DNA from: Hydra vulgaris
Taxonomy: Eukaryota > Cnidaria > Hydrozoa > Anthoathecata > Hydridae
Assembly (NCBI RefSeq): GCF_038396675.1
Contig: NC_088934.1
Location: 4,026,001 to 4,090,000, forward strand
DNA length: 64,000 nucleotides
Reading direction: 5' to 3'
This document shows positions 1 to 64,000 of the stretch, piece after piece. The position numbers and the translations under genes were made by a program. The notes under the pieces are model-generated. The model ran no database searches. It worked only from the letters and a program-made list of their open reading frames with translations, and was not told where the DNA came from. How positions within the stretch are numbered: position 1 is the first letter of the stretch; each line of letters begins with the position of its first letter.

Positions 1-175
1 TATACAAAAAAAATCAACAGATACTGTAAAGAACAAAAGAAAAAAGTTAAGAGCTATAAGGAAAGGATTTATTGATAAAGAAAAACACCAGGAAGGAGGA
101 GATTCTAAAGGATCATTTTAATTATTTTATTTTTATTTTGTTGGTTTTCTCCATTTGTGATATTTCAGACTTAAA

Positions 176-430
176 ACGGTAGTGGTGTAGTGTTAGAGCG
201 TTCGCTTCATAAGCGAGAGGTTCCGAGTTCGATCCCCACCACGCCCCTGGTAGTACCGCGCTCAACTTGTTTCTCCGCGCAGCGGCCTTGTTCGTCAAGG
301 TTCGTGTTTCGGAGTTATAGAGTTGAGAGAGGGTTATAACCACAATTAAGTAGCCTCCTCATCTGTAGTGGCCTTCTGGGCCTTGGGGAGGTGAAATAAC
401 AAACAAACAAAAAAAAAAACAAAAAAAAAA
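176..430 (+). mobile_element. tRNA-derived SINE, copy 1
   Basis: The head (about 181-245) folds like a tRNA. A GTGGTG/CACCAC acceptor stem, an anticodon arm with CAT in the loop TCATAAG, and a B-box-like GAGTTCGATCCCC follow in order. An unrelated body of about 140 bp comes next, then an A-rich tail of AAC/A repeats. A second copy lies at 23174-23425 with only scattered differences. The extra body, the tail and the repetition argue for a SINE with a tRNA-Met-like pol III promoter rather than a functional tRNA gene. Confidence 0.8.
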
Positions 431-481
431 CGCAAATATCTCAGCTTCTATAAATTATTTTTAAAAGAAATTTTCAGGGTT

Positions 482-709
482 TGTTCATCTGTGTATAAGT
501 TAGTATGTGAACCAGAATCTAATTAATTCTTTGAGCATTTTAGGAAATATGGGTTGGTTTTTGTTGAACCTTACCCGTTTTTTAATTTCCCTAAATACGT
601 AAAGCTGCCATTATGGATCTAACATAATTATATATTTTTACTGGTTCACATACTAATTTTATATACATCCTGCATTAAAAACCAAACTTCACGCAAAACG
701 GATGAACAG
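482..709. repeat. Imperfect inverted repeat (MITE-like)
   Basis: TTAGTATGTGAACCAG at about 500-516 is matched in inverse by CTGGTTCACATACTAA at about 641-656. Outer GTTCATCTG is matched by GATGAACAGA. There is no ORF. This looks like a small fold-back element; no target duplication was identified. Confidence 0.45.
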
Positions 710-714
710 ATAGC

Positions 715-2115
715 TAGAACTCTTTGTTTTAAGAAAGTGATGTTTTAATCATTTTTTTGCTGATTCAGCATTAAAAAACTTAATTTCTTTTTTTTTTTCT
801 TTTTTTCGTCATACAAATATAACTTCTTAATGTTAAAAAATAAAATAAACTTTCCCCCAAATTGTATTTTTGATTTTTTTACCAGACGACCACCTTAAAT
901 ATTTAAGCATTAAGAAATTCCCTTGTCACAGGTTTTTGGTCGCATAATGGATATTATTTTAAATGATGAAAATTTTGCTAATGTAAATAAATAAGATTTT
1001 CTACAGTTTAATTTCTTTTTGTGACTGTTTTTTTCTTATTCGTGACAGATAATATTATCAGGGTAAAGAGTTGTTTTTATTTACCGAGCGGAACTTTGTA
1101 ATCATTTAATCCAGTCTGATAGTTACATTTTTTTCTATTTTCTGTTGACACTCCTGTTTCTGTTGTCACTTAATAGGTTGAGTTTTTACACCATCACGGC
1201 TATTTGAATACAGTAAAAAAATCCTCTGACGTCATTTTTTGACTCTGATATATAAATTTTTTTCGCGTTACTTAACATAAATAATATTTACTTGTGCGAA
1301 GTTAAATACTTATCTTTTAAATAACACAAATAAATTTCAGATATGAGTATTTGAGAAATATCACTCGTTACTACGAATAATGTTAATAAATAACTAAAAA
1401 TATTAACTTATGTGAAGTTTAATTAGTTTGTAATTTATTTGGACTCAACTTTCCACTTTGTTATTGTTGTTATTGTTGTTCATAAAAAATATTTTTACAA
1501 TGTTTTATTTGAATATAATAAGAAAAGACTAAAGTTACATTCTTTAAGTGTTATCAACAAAGCAATAAAGTTTAATAATCTAAACAAACTATTTCTATTT
1601 CTTCTCCAAAAAATTTACGAGAATATATGTTTGTGAGACTGCATCAAAACATGAAGGTATAAAAGTGGTGGTTTCCCATTGATTCGCCTAATAATTGATG
1701 TACTTCATGTGCATCTATCATTAAACTCATCATTAAAATAGTTTAAATTAAAGGTCGTGTATTGTAACTGAGAATATAAATCATCTTTAAAAACACGAAT
1801 AAACCTATAAACAGTTAAAGTGTTTATCTATAAATATTTGCAGTGGAAATAGACCTTTGTTAGCAGCCAAGCCACAATTTATCTTTAAAAAATTTGTGAT
1901 GATTAAAAATCATCTGTAAATATTTATGAAGTTAAAAATTGCAACTGATATTTTGTCATATTTGCTTTTTCCTCTTAGTTTGTTGCTAAGCATTTGTGTG
2001 TGTTAATAATCTAAAGTTTAAAGTCTAAACAATCAACACACCTAATGTTAAAACTATTTGCAGGACTCTGAGAGAATTAGGATTAGATGCAAAACTGAAC
2101 ACATCACTTCTCGCA
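715..2115. other. AT-rich spacer, no gene seen
   Basis: This stretch has only short homopolymer-rich open frames. The 65-codon frame at 1439-1636 is low-complexity and resembles nothing known. No repeat with clear ends was found. Confidence 0.6.
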
Positions 2116-2117
2116 TC

Positions 2118-2226
2118 TACCCAGTGGGCACATGACGTTAATTTGACGTTTTAAGGACGTCCTACAGACTTGGGGCGTCTTTAAGTCGTAGTAAAGACGT
2201 TTTACAAACCTCTGTGCTTGCTAGGT
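2118..2226 (+). repeat. GACGT-rich repeat fragment
   Basis: A sharply bounded patch, more GC-rich than its flanks, begins CCCAGTGGGCACATGACG and holds several GACGT/ACGTC motifs. It looks like a fragment of a dispersed repeat. The family assignment is not supported from sequence alone. Confidence 0.4.
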
Positions 2227-2961
2227 AAGGACCATAAGATTTAGTAATTGGCTGAAAAAGTTAAAGTAGTTAAAACTCAATGTTTTAAATATTTTTAATA
2301 GGTTAAATAGGTTTAAATATAGTTTATTGTGCTTAGTGATAAGTTTAACTTATTTTAAAAATTATTTCAAAAATGGGTTTGAGCTGAAATTCTAACCAGA
2401 AAGATATGCAGATAAAAATAGTATATAGTACACATAGTAAACTGCAAAAGAGTTTATTAACAAAATATCTATAAATCGAAATATTCTTTCAAGCAAATTA
2501 TACAAATTTTTAATATAAATTTTACATAAATAGTCATTATAATAATAATAGTAATAAAAAGAGTACAAATAATAGCAACAGTAATACTAATAAAAATAAT
2601 GCTATTTAAACTTTTATTATTGATATAATTCGAAAAAAGTTATACTATTAAAGATAAATACAAATAAATGTCTACTATGATTTGACTATTTATTGTCGGT
2701 ATAAAAGAAAAAGTCTAAAAACATCATTTTGAGATAATGAACAAATAAGTTTATTGCGTAATAGTTAAAATAACAAATTTTTTTGTAATAATTGAAATAA
2801 AAAATCTCAATAATTCATTAATAATTAATTTATTAAATTTGCTTGGCGTATCAAACGATAGAGAATATAAAATATTAAAGAGTGGTATAACCCATATTGC
2901 CAAAAATGGACTTCGTGCATTTCCCTAGTATACCGACGATATACACTATGAATTGGTGCAT

Positions 2962-3001
2962 ATTAATTATGTTTAATTATGTTTAATTATGTTTAACTAT
3001 G
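2962..3001. repeat. 11-bp tandem repeat
   Basis: Four head-to-tail units of TTAATTATGTT, the last with one change, lie about 100 bp beyond the stop codon of the HMG-box gene. Confidence 0.8.
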
Positions 3002-3104
3002 TAAAATAATGTAAACTGAAGTTAAATTTTTGTAGTAGTTAAAATTAAAAATTAAAATATTAAAAAATATTAGTGGTATAGTTGGTTAACAAAATAACAT
3101 TTAT

Positions 3105-3887
3105 TCATTCAAGATAACCAAAGCCTTTCTCAAGAGACCGAAAAAATTCTCTGAGTTCAGAGTCAAGTTCAATAACGTCTTCTCTTTCTTTCATTTGATT
3201 ATTTTGATTGAAATCTTCTTCGTTATTTATGTCAAAAGAGTTTTCACAGCTACGTTGAGCTTCGTCTGAATAGTAATGCAGTGTAGTTGTTTCTTTGTGC
3301 GTTTGTTGATTTTCACCAAAACTGTCACTTTTATTTTTATTTGATTTAGCATTTAATTGGACATTGGAAACAAACTTATTATTAATGCTTTTTGTAAGAA
3401 TTTTAGACGAAAATGTATTTTGATTGTCGTTTGTTTCATTCTGATAAGCTGCCAATACGCTTTGAAGGTAGCCAAAGCTTTTCAAATCTTTTTGCACTAA
3501 AATTTCACTCATGTTTAGACATTTAAAAATTTCGTATGTATTTAAATCATTACTTCTTAGTTTGGAAGCCATTTTGGAAAAACTTGTATTATTTAGTTGA
3601 TGGAATTTTTTTTTTTTAAAGAAGTAATGATAATTTGGATAATCTTGCATAAATTTAGTTCGAAGACACTTTGCACTTTGAATAAACGGCAATTTCTCAA
3701 CTTCACTCATTAATTTCCAAACTTTCCCTAACAGTCTGCTTATTTCAGTGTTGCTTAGATGAGGGTTTTCACTTGCATACATTTTCCTTACAGATTTTGC
3801 CCACAGCAAAAACGAATTCATTGGACGTTTTGTAATTTTCTCTCTTGGAAACTTTTCTGCGCATCTTCTTTTAAAAAAGTTATCCAT
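3105..3887 (-). CDS. SOX-like HMG-box protein
   Basis: The predicted protein is about 260 aa and contained in one exon. One HMG box (about residues 20-95) begins KRPMNSFLLWAKSVRK and contains ENPHLSNTEISRLLGKVWKL and a DYPNYHY end. The order RPMN-x-F, the NTEIS motif and the WKL core are SOX-family features, so sequence-specific minor-groove DNA binding in the nucleus is expected. The position of the intercalating Met of SOX proteins is Leu here (FLLW for FMVW), and the box is divergent. The C-terminal half is Asn/Lys/Ser-rich, ending in an acidic patch before the stop. The first in-frame ATG is at 3885-3887. The frame stays open upstream to about 3998 without an ATG, and an AG near 3950 could be a splice acceptor, so an upstream exon is possible. 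No stop or frameshift is visible. Confidence 0.75.
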   Translation of the reverse strand: MDNFFKRRCAEKFPREKITKRPMNSFLLWAKSVRKMYASENPHLSNTEISRLLGKVWKLMSEVEKLPFIQSAKCLRTKFMQDYPNYHYFFKKKKFHQLNNTSFSKMASKLRSNDLNTYEIFKCLNMSEILVQKDLKSFGYLQSVLAAYQNETNDNQNTFSSKILTKSINNKFVSNVQLNAKSNKNKSDSFGENQQTHKETTTLHYYSDEAQRSCENSFDINNEEDFNQNNQMKEREDVIELDSELREFFRSLEKGFGYLE

Positions 3888-3944
3888 AAAAGAATCTTCA
3901 CATAACGTATCTTGTTTTACAAATCTTGGAAGCTCCAGTTTCAA

Positions 3945-5287
3945 AAACTTAGTAACTATGTTTTTAACCTGTGACTGATTTGATTTAAATTCCGTTTAAA
4001 AACGAAACTAAACTTAAAGTTAATTTAGATCTCACATAGGCTTAACACAAGTCAACAAATGTGAGTTAATTCGACTTTTGTTTATTTGTTTTGTCGCCTA
4101 AATACTTTAATGCAGACTGGTGGTAATTGTTTAATAAAAAACTTTATAGAGATCTTTATTTGCGAACTCGCTCACTGCTACATATGTAGGGGTAGTTCTT
4201 TATCTGTTAATTAGTGTAATATTGCAGTTAAGTTTGGAATTGCAAAATAAAGTTTAACTGCCAATAAACAAAGTTTACTCTTTGTTTTCTATTGTTCTTT
4301 GTTACTCTTATATTGTTTTTTTAATTGAGAATTTATTTAATTTAGTTTAGGGCAAAACCAAACAAACTTCATTTCCACAATGGATCAAGTTTTTTTGTTC
4401 CATCGCATGATGATGACATAATAATCATTTTTAAGGTATTAATAGCATTAAGATGTTCATCTGTTGACTAGTCATCAAACTGGTTCTTGCCTAAATCTGG
4501 ATATTTTACTACCAGCTTCCCAGCAAACATTATATAGCGGAATAGACCTTTTCGCTAATTCGACTTTTAGTTTGGCAAAATATTAAATGTTTAGTACGAT
4601 GTAAAAGTTCATAAAATTTTGAGCAACTGATGAAAACAATGTCGAGCTTTTTGCTAACTTGTATAACTGCATAACTCTATAGCTTCATAACGCGTAAGAA
4701 ATTTGCGTATTAATATTGCGTAGCGTATTGTAAAGAACGTATTGAAAAGAATAAATAAAATACACTGTCAAGAAATTGCAGTTTAGTTTTTTCAGATAAT
4801 TATTCAAAATAAGATGTTGGCAAAAGTAAATAAATGATAAGATTGAGACAATTCTTTGCCACAAGAATTTTTCGGACCACTTAAAAAAGGTTCCAAATTT
4901 AATATCGTTTTTCTATAGTATGGCCTATTTCTATATGCACCAATTAGTTTTTATTTACCCAATACAGAGCGCTAGAAGGTTTAATAACACAATTGTATAG
5001 TAAACAGCAAATGTCATATAATGACTAACTTTCTCATAAGCATTAAATTTACAGCTGCTATATGAATTATTGGCTAAGCTCTGTGAGTAAACACAACTTA
5101 GAGGTTTCTTCTGATAGTGTAGTATAAAGATTAAAAATTATATGCATACACACATATGTATAAACATACGCAAACAAACACATATATATAAATTTTTAGC
5201 TACTTCCATGTTTCCACATGTTTTAAGTGCAGTTTCAATTGATGTTAAAAATTAGAGCTGATTTATGTATATAACACTTTTTTGTTT
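3945..5287. other. Upstream flank of the HMG-box gene, no gene seen
   Basis: This is AT-rich sequence with no supported ORF or clear repeat. It would hold the promoter of the minus-strand HMG-box gene, but I see no motif I can defend. Confidence 0.5.
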
Positions 5288-5646
5288 TACCGGTTTTTGC
5301 ATCCATTCAAAAAAACATGACATTAATTTAAAACAACCATGACATTCATTTAAAACATCGTGACAATCAATTAAAACAATCGTGATTTTCAATTCAAACA
5401 TTTAACGCATGCGCAATCTCAACATTCTATATTATTCAAAGGTTTTTTTTCAATATATATTTTTATTTTTATTATTCAATTATTTAAAATTTTATTTTAT
5501 TTAAAATATGTTTATTTTCCAATTACTGTCGATGTATGTCATCTGGCTTAAGACACGCTTCGAAAAAGCTTTTGCAGTGTGTGTAATAGTTCGATAAGTT
5601 AACATTAGGAATAGATAAGCATGCCTCACACATTCTTGTAATTAGT

Positions 5647-6540
5647 TCATTTCTTCCAGCTGGGGCCGTATTTCTTCGTTATTCTTAAGATAAAAAAAAT
5701 CTTTTCACAAGGATTCAAGAATGGTGAATATGGTGGCAAATATTTTATTTGAATGTTCTGAGCCCTCATCTCATCATTATGATGAATTCTGACATTATCT
5801 ATCACCAGGGTGAATTCTTCCTTTGCCCCCAAAACTCGTATAACTTCATCAATATATTCTTGAAAAAAAACCGTATTGACTGACACACTGACAGCTTTGC
5901 AGTGAATAATATTTAAACCATTGACGGCCAATATCATCGAAACGTTACGCTGCCTAGGGCTAATGGTCGGGTTTGGTGTTACTCCTCTTCTTGCCCATGA
6001 ATGAATGCGAAACATGTGTAAATTAAATGGACTTTCATCAATAAAAATAATATTTCGATAGCGATGAATAAGCGAGACTGAAGTATACCACCTAATATAT
6101 TCAATTCGAAGATTTTTTACATCATTGTCGTTTCTTCTTTAACTTGGTCGAGTAATTTTATATGTGTATCCAAGACTAGTCACCCATCTTTAGACAGTTG
6201 TAACCGATACATTTACATTTAAAGTATATTTAATCTCAATTATAGTTGTCGTTGTATTATCGTTTTTATCGTGTTTATCGTGTTTATCGCTTTTATCGTG
6301 TTTATCGCTCTTCAATTCTTCTTCTAATCTCTTCGTTATAAATAACGTGACGAGCGCCACCTCTAGCACCAGGAAGTGTTGAATTTGTTCGATCGTAGCT
6401 TTTTAAAATTGATTGTATTGTGTTTCGATTAACTCCTGTTAACGATGAAGCTTCAGATTAAGTTTTTCCTTGATCAACGACTAGATTCACTACAAGATCT
6501 TGATGTTTTGGGAAACAGATCTTCGCGGCATGAAAATTCA
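5647..6540 (-). pseudogene. Tc1/mariner-type DDE transposase relic
   Basis: From high to low coordinates the minus strand shows an N-terminal helix-turn-helix stretch (SEASSLTGVNRNTIQSIL), then IIFIDESPFNLH with the first catalytic Asp. LVIDNVRIHH with the second Asp follows, then YLPPYSPFLNPCE with the acidic third residue. This is the DDE_3 arrangement that catalyses cut-and-paste transposition at TA. Stops and frame changes separate the N-terminal part (about 6180-6540) from the longer open stretch at 5647-6015, so it is not expected to be active. Confidence 0.8.
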
Positions 6541-6959
6541 GATTGAATTTTTCATTGATCAACGACCAATATCAAAACAAGTTTTCGCGTATTTTGGCAA
6601 ATGAAAATTTAGTATGCACATGCGCTTAATGTGTTAATGGGAAATCATGGTTGTTTTAATTATCAACATGCATGTTTTAATTGAACGTCATGGTTGTTTT
6701 GCCAATACATAAAAAATGTTTTGCCAATATATAAAAAATATGTACCGGGTTTTGATTCATTTAAAACAAACATGACATCCATTTAAGTTTAAAATAAATT
6801 CCATAAAATTAAAATAAATTAATATAATATTAATAAAAAATAAATTTAAATAAAACCTTTTTTTTTTTTAATAATTATATAGAATGTTGAGATTGCGCAT
6901 GCGTTAAATGTTTTAGTTGAAAATCACGAATGTTTTAATCGATTGTCAAGATGTTTTAA

Positions 6960-8973
6960 GGTGGTACACAAGGGAAAAAATGAAACTGTGAAATATTATA
7001 CAAAATGTATCTTTTTGATGAAAACTTGTTTTAATAAAGTGTTATAATTATTTTTATTTAAAAAGATAAATTTTAAAACTTATTAAAAATGCATAATGGC
7101 GGAAAAAAGAATAACAAAGGCTGTATTTCAAAACATAGTATCTTTATCTAGTGAAAAGATTATGGATTAAAAATCGATACAGTTATAAAACAACTTATTA
7201 TATACCGTTTAACCCATGCATTTTTAAATTTTTTGAAAATTACTCTTTTTATCACGAATTTACTAAAAAAATTGAAAATTTTTGACTTCCTCTATAGATT
7301 TATAGCAATAACTTTTTATCTAACCAAATCCAAGAAAAACCCATGGGTCAACCGGAGCATCAATATTAAATAAACATTTTCTGAAAATTTCAGTTCATAA
7401 ACATAAACTGTACTTAAGTTATCATGTTTTGAATTTTAAAAAACCCTAAAAAAACATTTATGCAAAAAAAAACAAAAAATAAAAAAGAATAGATCATTTT
7501 GAAGTGTTAAAACTACTAAAAACCACCAGCTACATAAAATTCTTTTTTCTTATCCTGTTCAGCATCACGGGAAACCATTTTATTTGATCTTAAAGATTAT
7601 CTCCTACTTTTTCCTTCATTATTCGATTTTAAATTCATTCGTTTAACACGACTAATATTTGCTAAAATTGATTTTTTACAAGTTACTGAACCGATTAAAC
7701 CATAATACTTTAGTACATTTAAGACACCATTTGCACCATCATTGTAATGGATCACTGCTGAATGAACACCCATTTCAAGAACATTTTTCCCTACAAAGTT
7801 GTTTTTGGGTACACGAGACCATATCAAAGAGTTTAATGCTTCATTACCATTCTGAGTTTCACCATGCAGGCATTTTTTGAGTAACTCGTCAGCTTGTAGG
7901 TCTTGGATAATAGGAAGAATTAAAGTCTTTATCCATGGTGGAATTGACATAGATGAAGTTATATTTTTCTTGCTACTATTACAGTACTTACACCATGTTT
8001 TAGTCGTTGTTCTAGGGCAAAATTGTAAGCTATCATAAGTAAGCTGTCATAACATCTTGGCTAACTATTTGAAACCCATTCAGTGTCAAACAATTTAAGT
8101 TCATGCATCGAGAAAACGATTTCATAAAACTAAACCCACAACCAATTTCTCGAAAACCAATAACTGCACGCATATTTACTTCAAAAGTTTTTTTTTTACT
8201 TTTTTCTGGTTTATTTTTTGATGAAACTCTTAGTGAAGTGTAAGTACACGTAGACCAGCCACAAGCTGAGCAGTTCATATTGAGTAAATGAGAAAAACCT
8301 ATTCTGTGACTTAATTTATCTTCAATTAAAAGAGGAGAATAACAGCACTGACAAACTGTTTTTGAAATCAAACTTTTTAATATGGTAAAATTAATCAAAA
8401 CGAAATAGTTATCAATTTGTTTATCATCAAAACTCTCAATACTATTGTCAGTAACTAGTTTCTTAGCACTGAGTTAGAACAACTGATGAAGATGGAGATA
8501 TTAAAGGCTGAACAGTAAAATAATTTTTATTAGGATGACATCCATTCCATTTTCTTTTAACTTTTTTAGATAAATTTCTTTTGCTTGACATCTTAACAAA
8601 AAAAAAATCAAATAAGCAACAAGAATGTTTGTGCTCTGTTTAATAAGGTTTGTGACTTCTATCAATGCAGTTTAGACCGGAAAAACAAGAGCAATTCTTT
8701 CTTGATGACTTTATGCTTTCCTCTCAAAATTGCTATTAAAAAAAACAAGTCCAAAATCACTTACAAAACAAGTTAAAAACTTGTTGCTATGAGGTTGTTA
8801 AGGAGTTTTACATGATAGTGGGGCTCAAGTAGGTCAAAGTTGAGCTATATATTTAAACAAGTATGTCGAAAGTTTTTTTTAAAAGTCAACTTAAAGGGTC
8901 AATCTTTCATAAAATTAAAAAAAAAAAAAAAATCAAAAAATTTTTTTTTTGTCATTTTTCTTCCTGGTGTACC
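6960..8973 (-). mobile_element. Kolobok-like element nested at TTAA
   Basis: It starts GGTGGTACACAAGGG and ends with the approximate inverse GGTGTACC. TTAA lies directly outside both ends (6956-6959 and 8974-8977). Removing it restores a continuous inverted repeat of the host Tc1/mariner element. TTAA duplication is the signature of Kolobok (and piggyBac) transposons. The encoded protein matches the family that Pfam calls a Mutator-like transposase domain, which I associate with Kolobok. Confidence 0.7.
7597..8592 (-). pseudogene. Kolobok/Mutator-like transposase, internally deleted
   Basis: The reading starts at 8592 with MSSKRNLSKKVKRKWNGC and a frameshift follows near 8470. Next come a Cys pair region (CQCC...CSACGW) and FEVNMRAVIGFREIGCGF, a recognisable N-terminal block of the family. 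Then the sequence jumps to CPRTTTKTWCKY and CLHGETQNGNEALNSLIWSR, the C-terminal block. The whole central part, with the VDGTWQ-type catalytic Asp and the GDGDSK region seen in the copy at 58159-59946, is missing. This is a non-autonomous deletion derivative. Confidence 0.75.
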
Positions 8974-9056
8974 TTAAGTGAATGTTATGGTTGTTTTAAA
9001 TAAATGTTTTTTTAAGTAGATGTCATGTTTTTTTTAAATGGATGCAAAAACCGGTA

Positions 9057-9630
9057 TGTTTATTGTTGTTTATTATTTAGCAAATCTGTAGAAATGGTCT
9101 AAAGAATATAATTCGTGAGACTATTTTTAACAGATTTTTTTACTTTTTTATTAATGCTGTATTGTTGTATTGCAAACTAATTTACGTTTAAAAGCAAAGA
9201 ATATACCTTCACAAAAATAAAATATTAGTTTCCATTAAACTTACGAAAACCTAAAACGCTATAAAAATTTTATTTTTGTTTCAACATTTCCTTAAAAACG
9301 GGGGTAAGCTAAGATGTTAATAATATTGATACAAGTTTATTATTTATAAACACTATATTTGTACTTTAAATAAAGAATTATTATACTTTATGTTTATATA
9401 ATTTTTTATGAAGTAAACAAAATTATAGTTTTTAACATTTAAAGAAAAACTTATTGTTGTTATTCGCCATCCAAATAATTTCCGGAGGTTAAAAATCAAG
9501 TAATGTTATACCGTTTATTCTATTTTAAAGCATGTTTAGCCCCCTGATATTTTTACCTTTTTTTTTCGTTTACTCGAAAAAATATATTCCGTGAAGTTGT
9601 TTGCCAAACTCAGAGTTATAGAAATCATGT
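9057..9630. other. AT-rich spacer, no gene seen
   Basis: Non-coding, with no supported ORF or RNA gene. Confidence 0.5.
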
Positions 9631-9803
9631 ATTGCATTGGACCTAAACAGGCGTTTTGAGCGGATCGTTATAGTTTTGCTCATCGGTTACTTAATGGACC
9701 AAAAGTGACAGTCGCCAAAAGTGGCTAGCCGATGACTAACGACTATTATAACGAGCAAAACTACTGCGGTCTACTCAAAATGTCTTTATAGGTCCACTGC
9801 AAA
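9631..9803. repeat. Inverted-repeat element (MITE-like)
   Basis: GCATTGGACCTAAACAG at the left is answered by the inverse of TATAGGTCCACTGC at the right. Inner parts (GTTTTGAGCGG / CTACTCAAAA and TAGTTTTGCTC / GAGCAAAACTA) pair as well. It has about 170 bp and no coding capacity. Confidence 0.55.
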
Positions 9804-10160
9804 TCTAGTAAAATAATGTTTCCTGGGTCATTAAGTGTTTCCTGCTCACTTTAATAATTATTTTAACAGATTTTTGCATTATTGTGGAGTTACATTTAAA
9901 ATGTCAACTACTAGTCTTACTCTCGCTGGAATCTGGGATCAATTCATACAAACTCAATGTTAGGAAAAATGAATATAAATATATGTACTTCAATCAAAAA
10001 CGTCGCGGATTTTCAAATAGCTTAGTTTATCATATAATAAATTCAACACTAAGTTTTAAAATATGGTGTCACTCAAAATTCATGAAGCAGTGGCGGAACT
10101 ACTGGACGCAGGACCCTGCATTGCGGGGGGGCCTACCAGCTATAGAGCAATTCCACGACC

Positions 10161-10561
10161 GTCACAGCGTGACAACCGTCTTTTTTTTTGTCTTTAGCCT
10201 TCAATATTTTATTATTAAATAGATATAAAAAAATTTTTTTTTGCTATTTTGTTAGCTCATAATAAGTGCTACAAGAAACAAGAAAAAAAGTTAGGGTGGA
10301 TATATTAGTCTTTTGTTCATGCGAGAAAATGTAAAACGTCACAGCGTGACCAAAATTTTCTCATTGTTTTTTAGTTTTTAGATCAACATCACAATTCAGC
10401 TAATATAGATGAACTGATTTATTAACTTGGCATTAAACAAAAAGTTTAGACATTACTCTTACAAGTTTTATAGCTAAATAACATTTATTTAATTAAATTT
10501 CAAACAGGTGCACCTTTAATTAACTTGTGGTAAACGTCACAGCGTGACGTCACTGCGTGAC
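10161..10561. repeat. Left subterminal GTCAC-NNN-GTGAC motifs (x4)
   Basis: Copies of GTCACAGCGTGAC lie at 10161-10173, 10338-10350 and 10536-10548, with a variant GTCACTGCGTGAC directly abutting at 10549-10561. Each is a 5-bp inverted repeat around 3 nt. Their position at the element end suggests transposase binding (inference). Confidence 0.8.
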
Positions 10562-10760
10562 CAGACACATTTGGATAATTATAAACCAGGTAAATGGGCT
10601 GTTTTTTTTTATGAATTTAAAACTAAGTAGAGAAGGATTAGACAAATATATAATTACATCTTCATAAAAATGGTTCTTACATAGTAATCTTCAGAACACG
10701 CCCATACTATATCAGTGTCAAATCGCGTCCATATTATATTGCTGTCATATGTACAACGTT

Positions 10761-12497
10761 TTAAAGTTTTTCGGGGATTTCGTCTGAAGAGGTAAGTTGT
10801 TTCACTAAATACTTCGCACTTGAATAGGGTCGCATTTCAATTTTCCCATTATTGTTTTGAATTAGGTGCGCTGAAAATATTCCTGGTTTTGCTGGTGCTT
10901 TTGTAAATAGCTCATCAATTTTAAATTTTTTTATTGTATTTATAACATCTTCCATAGAAACAAAATAGACATTGAAATTAGTCTCATTTTTAACAGCTTC
11001 ATGAAAAGTTATGGCATCAGTTATTATAAATTTTCTCTGGATTATTTTTTGCGTTGCTATTCTTTTAACGGTCCCACCTATAGCATCTACTGGTCCTTTC
11101 CCATGTGAAGCAGCAAAAAAGTTCCAGAATAATTTTAAATCATGCTGTTCTTCCAACCAGGGTATTGCTGATGCAATAAAACAATTTTTAAATTGATTAC
11201 TTGGCCCGTCTGTCCAAACCTGTAGTATTTTAACACTAGATTTAATATGCTTAGATAATAAATTATGAACAAATAAAAGAATAAATTCTTTTGAATGGCT
11301 TAAATCATCTGAAATTATGACAGCTGATGAGCATGAATTTTGGTACCAAAATACAGCAGTAAAAACAGTAACTTGCTTCTTGTGCCAATGTGCTGACTGC
11401 ACTTCATCTTGCCACAAAGTTGAACAATTTTCAGCAAAATCCACTTGAAGAACGGCTGTGTCTGGATTACTTTGAAGTTGGATCTTATGATCACGATATG
11501 TCTTTGATTGTTTCTGTTTAATAAAATAATGCCAAAGAAATGAAGGTAAAGATTTTGAAAAGGTGCTGTAAAGATCATCAACTCTTCCCTTTTTTTCAAT
11601 TTTTTAAATATATTCCTTTCCATTACCTTCTGCAACTTTTTCCCATTGGTACCATGTAATGCATTTATTCTTGTCAATTTCATTCAAGGCAAATAGATTA
11701 TGAAACTTTGCAGCATCTTTACATGTTGTACACATATTATTATAACAAATGTCTTTTTCACTATCACATACAATGCTAAGAGGAAATTCATGTGAACACA
11801 ATGGAAAATTCAAATCAAACTTGTGTAAGGCTTCAAGGATAAGAATTATATTTTGATGCTGTTGACAACAACAAACGTTTCTTGACATTGAACTAGACAA
11901 AAGCACAAGTGGTGGGCGTAAACAAGCAAACTTTGATTTTCTGACTGATTCTTCAGGATTATCACTTTTAAAAACAGCATAAGCTTCATTAACATTCATA
12001 TACAAATGACGCTTTGTATATGAATGTTAATGAAGCTTATGCACCACAATGGTGTCTCTTTTACCGGGTGCTTGACGGGATATATCATCACGCTGATAAA
12101 AATCAAGAACCAATTTTACAGTTAAAGCATCTAATGCATTTTTACTAAGTATTTTTTCTGAGCTTGGGATTTCATTCATTTTTGTTAAAAGTTTTTGTAC
12201 AACTTTAGCCCTCTTTCTGGGTGATTTTGGTAGTGCTGACTCGGCTCTCTTAACAGCTTTTCCAAGAGTGCTTGCAGATTTGTAAGGGGGTGATGTAACA
12301 GCTACAGATTTTGATTCTGCTCTTTTTTGTCTGCTCTTTCTCTTTCGCTACCTTTCTTTTTCTTGTTCAGCCTCCAAATTAGCGAGTCTTCTTTCTTTTC
12401 TTTATTTTGATTCTTTTTCTTTAACTACTTTTTCACCAAACTTTTCTAACTGCTTTTCACGATATTTCTTTTGACGCTCAGCATGAGTAAGAGGCAT
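10761..12497 (-). pseudogene. Transposase of the TATA-duplicating element
   Basis: Translation from the ATG at 12495-12497 begins MPLTHAERQKKYREKQLEKF, a basic N-terminus broken by two in-frame stops before 12300. After the fold-back at 11978-12041 the frame continues through a Cys/His-rich block (RNVCCCQQHQN, CTTCKD) and one TAA at 11604-11606. It then runs open into VDFAENCS, VWTDGPSNQFKNC and SHGKGPVDAIGGTVKR. These three blocks carry Asp residues in the order expected of a DDE nuclease (inference). About 579 codons are covered. The single stop at 11604 lies in the same frame as both flanking open stretches, so the decay is modest. Confidence 0.75.
11978..12041. repeat. Perfect 29-bp fold-back inside the transposase gene
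   Basis: The arm at 11978-12006 is the exact reverse complement of 12013-12041, with a 6-nt loop TGACGC. The duplicated segment encodes the gene's own peptide around MNVNEAYAV, so an inverted copy of local coding sequence was inserted in place. Confidence 0.95.
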
Positions 12498-12810
12498 GTT
12501 AAACCCTTGAAAGATTAAAAAAAAGGCAACACATTAGTTATGGAGATGCACATATTACATCTAAGGCTCAATGGAGTTACATTTATCCCTTAGAGAGGCT
12601 CTATGTATCTCAAAAGAGAGCCTCAAGGATAACTGAGCATTCATCCTCCAAATGTTGCCTTTGCAAAACATACCTATAATTTGTAGTTTTTGTAGAAAAT
12701 GTAAAAGAAAGTAGGCCATTCAATAATCTGGGTCCTTAAAGTTGATAAAAACTAAATTGTGGTCTCAGTTTAGCAGTTTTAAATTTTGTTTTAAATGTTG
12801 CTATAAAATT

Positions 12811-13002
12811 GTCACGCCGTGACGTCACAGCGTGACAGAAAAAGATTCTAAAAATAACTTGAGCTAATTATTTTTTTAAACATGTTAGTATTTTTTTAGA
12901 TGTACTAGATTGAGTTCTCATTGCGCTGGATTTTTGAAACCCTAAGTTTTACTGGTAGTCATAGAAATAAAACTATTGGTACCCTAATTGTCACAGCGTG
13001 AC
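12811..13002. repeat. Right subterminal GTCAC-NNN-GTGAC motifs (x3)
   Basis: GTCACGCCGTGAC at 12811-12823 abuts GTCACAGCGTGAC at 12824-12836, and a third copy is at 12990-13002. They mirror the left-end cluster, including the abutting pair. Confidence 0.8.
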
Positions 13003-14054
13003 AATAGTGATAAAAATTTGATTTAAACATTAATTACCATTTGATTAAAACAAATGGTATTCTGAATTTGTCTGGCAATAAGTATGTTTTTATCATAAGT
13101 AGGAATGATTAGTGCAGCTAAAAGCTTGATTGCAATGAGCAAGACAGTTTTTGAATTTTTTATAGGTTCAATTGAAGTTTGGCGATTAAAAATGAATTAA
13201 ATTATTGGAAAAATGCCTACTTTTACCTTCTGTTTCAGCCCATATTATTTTTTATAATAGCGGCATACCATAGTAAGCTATATATTTTCTGAAAAAGAAG
13301 AAGTAGAGCTTTCTACTGATATATAGTATTATTTATATTGGGTTGGTTTAATTTTATCATTTTTTGTGAGACGGTCGTGGAATTGCTCTATAGGGGGCCC
13401 TCATATAAAAAAAATTATACTCTCAATAATATTTATACTATAAAACTCTTTTCCGCAGGTATAGTGGGCCCTAAAATATAAAACTTGGATAAAAAAAATG
13501 TCATCCATCGTATTAAAATATATTGTTCAAAAATTTATTTTTGTATTGGAGTGCGTAGTTTACATTTAAACGAAAAGTTTTAAACTTTTTAAAATTGCAT
13601 ACGCAATTGAGAAATAAAGTACGATTATCAGCTGCGAACTGCCAGATGTTATTGTATAGTTAATTTTTATACCGTTATGTTGTGTTTGTGTATGAATTAG
13701 ACAATTAGATTGAATTCGGTAAAAGTAATAATTTGTTGCGTATAAATTTTTTTTAAACTGTAAGAAGTTCTTCAATTTATAAGTTCTTAGTTGCATATTC
13801 AATATTTTTAAAATGTAAACAATATTATTTGTTATGTCGTTGCATATCAAGGATAATGATTCTATAATCCTTGTTGCATATACAAATTACCTTTTAAATG
13901 TATGTTCTCATTTTCAATTTTATATTAAATCTTCCGTTGTATTAAGTTAACTTTTCATTTCTTATTTTATCTGAATTACTAGTCTCCAATTTATTTAATC
14001 GTGTTACGAATAATAAAGTATTGTTGCACGAGAGTTTATTACTTCACTGATATA

Positions 14055-14955
14055 GGGGAAAGGCGCCTATGATGGCATACTTAACTTTGAAGCTTCATTA
14101 TTCAGTATCCTGAAGACCAAAAATAAAAGTTTTGATATGGATACATTCCTTGTTACATCTAAAACAATAATTACCCTGGGAGTTTTCATCAGTTTTATTT
14201 TTTTTATAAGTTATTCTTATTGTAAAAAAAAGCACAAGTATGCCATCATAGGCAACCACTGCTCCTATGATGGCATAGGGGAGGATGGGGCTAGTTAGGA
14301 TCAAGGGTAACTTAATGATTTCATTTAACCTTAGAGTCTTCCCTCAGAAAAGCCAAAAATTACTCGAAACCATCCTAATTTACCATTTCACGCTACACAC
14401 CAGCATTGTAACATTTTGCGCATGCGCATAGGATATATTACGTTTTACGTATTTTTTGGACCAAAAAAAAATTTTGGAGCATCGCTTTCTTTTAACTTTA
14501 CTTAAAAATAAGTTTTTCTTATTAAAAAAAAAGGTTTTCTCAACTCGTCAATATTTCAACACCTCCAACTCGTCAGTATGCCGTCATGGGTAAAAGTCAT
14601 CATTTTCATTAAAACAAGCTGTCTGCTTTGTCCAAAAGATAAAATTAAAGTAAGTATTCCACTAAATGCACAAAACTTGAATATAAAATGCATGAAAATT
14701 TTATTTCTGTACAGTTAATAGTAAAATCACAATCTTAAATATATGAAGGAAATAAAACTACAACTGCACATTCCAAAATCGATTTTTGTTGATTATAAAA
14801 ACAATACTTGTGCACAAGGGACGTTTTTTCACTAAAACTAATGTAAAGTCAGTATAGTCATGTAGGTCTAATCATTTTTTTACCAAAACCAATTTTAATG
14901 GAAATATGACCGGTATGCCATCATAGGCGCTATGCCATCATAGGCGCCTTTCCCC
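14055..14955. mobile_element. 901-bp non-autonomous TIR element, TA duplication
   Basis: GGGGAAAGGCGCCTATGATG at the left end is mirrored at the right end, with TA on both sides (14053-14054 and 14956-14957). The core motif CCTATGATGGCATA or its inverse recurs internally near 14238-14281, as a variant near 14576, and doubled near 14916-14945. No transposase is present. It lies upstream of the hAT transposase within the hAT element. Confidence 0.75.
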
Positions 14956-15055
14956 TATTTAATAAAAGGTAATTAATAAATTTGTAATATTTAAAAATTT
15001 TACAACAGGTACTGAATTTATAAATTTGTAATAATTTAGATTTTGACTCATAATA

Positions 15056-17452
15056 ATGGAAAAGAAATTAAGTAGTACAAGCGGTGCAGCAAAAAGAAGA
15101 AAGTTAAAAGAAACAAAAGCTACTTTAGCTAAATTGCCGAAGCTAACAACGTTTTTGAAACCAATCGAAAAGCGAGCGGAAACGGAAGTGGAAAGTCAAA
15201 ACTCTGCAGAAGTGGTATGTATAAATCAGTCAGTAGAACATGACGATATCGAAGAAAACATTGCTACTGGTAATAAAAATGTGAACGAAGAAGATGTGAA
15301 TAGGTCTCCGAGAAACCACCGAAATGAAGACAAGGAAGATTCAAACTCTGATACGAATGACGCCATCGAACAAATTGATTTAGAAAAATCAAGTAAATTA
15401 TTTTCTACTGACATTGCAAATTTTCATGGTAAAATACTAACAAAAGATATTAAGAAAATAATTGTATTATCGGAATCGTGTCGGCCAAAAGGTCCTTTTA
15501 TACGCGACCCTCTTGCAAGAAAACCGTAGGTTTTCCAAGGAATATTTTAAAACTACCACAAAATATGGATCTATAGAAAGAATGTGGCTTTGCTATTCCC
15601 CAAAACTTGATGCCGTTTATTGCGAGCCTTGTTGGCTTTTCTCAGAAGAACGAAAAGCAAAGGATAACTGGCGTGAGCATGGTGTCAGAGATTGGCGTGG
15701 TCTTTCTAAAAAAATTAAAATTCACGAAAATAGTCAACAACATATATTTGTTTGTTGCATTTATGAAAAATGGCGACATAATGAAACAATTGATGAAAAT
15801 ATAGAAGAACAAATACGATACCAATCAAATTTTTGGGTGCAAGTCTTAGAGCGGATAGTAAATATAACATTAGCACTTTGTAAAAATTCTTTGGCTTTTC
15901 GTGGTCATCGTGAATCATTTGACAATGAATATAATGGTAATTTTTTAACCCAAGTTCAACTTTTAGCTAAATATGATAATGTTATGAAGCAAGTTTTGAG
16001 TATGCCAAATGGATCTATAAAATATTTAAGCCATCAAATTCAAAATGAAGTCATACATTGCCTTGCAACGCATTTAAAAGCCACTCTTACTGCTGATATT
16101 AATAGTTCACCTTTTTATTCAATTATAATGGATACAACACAAGATATTACTAAAAGAGATCAGCTCAGTCAAGTATTTAGATACGTAAAAATTAATAAAA
16201 ATGAAAAAGATGAAGCCACATCAATTGAAATTAAAGAAGTTTTCTTGGGATTCACGGAAATATATAACCACACTGCTGCTGGACTACATGAAGAAATTTT
16301 AAATCTGCTAGAAAAACATCATATAAAATTAAGTAACTGCAGGGGTCAAGGTAATGATAGTGCGAACGTCATGAGTGGAATATACAATGGGGTTCAGGCC
16401 CTTTTTAAGAAAAATCAACCCAATGCTATGTATAAGCATTGCGCAGCTCATAATTTAAATCTTGTTATTAACGATGCGGTTAAATGTTGTGTTGAAGTTG
16501 CTTCATTTTTTGTAATGCTAGAAGATGTGTATTCATTTTTCGGAAATAGCATAAACAGGTGGGATCTACTATCCAAATATACAGGAGAATCACAAATAAC
16601 ATTAAAAAGGTTAAATCCAACGCGATGGGCAGGACGATATACTTCTCTTTTCGCCGTTAAAATTCGCTTTCTTGATATAATGAAAGCTCTTTCCGAGATA
16701 TCAATAACAAGTACAAAACGTGAAGAACGCGAAGAAGCAGTACGAATACAAAAAAATATGAGCAGTTTCGAATTTGTTTTTTTATGCGTGCTTTTGTCTA
16801 AAATCCTTAATGAGGTACATATACCATCAAAATTGCTGCAAACTAAAAATTTAGATCTTATGACAGCTTCAGGTTCTCTAGAAAATGCCAGCAAAAATTT
16901 AAAACAATATAGAAAGATGTTTGATTCAGCAAAACTTGAAGCGGTAGAAATAGCGACTACGTGGCAGATTCCTGCAATATTTTTTCAAAAAAGAAGAAAA
17001 AATGTGAAAAGGCATTTTGACGAATTATCTACAGATCACCGTTTTGATAGTAGTGAGGAAATTTTTCGCATCAATATTTTTATAAAAATTTTGGACGTCG
17101 TTATCAACCAACTCGACAATAGATTTAAAGGAATGCAAGAAGTGGTACAATTATTTTCCTGCATCCATCCAAATAAATTAATGGTAATGAAAGAACGTGA
17201 GATCATAAGCTGTGCAGAAGCCATTCAGAGAAAATATAGTGAAGATATAACAACTGAATGTCCGCTGCAAATGGTTATGGTAAAGTTAATACTACACGAT
17301 GAAATATCAAAAATATCATCTATACATGAATTGGCTGACCTTTTAATAGTAAAATTGTCAACTATAGCTGCAAGCGTTCCACAAATGATAACAGCATTGT
17401 TATTGTTTCTTACATTACCTGTTACTGTTGCATCAGCTGAACGTTCTTTTTC
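15056..17452 (+). pseudogene. hAT transposase, N-terminal and central part
   Basis: The frame from ATG 15056 gives a Lys-rich N-terminus (GAAKRRKLKETKATLAKLPKL), an acidic linker and GPFIRDP. A one-base frameshift near 15515 moves it to the frame continuing to 17452. That frame contains a TTF-type zinc-finger block (WLCYSPKLDAVYCEPCWLF), IIMDTTQDITKRDQLS with a catalytic Asp, GNDSANVMSGIYNGVQA with the second Asp, a KHCAAHNLNLV motif and VASAERSFS near the catalytic Glu. After SFS the coding sequence is cut by a compound insertion; what follows to 17615 is foreign sequence. The remaining C-terminus is at 26695-26878. Confidence 0.85.
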
Positions 17453-17455
17453 CAT

Positions 17456-17480
17456 GCTTTATATAAGGTTACTTTCTATA
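17456..17480 (+). repeat. 25-bp direct repeat, left copy
   Basis: Identical to 20772-20796. The pair brackets about 290 bp of unidentified sequence plus the Transib. It could be a long target duplication of an unrecognised insertion or a local duplication. Confidence 0.7.
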
Positions 17481-17743
17481 AATGTTTGTGTGCCACAATA
17501 TTTGAAATCAATTTTTGAAAGCTTTTTTCTCAACCAATTTTGCTCAAATTTTGCACACTTAATCATTTTCGATAACAATACAAGGAAATGGAAAAATTTG
17601 ACCAAAAAAAGTTAATTAAGTTAACAAAAATTTAATTTGTATTTCCCCATACATTTTATTTATTTGATATGAATTGCGTATTACGTCACAAAAATCATCG
17701 ATTTGCAAATTATTTGCAGTTTCGAAGACATTAAAGCGCAGCG

Positions 17744-17771
17744 CACAGTGGGCCAGGTGGTAGACAAAACC
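17744..17771 (+). other. Left end: 12-RSS-like signal
   Basis: Heptamer CACAGTG at 17744-17750, a 12-nt spacer 17751-17762, then GACAAAACC at 17763-17771. The heptamer is identical to the V(D)J recombination signal consensus. The second block resembles the ACAAAAACC nonamer with one A fewer. Confidence 0.8.
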
Positions 17772-18464
17772 TCAAAAAAAAAATTTCGAAATACTTCCAA
17801 CTACTTAGTACATTATATTTATAAGAGCATAATGTATGGTTTAAAACATTATTTGTAGTTTAATTGTACATCATAAATGTACAATTATTATTTACAATTG
17901 AATATAATGATGAATTAATTTTTTTTTTTTTTTTTAATATACCATAACAACATAACTATAACAACAAATAACTTTTAAATTATTTAACATATGCGAAATT
18001 AATTGACGTATTATTAAAATTTAATTTGATAGCTTTTCAAAAAATACCATAACAAATTCCAAGGTCTTGTATTAAAGTCACAGTTTTATTTTGAAATATA
18101 AAGGTAAGATTCTTGTTTATAGTATAAAAATATTATGTTAAAAGTGGCTCATATAGTTTAGAACCTGCTGGAACAGCATATTAATGTTAGAATAAGTTAA
18201 TACAATATATGTACAGCCTGTTGGTGCTGTTTTATTCTGCTCATAGCTGCCCCTTTAGGTTTGGTAAACATTTAAAAAATATATATTGTTGTAAAATGCT
18301 ATTCGCGACAAACCTATTTTTTGGTTTGTTGTCATTATTAGGTGTTGTGCTTATTGTACTGGCCTAATTAAATATATCTGAAATAAAAATAATGGCCATA
18401 TTCATGTTATATTAGTTTATAGTGGTTGCACTAATAATTTTAAATTAATTTTTTTGTAGTTGAT

Positions 18465-20442
18465 ATGAAGATAAGTGATGTCCATAACCGTATACGGCAT
18501 GACCAACTAAATCCGAGTGATAAATTATTTTCTTTGTCTGTAGAAGCTATTTTAGTCACTATGAATTTGGGTTCTACTGGGTGTGCTGCATTTTTAAAAG
18601 TTTATCAAAAGAAATGGAAGGATGCTAAGCGAGGAAACATAAAGTTTGAGAGTAAAAATAAAAATTGGCTGGCTCAGGACTTTAAATCTACATACAGTAA
18701 TAATATATCTAAGCCTGATAATTCTAGTCAATTACATAAGATTGGTGGAAGACCAAGTTGTTCCTTTAAAGTTGCTTCTGACAAAACCAAAAGGAGAAGA
18801 CTTAATGATATTATAAATAATTTTTCTAGTGATGAGTTGCTCCACTCAGCAAGGCTTAAAATAAGAAATGAGTATAATGATGAGGCTGCCAAGCAAGTTG
18901 CTGAGATATCAGAACCTTCTAGTCAATTTAAAAAGTATACACCTGATGAAGGTCTGGCATTAATTATAGATGGTGGCATGTCAAAATCAACCTACCAACT
19001 TATGAGAAATGGAGCTGAAGAACGTGACTGCCATATATATCCTTCATACAACAACATAAGATTGTCCAAAGCTAAGTGCTATCCAGAGAACATCTTTGTT
19101 GATGATTATTCAGCACATGTACCACTACAAGAATTATTAAAACATACAGTAAAAAGACTTTGTGAGGTGCAAGCTCCTGTGATCAGCACAATGCTAGATG
19201 GTTTGACCCGGTTGACTTTGCGTTGCAAGGCTGGGTTTGATGGGGCTACTGGGCAAAGCATGTACAAGCAAATTAGTAGTGAGGAAGCTGGAGATCGTAA
19301 CTTAAAAAAAGAAGAATCTCTGTTCATTACCTGCTTAGCACCACTAGAACTCAGTGGGTTCTGTAATAACAAAAAAGTACTATTATGGCGAAATGAAAAG
19401 CCATCATCTACTGCATATTGTCGTCCAATAAGATTTTCTTTTCAAAATGAAAGCAAAGCAGTTGTTATAGAAGAAGCAAAATATTTAGAATCTGAAATCA
19501 AAAAATGTGGTGTTTTTAATTTTACTTTTAATGGAAAGGAACTGGTTGTCAAAAGTATTATTGAACTGACCATGATTGATGGCAAAATTCAAACTATTCT
19601 GTCTCATGTGACTAACTCAACTCAATGTTGCTCTGTGTGTGGTGTGTCTCCAAAAAACATGAATAACTTAGAAATGGTGCTGAAATTGGACAATTCTAAT
19701 AATTTAGAATTGAAATATGGTCTTTCTAGCCTGCATGCCTGGATTAGGTTTTTTGAGATGGTATTGCATATTGGATATAAACTAGAAACTCAAAAGTGGC
19801 AGTCTAGAGCTATAGAAGATAAAGAAAATGTTATGCAAGTGAAGAAACGTATACAGACAGAATTTATGAACCAAATGGGACTAGTTGTGGATTTCCCAAA
19901 AAGTGGAGGATCTGGTAAGTGAAATTACATAAATACTTTTATATAAATCATCAGGTTAACTATCACATATACAATTTGTAGGTACCAGTAATGATGGTAA
20001 CACTGCCCGACGAGCCTTTGCAAACTATCAATCAACTGCCAAAATTTTGAAAGTAGATGAAACTCTTTTATTTTATTTTTACATCATACTAGTCACTTTA
20101 TCATCTGGATTTGAAATTGACACTGTCAAATTTAAAGAGTTCTGTATTACTGCTCTTAAACTTTACATATCTAAGTATTCCTGGTATTACATGGCACAAT
20201 CAGTACACAAAATTTTAGTTCATGGCCACGCCATCATTGCTAGACAGTACTTGCCAATTGGACTGATGTCAGAGGAGGCCCAAGAGGCCTGTAACAAGGA
20301 TTTTAAAAAGTTTTGGGAAGATTTCAGTAGAAAGACTTCCAGAATTGACACAAATCGTGACCTAGTTAACAGGCTACTTGTATCTAGTGATCCTGTCATA
20401 ACATCATTAAGAAAGTGTCATAAAAAAATGGTAAGAGTTTAA
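18465..20442 (+). CDS. Transib transposase (RAG1-core-like recombinase)
   Basis: Exon 1 is 18465-19914 and exon 2 is 19982-20442, with a 67-bp GTAAGT...TTGTAG intron. Joined, they encode about 636 aa. Visible motifs are GFDGATGQSMYKQ with Asp259, TMIDGKI with Asp372, CSVC (a zinc-binding-type pair) and LHAWIRFFE. In exon 2 come GTSNDGNTARRAF, VHKILVHGHAII and SEEAQEACNKDFKKF. The last aligns by eye with the RAG1 segment around Glu962, making Glu585 the likely third catalytic residue. The protein should bind the CACAGTG ends, cut by hairpin formation and integrate into 5-bp targets (family knowledge). An AG just upstream of the ATG suggests a 5' untranslated exon. After the stop, SEVLALLRESAPP, a plausible C-terminal tail, is readable in another frame, so one base was probably lost near 20437. 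Confidence 0.93.
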
Positions 20443-20702
20443 AAAAATACCCCAGTGAAGTTTTGGCTTTGCTGAGGGAATCAGCTCCACCTTCTTCTTT
20501 TTCTTTGTAGCTAAACACAATTTGTTGTTTGATTTTTAAAAAAGGTTGATATTGAAAAAAATATTTTTTTACTACCTAAGCCAATTAAATGTCTTTTATT
20601 TTATTAAAAATTAAAATATTCTTGTTAAAAATAAATATTATTTCATATATAATGATTATTTATATATCTAAATAGGTTTGTGAACCAATTGGGTAATAAT
20701 TA

Positions 20703-20741
20703 GGTTTTGTCCACCACTTCCCATATACCTGGCCCACTGTG
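20703..20741 (-). other. Right end: 23-RSS-like signal
   Basis: Read on the minus strand: CACAGTG (20741-20735), a 23-nt spacer (20734-20712), then GACAAAACC (20711-20703). It matches the left end except for an 11-nt block, TATATGGGAAG, inside the spacer, about one helical turn. Confidence 0.8.
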
Positions 20742-20771
20742 CAGCGTTTCAAAACCTATTGTTTTTTTCAC

Positions 20772-20796
20772 GCTTTATATAAGGTTACTTTCTATA
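20772..20796 (+). repeat. 25-bp direct repeat, right copy
   Basis: Identical to 17456-17480. It passes directly into the AT-rich microsatellite tract. Confidence 0.7.
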
Positions 20797-21130
<334 letters not shown>

Positions 21131-21152
21131 TGTTATATAAGATTTTAGGTAA

Positions 21153-21474
21153 GAAATAGCCTCAGTGGTTTAGTTGGGAAGAGACTCGAAATTTGTAGGA
21201 AAATTTCAAAATTCTTCTGGAAGTTCCGAGTTCGAATCTCGGTTAAAGTATTGAGAACTATTTCTTACTCGCACCCAACGTCAAGGTGAGATGCGTGCCG
21301 AGGACTGAATGGCATTAGGGTGGATAAATATGATATGTCGCTAACGTACGACCTCAGGGCACCTGGCACACCCTGTTGTATTAAGAACCTTGTCCTTCTA
21401 AGGGGTCACTGGGAGGATGGACCGTCATTTACCGCCATACTCGTGGGAACACATATGACAAACAAAACAAACAA
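21153..21474 (+). mobile_element. Second tRNA-derived SINE type
   Basis: The head has an A-box-like GTGGTTTAGTTGGGAAGAG, an extended middle arm typical of class II (Leu/Ser) tRNAs, and a B-box GAGTTCGAATCTC. A GC-richer body follows (TACGACCTCAGGGCACCTGG and onward) and it finishes in an ACAAACAAAACAAACAA tail. It is unlike the SINE at 176 and 23174. Only one copy is seen here. Confidence 0.65.
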
Positions 21475-21490
21475 CCGGCCTGCTAAACCT

Positions 21491-21892
21491 ATGACGACTG
21501 AAACCGCTACACAACGGAAAAGACGATTGGAAAAGGAAAAACAAAAACGCCTGAAAAAACTAATGAAGGAAAGTGGAGAATCGAAACGTGCTAGACTGGA
21601 GAAAGACAAATCTCGTCGTGAAAGAGAAACGTGTGAGCAACATCAAGCACGTTTAGATCAGAAGAGAGAGTATATGTCAAACTTAAGAGCTGCAGAGACT
21701 CCAGAGCAACGCCAAGTACGACTTTCTCAAGTAAGAGAGAACATGATACAACTGAGAGCTGCAGAAACACCAGAGCAACGACAAGTACGACTCGCTCAGT
21801 CGAGTGAGATCTCTGGATGGCCTACAGATACAGGAATTGGACTGTGCCAAGCTAACTGGAAAGAAACCTTGCAACAACGACGCTTTGGCTGA
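21491..21892 (+). pseudogene. STPR-repeat protein fragment
   Basis: The frame from ATG 21491 gives a Lys/Arg-rich helix followed by two 23-residue units sharing LRAAETPEQRQVRL, preceded by partial units. Repeats of 23 residues with RAAETPEQRxxRL are the STPR motif, known from the FMBP-1 DNA-binding domain and common at the N-terminus of multicopy invertebrate proteins, some of them helicase-bearing. The repeat phase is lost after QSSEIS and the frame then ends, so this is a fragment. The preceding SINE supplies the apparent extra N-terminal residues of the longer open frame. Confidence 0.6.
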
Positions 21893-22141
21893 GATGGAAA
21901 GACTGAGATCGATTCCATGAATGAGTACATGAAGAAGTGCAACCGAATAAGACATATGCCAACAACAATATCAACATTCACCGACTTGACAAACTGACAA
22001 AGTGCTCTCGGATCGCCCTATAAAATGTTAGGTCCAAAAGATAGATCGTTAGATAGACCGCAATTTTCATCGTTAGATTAGACCGCAATTTTCACCGCAA
22101 ACGGACGTGTTTTTAAGAGCGTTTAAAAAAAACTTATAATA

Positions 22142-22843
22142 ATGGCGAAAAACTTTACACCAGCACAACTTAAAGAAATCCTTGAAAATCATGAGAATAC
22201 TATGATGAAAATTTTTAATGATCGGATAGAAAAAATGGAAATTAAATTTAATAACTTAAAAGATGAAAACTTTACGTTAAAAAAAGAATTATCTGAGGTA
22301 CAGAAAGCTGTTGAATTTATAAGCAAAAGCTATGATAAAATAATAATTGAACTTACAGAATTAAAAAAAACAGAGTCGAAAAAATCACCAGATATAAGTA
22401 ATATTGAAAATGGAAACAATAACATTGAAGAGAAAATAGCAGAACTAGAAGACAGAAGCCGTAGAAACAACTTGAGATTTGTTGGGTTTGAAGATAAAGC
22501 TAATGAAACTTGGGAAGAAAGTGAACAAAAAATAAAAGAATTCCTCAATACGAAGCTTAATATACAAGAAAATATTTTAATAGATAGAGCCCATCGAGTT
22601 GGAAAGGAAACAGGAAAAAACAGATCAATAGTTGTTCGATTTCAAAACTACAAAGACAAACCCCTAGTGTTAAACAAATATGCGACGATGAAGCTTTGGA
22701 ACGAGCGGTTGTTCGTTAACGAAGACTTTAGCGATTTTACAATAAATTTACGAAGAAAGCTTTTCAAAGAAGCTAAGGAATTGCGAGCGAAAGGTAAGTT
22801 TGCTAAAGTAACTTACAATAAATTAATTACGCGTGACCTATAA
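22142..22843 (+). CDS. LINE ORF1 protein (coiled coil, RNA-binding)
   Basis: The protein is 233 aa from an ATG preceded by a purine-rich leader. About residues 15-75 are a Glu/Lys/Leu coiled coil. A basic RSRRNNLRFVGF block opens an RRM-like region (about 105-190) including ILIDRAHRVGK and RSIVVRFQNYKDK. This layout matches the ORF1 nucleic-acid chaperones of non-LTR retrotransposons, which trimerise and coat the element RNA. The frame is fully open, unlike ORF2 48 bases downstream. Confidence 0.8.
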   Translation: MAKNFTPAQLKEILENHENTMMKIFNDRIEKMEIKFNNLKDENFTLKKELSEVQKAVEFISKSYDKIIIELTELKKTESKKSPDISNIENGNNNIEEKIAELEDRSRRNNLRFVGFEDKANETWEESEQKIKEFLNTKLNIQENILIDRAHRVGKETGKNRSIVVRFQNYKDKPLVLNKYATMKLWNERLFVNEDFSDFTINLRRKLFKEAKELRAKGKFAKVTYNKLITRDL

Positions 22844-22891
22844 TTATAAAGGAATTCTTTTAATATTCTATAATCAAATTTAAAAACAAAA

Positions 22892-25800
22892 ATGGATGAC
22901 TACGAATCCTTTACTTTTAATTTTCATGATAAATACTTAAAATCAGATCTTAATTCAGATCCAGATGTCAACTTTTTTAATGATGTGAACACACGTTGTT
23001 CTTATCTTTATCCCAATAAGTTAAAAGAATTTCTTAATAAAAACGGCACTGAAAATCAAAAAATCAGAATCCTTCACATTAATATTAGAAGTCTGAATAA
23101 AAATTTTGAATAGTTTTGTAATTTTTTAGATGAAACTGAAAATATTTTTAATATAATTTGCTTAATATTTAAATGCGGTAGTGGTGTAGTGGTAAAAGCG
23201 CTCGCTTCATAAGCGAGAGGTTCCGAGTTCGATCCCCACCACGTTCCCTGGTAGTACCGCGCTCAACTTGTTTCTCCGCGCAGCGGCCTTGTTCGTCAAG
23301 GTTCGTGTTTCGGAGTTATAGAGTTGAGAGAGTGGTATAACCACTATTAAGTAGCCTCCTCATCTGTAGTGGCCTTCTCGGCTTTCTCAGAGGTGAATAA
23401 AATAAAAATAAAAAATAAAAAAAACAGAGACATGGATTTCTTCGAATGAGTTTAAAAATAATTCTATTTTCCATCTTCCAGGTTTTGAAACAATTTTGTT
23501 AGAAAGACAAACAAATAAACGGGGTGGAGGAGTTCTGATTTACGTTAAGGAACACATTGTATATCACATTAGGAATGATATGTGCGTTTCTGACGGCGAT
23601 AAAGAAATCGTAACTATTGAAATTTTAAACAATAAAAAAAAAAGTATTCTATTAAGCTGCTGTTATAGACCACCAGATGGTGCGTCTGAAAATCTTAAAC
23701 AAAATTACTTTTATAATTGGAGATTTCAACATGAACTGTCTAATTTATAGTAAAGATAAAAAAGTAAAAAGTTTTTATGATGAAATATTTATTGCAGGAG
23801 CTCTTCCTTTAATTAATCGCCCTACTAGAATAACCAAAACTTCAACGACGTTGATTGACAATATTTTTACAACAGATATTTATAATAAGAAATTACAAAA
23901 AGGAATTATAAAAACCGACATATCCGATCATTTCCCCATTTTTCTTACAATTCATACTGTATCCTCTAATAACCCCGAAAGACAAAATATAATAAAAAAA
24001 CGCGTCTTCAACGAAAACAATTTAAAATCCTTTCAATATCAATTATCACTTCTGCATTGGAAACATACTAACTTTAGTGATGACGCAAATACAATATATA
24101 ATAAGTTCTTTGATACTTTCTTCTCAATATACAATGCAAACTTTCCACTTTGTGAACAAATAACAAAAAAAAAAACCTTGAATAGTCCATGGATTACCAA
24201 AGGACTTAGAAAATCCTCTAAAATCAAACAGAAACTATTTATAAAATATTTAAAAACAAAATCAGATGAAAACCAACAAAAATATAAAAATTGCCAACAT
24301 TTATTTGAAAAAATTCGTAAAAAACTTAAAAAAATTATTATTCAAATTTAATTAGTAAATTTAAAAACGACTCAAAAAATACTTGGAGAACGTTGAAAGA
24401 AATAACAGGAAAACAAAAAACAAACTCAAACTACCTTCCTAAAGTAATTAAAATAAATAAAACAAATATATATGAACCAAACGAAATTGCAAAAGAGTTT
24501 AATAAATATTTTATTGATATAGGAATTAAATTGGCAAATAAGATTCCTATTACGGAAAAAACTTTTAGTGATTTCCTAGAGCCTATAAATAATTCGCTTT
24601 TTATAGATAATTTATATTCTGACTTATCTTTTGATGAGTTTGAGAGAGCTTACAAATCTCTTAAAAGAAACAAAGCTACAGGTGCGGACGAAATAAATGG
24701 CAACATAGTCATAGATTGCTTTGAAAATTTAAAATGTATTCTTTATAAAGTGTTCAGGGCATCTATACAGCAAGGTGTATTCCCTGACCAATTAAAAATA
24801 GCTAAAGTTACTCCAATTTACAAAGACGGAATAAAATCAAATATTAGTAATTATCGCCCTATCTCAGTTCTTTCAACCTTCTCGAAAATTTTAGAAAGAA
24901 TTATATACAATAGAACATACAATTACCTTAATCTAAATAAACTTCTATATAAATATCAATTCGGTTTTAAAAAAAATTGTTCAACTGAACAAGCCATTAC
25001 ACAGTTCATTCGTGAAATTTCCAATTCATTTGGTAGATCACAATATACACTAGGTATTTTCATTGACCTATCAAAAGCATTCGACACGGTCGATCACAAA
25101 ATTCTACTTAAGAAACTCAAATTTTATGGAATTAATGGCAAATTAATAAAATGGTATAAAAGTTATTTGACAAATAGAAAACAATTTGTTTTCTATGGAA
25201 ATTATTTTCAAAATGAAAAATTAATTGACATAAAATGTGGTGTTCCACAAGGTTCTATTCTAGGCCCACATTTGTTTTTAGTCTATATAAATGATTTAAA
25301 TAAAGCTTCTAACCTTATGAGTATCATTTTTGCGGATGATACTAATTTATTTCTGTCAAACAGTGACATTTATGAGCTTTTTTCAAATATGAATAAAGAA
25401 CTCAATCACATCTCCAACTGGTTTAAGTGCAACAAGTTAACGTTAAACATTGATAAAACAAAATGGATCCTTTTCCCCTCCCTCGCAAAAAAGCGTTTTT
25501 TACCAAATAATTTAACTAAACTTTTCATTGATAAAATTGAAATAAAAAAGGAGTCGGTCACAAGATTTTTAGGCATTTACATTGATGAAAATATTACATG
25601 GAAGTATCATATCGACTTTATTTCTACTAAATTGGCCAAAAGTATTGGAATTCTATATAAGGTCAGATACTATCTAAATAAATAAAATTTAATTCAACTC
25701 TACTACTCATTTATACATAGCTATATAAATTATGCCAATATTGTTTGGGGAAGTACCTCTAAAAATAAGTTACGAAATCTCTACCATCGTCAGAAACACG

Positions 25801-26183
25801 CAATGCGTTTAATATGTTTTGAAAATCGTTTTTCTCATTCTAATATTTTGTTTAAAAACGTTAAAGCACTTAATGTTTACGAACTCAATGTCTATAATAT
25901 TTTATGTTTTATGTTTCGTTGTAAAAGTGAACAACCATTGTTTATTTTTAAAGATCTTTTTACCCATAAAGCTATTAACAAATATACTTTACGAAATAAT
26001 AATTTAATAATTGAACCCTTTTGTCAAACAAAGTTTAATCAATTTTGCATAAACTATCGAGCACCGTATTTATGGAACAAAATTGTTGTTCCAAATTTTG
26101 ATTTGTCAATTTCGTTTTCTGTTTTTAAAACTAAATTAAAAAACTTTATTCTTTCTACTGACAATATATATAAATATTTTTGA
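22892..26183 (+). pseudogene. LINE ORF2: endonuclease and reverse transcriptase
   Basis: The AP-type endonuclease starts with ILHINIRSLNKNFE and hits a TAG at 23111, then is split by a SINE. It resumes at about 23426 with TETWISS, GGGVLIYV and, after a frameshift near 23700, IGDFNMN and the SDHFPIF block. Another frameshift near 24345 leads to the reverse transcriptase, with YRPISVLSTFSKILERI, GIFIDLSKAFDTVDH, GVPQGSILGP and the catalytic FADDTN. A TAA at 25683-25685 sits in the same frame as the C-terminal segment ending at 26183. All catalytic motifs are recognisable but the copy is inactive. Confidence 0.85.
23174..23425 (+). mobile_element. tRNA-derived SINE, copy 2, inside LINE ORF2
   Basis: Same family as 176-430: tRNA-Met-like head with TCATAAG anticodon loop, same body, A-rich tail. 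It separates endonuclease residues ICL from TETWISS, which would be adjacent in the intact LINE, so it inserted after the LINE. No clear target duplication was found. Confidence 0.85.
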
Positions 26184-26291
26184 AAGGTAAAATTATTTTC
26201 TGTTTTTGTTTATTCTACATTGTTAATAATTATTAAATCAATTGTATTTTTATTATATTATATATACACGTTTGATATATTTTATATGGTT

Positions 26292-26323
26292 CTGACGACA
26301 AGATCTTTTGGATCTTCTTTCAG
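26292..26323 (+). other. Conserved LINE 3' hairpin
   Basis: CTGA-CGAC-AAGATC-TTTTG-GATCTT-CTT-TCAG forms an outer 4-bp and an inner 6-bp stem with a 5-nt loop. Copy L3 (29202-29233) has the same stems with different loop and bulge bases, which suggests selection on structure for recognition by the reverse transcriptase (inference). Confidence 0.6.
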
Positions 26324-26419
26324 ATACCAAGTTTATGTATTGTTATATTGTTATATTACGATTAATAATTGTAAACTAAAAAAAAAAAAAAAAAAAAAAA
26401 AGATAGACCTATCTTTTGC

Positions 26420-26640
26420 AAAAATTGATTGTAAAAATTTTTTGTATGAAATTTTCCCTTCTACAAAAGATTTAAATCATTACTGTTAATTTAATAAATT
26501 TTATAAAAATATAATAGTAATTTTTCCTTCTACAAAAATTTTAAATTTTTAAAAGAACACTAAATTAATAAAAAAAAAATTTAAAAACGTAACAGTAATT
26601 TTTCCTTCTACAAAAGATAACAAAAAAAGAATTTCTAGGC
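26420..26640. repeat. Degenerate tandem repeat after the LINE tail
   Basis: Three spaced copies of a unit containing TTTCCTTCTACAAAA, about 70-80 bp apart, lie between the LINE poly(A) and the returning hAT sequence. Confidence 0.6.
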
Positions 26641-26694
26641 CCAATAGAATTCTGCTTGCATAAAGCATGGATTTGAAAAAAGAATTTTTTTTTG

Positions 26695-26878
26695 ATTTAC
26701 TAGTTATTCGAAACTTAAAATAATAAAAAAATATTTACGAAATAGCATTGGTAAAGAACGTTTAAGCGACCTTGCAATAGTTTCTATTGAGGCAAAAGCG
26801 GCTGGAAAAATGGAAATGAAAAACATCATTACCGATTTTGCCAATATGAAATCAAGGAGGAAAGTTTTCACTATTTAA
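26695..26878 (+). pseudogene. hAT transposase C-terminal segment
   Basis: KLKIIKKYLRNSIGKERLSD followed by LAIVSIE and a DFANMKSRRK end is the hAT C-terminal dimerisation region. It continues directly from ...VASAERSFS at 17450 and ends at TAA 26876-26878, about 170 bp before the hAT right end. Confidence 0.85.
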
Positions 26879-27075
26879 GTTCGGTTAAGTTTTAGTTTCG
26901 TTTTGAAGTTATCTTTATCTTTATTTAATTTTTTGTTTTTAAATATGAGATATGAAATAAATATCTATTTAATATGTGAAGCTTTATTTTTTTTTTAAAA
27001 AAACATTCTTTTGCGGGGGGGGGGGGCCAAATTTTGAAGTTACGCCACTGACATGAAGAAAATAAATTTTATTTA

Positions 27076-28590
27076 TTTATTTTTTTTTTTTTAATTATAT
27101 ATTTCGTCGTTAATAGTATTTACAATAACAATGTTCATGAATAAAAAACAATATATGACAGGGGCAAAAAGAAGACTATAGTTGCCTTATCACTAAGCCC
27201 CGTAATAAATATATCGTAAATTACAATGCTAATAAAAACCGTAAAAGTTACATATGCTATAAATTATTTTTTTTTATTAACGCTTAAGTTTACTTTACTT
27301 ACTAAAAAGACCAACAATAAAGAAGAAAAAACAAACAAAAAAACAAAAAACAAAAAAAAAGAGACAAAACAAAAAAAAAAATAAAAAAAAATAAACAGAA
27401 ACAAGACTAGAGACAAGATTATTTATCATATTTATGTATTAGAATAGACAATCTTAGTAATAAACAATTATTAATACTAAATCATTAATAATAGTACTCT
27501 CATTTTAAACGCTTCAGAAGAAATTTAGTTCATTGTCGTTTAGTAAAAGATTTTGCTTAAGTTTAGTTTTAAATTGATTAAGCGAAGAAAGTGGTTTAAG
27601 ATCATTATTTAAAAGTGTATTTCAGAGTTTAGGTCCTCGGTTTGTGATTGAGTATTTAGTGGCAGAATAGTAGGTTTTGGATTGAGTATAGTTATTATTT
27701 GAAAATCTTGTGCTGTATATGTGATTTATTTTTTTAAATAAAGAGTTGAATAAATATGGTGCCATTTTTTTATCAAGTTTAAACATAAATATAAGAACAT
27801 GATAGAGATTTAAATTATAAACATTTAGAATATTAAGTTTACTAAAAAGTATTTTTGAATGAGAGAAGCGATTTTCATTTGTAATAATCCTAATGGCGTG
27901 TTTTTGTTTACATAGAAGTTTACTTAGCTTTGTAACATTGGTGCTGCACCAAGCAATGTTAGCATAGTTTAGGTAACAGTGTATAAATGAAAAGTATATG
28001 TATTTAAGACAAGATTGGTTTAAGACCTGTTTAGCTTTATACAGTATACCAATATTTTTAGAAACCTTATTCTCAACAACACTTATATGTTCTCTCCATG
28101 TAACATTTTCATCGAGTATTACGCCCAAAAACTTTGACGATATTTCCCTTTTTATTATATTTTTATCAATAAAAAGATTTGGAAGTTTAAGTGGAATATT
28201 TTTTTTTTTATGAACACGATGGAATAATGTGTATTTAGTTTTAGTAATGTTTAAAGATAATTTATTGGCTTTAAACCATTGGGTTAGGTTATCAAGTTCT
28301 TTGTTAACTGTTAAAAATAAAATATTAATGTCTTCATGAGAATAAAACAAATTCGTATCATCGGCTAATTTATGTCATTGACATAAATTAGAAACAAAAG
28401 GGGCCCTAGAACTGATCCCTGGGGAACATCGCATGTAATAATCATATTATCCGTTTTACCACCATCGTAAGAAATATATTGCTTCCTATTAGACAAGTAA
28501 CTTCTAAACCAAGCCAAGTTAGAATTTTTGATGCCATAGAACTCGAGTTTGGACAAAAGAATTAAATAATTAATTTTCATAAAAATAGGT
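27076..28590 (-). mobile_element. LINE copy L2, 5'-truncated
   Basis: On the minus strand the reverse transcriptase is open in two pieces: LSKLEFYGIKNSNLAWFRSY to VPQGSVLGPLLFLIYVNDIN (28580-28365), then a deletion that removes part of the motif before ADDTNLF. A C-terminal piece follows to about 27518, interrupted by TGA at 27622. The 3' end is a T-run at about 27076-27090 (poly(A) on the minus strand). It is broken at about 28590 upstream of the LSKAFD motif. It belongs to the same group as L1 but a different lineage. Confidence 0.8.
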
Positions 28591-28599
28591 ATCGTTTAG

Positions 28600-29160
28600 A
28601 ATGAACTTTCTATGCGCAACAAGTTTTCAACCCAATTTAGGTACTGCGTTGTTATACTTATTTACTAAACCACTAGTTTGTTGTTTTATGTTTCTTGATT
28701 ATTATTTCAGCTTTTATTTGCTCTTTTTTATTATTATATTATTTCTTTAATTTTTTTTAACAAATCTTCAAACAAATCTTATGCTAGCAGTAATTGATGG
28801 CAAGCTTTCAATCTGCTTGAAAATATTATGATGCTCTAATGCTATGCCAAAAAGCTTTCGCATTGTAAAACTTGCTTCATTTTTTGTTAATAAGTTGAAA
28901 ATGAACTTCATGAGGTAAGACGAAATTATATTATGACTTTATCAATTAAAACCGTCCTTTGTTAAATATTGGACAACTCCTGTTGCTCAAAAGCGAAAGT
29001 ATTATTTTCTGTATTAGCAGCTATGAGATATGCTTCATTGATTAGCGATTTGAGATTTTCTGTTTCTCTGAATGTTTTTGCATTAAAAAATCTTTTCAAA
29101 AATTTTAAAAATAGATGCTTTAATTTTTTTTGTTTTTTTATTTTTTTTAGTTTACATTTG
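28600..29160. other. Spacer between two LINE fragments, no gene seen
   Basis: AT-rich with only short spurious frames. Confidence 0.45.
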
Positions 29161-29164
29161 TCGT

Positions 29165-30930
29165 AGTAAATAAATTACTTTCACAAATACAAACAAGGTT
29201 TCTGAAAGAAGATCGTACTGATCTTATGATCAGAACCTATTACAAGCATGTGTATATAAACTACATCAAAACATAATCAACAAAAAATAAAACGTAATTA
29301 ACAATAAAAGTTATAAAGAAAATATAAAATTACAATTAAAAAAACCTGACTACATCATCCATTAAGATAATTAAGTTTTTAAGTTTATATTTGAAAATGG
29401 GAAAAGTAAAATTCATGTCGAAATTGAACAAAACAATTTTATTCCAAAGATAGGGTGTACGGTATGCAATACAAAACTGATTAAACTTGGTTCGACAAAA
29501 GGGCTCATGTATAAAATTATTGTTTCTAAGTGTATATTTATCTATTGGTTTCAAACAAAAGAGATCTTTAAAAACGGGTAAAGATATATCATTTTTCCAC
29601 ATATACATAAAGCACAAAACATTAAAAACATTAGGCTCATAAATATTGAGAACTTTCATTTCAATAAAAAGTGGTTTAGAATGAGTATATCGATTTGCAA
29701 AGTTTATTAAACGGATCGTTTGTTTCTGACGGCGATAAAGGCATTTTAACTTTTTTCAGTGCTTCCCCATGCAACATTAGCATAATTTAAATAACTATGA
29801 GTTAAAGAGTAGCAAAGTTGAGTTAGACTTTTTTTACATAAATATGTTCTGGTTTTATATAAAATTCAAATATTTTTAGATATTTTTGTACTAATATAGT
29901 CGATATGCGTTTTCCATGTGATGTTTTCATCAAGAAAAACACCTAAGAACTTTGTTACATTATGTCTTTTAATTTCAACATCATCAATAAAAATTTCTGG
30001 CAAACTTTGGGGTAAATAAGCTTTTTTAGAGGCTGGGTGAAAAAGAACCCAATTTGTTTTTTTAATGTTTAGAGTTAGTTTGTTGCATTTAAACCATTTG
30101 GATATACTTTTAAGTTCATCATTCATAGTATAGAAGAGTTTGTAAATGTTATTATCGGAAAATAATAAGTTAGTGTCATCAGCAAACATGATACTCATTA
30201 AATTCGAAGCTTTATTTAGATCGTTTATATAAATCAAGAACAATAGTGGTCCCAAAATGGATCCTTGTGGAACGCCACATGAAATGTTTTGAAATTTATT
30301 TGGATGATCATTATCGCTGAAAACAAAATTTCATGATCGACAGTATTGAATGCTTTCGAAAGGTCGATGAAAACACCTAATGTATATTTAGACCTGTCAA
30401 AGGAATTAGAGATTTCACGTACAAATTGGATAACTGCATGTTCGGTGGAATTATTTCTTTTAAGACCGAATTAATAGTTGTATAAAAAATTATTAGAATG
30501 AAGATAATTGTATAATCTATTGTAGATAATACGTTCTAGTATTTTTGAAAATGTGGAGATGACAGAGATAGGGCGATAATTACTGATATTTGTTTGATCA
30601 CCTTCTTTTAAAATTGGAGTAACCTTAGCAGTTTTAAGTTGTTCAGGAAAAACTCCTTGGCGTTTAGATGCTCCATAGACATTAAATAGGATTTCTTTTA
30701 GGTATTCAAAACATTCTATGACTATATTACCGTTTATGTCATCTGCTCCGGTTGATTTATTTTTTTAAAGAGTTTTGAAAGCTTTTCCAAACTCTTGAAT
30801 AGATAGTTCAGTAGATAATTCGTTGGAACTAGTGCAACTATCCACTTGTACTAAAAAATCTCTAAATGTAGCATTTGTATAAGGAATTTTGTTTACTTGT
30901 TTGGGACCGATGTCATTAATGAGCTATAGC
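29165..30930 (-). mobile_element. LINE copy L3, 5'-truncated
   Basis: Read from 30930 downward: a degraded reverse transcriptase with NKSTGADDINGNIVIECFEY, NISNYRPISVISTFSKILERI, TLGVFIDLSKAFDTVDHEIL, a frame change, then GPLLFLIYINDLNKASNLMS with FADDTNLLFS. A C-terminal piece follows at 29336-29659. The closest relative in the window is L1. The 3' region keeps the hairpin at 29202-29233. Several stops make it inactive. Confidence 0.8.
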
Positions 30931-31277
30931 TCTTGATTCGCATATATGTTTGTTATCAACTATAATTGTTTGGGGGAGGGAACCTGGGCATCTTTTTTGT
31001 CTACCACTAATTTCATTCATTATTTGCCTTTTTTTTTACGTTATTTATAGATTACCAAAGTCAAAACATGGATTTTTTGTAAATGAAAAGTAACTAGGTA
31101 TTTTAGTGGGACTGCACCAAACAGTGAAGGCCTAAAAAAAAGATAAGCATAATAAATTAACTGAACTGAATAAAATTAAATACTCAGAGGAAAATAAAGA
31201 ACTTCTTAAATGTGAAATAATAAGTTTAACATAGTAAAATGTAATGACATGGCTCCATAAACATAAATCAACACAGA

Positions 31278-31516
31278 CAGTCTCTTGCAAAAGTTTAAAA
31301 TCAGTTTAATATCTTTTAGGTAAATCAATAATTTTTTGAAAATGGCTTACATAAATGACATACACAAAGCTAAGATTAAATTTGTTATATACATACATGT
31401 GTATGTATATAACATAAATTAAATCTTAGCTTTGTCATTTGTATGCCATTTATGTATGTCATTTTCAATAAATTATTGTATTACCTAAACTGATTCTAAA
31501 CTTTTTCAAGAGACTG
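31278..31516. repeat. 240-bp near-perfect inverted repeat (MITE-like)
   Basis: CAGTCTCTTGCAAAAGTTT at the left is mirrored by AACTTTTTCAAGAGACTG at the right. Almost every base between pairs up to the centre CATACATGTGTATG near 31398, with arms of about 118 bp. There is no coding capacity. Confidence 0.8.
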
Positions 31517-31709
31517 GAAATATGAAAGCAAAAATATGTAAGAAAAGTATGACACTGATACCGCTGTTATTTAATGATGTCATAACATACTATTTAACAT
31601 CAATATTGTATGTCTGACGTGGTTAAGATATCTAAGAACTAAATTAAAATATTTCCTTTAAATCGGTATTTCTTGTGTTAGATAAAAGAATAAATGTGCA
31701 TTAGAGGTA

Positions 31710-31995
31710 AATATGTGTTATATGGATGTTTAATAGATATGTGTTATATGGATGTCTCATAGATTTTTTGTATAAATGTCTCATAAACATCCATACAAAA
31801 AATCTTGTCTTGTATGGATGTTTTATAGATATGTTGTTTAGATGTCTCATAGGTATGTGTTGTATAGATTATCATAAATATGTGTTGTATGGATGTCTCA
31901 TTAGCATGTGTTGTACGGATGTCTATTAAATATGCGTTGTATGGATGTCTATAAATATGTATTTAATGGATGTCTCATAAATAGCAAGTATGAGT
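31710..31995. repeat. Minisatellite of ATGTGTTGTATGGATGTCTC-like units
   Basis: About ten irregular units of 25-32 bp with core TATGGATGT(C/T)TCATA occur, including one inverted patch near 31775-31805. The open frame across it is an artefact of the repeat. Confidence 0.8.
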
Positions 31996-32479
31996 AGATG
32001 TCTTGTAGTGCATATAAGTCAATTCCCGAACATCAACATGCATCAGTATTTAACAAGAAACTCACTCTGAGTGTACAAAAAGAGTGTCTTTTTAGGCAAA
32101 TAATTCCTTTGTGTTTTCCAAACATTCTTTCTTATTTATTAAGTGAATCACCCCCTTAAACGCAAATATCCAGATTTTCCTTGAACCTATGAGCCAAATA
32201 ACCGGGATGGGAAGTAGTTTGAAAAATAAATGGAAATGGGCCAAAAGGATATTTTTGATTTATTTTTCATTAAAGTTATTAGTTATATGAGTTATAAATC
32301 CGAATGAATTGTTTTGCATCAATATGATTAGTTGTTTTGCATAAATCTGATCAGTTGTTTTGCATAAATCTGATTGGTTGTTTTTCATAAACAAAAAATG
32401 TTCTTAAAAAATTATATAGAGAAACCGTTGCTAAGTTATATGCAAAACAAAAAATGCTCGCAACATTATTAACATAGAA

Positions 32480-34070
32480 AATAACAATTAAAACGCGTCT
32501 AAGAATTAATGAAAGAAATTACATGAAAGGAAAAAGTAATTTAAACCTCTCTGCCACTTGCAATAAAAGTTGGAAATAAAATAATTAATGATACTAATGA
32601 AATTGCGACTGAGTTTAGCAAATTATTTTCCACATCAGGAGCAAATTTATGAAACAAAATTCCTTTAACAAATTATAAATTAACAGATATCAATATCAAA
32701 CTCTTTACATTTTACTTGAGGAATTTGATAACGTTAAAAGCTTTTAAAACGTTAAAAAGAAATAAATCAGTAGGACCTGACGATATAAATGGAAATATTG
32801 AGATAAACTCTTATGACGTCATGAAAGATATTCTTTACAAAATCTTTAAAGCATCCTTTAAAAACAAGGTTCTTTCCCAGACTCTCTGAAAATAGCAAAA
32901 GTAGTTCCTATTTTTAAGACAGGAGATCCGACTAATATAACAAATTACAGACCTATTTCTGTTCTTCCAGTTTTTTCAGAAATATTAGAAAGAATACTGC
33001 ATAACAGAGTGTACACATACCTAATTACCAATAAACTCCTTTATGAAAATCAGTTTGGTTTAAAAAAAACAACTCAACTGAACATCCTATTCTTCAATTA
33101 ACACGTTGTATTAACGAATCTTTTAAAAATCTAAAATTTACACTTGGTGTTTTTATTGACTTGTCAAAAGCTTTTGACACAGACGATCATAATATTTTGT
33201 ATGCAATGGCATACCAGGTAAAAGTTAGTTAAAAAGTTATCTCTCCAACCGAAAGCAATTTGTTTTTAACTAAGATTCTCAATCTTAAACATTAATGAAC
33301 ATAACAAATGGAATCCTACAAGGATCCATACTGATCTTAACAAAGCATCTAATTTAAAGCCTATATTTTTTGCAGACGACACAAACTTGTTTCGGTTACA
33401 TGAAAATATAAACATACTTTTTAATAATATGAACAGGGAACTTGAAAAAATTTCATTATGGTTCCAAAAAAATAAGGTATTTTTAAATATTGAAAAAACA
33501 AGATGGATAATTTTATATCCAAACTATAAAGATAGATATACTGCCTGTAAATATGCCTGATCTTTTTATCGACAATGTCATCCTAAAAAGAGAAAAAATG
33601 ACATAATTCTTGGGAGTTTTTATTGAAAAAAATATGTCTTGGAAATCCCACATCAATAATATTACTAATAAAGTTGCAAAAAGGATTGAAATTCTATACA
33701 AATCAAGAGGTAATTTAAACAAAAACCAATTAACACAGTTATATTACTCTTTTAGTCATTGTCGTATAAATTATGAAAATATTATATAGGGAAGTACTTA
33801 TAAAAATAAACTAAAATCACTTTATCGGCATCAGAAACTCGCAGCTCGCATAATAAATTTTAAAAATCGTTTTTTGAACCGCTTTTTAAAGAAATGGACG
33901 CCTTAAATGTTTATCAATTAAATGTATTTAATGTTTTGTGTTTTATGTACAAATGTAAAGAACTTATGTCCCTTGATGTTTTTGTAAGCATTTACAAAAT
34001 TAAACCCCAAAACAAATATAATCTACGTAATAATAGCATTCTAAAAAAATCTTTTTGCAATAGGGTGTAT
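32480..34070 (+). mobile_element. LINE copy L4, heavily degraded
   Basis: Reverse transcriptase motifs are scattered in different frames: LKRNKSVGPDDINGNIE near 32755, TLGVFIDLSKAFDT near 33140, KPIFFADDTNLFRL near 33358 and a C-terminal piece at 33894-34070. At least five frame changes are needed to read through. It lacks the endonuclease and ORF1. Confidence 0.75.
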
Positions 34071-34071
34071 A

Positions 34072-34135
34072 ATAACAAATCGATATGCAGCAATTGAAAA
34101 AGTTTCAATTGCTTTACTGCATATTGATTTGTTAT
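34072..34135. repeat. Imperfect palindrome
   Basis: ATAACAAATCGATATGCAGC at the left pairs with the inverse at the right around a CAATTGAAA...TTTCAATTG stem. Total about 64 bp, at the 3' limit of LINE L4. Confidence 0.75.
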
Positions 34136-34438
34136 GTTTTATTGTGAGTTTCACTTCTGTAGTATGAACAGTATTAAATTTATGATATATTTGGTGGTTA
34201 TATATTTTGGGTATATATTTATTTTATATAGTACATAGATGTTTTTATTGTATAAGAAAATAGAGTTTTGTTAAGGGCTTCGTGATAAGGTCATTACAAT
34301 CTTCTTGAAGTCCTGCCCGTATAATGTGCATTTGAGTTGGAACATTTGTACGTTTAGCAATTGAGTTGACAATTTTTGAACTTTAGTTGGCAAATATCAA
34401 TTACCAAGGACTTTTTGTTGTTCTTATAGTTGTTTTTA

Positions 34439-34516
34439 GACGGTATAATGATGATATAATGATCAGGGCCATCCTCTTTGGGATAGCCCTGATCATTATA
34501 TTATTTTCATACCGTC
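34439..34516. repeat. Hairpin of pre-miRNA size
   Basis: Outer GACGGTAT/ATACCGTC and inner TATAATGATCAGGGC/GCCCTGATCATTATA stems flank ATCC-TCTTTG-GGAT. The fold is about 78 nt with one internal loop. It may be a tiny MITE or a small-RNA precursor; the sequence alone cannot decide. Confidence 0.6.
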
Positions 34517-35310
34517 ATCATAATGACATTATATATTCAACACATCATAATTACATCGCGAGTGCGTTTCATTACGAAATCATTTAATATGATCTAAATT
34601 TCTATTTAAATGGAAGTTGATAAAAATAATTTTGTTATTATTATATCATTTTTTTTTTGTGATTGTTTAAAATTTAATGAAGTTACGTATTGCATTATGA
34701 AAAGCAACTATCTACAGAAACAGCAACTATCTACAGATGCAACAATCGTCTGCAGAAGCAGTAACCATCAACAGAAAAAAATCGTGTTAGATAGCTTGAT
34801 CTACAAAAACATTGACCTACTAACTTGTTTACAAAAAGAAATCTACTAACTTTTTAGCAGAACTAACTTTCAGGTGTCTTACTAAGACCTAAATTGTTTT
34901 CAACTAAATATAGTATTTTTTAGTTTCGACCAATTTATGATGTTTTCATTTTTGACCGATTTATTTTTCGACCCATTTTATAGATTTTCATTTTCAACCA
35001 ATTTGAGATAAATTAATTTTCAACCGATTTTAGGCGATATTCATTATTATTATATTAAACTACTAATCTGTGTTTTTTAACGTTTCATCTTTGCGCTTTT
35101 AAGGTTTCTTTTATAAAAAGACACTAACAACAAATCAACAATAGACATCCCAACATCTTACTGAAATAGCCTGCTGCCTTAGGTTTCAGTACATACATCA
35201 ACTATCTTATAGCTTGCTACCAGCTGGAGAGTGCCGCTACACCGAAAAAGCGTTCTGGCTGGGGCAGCAATTATTTCTTTTATTATTCTTCTTTTTTTTC
35301 TTCTTTTTCT

Positions 35311-35737
<427 letters not shown>

Positions 35738-37370
35738 AGTATATATACAGTATATATATACTTGTATTATGTTACATGTATGTATTTAGGTATAATATAC
35801 TTATCAAATTTGGCTTAGATTCAAACCAATCAAAAAAAGTACAAAATAATTACCGAAAAAGACATAGTTTTAAAATTGATTGAAAAAGAGTTGGTCGAAA
35901 ATACAATAGGTTGAAAATTTAGTAGGTTAAAAATTCAGTAAGTAGAACATATTGTTGTTTGACGATTCAGTATGTCGGAAAATTATTAGTACACGTTTTA
36001 ATTAGGTGTAAATATAAAAATCAAAAGTTGTTGGTTGAAAATCAAAAACGTCATAATCTACGATTTATGAAATTTCAAAATTAGGTTGAGTTATCGAGGC
36101 CACCTTAAAATTAAGTGCTAAAATACTATGAAAAAAAAATCATATTGCTACATTTTTCAAATTTAAAAAAAAATTCAATTTCTACTAAAATACTAACTAT
36201 TTAGCGGACAAACTTAATGTTCATTAAACAGGCTTTAAAATTTTGGTTTATATCGATAAAAACCAGAAGATTAATATCAATAAAAACTTTTTTATTTTAT
36301 GCTTTAGCAAAAAGAGAGGCATCACTTATACTTCATGCCTTTGCAACAAGTTTGTTGTTTATATTGTAATCAAAAAACTTCTTGAAAAGTGTAGCTTATA
36401 GGGTTTTTAAAACGGGTAAAATGAATCCGAAAATCAGCACTTTTCTTCTCATGTATTCGAATCCGATATCCGTTAAATGTATCCGATATCTGTTAACTTT
36501 TTTTTTTTAATTTAAATTTTATAAGGCATTCAAATATAAATTTCTAACCCAATATTCGTTAAACGCAAACGATGTTGTAGTTTCACTGTGAAACTACAAT
36601 ATTGTTTACGTTAACAGTATCGCTCATGTTCGGCGTTTACGCATAGTTAAAGTGAAACTTTCACATTAAAAACGATAGATTTTAGTTTTGCGTAAACGCC
36701 GATATCTCTTAGTGAAATTAAATGTACCTTATATATACAAAGTATGGCGATTCCGCGAGAAAAAGGAAAAAAAGAACAAAAAATTATGAAGACACCTATT
36801 GACCTCAATAAACTTTTTTTTTAACTATTCAAGAATATTTTTAAGCAAAAAAGTTATAAAAAAAATCACTTTATCTTCTAAGTTTGACTTAAGGCAAAAT
36901 TAAACATAATGCAACTTTTTTTTTACAACATTGTACTCCAAAAAATATAAATATTTATCGAATTGATGCGTTATGATCGTCACAAAAAAAGTCGAAAAGT
37001 TTTTTCTAGGCTTCCTAAGCTTAAAGTCTGATAGACTTTATAAAACAACAAAGCTGTCAGATAATACTAAAAAACTTAAAGTTTATCGATGTATATAAAT
37101 CTAGCTGAAAAATGTACAAAAAATATTTTATCAACTTGTTGCCTCTCACGTTTGGGGTGGGAGGGGGAATATAATTTAAGGGCTTTTTTGTTTCCAGCCT
37201 CCAATAATCGCAATTTATTTGCAAAGCATCATTATTTAACATAAGTATAAACATACAAATGTTAGGAGTTTCATATCAGGAAGTTAGCTATCTCTAACAT
37301 AAAAAATGATGGATCCGTCACTGTTTTTAAGTAGAAGGCAATTTTATTTAGTTTAGACCCCAGCAAACTT
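35738..37370. other. AT-rich spacer with small palindromes
   Basis: No gene is seen. Around 36540-36720 there are inverted repeats: TTGTAGTTTCACTGTGAAAC with its mirrored end near 36577-36601, and CGGCGTTTACGC paired with GCGTAAACGCCG. These suggest a small fold-back element. Confidence 0.5.
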
Positions 37371-37560
37371 GCCCTGCTTGCTCCATGCATGGCACACGAT
37401 CGATGCCATGACTGGCCCATCATCGGGTGACAAGAATGCCCCAAGACAAAAGCTGCTCACTATTTAATGCATGTTCCATGGATGACAGCCGTTTTTATAT
37501 AAACAAGGGCGTTAATAAGGTGCTGTGCGGCGTGACGGCTCTCGGCGGCTCTGATGATTG
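37370..37560. other. GC-rich island of unknown nature
   Basis: About 190 bp of complex, balanced-composition sequence, including TTGCTCCATGCATGGCACAC and CATCATCGGGTGACAAG, stands out from AT-rich flanks. No ORF, tRNA or known motif was recognised. It may be a dispersed repeat fragment. Confidence 0.4.
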
Positions 37561-37902
37561 CAACACCATAATTTCCTTATAGTTTATTTCTAAACGAAGG
37601 AATTCTTGAGTGAACGTAATTAAAAATAATAGCGCTAAACTAAAGAGTAGAACTAGACAAAGAAGTTTAACATATTTAACATATTTAACATATTTAAGTT
37701 ATATTACCATTTTTATCACAGCTAATCAAAAGATGACTAGAAACTATAAAAAAAAACTAAGCGTACATTTTCACCTGAAAAGTTAAAAGAAGCCGTAAAA
37801 GATGTTTAAACAAAAAATTTCTAAACTGCTAATCACGGTGTTAGCGAATAAAAACTCTTTGACCTTATCGAAAAGACTAAACATCAGAATATTGATTTAA
37901 TA

Positions 37903-39399
37903 CAGGGTTATTCAAAATTATAATCACTTGTATTCAAAATTATAATCACTTGTATTCAAAATTATAATCGCATCTATTCAAAATTATAATCAGATCTATT
38001 CAAAATTATAATCAGATCTATTCAAAATTATAATCACTTGTATTCAAAATTATAGTCACATATATTCAAAATTATTGACAATTTTTATTAAAAACTTAAT
38101 AAAATTTTAAATAAAATTATATTATTTATTTAATTAAATGAATTGTTCACCGTTTTGAGCCTTTTCAACCCATCTTTTCATATTTTCATAAAATCGATGG
38201 CATTGTAATGAATAATCATTATCAGATGATGCCACCAAATCTAAGCATTGTTCAATTGTTAATGTTGGATTTGCTCTTCGTATTGCACAATATCTTGATT
38301 TAAACATTGAAAAAAATTCCTCAATTGGATTCAATTCAGGAGAATAAGGCACAATAAATTTAAATGGAATATTAAAAGAACTTAATACTCTTTGAACTTC
38401 ATGAGTTTTATGAATTCTGGCATTATCCATAATTAAAATGCTATTCGGGTGCGATGCGAAATATGGAGCCAACACTGAAATAAAATTAATAAATTCAGTT
38501 CCATTATAAGAGCCTGTTCTATATTTATAACCAATGATCCCATTATAATCAATAGCACATATTAAACTTTTATTAACCGATTTATTTGCTGGAACAGCAA
38601 CAAAGGCTTTTATATTCAGAGGTGAATAACCATATCTTCTTTTCGTATGCTGATTAAAACCAGTTTCATCAAGAAACACGAGATTTTTATTCCCGATTCT
38701 TGATATCTCGGCTGCATAGATAACTCTTGCGTTGATTTTTTCTATATCATTTCTTTCAATTGGAATCAAAGAATCAAAGTCTTTTTCGACTCATCCCTAT
38801 CTTTTTAATTTCTCTTGATATAGATGGTTGTGATATTTTAACACCATTTACATCATGTATGAGAGTTTTTAACTCATTTTGTGTTATTGAATTATCAATT
38901 AAAATGGAATTGTATAATAGTTGTTCAATTGGATCAAAAACTCTTCTTTTATTAAGACAAGTTGCTTTAAGTTTTTCACCAGATGATACAAACGCAACTC
39001 CATCTTCATATTTTTTAATTATTTTTCCAACCGCCCTGGTGCAGAGATTTACGTATTTGAAATCTGTTTGATAGTATATTTTTTGCTTTCTTGCATATTT
39101 ATAACCATATTATAAATTTCTTTCGTTACTTGCTTTCTTGCTTTTCTTACCATCACGGAAGTAATAAAATTTTCATGAATTTTAAGGCGATTGTAATATT
39201 GAATACATGTGATTATAATTTTGAATACAAGTGATTATAATTTTGAATAGATGTGATTATAATTTTGAATACAAGTGATTATAATTTTGATACAAGTACA
39301 ATACAAGTGATTATAATTTTGTACAATACAATACAAGTACAATACAAGTACAATACAACACAAGTACAATACAAGTGATTATAATTTTGAATAACCCTG
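37903..39399 (-). mobile_element. Tc1/mariner element with subterminal repeat arrays
   Basis: The ends are CAGGGTTATTCAAAATTATA and its exact inverse, flanked by TA (37901-37902 and 39400-39401). Both ends carry arrays of a unit of about 20-22 bp (ATTCAAAATTATAATCACTTGT and variants): about eight copies at 37910-38075 and a similar number at about 39205-39395. One transposase relic lies between on the minus strand. Confidence 0.88.
38134..39153 (-). pseudogene. Tc1/mariner DD34E transposase
   Basis: From ATG 39151-39153 the product begins MVRKARKQVTKEIYNMVI with a helix-turn-helix-type N-terminus. One stop and a frame change occur between about 39060 and 38770. The C-terminal 211 codons are open and contain LVFLDETGFNQ (Asp 1), ILIMDNARIH (Asp 2) and SPELNPIEEFF (Glu). 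There are 34 residues between the second Asp and the Glu, the DD34E spacing of Tc1-like enzymes. The catalytic triad is intact but the N-terminus is not. Confidence 0.85.
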
Positions 39400-39690
39400 T
39401 AAATGTTGATGTAACAACTGACTTTAAGAAAAGTTTTTAACAATAATACTTATAATCTGAGTACATAACAATAATACTTATTTAACAATAATACTTACAA
39501 CCTGAGTACATAAAACCTTGATGACGATCGATTTAATGACCGCTAAGCTGATAATTTTGATGTGTCGTGATGTATCGTTTTAAGGACAGGATTTATTTTA
39601 AGTGCAATTTGGATGAGTAATAATTGCATTAATTTATAAATGAAATAAACTATCATTGTTGAAATTGCGTACTTATTTATTTGATGTCCA

Positions 39691-39776
39691 TAATTTCCTC
39701 TGTACACGTCTAAAGTCACCCTGCATGCGTGGGTGTGGGTACACGTCTAAAGTCACCCTGCATGCGTGGGGTGACT
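39691..39776. repeat. Two-copy tandem duplication
   Basis: TACACGTCTAAAGTCACCCT and the following GCATGCGTGGG are repeated head to tail with a unit of about 38 bp, embedded in AT-rich DNA. Confidence 0.8.
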
Positions 39777-41912
39777 TCGGACACTTGACTAGCATTTTTA
39801 AAATAGTTTTAAACATGGAAAACCAAAAAATTAAAAAAAAAGTCATAATGTCAAAATATTAATATTATAGTTTAGCAATAAAATAAACTTTGAAAACTTT
39901 GAAAAAATGCAATAGTTATTAAATAAGCTCAAAAAGTCTCCCCGGTCTCCCCTATAATGACTTTCTATAAAACATCATTTGTATTTTACAGATATTTGTT
40001 AAACTTTTTTTTAAAATTCGTTGGCAATCAAGAGAATTGCTTTTTAAATTTTTTTTTATTTCTTCAACTATTTTTAGGAGCGAATCGTTTTTGAAGTGAA
40101 TCTCGTTCAATATTTGTTTTAATAAACATTTAAAGTTTATTTGTACCGACATAACAGAAGGGTAAATAATTTTTTCAGTTAGTTAAAATTTTTCCTTTCA
40201 AAATTAAAGCCTCTTATTTTAAAACATATAGATGAGTTCCAAAAAAACATCAAAAAAATAGGAACATTTTAACCAAATTTCTAATGAAAAAGGAGAATGT
40301 AAAATATGCAAAACAAATATTTTCAAAAGCGATGGATTCACAATGATAAACTGCAATGATTAACCACATAAAAACAATTAACGGAATTAAATCATAAAAT
40401 TGGTGATAATTGTGAGCCAGTGATAAAAAAAATAAAAAACGTGTTTGATTTTGAACAAGAAATTGTGAAATCAGTTGTAGTCGATGAAGTTTCAATAATA
40501 GTAATTACGAGATCTAATTTTTTACGAAAGTCAATAGTTAAATGTACCAAACATTTGCCAAAAAACAAATCCGATGTCATGGGACTTCTTTGTAGAAGTT
40601 ATGAAAGAAAAAATGCTTAACTAAGTACAATATTAATTAAAAAGCTGAAGAGTAACGTAAGATTTAGTATTACACTTGCCGAGTAGACAAATATTTGGAT
40701 GAAACGCTATGTTAAATACCAACTTGCATGGTGCTAGAACAAAATAATAATAAGTATAATCTTGGATTAGTGAGAATTCGGATCTTGTTCTGCATCTGAC
40801 TTTGTTGGTCTAGTTAAATCTCAGTAAGAAAACTTAAACTTTTTTTTTTAGAGTTGTTGCGTCAAGTTGTGCTTCTTATTGTTGCGTCAGGTTGTGCTTC
40901 TTTCTTTTCAACAATAAGTTTGAAATAAACCTAAATGAAAAGTATAATCTAAGATCAAATAAAAAAAAAAAAACTATTAATTGCCTCGGAGATATAATAA
41001 ACTTTCAGAATTTTGTATATCTTATCGAAGATCTAAATTATGGAGTGACTGTCAAAAGGAACATAAGTTCCTGGTGAAGTCCTTAAATTCATTTAAGTTT
41101 CTAACAATTATTTTTTTTTAAATTTGATCATAAGAAAGGGGTTTCCTTTTTCTCTATTTAATTAATTTTTATTTGTGCCTTGGCTATTTTAACGGTAACT
41201 TTGTTATTATTAATATTATTTATACGAGCTTTTTACCATAACGATATATTATTTTAGAAATCATACTTTGCAAGACAAGATCAAACATGGGCAAGAAGAA
41301 GCACATTCTTTAAAGCTAAACTAGACGTAAAAACTATGTATAACTATATACTATATAACTCGATGTAATCGAGTTTATGATAAATAATCGAGTTTATGAT
41401 GAATAAACTTTGTAATGTTGACAATAAAATAAGTAAAACGTTAATGGAAAACTTGAAAAGAAGAACTGCTGAACGCACAAAAAAGAATTTTATGAATCTA
41501 CTGAAATTATTAAATAATTCATCGCATATTGCAGCCAACCTTCAACCATTGTCACGTTGTCGTAATGTTTGTTTTCTCTTTTCTGTAAATACTATAATGG
41601 ACGCTGCTCTAAAGAGCTAGCGTCTCTTGTGCCATCTATTAAAATTCATTCTCGCGTTACTCGCTACTGTAACTGTTCCTAAGAACTCCAAAAGTTCTTT
41701 TTCGTATAGTCTTTTTCCTTGAACATCAGTTCTTCGGAATTCGCTCCCTACATCTTGTATTCCTGATTTATATGATTTCATTTAAATAATTTAAAAATTT
41801 ACATTTGTTTCATTTAAGTCATCTGTTAATCGTTATCTCGCATCTTTACCTTCATCTCTTCTCTTCCAATGGCCTTGTTAAAGCAGCCTTGTTAAAAGTG
41901 CATTTTTTTAAA

Positions 41913-41913
<1 letters not shown>

Positions 41914-42001
<88 letters not shown>
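41914..42001. repeat. (TA)n microsatellite
   Basis: About 44 uninterrupted TA units. Confidence 0.95.
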
Positions 42002-42002
<1 letters not shown>

Positions 42003-42173
42003 CATTAAAAAATTATACTCGGCAAACGAAATGTTACAAAGTATTTTTTTCTAATATTTTTAACAAAACAGAAAATAATAATGAAATTGTTTCTGCTGAA
42101 GAAAAAGAAATGACTATAGAAAAGAACTGGAAAGGGTTATACAAATTTCGATATCAAGAGAATTACAAATAGA

Positions 42174-42232
42174 CGTGGTACTTGTGGTACTTCCTGTGGT
42201 ACTTCCTGTGGTACTTCTTGTGGTACTCCCTG
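42174..42232. repeat. 15-bp minisatellite
   Basis: Four units of about TGTGGTACTTCC(T), the last ones diverged. Confidence 0.8.
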
Positions 42233-42585
42233 CAATTTTTACATTAAAAATATAAAACAAAAAATTTACATTATTTTGCAATGCTGGAAAAGGAATCAAA
42301 AAATTGAAAAAAACTTAATACTATTTGTTCAATCAAGCCAACATCTACCGATGCTGAACGAGTATTTTCAATATCAGCTAATTTCTGCACCAAAACCAGA
42401 TCATGGTTATCTAATAAAATGACCTAAACTCTTGCTAGATTTTATTGTATTGAAAGTATTCAAAAAGTCATATGAAGATAAGTCATATGATAGACCGGGG
42501 AAATGCGACACACGAGGCAATAAATATTGGGGCAATGCCGACAGGTGTCGGTATTGCCCCAATATTTATAAAGTATTTAAGGTGG

Positions 42586-42770
42586 TCCTATACTAGAAAA
42601 AATCGAAAAAATCATTTTTTCAAAAATTACAAATTCTGAAATTTCAAACATTCTACATTCCGAATATATACCAATCATTATAATAAATTATATTTCAAAT
42701 ACTCTAAAATTGTAAGTTTTGTAACGAAGTTATAATTTTTCCTAAGCAACACCCCTAGCAACGAATTTTT
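42586..42770 (+). mobile_element. Kolobok-type left-end fragment
   Basis: TTAA followed by GGTGGTCCTATACTAG resembles the end of the element at 6960 (TTAA-GGTGGTACACAAGGG). Inside it, CCTAAGCAACACCCCTAGCAAC recalls CCCTAGCAACGTCCCTGG in the copy at 57799. Only one end is present. Confidence 0.5.
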
Positions 42771-42779
42771 TTATATTAT

Positions 42780-43305
42780 ACAGTAACAGAAAGCAACATT
42801 CCATAATCATGACAGGAACCCCTATGAAACCAGTTTTGGAATAAGCTAAAAAGAAAAAAGAAACTAAAGATGTAAAAGCCAACCTTAGACTAGAAAAACT
42901 TATGGACAACCCAAAGGTGATACCTAAAGTCAAACTTAAACTCTTGAAGAATAGGTCTAGCAATGTTGGAAAAATCGTGAAAACTAAAATGAACACCCAT
43001 CCTAAAAACAAGTCCGCAGCTAAAAGAAAAATAACAAAGAAGAGGTGTCGTAGACAAATTTCTTTTGAAGAACCAACTTCTGAAGAAGATATTGATGAAA
43101 CTAAACTATGTGATGATGACAAGCTTGACGACGGAATTGATTTATTTTCAAAGGACACTGAGATGTGTCTAGTCTGTGGTGAATATGGAAAAAAAACTGA
43201 ACTCTGGTATCGTTGTGTCTATTGTGGAAAATAAGCGCATGCAGATTGTAGCGGTGATTCCCCTGAAAACTATATTTGTGACTTTTGCCCTACTCATTAA
43301 TCTTC
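42780..43305 (+). pseudogene. Pogo-type transposase C-terminal relic
   Basis: One frame with stops reads TGTPMKPVLE, a Lys-rich linker, an acidic stretch (SEEDIDETKLCDDDKLDD) and CLVCGEYGKKTELWYRC. It then passes a stop into AHADCSGDSPENYICDFC. A Cys/His-rich PHD-like tail after an acidic region is common at the C-terminus of pogo/Tigger-type DDE transposases in invertebrates. The catalytic part is absent. Confidence 0.6.
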
Positions 43306-43501
43306 GATTTGATAAAGGTTTTTTTTGTCTCTTAAAGAGTTTACCTGTCTTACTTTGTTATTATCAATTATATACTACGTTTATTTACTCTATGTAACAA
43401 TAAAACATGTTTGGTAAAATAATAGTCTTACTAATTACTAATGTCGGTATTACCCCAAAGTGGTGTCGCAATTACCCCGGTGACAGGGGAAATACCGACA
43501 C

Positions 43502-45672
43502 TTGCTTAAATTACGAAAAACATTCATTTAACATTTGTAATGTAAATATTTTTAAAACATTACATATTAATTTGATGCAGAAAATGTATATACATTACCT
43601 AAGAGTTTTAACAGCGTTTAGTCGTGATAATAATGAATCTAATATCATAACTAAAATGTTTAATTTCTAAAAACTAGTACTTAAGAGTAAGGAACTTAAG
43701 ATCTGAGCAAACCTCAAAAGTTGAGGCCGTTGCAGTTAAAAGTAGTCTCCCCACCCCTTCCTCCCGCATTTTGCCATTGCTTTTTTGAGTACCCAATACC
43801 TCCCTAAAAATACCTACACTTTTAACCTACCAACCCAACATTTTATGATATTTTTTTTAATTTAGTGTCTCCATACTTTTATAATTGACCTACTGCCCCC
43901 CGCCCCATCATCTCATATTTGCTATTTGCTGACCCCTCTCCGAGCGTACGCACTTCATAGACGATCCCTTGCCTATTTTTCAAGTGCTACGAAATAGAAA
44001 ATTTAAAATGTTCAAAATAACAAAGTTTTCAATTTCAAAGTTCTTTCCCCAGGGTTTTCAATAACTGGTGTAAAATTGATAACCCAAAAATTAAAGGCAC
44101 ATGATTCATTTTAAAATCAATAAATAACAAGCAATAAGTTTACGACTATTAGGGAACTACTCATCAAATCAGGAAAATAAATTATATACTGACCAATTCT
44201 TTAAAATATTTGGAAATAAGCCAAGATAAATATAATTATTTAATAAACAGGGATGGGTAAGGGAAAAAAAAGTATTATCTGTTAGCATGATATTATACAC
44301 TGATATAGTATACAGCGCTGGAGTAAGTGGGGCTGTAGATCCGGCACATAAAATTCATAACCTGCTACTGCTAGATAGTGTTGATAATGATAGTAATTGT
44401 TATTATTAAATATCAATTATAGTACAGCAAGTATGCAACCTACAAAGAAAAAAATGTTTTTAGTAAATTTTATATCTTGCTTCTCTGTTTTTTTTATTTT
44501 TTGTCTAATACTTTAATCTCTTACATATATATTTTTACATTATTTGGACTTTCTTTTTTAATAATTTATAGTTGCAATATATTCTTTTTCTTATGGTCGG
44601 TTTAAGCTTTTTGTTTATAGGGTTAATTTTTGATCGTGTGATTTAAGAATACTTTTTAAGACCTTTAAACTCGTAATGAATGGATTCGCCTCCTTGTCTG
44701 TAGTATCCAAACCCATCACCCCATTTTTTTTAAAAATGGAATAGCATGATTTTCTAATATGTGTAACATTGATAACACTGAATCATATGACCAATTAGCA
44801 CAATAAAACTGTATTAAATCAGCAATATAATTTTCTAAAGATAAATATATAGTAATAGTAAAAAGCATATTACTTTTATCTAATATAAATTTTATTTCTC
44901 AAACATATTTCTCAAATTTCAGTTCTCAAACATTTTAATATGTATACTAATATAATACCCTATAAACTACTTATCAACCAATAATTTTTTAGGAATATCT
45001 AATCTAAAAACAAGACATTTAAAATAATATACTTTCAAGAACATTGTTTTAATTCTAACATCCTTTACTTTCTGTCCAAAATTATTAAATTACATGCTCT
45101 TGTTCATCTATTAAATTGTCTATTTGTCTGGAATCATGCACAAGTTACCCTACCTCTCTCAATCTGTTATTTCTTTACCGCTATAAAAAGTTCCTGTTAT
45201 TATCTTCCATCTTTTAGTAACTTTAAACTATTTATTCCAAATCATTGTTCAGTTAAGTACGGCAATAAATCATAAACCAATGCATAAAATCATGGAATAA
45301 TTTACCTCTTCACTTTAAATCACTAAACTATATTACTAAAACCAGTCTTTATGCCTTCTTTTTGGAGAGATACTGTTTGTAAAATGTTGGGCTCATTGTA
45401 AGTTATTATTATTAATTTTGGTGTTATTTTATGTAATATAAATATTATAATAACATTGTTTTAGTATTATTCATTAAGCCACTGTCTAAACATACTTTTT
45501 TTTCCAAATCATATTGGGCTCACTTTGGGATTTATGTAAGCCATTAATATAAACATAAATCCGAAAAAATTATTCAATTTGGAGCTATAATCATTTTGGG
45601 AAATCATTTTAAAGTTTTTAGCTATTGGTGTGTTTTTTCAAATATTTAAAAGAATTTAATATTTTGAAAAAC
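43502..45672. other. AT-rich spacer, no gene seen
   Basis: Only short spurious frames. A C-rich patch around 43740-43950 is non-coding. Confidence 0.5.
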
Positions 45673-45821
45673 CTTATTTTTCAAAAATATCTGCGACGGA
45701 AACTTTTTACATGTCACGCCTCGTTTTCACAATGTTTTATGAAATCTCATCGGCTAACGCCATGTGAAAACGAGGCAGGGTTTGTAAAAAGTTTCCGTCG
45801 CAGATATTTATGAAATATAAG
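45673..45821. repeat. Inverted-repeat element (MITE-like)
   Basis: AAATATCTGCGACGGAAACT and the following TTTTTACA plus GCCTCGTTTTCACA are mirrored at the right. Arms are about 60 bp around a short unpaired centre. Confidence 0.8.
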
Positions 45822-46291
45822 TTTTCAAGTCGATTGAAACTAAAGTTTCTTTAAAACTATCGATGTTGGAAAATTATTGGGGCTAGAGTCTAAAAAATGG
45901 GTGTATGACACTCCTCCCCGAACAATGAACTTATTAAAGCTAGTGAGCTTTTAATTATAATATTATTCGACAACGATCAGAGATCAAGTACCTATTTTTT
46001 TTGTTTTTAAGTTAGCTAAAGTCACTACCCCACACCCTTATTTACTATCTGTTTGCGCTAGCTCTGGTTAGGTCTTTTGAGTTTACATAGGTATTTATAT
46101 ACATAACACCCTTGCTTCAACGTTTTTATAGACCATTAACAATAAAAGTAACACCAAGCTTGAAGTTATAATACATTTTAGGAATGCCTTTTCATAAAAG
46201 AGAACATTAAACTCACATTTATATACATTAAATACAATATATTACATTTGTAACAAGTTTGTAAAATTGTTGTAAAAACAAGTTTGTAAAA

Positions 46292-49047
46292 TTACTCTGA
46301 GATAATTACACGATATTCTGACTTTTTCACGTTTCTCTTGTTTTCGGCTCTACTTCGGTTTTTAGCCAGAATGAAGTTATGTCTCTTTACCCGCCCATAA
46401 ACCTTTTTAGAAGCTTCAAATATGAGTTTTACAGCTCTTTCCACCGACTGAGAATTGTTTGGCAAATCAGTTAGAGAAAATTTATTGCCTGCTTGAATAG
46501 CTTATAGTAATTCATTTGAAGATACAAAAGTTGACGTAGGAGGTTCAATTTGTATTGAAGAAACCTCAATTAAGTCGGTCCAAACATCAGCATTGAAGTT
46601 TAAGGTCATAACTGTCTTAGCTTTGATTTTAGGTTTGAAATCTGGATTTGTTTCCCTGGATAATCTAATCTTCAAGATTTGATTAAGAGCACGATCTCTT
46701 ACAACTTTTTCATCGTCTAGCAGCATAGCATAAAGAAAGTTTTCTTGACAGCAGCAGCAGGAGTTACCCTGAAGATTTTTCAATACAATAATTTGAATTC
46801 TGCTATCCTGTTTCTTGACTAATTGAATTGTTTTATGGAGAAGCCTTGGTGCATCTTTGTAATGCGCTGACCTTTTAACGGCAAACCACATAGGACAGTA
46901 AACTTGTATTATGTACTTTGTTATGCAGTTTAAATCATGTGTAGGTATCTCGGTTCTTGTATAAACCATCATAATTCTCAAAGCAAGAGTTAACCTGCGT
47001 GCATGACAGACTGGACCAGGTTTCCTGTTAGCATACTTGACAGAAATGGAACCTTTAGCTATTCCAGTGCAATACTCATAAAGTTTACGCAGGTCCGTAC
47101 TCAGATCGCCAACAATGTTGGGCTTTACATATAACTCTATCTCGGAATCAATAGGAACAAACTGAACCAATGGCTTTTCATGCATGAATGTATCAGACGC
47201 TTGTTCACCAATAGGGCCCTTATACTTTTTAGGATCATTAGTTTTTCCATCTATTTCAGATATAACATGAGGAAGAGGTAGCCCACCCTGGTGAAGTAAA
47301 CAACCAACTAAATGAATGCTACGATTCAAAAACTTTTCTACTTTGACAACTAAACCATTATCTACGCCAGTGTTAGAACTTGTATTGTCAAGAACAATCG
47401 CTTCCAAGCTTTAAATACTATCATATTCAGAAAGCACATTTAACGTTGCTGAAGCCATAGTACTACCTTTACCATTTTCTATTATAGTATGAGTTAGATA
47501 ATTTCCAGAGAAAGGGTCATTTTCACTAGTAAAAGTGAGGTGATGTTCTTCTTTGGTAGTTCGATAAAAGAAAGGGTCCCCATTACTCTTGTATTTCATC
47601 ACATAAACTAATGAATTTTTGTCTTTCTTGCGATCAACACCAATTACTTTTATTTGTGAAACTTCTTGACGATGCTTTGTGTCAATTGAATTAGCCACTC
47701 GTACCTTTTCACAAAAAATCTTATATTCCGTTACTATCTGAGATTTTTTACTCTCATTTACTATTCCGTAGTCAATTAACACAGCTGTTGCTATTGCAGC
47801 TGCAGCAGCATCACTTACTTCATACCTTATTGCAGCCTTGGCTAAATTAGATAAGTCTGTGTAATTTCTTTCACTTATGATTTGCTCCTCAAATTCTTCA
47901 CTTTCAGCTGTATCTAAACTTGAAGATCCAGCACTAAAATTACCGTCTGACTCGAGTTTTGATGTTGTTTGAAGACTTCTCTGTCTAATTAGCTCTCTAG
48001 TGGCCTCTTTTTCCTGTCTAATATACATTTTGGCAACCCTAGTTGCCTCCACTTGGTCCACGTTGCCTAACTGCCAACTTCCTTTTGGTCCTTTCTTGTA
48101 TCTTTGATCCTTTAAATATTCTCTTTCCATAACGGGGACCTAAAATAAGTCAAGTATTTTAAGATTTAAAAGTATTAAAATTTAAAGCGAATAAAATAAA
48201 TCAAATTTCATGATCACTAATCATTTGACCATAACTTCGTAAATAAGCAGTAAATGCTAAAATGACTTGCGGCTTTTTTTTATCCAACCCTCCATATTTA
48301 TCAATTCTAACAGTAAATGTTGATAAAAATTGCATGATATACCTTTCTGCTTTCCTCACAGAGACAAACTATGTGTTTCATTGTGCAGTCGCTTTTCCGA
48401 CAGCCGATTTGTCTAAATGTATATTACTTTACTATAAAATCAAGACAATATAGAAATTATTTATTATATAGGCTTACATTCTTTAGTTTATGGATAAAGA
48501 CTTTACCTTAATACCTTAGTAGAAGGCGAGGGGAATAGGATAGTAAATTTTCATCAAACCTTATAAAATCTTTTTCACTTAACATTAAACAAATTGTACT
48601 AAAAAATGTTTACATATATATATTTACCTATCTTTACAGTCATCAATAATTGGGAGATCGCACCGGCAAGCAGACAAATCAAACAACGTTTCCAGTTTCT
48701 TTTCTAGCCAGCTTATACTGGACTTATGGTTTTTAGATTGAATTCGTTCTGCAGGTACTTTTTTAAATGTTCTGGATATTTTATTTTTTAATGGTTTATC
48801 TTTTATCAGAAGTAGATTTGGATTAACTCTATACCAAATTTTTCGCAAGTCACTATTGACTTTCGTCACGATTGATACAGAGTTCATTAATTAATTCTTT
48901 CTCAATCTTGTAACCGTATTGAATGAGCTGTTTGTAAGTTGGTAGATCACTCACGGGTAAATCAGAAGCTTTTCCAGCAAATCTTCCACTATTAATACGA
49001 GTTTTGTTTAAAACCTTCGCAGGTCTTCCAAGTTTTTTTGAGCTCAT
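46292..49047 (-). pseudogene. Relic of a multicopy transposase-like family
   Basis: Minus-strand pieces in order: MSSKKLGRPAKVLNKTRINS (from ATG 49045-49047), a frameshift near 48870, KIWYRVNPNLLLIKDKPLKN to CRCDLPIIDDCKD (48624), then a likely intron (donor GTAAAT, acceptor TTTTAG at about 48140). MEREYLKDQRYKKGPKGSWQ to SEYDSI follows, a TAA at 47408-47410, LEAIVLDNTSSNTG with LHQGGLPLPHV, a TAA at 46502-46504 and a final 70 codons to 46292. The frame is identical on both sides of each stop, so both are simple nonsense changes. The DNTSSNTG motif followed by a conserved Cys/His block resembles multicopy hypothetical proteins (Cc8L18.2-like) that look transposase-derived. Function unknown. 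Confidence 0.6.
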
Positions 49048-49099
49048 GCTGATACGACAATATGAATTTATTATACGTAAAAAATAAAGCAAGAAATTA

Positions 49100-49690
49100 T
49101 TCTTCGATTACAATTAATATATTTTAAAATATTTGTTTAAAAACAATTAGTTTACGTTTTAGTTTGGTAAATAGTTTTTTTATAGAACGCAAATCTCCGC
49201 ATTTGCTGTATATTTCCAATGTATCTACGTTTAAAAAATTAAAAACGCATGAAAGTTTAGTTTTATTTACGGACCTTAAGTGACGACATGTGAAATTTCC
49301 AAGACTTTCTATTGTATTTCCAAAAAAGATTAAAAGTTTTTTGACTTTTTATTTTGTGGCAAACGAATAATATATCCACAATACATAAATCCCACACTGA
49401 GCCAAGTGTTATCATATACATGACAGTGGCTTATTATTCATATCATTATTACTTTTTGTTTAATATTTAGTTTTAATATTTATCAAAATTATTATTACTA
49501 TTATTATTGCTACTATTATAATATGGAATATATTTATTAATATAAGTATTGTTGTTAACATTGCTAATATTGTTATTGTCCTTATTATAATTATTTTAAT
49601 AATATTACTATTGTTATACAATTTATTTTTACTTTAGATTAGCACAAGTACTACTTCTAAATATCCATGAAATGTAATAACCTTTTTTCA
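49100..49690. other. AT-rich spacer, no gene seen
   Basis: ATT/TTA-rich low-complexity sequence without a supported feature. Confidence 0.5.
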
Positions 49691-49708
49691 GAATATATAT
49701 TGTTATTG

Positions 49709-49709
<1 letters not shown>

Positions 49710-49799
<90 letters not shown>

Positions 49800-49802
49800 T
49801 AT
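49710..49802. repeat. (TA)n microsatellite
   Basis: About 45 TA units with a single interruption at the right end. Confidence 0.95.
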
Positions 49803-49829
49803 CCTTGCATGCATTCGTATGTTGCATCC

Positions 49830-51700
49830 ATACACATATGGTATATGTGTGTATGTTCTTTTTTTTAGCAATTGCAAGTTTTCAAATACATGCAATAAAA
49901 AAAAAAGTAAAAAAAAACATTAATTTTCAATTATCTAGTTTAATGTTAATAAATAACTTTATTTTTATAATATGATCGTTTAAAATGCACCAGAACAGAG
50001 TTAAAAGAAAAAAAATCGTAGCACTACTACTCAAACGATAAAGATACATTTTCTACCAAAATTAAATTTAAGCAAAAACCAAAAAGTAATCAACTGTAAA
50101 GTAAAGAACATTAAAGAAGTTAAAGAGAAAATTTTCAAATTCGTACAGTTAGAAATTCTGAAATTTATTTAAAAAAAAATAAACAAGTCGCTTTCCTATA
50201 GCAAAATAGCTTTCACAGAAATGCCACTATATGCATCTTAATTAGTTTTTAAACTTATTTTATTTAGTTAATATTAAAAATATGACACTTGTTCATTGAT
50301 TTAAAAAAAAAAGTTTATAATACTAAACAGCACACCAAAAAATGCAACTAAATGGTTGGCATCTAAAATTTACTCCATAGTTTCAAACCGCATTTTAAAA
50401 GCTCTAAATTTTTTACCAAAAATTGGCGCGTGCGTACCTAAACATAACGCTTTTTCCTAATATCTAAACGACCGTGTAAATGTGTGATGAATGTAAGCAA
50501 TGAACTATTGTTCGCTACTTCATACGCAAGTTTTAATTAATAACGAAGTAATTTAAAGGGTGTTATTTTAATTGAAGCAAATGGTATTTATTTTTTCTGC
50601 TTCCATATATACCTATTAATGGAAAAGTATTAAAACTACTATGGAAACTTATAGTTTTTGAACTAAACTCAAACTAATTTAAAAAAATCAATTTGACACA
50701 CTTTTGAGATCTCAGTAATGAAAATCTAATATCAAAATTTATTGTCAAAAATGTTGTTAATAGTTACCAACCATCTTAATCATGACTTAGTATAACAAAT
50801 TAAATTTTGAACTGTTTATACCCATATCAATCTTAAGAGAGTAACACTAAAGCGATAATTATTTGAACGAGTTTTCCTATATATAAAATAAGTCTAGGAA
50901 AAAGGCGTATAGATTTATGAAATCTTAAAAATTATTCAAATTTATGTCTATTAGTGGTATTTAATTACAATATTTTTTTTTATCAATAGTTTTTAATGGA
51001 TTTTCGACTCACTGTGCGATCTCAGCTAAAAACAGAAACATCGCTATCCAAGCTGGCTCGCTTGTTCATATAAACGCAAAATAAATTAAGTCAAAATATT
51101 GATGACATCGATATCCCAGCAGACGAGTCAACTTGCTTTCCATATCAGGTTTATATTTGCATACTTATTTAGTAAGGTTATAACATTAAATCGCGGCATT
51201 ATGGAAACGTCATTAACTCATTCTTCCCAAGGACTATTAACAGGTTTTTTTGGTGTTACTATATTAGAAGAGTATGTGCGAAATTTCAGCTTAAATTTCT
51301 GAGTAACCTTGCTTAAATAGACTATGTACATAGCATACAAGTTCATAGGGCGCTTACATATTTTCTTAAAAACCCAATCTTTCGCTTTTGAAGACATAGA
51401 TGTCAGTTTAATGTCGAATGCTCTTTTTATAAGCATATTTTATCTTTTGTTTGGTGCAACGATTTACAAAAAAGTTGATCATTTATAACTGTTAAAAACG
51501 AAAATCATTAGGAATGCGTCTATTGTTTTACGACTGGAGTTAAATATATTTTTGTTATATATCGGAAATCGACTGATCCTTATGAAATAAAAATTATGAG
51601 CAAATACAAACGCTGTGCGCGCATCTCTAAATCACGAAAGTTTTAATTTTACTAAACAATATTAAATAGTAACCAACAAGGGATATGCCGTAAAGCATTT
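49830..51700. other. Downstream flank of eL13, no gene seen
   Basis: AT-rich with no supported gene. A 72-codon minus-strand frame at 51218-51436 is basic and not low-complexity but matches nothing I recognise. Confidence 0.45.
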
Positions 51701-51732
51701 AAAAATAAATACTAGATTTATTAATGGAGGAT

Positions 51733-52621
51733 TTATTTTTTAGCCTTCATTGCAGCGTCCGCTTCAGCGTCTTTGACGCGTTTAGCACGGATACCAATAA
51801 GACGAGCGTTGGCACGAGCAACTCGCATGGACCTGAAAACACTAATTTTACGCTCCTCATCTGTTATCATACGTGCTTTTGTGTCTGTCTTAATTTGAGT
51901 GATAGGTAGAACTGGACCCTTCAATTGAGTAGCAACGGTAAGTACGGAAGCCTATATCGAAATAAGAAATAAACTTAAATAAGTCATTAGAAAAATAGTA
52001 ATTTTTATTTAACTTCAATAAACTAAATACAACCTTAAATAGAGGCATTTGGTAATATTAACAATTAATAAGAATGTCAAACAAACATAATCTATTTTTG
52101 AAATAACTTTACAGAATTGCCTACATGCCTACTTAAGAAATCAAAATTGCATTAGTTTCTGTATAAATTATAAAATCTTTTTTTAATTGCCTTCCCAATT
52201 CAAACTAGATGAAGGATGCGCTTTAAAACATAAACACTAGCTTCAAAATGGATAGATTGCCTTAGTTAAACATGCTCATCAATTTGTTAAAGTCACTTAT
52301 AGTTTATTGCACCAAAACGTGCTAAAGAAATGACAATTTATAATCTCAAGCACCATTCACCACCAAGAATTTTTTAATTAACAAGCTCATGATTTTTATA
52401 ATTATTTATTAATCAGCGAATTTCTTATTTTATTCTGAATATCCAATTATACATATATACTAAATATCTAACTTTGACCCGAAATGAAGCCACTTTTGCT
52501 TTAATTAGAAATGGCTTCCACAACATTAAGTGTATCATACCCTTTATGAAAAGGGCGAATTAAATGAAAAAATAGTGGCTTCACTTTTCGCCTAATAAAA
52601 TTCTTAGTTATACATATATAT

Positions 52622-52695
<74 letters not shown>

Positions 52696-55508
52696 CCAAT
52701 ATACACACACACATATATCATTGTGAATGAGTCAAATTAATTTTTTAATTTAGCTAGCTCAAAAAAGCTGATAGCTATTTTTATTTGTATATATTTATTT
52801 AATAAAATTTATAAACAAAAACAGTATAAATTCTTAAATGAGTTATTTTTTTTCAAAACTATGTTTTTGCGTTTTTAGCATTTATGGTGTTTCTGTTTAC
52901 ACTTTTACTAAATGTATAGAAATATATCAAAAAGGATAGTTTAGTGTCTTATGTAGTTGTGTATAACAATGTAAATACATATTTAAATTCAAAAAAATTA
53001 ATTAACCTTTAAGAATAGTAAATATACAATATAGTATAAAAAGGATTTAAACAAAATTTTTTTGTTATTAGTTATAACTATATAATTATAATATTTTTTT
53101 GATTTTAGCAACTCAAGAATTTGAATTCAATTTTTCTTGGTAATATGTTTAAGTTAAATTGAAGTTTTAATTTGTAGCAAAGATTTGATCTATTTATTAA
53201 ATGTCTGTGCAATTGGAGACAAAGAGCTGGCTTGGTGCAGCTAGATGCACTATGTAGCACAACAGTCAATATGTGATCCAAATTCATTATGAGCTTTATA
53301 AAAAGCAATAAAACATTGCATATTTATAAAACTAAGCGAGAACAACCATCTCGCCATTTGTTGAAGACAGATCTTATCTCTAATACAAAACATGTAAAAA
53401 CAATACAATTTACAAAATATGTATATGTAAAGTTTTTTTTATTATACCTCAAGTTGTTCAGCCCAAGAGAGTATAACTTACTATCAGGGAGTGGGCAAGA
53501 GGAAAAAAGAACACACAAAAAAAGGTAACAAACTTGTAACAAAATAATAAATGCTGGACAGTGTCTTAAAATCAAACAAAAAACACACGAAGGAAATGAA
53601 AAAAAACCTTATTTTGGAATCAATTATTTTTACTATTTCAAGAAAAAAAAGCTATAACATTTTTACATATTACAGAGAAGTCAATTGGTTTAAGTAGTAT
53701 TATTTATTGACAATATTTAATTTAATATTTTTATTTGATAGTTTTGGTCAACTTACAAACCTGTACCAAAAATGTATTTTAAACAAATTGGAAAAATAAA
53801 AATGAATAGTTAATGTCAATGGGTAAAATAAGAACCTATATTTATAATGAAAAAAAAAACTGACACACTGTTGTGATCATAATTATGTTGACATTAAAAA
53901 GATTACCACAGTAAAATATTATAGAAAAGTTCTTTGATACTATTACTCATAGTTAAGTAAAAATAATAAAATAAAATGACTCAGAGAGTGTTATTATAAT
54001 CTCTAACATAATCATACGAACGAGACATATGCTCATCATTGTCAATTGTTTAATAAAATTTTATCATATAAATTTATTATATATCATAACTGCTCTACTA
54101 ACCAATAAGTGAAAATATTGTAACTTTTTAGTCAAGATTTAAAATAATTTTTTGATGCTATTATCATTAATACTTTTAAATAATAGAATATAAAAATTCT
54201 GAATTAGACTAAAATAATTTTTTTTAATTAATCAATTAACATTAAATTAATAAAAAACCAAATTATAAACAGAGGATAGAATAGTTTGTATTTGCAATAA
54301 ATTGCATCCATTTATTTTTCTAGTATTTCATTAAGTTTAAGGCAACATTTACTACTTAAGTTTACTCTGAGCAGCCTCTATACACATATGATTTTTTATT
54401 ATATTTTCAAGCTCAGAAAACGTTTAATAATCAAAGATTCATACGAACGAGACATTTTATCATCGTTGCTTGATATATTTTGTATAAATAGGTCATTTTT
54501 ATATAATAATTATACTTTAAATAGAATAAAATTCCACTAAACTACATACCAAATTATTTTTTGGCAATTAAACAAAATTGAATTAGTAAGAAACCAAATT
54601 GTAGAGAATAGAAACATTTACATTTGCAACAAATTGCATCCATTCATGCTTCAACCGTTTATTAAGTTGGAGGCACCAGTTTACATCACTTAGATTTAGT
54701 CTAAACAGACTCTATACATATATATTTTTCAAGCTCAGAAAACGTTTAATAATCAAAGATTCATACGAACGAGACATTTTATCATCGTTGCTTGATATAT
54801 TTAATATAATTTGGTCAAATTTTATAGAAGAATTGTATTTTTAATACAACCCATTTCAAATAGTAAATTTTTTAAATTTTCAAGCTCAGAAAACGTTTAA
54901 TAATCAAAAAGATTCATACGAACGAGACATTTTATCATCGTTGCTTGATAAACTTTATATAGTTAAGTCATTTTTAATTAATGAATTTAAATTTAAAACT
55001 TGATATAATATTTTTTAACAGAGCTTATTACTTACATAAACAATAATAATTAAATGTTCAACTTAATAATAAAATTTAATAATAAAACACTAACCTCACT
55101 GTCACCAGCCTTAGGCTTATTCTGCTTACGTGGGAATATAATCAACTTGCTTTGATATTCTTGGAGACGTTGCACGTTTGCCTGTAGTGACTCAGTTGAT
55201 TTATTTTTTCGTCTGTGATCAACAGCAATACCAACTGTTTTTGCGAATCGTAGTTTAATTTGTGCGGTTTTAAGTTCTTCTAAAGTAAACCCTCGTCCAC
55301 TTCTGACCTTAGTATGGTATTTAAATGTTGGACAACGAACAACTGGACGTAAACTACCAGCAACAGGTCTTGGCGCAATAGCTAAAGCTTTTTTTTGACG
55401 TGCAGTACGTCTTCGCTTTTTGCGACCTGGTTGGTTAAACCATGTTCTAACGTAATTTTGCCAGTGTTTATGGAAATGACCATTAGGCAAAACGTTGTTA
55501 TGCTTCAT
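51733..55508 (-). CDS. RPL13: 60S ribosomal protein L13 (eL13)
   Basis: Coding exons are 55508-55095 (138 codons) and 51951-51733, joined in phase 0 across a 3,143-bp intron (donor GTTAGT, acceptor ATATAG). They encode 210 aa, against about 211 in vertebrates. Diagnostic stretches are [59 protein letters not shown] and, in exon 2, [19 protein letters not shown]. The protein is a structural component of the large ribosomal subunit. The ATG at 55506-55508 is one base after a 3' splice site (CATAG|G), so the 5' leader lies on an upstream exon or comes from a trans-spliced leader. A candidate leader exon ends at 55679 before GTAAGA. The large intron hosts four box C/D snoRNA units. Confidence 0.97.
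52621..52693. repeat. (TA)n microsatellite in the eL13 intron
   Basis: An almost pure TA run of about 70 bp. Confidence 0.95.
53977..54044 (-). ncRNA. Box C/D snoRNA, 18S guide, unit 1
   Basis: Minus strand: terminal stem TGAC/GTCA, a perfect C box ATGATGA (54039-54033), guide TGTCTCGTTCGT (54027-54016), D' box ATGA (54015-54012) and D box CTGA (53984-53981). The guide pairs with ACGAACGAGAC of 18S rRNA; the fifth base from D' points to the second A of ACGAA. It lies in the eL13 intron in sense orientation, the usual arrangement for an intron-processed snoRNA. From memory, human SNORD30 targets the same residue (18S A1383). The sequence between D' and D differs from the other three units. 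Confidence 0.8.
54408..54472 (-). ncRNA. Box C/D snoRNA, 18S guide, unit 2
   Basis: Minus strand: terminal stem CAAGC/GCTTG, C box ACGATGA (one change from RTGATGA), the same guide TGTCTCGTTCGT (54454-54443), D' ATGA (54442-54439) and D box CTGA (54416-54413). Total 65 nt. It is nearly identical to units 3 and 4. Confidence 0.8.
54730..54794 (-). ncRNA. Box C/D snoRNA, 18S guide, unit 3
   Basis: Same layout as unit 2: stem CAAGC/GCTTG, C box at 54788-54782, guide 54776-54765, D' 54764-54761, D 54738-54735. The sequence between the stems is identical to unit 2, while flanks outside differ, so conservation follows the snoRNA boundaries. Confidence 0.8.
54881..54947 (-). ncRNA. Box C/D snoRNA, 18S guide, unit 4
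   Basis: Stem CAAGC/GCTTG, C box 54941-54935, guide 54929-54918, D' 54917-54914, D 54889-54886. It differs from units 2 and 3 by a 2-nt A insertion between D' and D. It lies about 150 bp inside the donor end of the eL13 intron. Confidence 0.8.
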
Positions 55509-55678
55509 CCTATGAATAATACATTTTTCAGCATAAAAAAGTATTTTTAAACCTGATTTCAAAAATAAACACCCTTTTAAACAAAGTAATCATATTTGAG
55601 AGAAGTATATGCTTAGAAAATACTTTAATTATATAATTGAAGAAGATAATTTAGGATTCAATTTTATAAGATTCTTAC

Positions 55679-55715
55679 TCGTTATGTACGATCAGCAATA
55701 GCCTAATAAAGAAGT
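55679..55715 (-). promoter_or_regulatory. Candidate eL13 leader exon and TOP start
   Basis: On the minus strand a pyrimidine-rich CTTCTTT precedes a short segment ending CATAACGA|GTAAGA, a good splice donor. A 5' terminal oligopyrimidine start on a tiny leader exon is usual for ribosomal protein genes. A trans-spliced leader would be an alternative. The exact start is a guess. Confidence 0.4.
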
Positions 55716-55719
55716 TTAA

Positions 55720-57265
55720 GGAACATTGTTCGGCAATTTACCATTGATGATTGAACATTTACAATTAAGAAGTGGACCAATAAATAAATAAATTATTAAA
55801 CAATAAAAACATGTATTTTAATTTAATTTTAAAAATAATATGGTTAACCATACTTAGCAAAATTTATTTTAAATTATTATATTTAAAAAAAAAAGTTTAT
55901 TAAAAAAAATTTATATTTTATTAAAACACGCATATCTACTTTGATCACCGATTTAAAGTTAGGGTGCTTTTTTTATGACAAACGATTTCATATTCAGACA
56001 AATATTCTACCGTTTTATAAATTTTATATTGCCCATTAATACAAAAATGTGAGTGACCGATGCAGAGGTAAATTAAGACTTTAGGAAGTAAGGACTTCGA
56101 AGTTTTAATTTCCCGGTAAATTTAGATGTCATAGGTCAGATTTTCCCGGAAATCATGATCGGAGCTTTAAATTAGGATTTTAAAAGTATTACTTACTTTT
56201 TAGAGTTCTAATTTACATATTTACAGGGCCTTCCCGAAGAGATTTTAATTGGGGGTGACGTATTTGTTCCTGTCGACCAAAGCAACAAAATCTTTTTTGA
56301 TAACTAACTTACCTGAAAAAAAAAAAAAAAGTCCTCGTTGGCCGACATTTGGCGTCAACTATAGATCCCATTTTCCCGACTCCAATATGTCCATTTTCCC
56401 AAATAATAAAATTCATAGGGGGCTAGACACCCCCCTATCCCCCTGCCTTCTTCGTGACGGCTCTGCGTATTTAAGTTACAATCGGTTACATCGAAGTCAT
56501 TCACATTTATTTTTATCAAATTCATTCACACTTAACTTTTTTTTTGTTTGTTTAGTCCCAACTAAAGTAAAAAAATAAGTTATTTAAAACTTTGTTTAAT
56601 TCTATAATATAATATAAGTTAATTGTAATATAATTTAAGTTAATTGCTTTGCACATCACCAAATAAATTTATGTTATAGCTCATAAATTAATACACCTTT
56701 TTTACTTTTTTTGTGATTAAAATTTCGTTAAAATTTTTAATTTTTGTCTTTTGTCTTCTGGTGCCTCTATAATCTTGGCGCTCGGAGCACATATGCCCTA
56801 TTTTCCCCTCCCTCTCGGCGGAGCTGTTTGTAATTATATTTTCTACTGTTATTGTTATTACTATATTTATTATTATTATTAACAAGTTGCTTTTTTAAAA
56901 CTTATTGCAATTATTTTTGAAAATTGAACTTTTGTTACCGTTTAAACGACGATATTCATATTTGAGTTTTTAAACTTTTTTTCAAATTTTTAACAACTTT
57001 TAGTAACAACTGAAAATTTAAAATACCTTGATATAATAGTAAAAATTATAACTTAAGGAAAATGATGACGTCTCAAAAAGAATTTGGTAACATAATATTT
57101 GAACATAAAAAACAAAGCAAAAATCTCAATAAAAAAATTTTTCTTTTAAGTTTAAGACTCATATTTTAAGACTCATATGAAATTATTAAACAATAGTTTA
57201 TCTTATATTATTTATAAAACTGATTTTGATTAAAAATATTTTCTGTTTGACTTTTGGTCTCAAAA
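55720..57265. other. AT-rich spacer, no gene seen
   Basis: No supported gene. A C-rich patch near 56405-56460 (CTAGACACCCCCCTATCCCC) resembles a decayed transposon end. Confidence 0.45.
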
Positions 57266-57270
57266 TATGT

Positions 57271-57371
<101 letters not shown>

Positions 57372-57481
57372 TACTGTGAATATGTTTTAGATCACTTATA
57401 TAATTAAACGTATTTACAATTTTTTAGATAAATTAAATGTTTCTTTTTACTTTTAAATGTTTAGTTTGCATTTTTAGGTAA

Positions 57482-57798
57482 ATGGGTAAAATATCTTTAA
57501 TAGAGAGACAAAAAGTTATTGTGCTTCATGAAGAAGGGTATGTTTATGTTTATGTTATGTTGTTATTGTTATGTTATGTTGTTATTGTTATGTTTGCAGC
57601 GCCAAATTTTGTCCAAAACAGGATATTCGAAAACTCCTGTTGCAGAAATTATTAAAAAATTTCGAGAAACTGGCTCCCTTGAAGATAGAAAGAAAAATGG
57701 TAGACCTCCTAAGCTAACAAAAGATGAATATAAATATTTAAAAACCCTTTCTTTTAAAAATAGGAAAAAAACATCAACCGAGTTGACAAGGACATTAA
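57482..57798 (+). pseudogene. Tc1-type transposase N-terminus, interrupted
   Basis: MGKISLIERQKVIVLHEEGY is followed by about 55 bp of TATGTTATGTTGTTATTG repeats, then RQILSKTGYSKTPVAEIIKK with FRETGSLEDRKKNGRPPKL. This is the paired helix-turn-helix DNA-binding domain of Tc1-like transposases. The 55-bp insert could be mistaken for an intron (GTATGT...TTTGCAG), but its repeat structure suggests microsatellite expansion. Coding stops at the TTAA where the Kolobok copy begins; the catalytic part was not found downstream. Confidence 0.75.
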
Positions 57799-60000
57799 GG
57801 GTGAAAGTCCCTCAAAATTTAGGAATTTTTTGATTTTTTTTTTTGTTGTTGCTATTATGAAAGTAAAATTATTAAGAAATTGAATGGTGAAAACAGTTTT
57901 TAAAAAGCAAAACCTTTTGTTAAATAAATTACATTTTTGTATGGTCATTTATGTGTCATTTTTCCCTAGCAACGTCCCTGGTTACAGGAAAATTATCAAT
58001 AAAACACATTCTCGACCCCTTTTTTGCATTATTTCTTTTCAGTTTTGTTAGAAATGCAAGCTACAAGTCATATTTCAAAACCTCATATTTGAAAATCCGT
58101 GTTTATATCCCTCATTTTAAGTCATCTTTTCAAGCTAAAATTCTGTAATTGAGTAAAAATGAACAAATCTAAAATAGCAAATTGTGATAAAAGTGTTACT
58201 GATGGAATAAAGTTTTCTACTAAACGTCTTAGAAAACTTAAAAGTTCTTTTTATGGAATGAGAAAGCAAGAAAAAATTGGTTTAAATAGTGTCAATAGTA
58301 ATGATGTATGTATGACAAACTATATAAATACTGAAAGTCAATATGTATATGAAAGTGCATCAAAGAGAAAAGTTAAGCCAGTAATGGTACAAAGTAGAAA
58401 CTCAGACTATGTTAGTGGCTACAAGTTTATTGACATGGAAATTCTTGCCTCCATATTTATGAAACTTGCATATCCTGAATGTTTGCAACCATCTCTATTA
58501 TTGTTAAGCGAGAATGAAAAGTCTTGCAAAGGATTTGCATCCAATTTATTATTAAGCTGCATTTGTGGTTTTAAATTAGCCTTTGAAACATCAAAAAATG
58601 TAGCAGGTTATGATATCAATAAAAGAGTGGCATATGCAATGAGAATACTCAGTCAAGGCTTATCTGGTCTACATCGGTGTACCATGTTAATGTATATGCT
58701 TAAAAGATTATGTAAAAAAAAACTACAATGTTATTGCTCAGAAATTGACAATCGCAGCACAAACAGTTACTAATGATACTATGCATGAAGTTGCACAAGA
58801 ACTCCGAGAAGGCAAATCTCTTAATGAGATATTAGATGCTGGAGTTTCGGTTGATGGAACATGGCAAAAAAGCGGATATAGTTCAAATAATGGTGTTACT
58901 GCAGCATTGTCCATCACAAATGGGAAGGTTTTAGATGTTGAAGCATTATCTAGAAAATGTAAAATATGTGAAAAAATTCAAAATGCCACTAATTCAAACC
59001 AGCAACCAGCAGAAAAAAAAGGACACATTTGCAATTAAAAACTATGAAGGATCAGCTTGTGGGATGGAAACTGCTGGTGCGATAAAGATATTCAATCGCT
59101 CTCTAGAGAAATATAACTTGCAATACACAGAAAACTTAGGTGATGGTGATAGTAAAAGCTACACTACTGTCAAAGGAACATACAAGGATGTTGAAATAAT
59201 TAAACTGGATTGTATTAGACATTTTCAAAAGCGCTTTGGATCTCGTTATCGGTAATTAAAAAACAAGTCAAGGGCTAAAATGGTAAAGGCCGTTTAACAA
59301 ACGCTTCAATTGATCGTCTGCAAAATTATTTTGGAATCGCTTTTAGGAAAAATTCTGGAAACCTTGAAGGTATGAGATCATCTGCTTTAGCAAGTTTATT
59401 TCATGTAGCATCTTCCAGCAAAAATAATTGGTTTTACCCGCATTGTCCCACAGGCAAAGACAGTTGGTGTAGATACAATCGCGAAAAAGCTAATGGTACG
59501 AATAAGTTTAAACCAGGACTCGGTCTTCCTATTGATATTGTACTTAGATTGAAGCCTATTTATGTAGAACTAACTTCAAATGCTTACTTGAATCAATTAC
59601 TTCATGGGAAAACACAGAACCATAATGAAAGCTTCAACGCAATGATATGGTCCAGAATAACAAAGCCAAAATATGTTTCGCTTACACAACTCAATTTGGA
59701 CATTACGATGCTATTGGAGCCTTTAATATAGAATTAAAGTCTAGTATTCTTATATTTTGGAAAACTTTGTATGATACCAGGACAGCATATGTAATTACTT
59801 GAACCAGAGAAGAGTCAGCATGTCAGTATATAAAAACAAAGACACGATCAAGAAACGAAGAAAGATTTTAAGAGGCCGCAAACATAAAAAATGTGACAAA
59901 TTTGAACAGAAAGAAGGAAGTTTGTATGGAGCTGGTTTTTGTGATTAAAAACTAATAATAATATGCTTTTTTATATTATATTTCTTTTATTACTGTTAGT
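57799..60000 (+). mobile_element. Kolobok-like element, longer copy
   Basis: It begins GGGTGAAAGTCCCTC immediately after TTAA (57795-57798), inside the Tc1 relic. It carries a transposase relic at 58159-59946. The right end was not found; the satellite at 60445 may have replaced it, so the stated end is only a minimum. Confidence 0.6.
58159..59946 (+). pseudogene. Kolobok/Mutator-like transposase
   Basis: From ATG 58159, the N-terminal block GYKFIDMEILASIFMKLAYP with Cys residues and NKRVAYAMRILSQGLSGLHR is open to an A9 run near 58715. The frame shifts there to KLTIAAQTVTNDTMHEVAQE with GVSVDGTWQKSGYSSNNGV (first Asp). Another A-run shift leads to NYEGSACGMETAGAIKIF with LGDGDSKSYTTV (second Asp). 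After stops near 59253 come GRLTNASIDRLQNYFGIAFR, CPTGKDSWCRY, HGKTQNHNESFNAMIWSR and a basic end RGRKHKKCDKFEQKEGSLYG. It retains the central region deleted from the copy at 7597-8592. Most breaks are in homopolymers. Confidence 0.8.
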
Positions 60001-60444
60001 TTATAATTTCTTTTATTTTAATTTTCTCTTATTTGTCATTTTTCTCAGAAGGCAGGTTTTTAACCTTCCGGCAGAAGTATCTTAAAAACCGTTTGACCGA
60101 TTTATATGAAATTTTCAGGAAGTGTTCCTCTCATAAAGATATATACAATAAGCAAACAACTTTTTTAAAACGTTTTTTAAACAGAAAAAAATTTACAAAA
60201 CGTTTATAATTTTTGTGCTTAAAATGATAGCAAAAGTTAAACATGGCTACCACCTGACAGAAAAGTTGTTAACAAAAACTGTCTGTTTATTGCATAGATC
60301 TATCTTTCATCAATAAACAGGGAAAAAAATAGCTATTTATGACTTTCTGATCGACCGCAATCTTTGCCAGAGTGAAGGAACTAATTTCCCTTTTTTCCTT
60401 AGTTACCATGGTAACATGATGCTATATTTTCTTCACTCTAAATT

Positions 60445-60745
60445 TAAAAGTGTTAAATTACACTAAAAAGGTGTGCAGCATGAAATACACCAAAACGGTG
60501 TTAATTTGCACCGTTTTAGTGTATTTCATGCTGCACACCGTTTTAGTGTTAATTTACACTGTTTTGGTGTATTTCATGCTGCATACCGTTTTAGTGTATT
60601 TTACACCGTTTTGGTGTCAATTTACACCATTTAAGTATATTTCATGATGCACACCGTTTTAGTGTAATTTACACCGTTTTGATATTTCATGCTGCACACA
60701 TTTTAAGGGTTAATTTACACCGTTTTAGTGTTCATTTTTGGCGTT
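60445..60745. repeat. Satellite of ACACCGTTTTAGTGT units
   Basis: Alternating copies of CACCGTTTTAGTGTATTTCA and TGCTGCACACCG occur, with the first copy inverted. ACACCAAAACGGTGT and its inverse occur about ten times. No coding function. Confidence 0.8.
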
Positions 60746-60937
60746 GATAACAACATACACAAATTATTATTTATAAAGTACATAAAACTACATTCATGTT
60801 TACGTTCTACTCATAAAAAAAAGCTGTGTTTATAAAAATGTTTTTATCGTACAATTAAAATAAAGATTTTAATAGTTGATTTGCCTTGATAAAGGAAGAT
60901 TTGCCTTGATAAATATTGATAAAGGAAGATTTTTTTT

Positions 60938-62957
<2,020 letters not shown>

Positions 62958-63124
62958 CTGAAAAAATACAAAATACAGAAAAACAGGGATAAATAATAAA
63001 AAATAACAAAATAACAATACATACTTTAATTTAATGTTTAATATATCAAATTAATAAATAAAAAGGCTTTATTTCAACGGATTGTGAATCACTAAATCAT
63101 TACAATTACTACAAAGAAGTTCAT

Positions 63125-64000
63125 TTATATAGCACAGTAAAAGTATTTTGGCACAATTATATCACGTTCTTTAATCAAGTATATTAGCAACAGATGATAT
63201 TCGTGTAAGTCGTCGACTGTTACAAAAATGTATTTTGACAATCTAATTATGTGAAAAGCTTGAATGTGCTCATCATATTTAACTGTAGAACATAGTTGAC
63301 ACTGTAAGAATATTGTTGAACTGCACTTGTAGATAGCAATAATGCTAGCAAACTCCTGAGGCCTAAGAAGAACGCAGTCACCAATTCGGTACAAAATAGA
63401 ATCATAACTTGCAGACTTAGCATAAATTATTTTAGTAAGCTGGGGCCAGTTTGTGTTAAAGACTTGCTTGACAAGAAATGGAAGAGAAGACACATCAATT
63501 TCCGTAGTTCCTTTAAGAATAATTTCTACATCAACAAAATCATTTCTTGTTCGATCATATGCTGCCCTTTTCTGAAATTTGCATGCTATTGTGTATTGGA
63601 TATTTTTAAAGTTCTTAGAGTTTGACACAAACTTCTTGTGCACCTGATTGACTCCTTCAAAACGCAAACAAGAAGTCACACTGAGGATTCCGTGCTGCTC
63701 AAGAAGATGAGGGTAATGCACTGTGTAATGTTGTTTTGGTGATACAGAACTATTGGGAAAATTTTCCATTACTGATACCAAGTGTCTTTCACATATTTCC
63801 TTGAACTTTGGTAGTTGTTTTATGTCAAATGATGGTGCAAAACTAATATCCACTAACTGACGCAAAAGCTTCCATGTACTCCACACTTGATCACTTTTGG
63901 GAAAGTAATCAGCAAAGAGAACACCAAATAATCTCATAAAACACCATATTTGAACTGCTTTGCCCTTAATTTCTTTTTTCACCACAGGCCCAGGTTTATT
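63125..64000 (-). CDS. KDZ-type transposon protein, 3' part
   Basis: An open frame enters from the right window edge and ends at TAA 63125. It begins EIKGKAVQIWCFMRLFGVLF and continues with FAPSFDIKQLPKFKEICERH, SPKQHYTVHYPHLLEQHGIL and SCLRFEGVNQVHKKFV, then NFKNIQYTIACKFQKR. The order Lys-Gly-Lys-Ala, KQH-x-x-HYP and a cysteine with RFE matches KDZ-type multicopy proteins of animals, thought to derive from CACTA-like transposons. No stop or frameshift is seen in about 290 codons. The start lies outside the window. It is 168 bp upstream of the SAMD3-like gene in the same direction. Confidence 0.6.
   Translation of the reverse strand, partial: NKPGPVVKKEIKGKAVQIWCFMRLFGVLFADYFPKSDQVWSTWKLLRQLVDISFAPSFDIKQLPKFKEICERHLVSVMENFPNSSVSPKQHYTVHYPHLLEQHGILSVTSCLRFEGVNQVHKKFVSNSKNFKNIQYTIACKFQKRAAYDRTRNDFVDVEIILKGTTEIDVSSLPFLVKQVFNTNWPQLTKIIYAKSASYDSILYRIGDCVLLRPQEFASIIAIYKCSSTIFLQCQLCSTVKYDEHIQAFHIIRLSKYIFVTVDDLHEYHLLLIYLIKERDIIVPKYFYCAI

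Follow-up and report, generated by a model that had tools for sequence, protein, structure and literature searches.

Unlike 12- and 23-nt spaced ends in a multicopy Transib family of Hydra vulgaris

The studied Transib transposases and the RAG recombinase share a chemistry in which the DNA is nicked, a hairpin forms on the flank, the transposon end is left blunt and insertion takes place with a 5-bp stagger. Unlike spacers of 12 and 23 nt (plus or minus 1) between heptamer-like and nonamer-like boxes are described for Transib5 of Drosophila melanogaster and for Transib2, N1, N2 and N3 of Anopheles gambiae, and a 2021 paper credits both to Kapitonov and Jurka 2005 (PMC8355894). Most Transib families have symmetric ends (PMC8289069), among them HzTransib of Helicoverpa zea (PDB 6pqn, 6pqx), for which little likeness to a nonamer is stated in the same paper (PMC8289069), while the hairpin chemistry and D126 as first catalytic residue are given in PMC6941560. 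Tao et al. 2022 (PMC9435367) reported that ends are asymmetric in every subgroup I Transib and in part of subgroup II, and included the Hydra vulgaris elements Transib-7_HMp and Transib-9_HMp, and in PMC12220107 Transib is one of 14 families of putatively active elements listed for this species. 12/23 Transibs as a kind are already known and Hydra Transibs are also in print; the novelty that an initial annotation of this locus had seen in a 12/23 arrangement within one transposon does not survive the credit to Kapitonov and Jurka in PMC8355894. On the heptamer ends of Hydra Transibs we found no open-licence paper, although PMC9435367 does contain Hydra Transib entries. As a rule an autonomous Transib is present in one or a few copies (Kapitonov and Koonin, PMC4411706), and for this reason fixed end structures are hard to show. 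The genome analyzed here provides an unusually clean set, with tens of near-identical 12/23 copies and matching duplications, and adds a sister family in which the lengths are kept and the spacer has changed, as well as 12/21 and 12/12 families.

The window, i.e. the whole stretch of 64,000 nt that was analyzed, carries a Transib element at 17744-20741 with CACAGTG at both ends and exact coordinates (Table 1). Re-reading the sequence confirmed the annotated heptamers, the 12-nt left and 23-nt right spacers and the perfect 5-bp CAGCG duplication. With a RAG1-core-like DDE transposase, a 5-bp duplication and CAC-starting terminal inverted repeats that resemble the RSS heptamer, the element belongs to the Transib superfamily. 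In both spacers GGCCAGGT stands next to the heptamer and GGTR next to the nonamer-like box GACAAAACC, which is identical at 6 of 9 ungapped positions to the canonical nonamer consensus ACAAAAACC (as quoted in PMC8289069). Reading the box instead as ACAAAACC minus one A turns the spacers from 12/23 into 13/24; the 11-nt difference between the ends is robust and independent of the nonamer alignment chosen. A chance origin of the end structure is excluded by shuffles, simulations and a blind end search. The outer 15 nt have two exact matches in the window, namely the two ends of the element; with at most 3 mismatches allowed there are 5 matches compared to 0.18 expected from shuffles. A heptamer followed by 10-30 nt and ACAAAACC was found twice in the window and not once in 100 first-order Markov simulations, and when the window was searched blindly for any CAC...GTG pair whose 12-nt ends are similar and whose 5-bp flanks are the same, the Transib element was the sole result.

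Table 1. Features of the Transib element, in positions of the window
Feature	Position	Strand	Basis or remark
Left target-site duplication CAGCG	17739..17743	.	sequence reading
Left heptamer CACAGTG	17744..17750	+	sequence reading
Left 12-nt spacer GGCCAGGTGGTA	17751..17762	+	sequence reading; 12 nt in 38/38 left ends
Left nonamer-like GACAAAACC	17763..17771	+	sequence reading
Transposase exon 1: N-terminal region with GGRP motif, catalytic D259 and D372	18465..19914	+	
GT-AG intron	19915..19981	+	splicing gives a product identical to P0001 along its full 636 aa
Transposase exon 2: GNTARR motif, catalytic E581; early end after A-run frameshift	19982..20442	+	
Usual C-terminal tail of family A (KSLKKYPSEVLALLRESAPPSSFSL), out of frame in the window copy	20433..20510	+	
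Right nonamer-like GACAAAACC	20703..20711	-	sequence reading
Right 23-nt spacer GGCCAGGTATATGGGAAGTGGTG, read inward from 20741	20712..20734	-	23 nt in window and 32/39 fetched loci
Right heptamer CACAGTG	20735..20741	-	sequence reading
Right target-site duplication CAGCG	20742..20746	.	sequence reading

The spliced window product is the same, residue for residue, as P0001, which carries the label LOC136091543 (Hydra vulgaris), and stops at 636 aa through a one-base length difference in an A-run near the C-terminus. This run counts 7 A in the window copy and in one further copy of the 32, and the commonest form has 8 A; the full 659-aa frame is present in 5 of the 32 aligned copies and a 656-aa frame in one. 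The tail left out of frame at 20433-20510 is the C-terminal tail of P0002 and of the 5 full-length copies. Because full copies exist, the family (family A, a working label for the family of the window element) can, judged from its reading frames, be autonomous even if the window copy is not. The C-terminal frameshift was absent from the initial annotation. That annotation had read a RAG1-core-like DDE recombinase in the element, and three lines of evidence agree with it: the transposase matches HzTransib with E 3e-96, the FDG, MIDG and SEEA motifs being aligned; D259, D372 and E581 are each conserved at 90% or more in an alignment of 58 rows; and the transposase model matches HzTransib and the RAG1 core in a fold comparison. 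In this comparison the N-terminal residues about 96-150 were placed on the nonamer-binding domain of RAG1. A sequence profile of the N-terminal region retrieved no RAG1 chain from the PDB, its sole match being the methionine repressor at chance level (E 1), and in Pfam the RAG1 model scored the exon 2 frame below its cut-off and did not appear among the models listed when the whole protein was scanned.

Compared to HzTransib, whose ends are symmetric (PMC8289069), family A has 12/23 ends and its first catalytic Asp is D259 instead of D126. As the HzTransib chains match the family A model only from residue 155 on and the first catalytic residues are offset in this way, HzTransib lacks most of the N-terminal region. 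To the vertebrate RAG1 core the family A transposase is about 16% identical; in contrast to the vertebrate RAG system, RAG2 is absent here, the nonamer box agrees at six of nine positions and pairing is known as end anatomy. The frames of at least 60 aa in the element comprise an antisense frame of 88 aa and the two pieces of the transposase, and a Pfam scan of these two pieces gave no kelch or PHD match. We therefore rejected a RAG2-bearing element (RAGL, RAG1L-RAG2L), there being no RAG2-like frame among the frames examined. With the Drosophila and Anopheles 12/23 Transibs, compared by description, family A shares the unlike spacers and both kinds of boxes, but its host is a cnidarian and it is present in many near-identical copies with matching duplications. 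Asymmetric ends are also common to family A and to the subgroup I and some of the subgroup II Transibs of Tao et al. 2022. Patterns run against bacterial/archaeal or viral contigs matched 32 and 61 stretches, none of which encodes a relative, and the DNA pattern of the 23-end had no match in viral contigs.

Copies of family A were searched in the 911.5-Mb assembly in which the window lies at C15:4026001-4090000; 40 of 953 candidates were scored, giving 44 matches, and 39 loci were fetched. Most of the 44 matches are full-length at 97-100% identity. We observed a left spacer of 12 nt in all 38 left ends (37 of the 39 loci and the window); L038 and L041 are without a left end, and their upstream stretches read N. 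The right spacer measures 23 nt in 33 of 40 copies (32 of the 39 loci and the window), and the seven exceptional right ends were assigned by eye. In L019 the 23-nt spacer is intact and the heptamer replaced; L030 has a 22-nt spacer, has lost the nonamer box and is flanked by a perfect 5-bp duplication; L035 has 12/11 ends with a perfect CACTG duplication, and its 12-nt loss may postdate insertion. L044 (an 89% copy) has a 16-nt spacer and a changed heptamer, L047 (88%) misses the outer right end and keeps 23-type inner sequence, and L040 and L042 are without a right end. Both lengths are thus fixed per end to the extent of these counts, which is the check that the initial annotation had proposed.

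Both ends are present in 33 copies. The 5-bp flanks match in every one of these, and the arrangement is 12/23 in 31, the exceptions being L030 and L035. The preferred target is C-A-N-T-G, its four specified bases being present in 27, 20, 22 and 29 of the 33 copies, respectively. Divergence from the column majority has a median of 0.33% (range 0.10-0.97%, 32 aligned copies), and on such sequence grounds the copies of family A are young. Two outcomes had been named that would have spoken against the annotated arrangement, random spacers in sister copies and an 11-nt deletion private to this copy, and the 31 copies at separate sites refute both. It is next to inconceivable that the block arose by deletion or insertion in the window copy only: short words (GGT) are common to the sequences flanking the block, as a slipped deletion could leave, but the 12/23 state of these 31 two-ended copies, and of family B as well, stands against it. 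We also considered that the 31 copies are one segmental duplication; the 33 separate flanks argue against this.

For better evaluation of the spacer lengths we searched the genome with CACAGTG-N(5-35)-ACAAAACC, in which the spacer length is left open. This pattern gave 273 matches compared to 53 in the reversed control, and the first 100 listed comprise 68 with 12 nt, 19 with 23 nt and 13 spread over seven other lengths. Seven of the 19 listed 23-nt cases are another repeat, CACAGTGATGCAATACAGTGCAGAAATCATTACAAAACC (e.g. C1:11443279 and C5:883357), which has 23 nt between the heptamer and a nonamer-like 9-mer and a spacer unlike those of the Transibs here in GC and sequence. A/B-type long ends number 142 in the genome and 0 in the control; among the first 100 listed we counted 92 with 23 nt, 5 with 21 nt and single cases of 27, 28 and 41 nt. 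The 21-nt B-type ends miss one AT of an ATAT, and the element of this type at C10:22923329-22926201, with CATTG on both sides, either moved as 12/21 or lost two bases later. From 114 listed 12-type ends (100 of 242 matches and 14 more) and 100 of the 142 long ends, 56 convergent pairs were obtained: 52 are 12/23, three are 12/21 (two of which share a right end) and one is 12/28, and no same-type pair (12/12 or 23/23) is among them. Since deletion copies inherit both ends of the parent, this absence is not proof of a pairing rule. Three identical 12-type ends lie about 15 kb apart on one strand (C12:28920802, 28935786 and 28950813), as if a segment had been repeated.

Loci of two related families, B and C, were picked from the list of 12-spaced ends, and their 12-nt end is therefore not an independent finding; family E was picked by protein (P0010, with 68 of 8,750 candidates scored). 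Family B has both ends in 12 of 16 loci, and all 12 of these are 12/23, seven with perfect duplications. Four loci of about 3.2 kb encode a transposase with 80-84% identity in exon 2 and less in exon 1, and eight loci of 1.75-2.17 kb hold only N-terminal transposase pieces. Eight of the 23 positions of the long spacer are different between A and B, at equal length and without net indel. In a further relative, A-prime, L065 has one 23-nt end and a 12-type end with a mutated heptamer, and a second copy (C12:17496862-17499831) is 12/23 with GATTG on both sides. In a C-terminal tree of 25 sequences A, B1 and P0005 are grouped (100/99), with the B1 row 42% filled, and C is placed elsewhere.

Family C (L062, L063 and L064) is 12/12 in all three loci, with a perfect 5-bp duplication in two, and segments of its transposase are 25-44% identical, one reaching 60%. 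For family E, 37 of the 68 protein matches scored are free of stop codons. Its copy at C8 is 12/21 with CACTG on both sides, and the copy at C6 (L097) has the 12 end and a rearranged right end. Near position 478 of L097 the right end runs into an inverted end-like sequence so that two ends lie heptamer-to-heptamer, which looks like a signal joint. Family E-type right ends occur 574 times in the genome and 0 times in the reversed control; of the first 100 of the 574 listed, 98 have 21 nt, one 15 nt and one 22 nt. With about 574 right ends, E (loci L096-L101) is a very abundant Transib family in this genome. The 12/23 arrangement is not general among the Transibs of the Hydra genome, E being 12/21 and C 12/12.

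Taken together, we consider with high confidence that the window element is a young cut-and-paste Transib of Hydra vulgaris, whose ends were inherited as a fixed unlike pair. Its one transposase, a RAG1-core-like DDE enzyme, very probably makes the cut where each heptamer begins, at the CAC edge; by analogy, a nick at the heptamer edge, a hairpin on the flank and a blunt transposon end would be expected, followed by insertion into C-A-N-T-G-like sites with a 5-bp stagger. The model suggests that the N-terminal region (residues about 96-150) may hold both GACAAAACC boxes; the heptamers would be bound by the transposase core, and a difference of 11 bp, close to one turn of the helix, could allow a dimer to hold ends that are unlike. 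Against this explanation speak the A copies L035 (12/11) and L030 (12/22), whose duplications are perfect, the 12/21 ends of family E, the 12/12 ends of family C, the five 21-nt cases among the 100 listed A/B-type long ends, the profile and Pfam results for RAG1 given above and the frameshift of the window copy. Because related families are 12/21 and 12/12, the comparison suggests a 12-nt end that is constant and a partner end that varies in length across families.

The unlike spacers might nevertheless be inherited passively, by a transposase that tolerates several lengths, the 12/23 match to the vertebrate signals then being partly coincidence. This is in keeping with the presence of 12/21 and 12/12 families alongside A in one genome and with the 12/11 copy with perfect duplications, and also with the missing same-type pairs (0 of 56), which weigh little for the reason given above; however, A and B are both exactly 23 nt despite the changed spacer positions, and the listed long ends keep the length of their own type (92 of 100 for A/B, 98 of 100 for E). 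A true rule like that of RAG, by which a short and a long end about a helical turn apart would be needed, could explain why spacer lengths are fixed within families, and it fits the nonamer-like boxes at both ends and the modelled placement of the N-terminal domain on the RAG1 nonamer-binding domain. It conflicts with the 12/12 ends of family C, though that transposase is distant (about 25-44% by segment) and in another clade, and with the statement in PMC8355894 that RAG1 without RAG2 shows no 12/23-over-12/12 preference, the element being without a RAG2-like frame. It is because 12/21 and 12/12 pairings exist in the superfamily that we regard the strict rule as doubtful and give passive descent a little less than an even chance. 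For the same reason, namely that both kinds of families are found in one genome, 12/23 is one of several workable pairings. The annotated claim that the 12/23 asymmetry governing antigen-receptor recombination is present in one transposon holds as anatomy and goes too far as worded.

A bolder and, in our judgement, unlikely proposal is that the Hydra Transib families share the constant 12-nt end with a partner of 23, 21 or 12 nt, and that RAG1-like transposases without RAG2 use the length of the spacer as an adjustable code for pairing ends. If true, such a code would mean that an animal lacking antigen receptors has a functioning precursor of the 12/23 rule. The Hydra families are material bearing on the origin of that rule and on spacer choice without RAG2, with transposases and natural end pairs all from one laboratory animal.

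Further features were observed around the element in the window. Just to its left, a 717-aa open frame at 15462-17615 matches DUF4371 and, weakly, a hAT dimerisation domain, and is likely another transposon. To its right lie a long TA-rich simple repeat (about 20790-20990) and a 190-aa frame at 21320-21892 with STPR repeats (Pfam E 4e-11).
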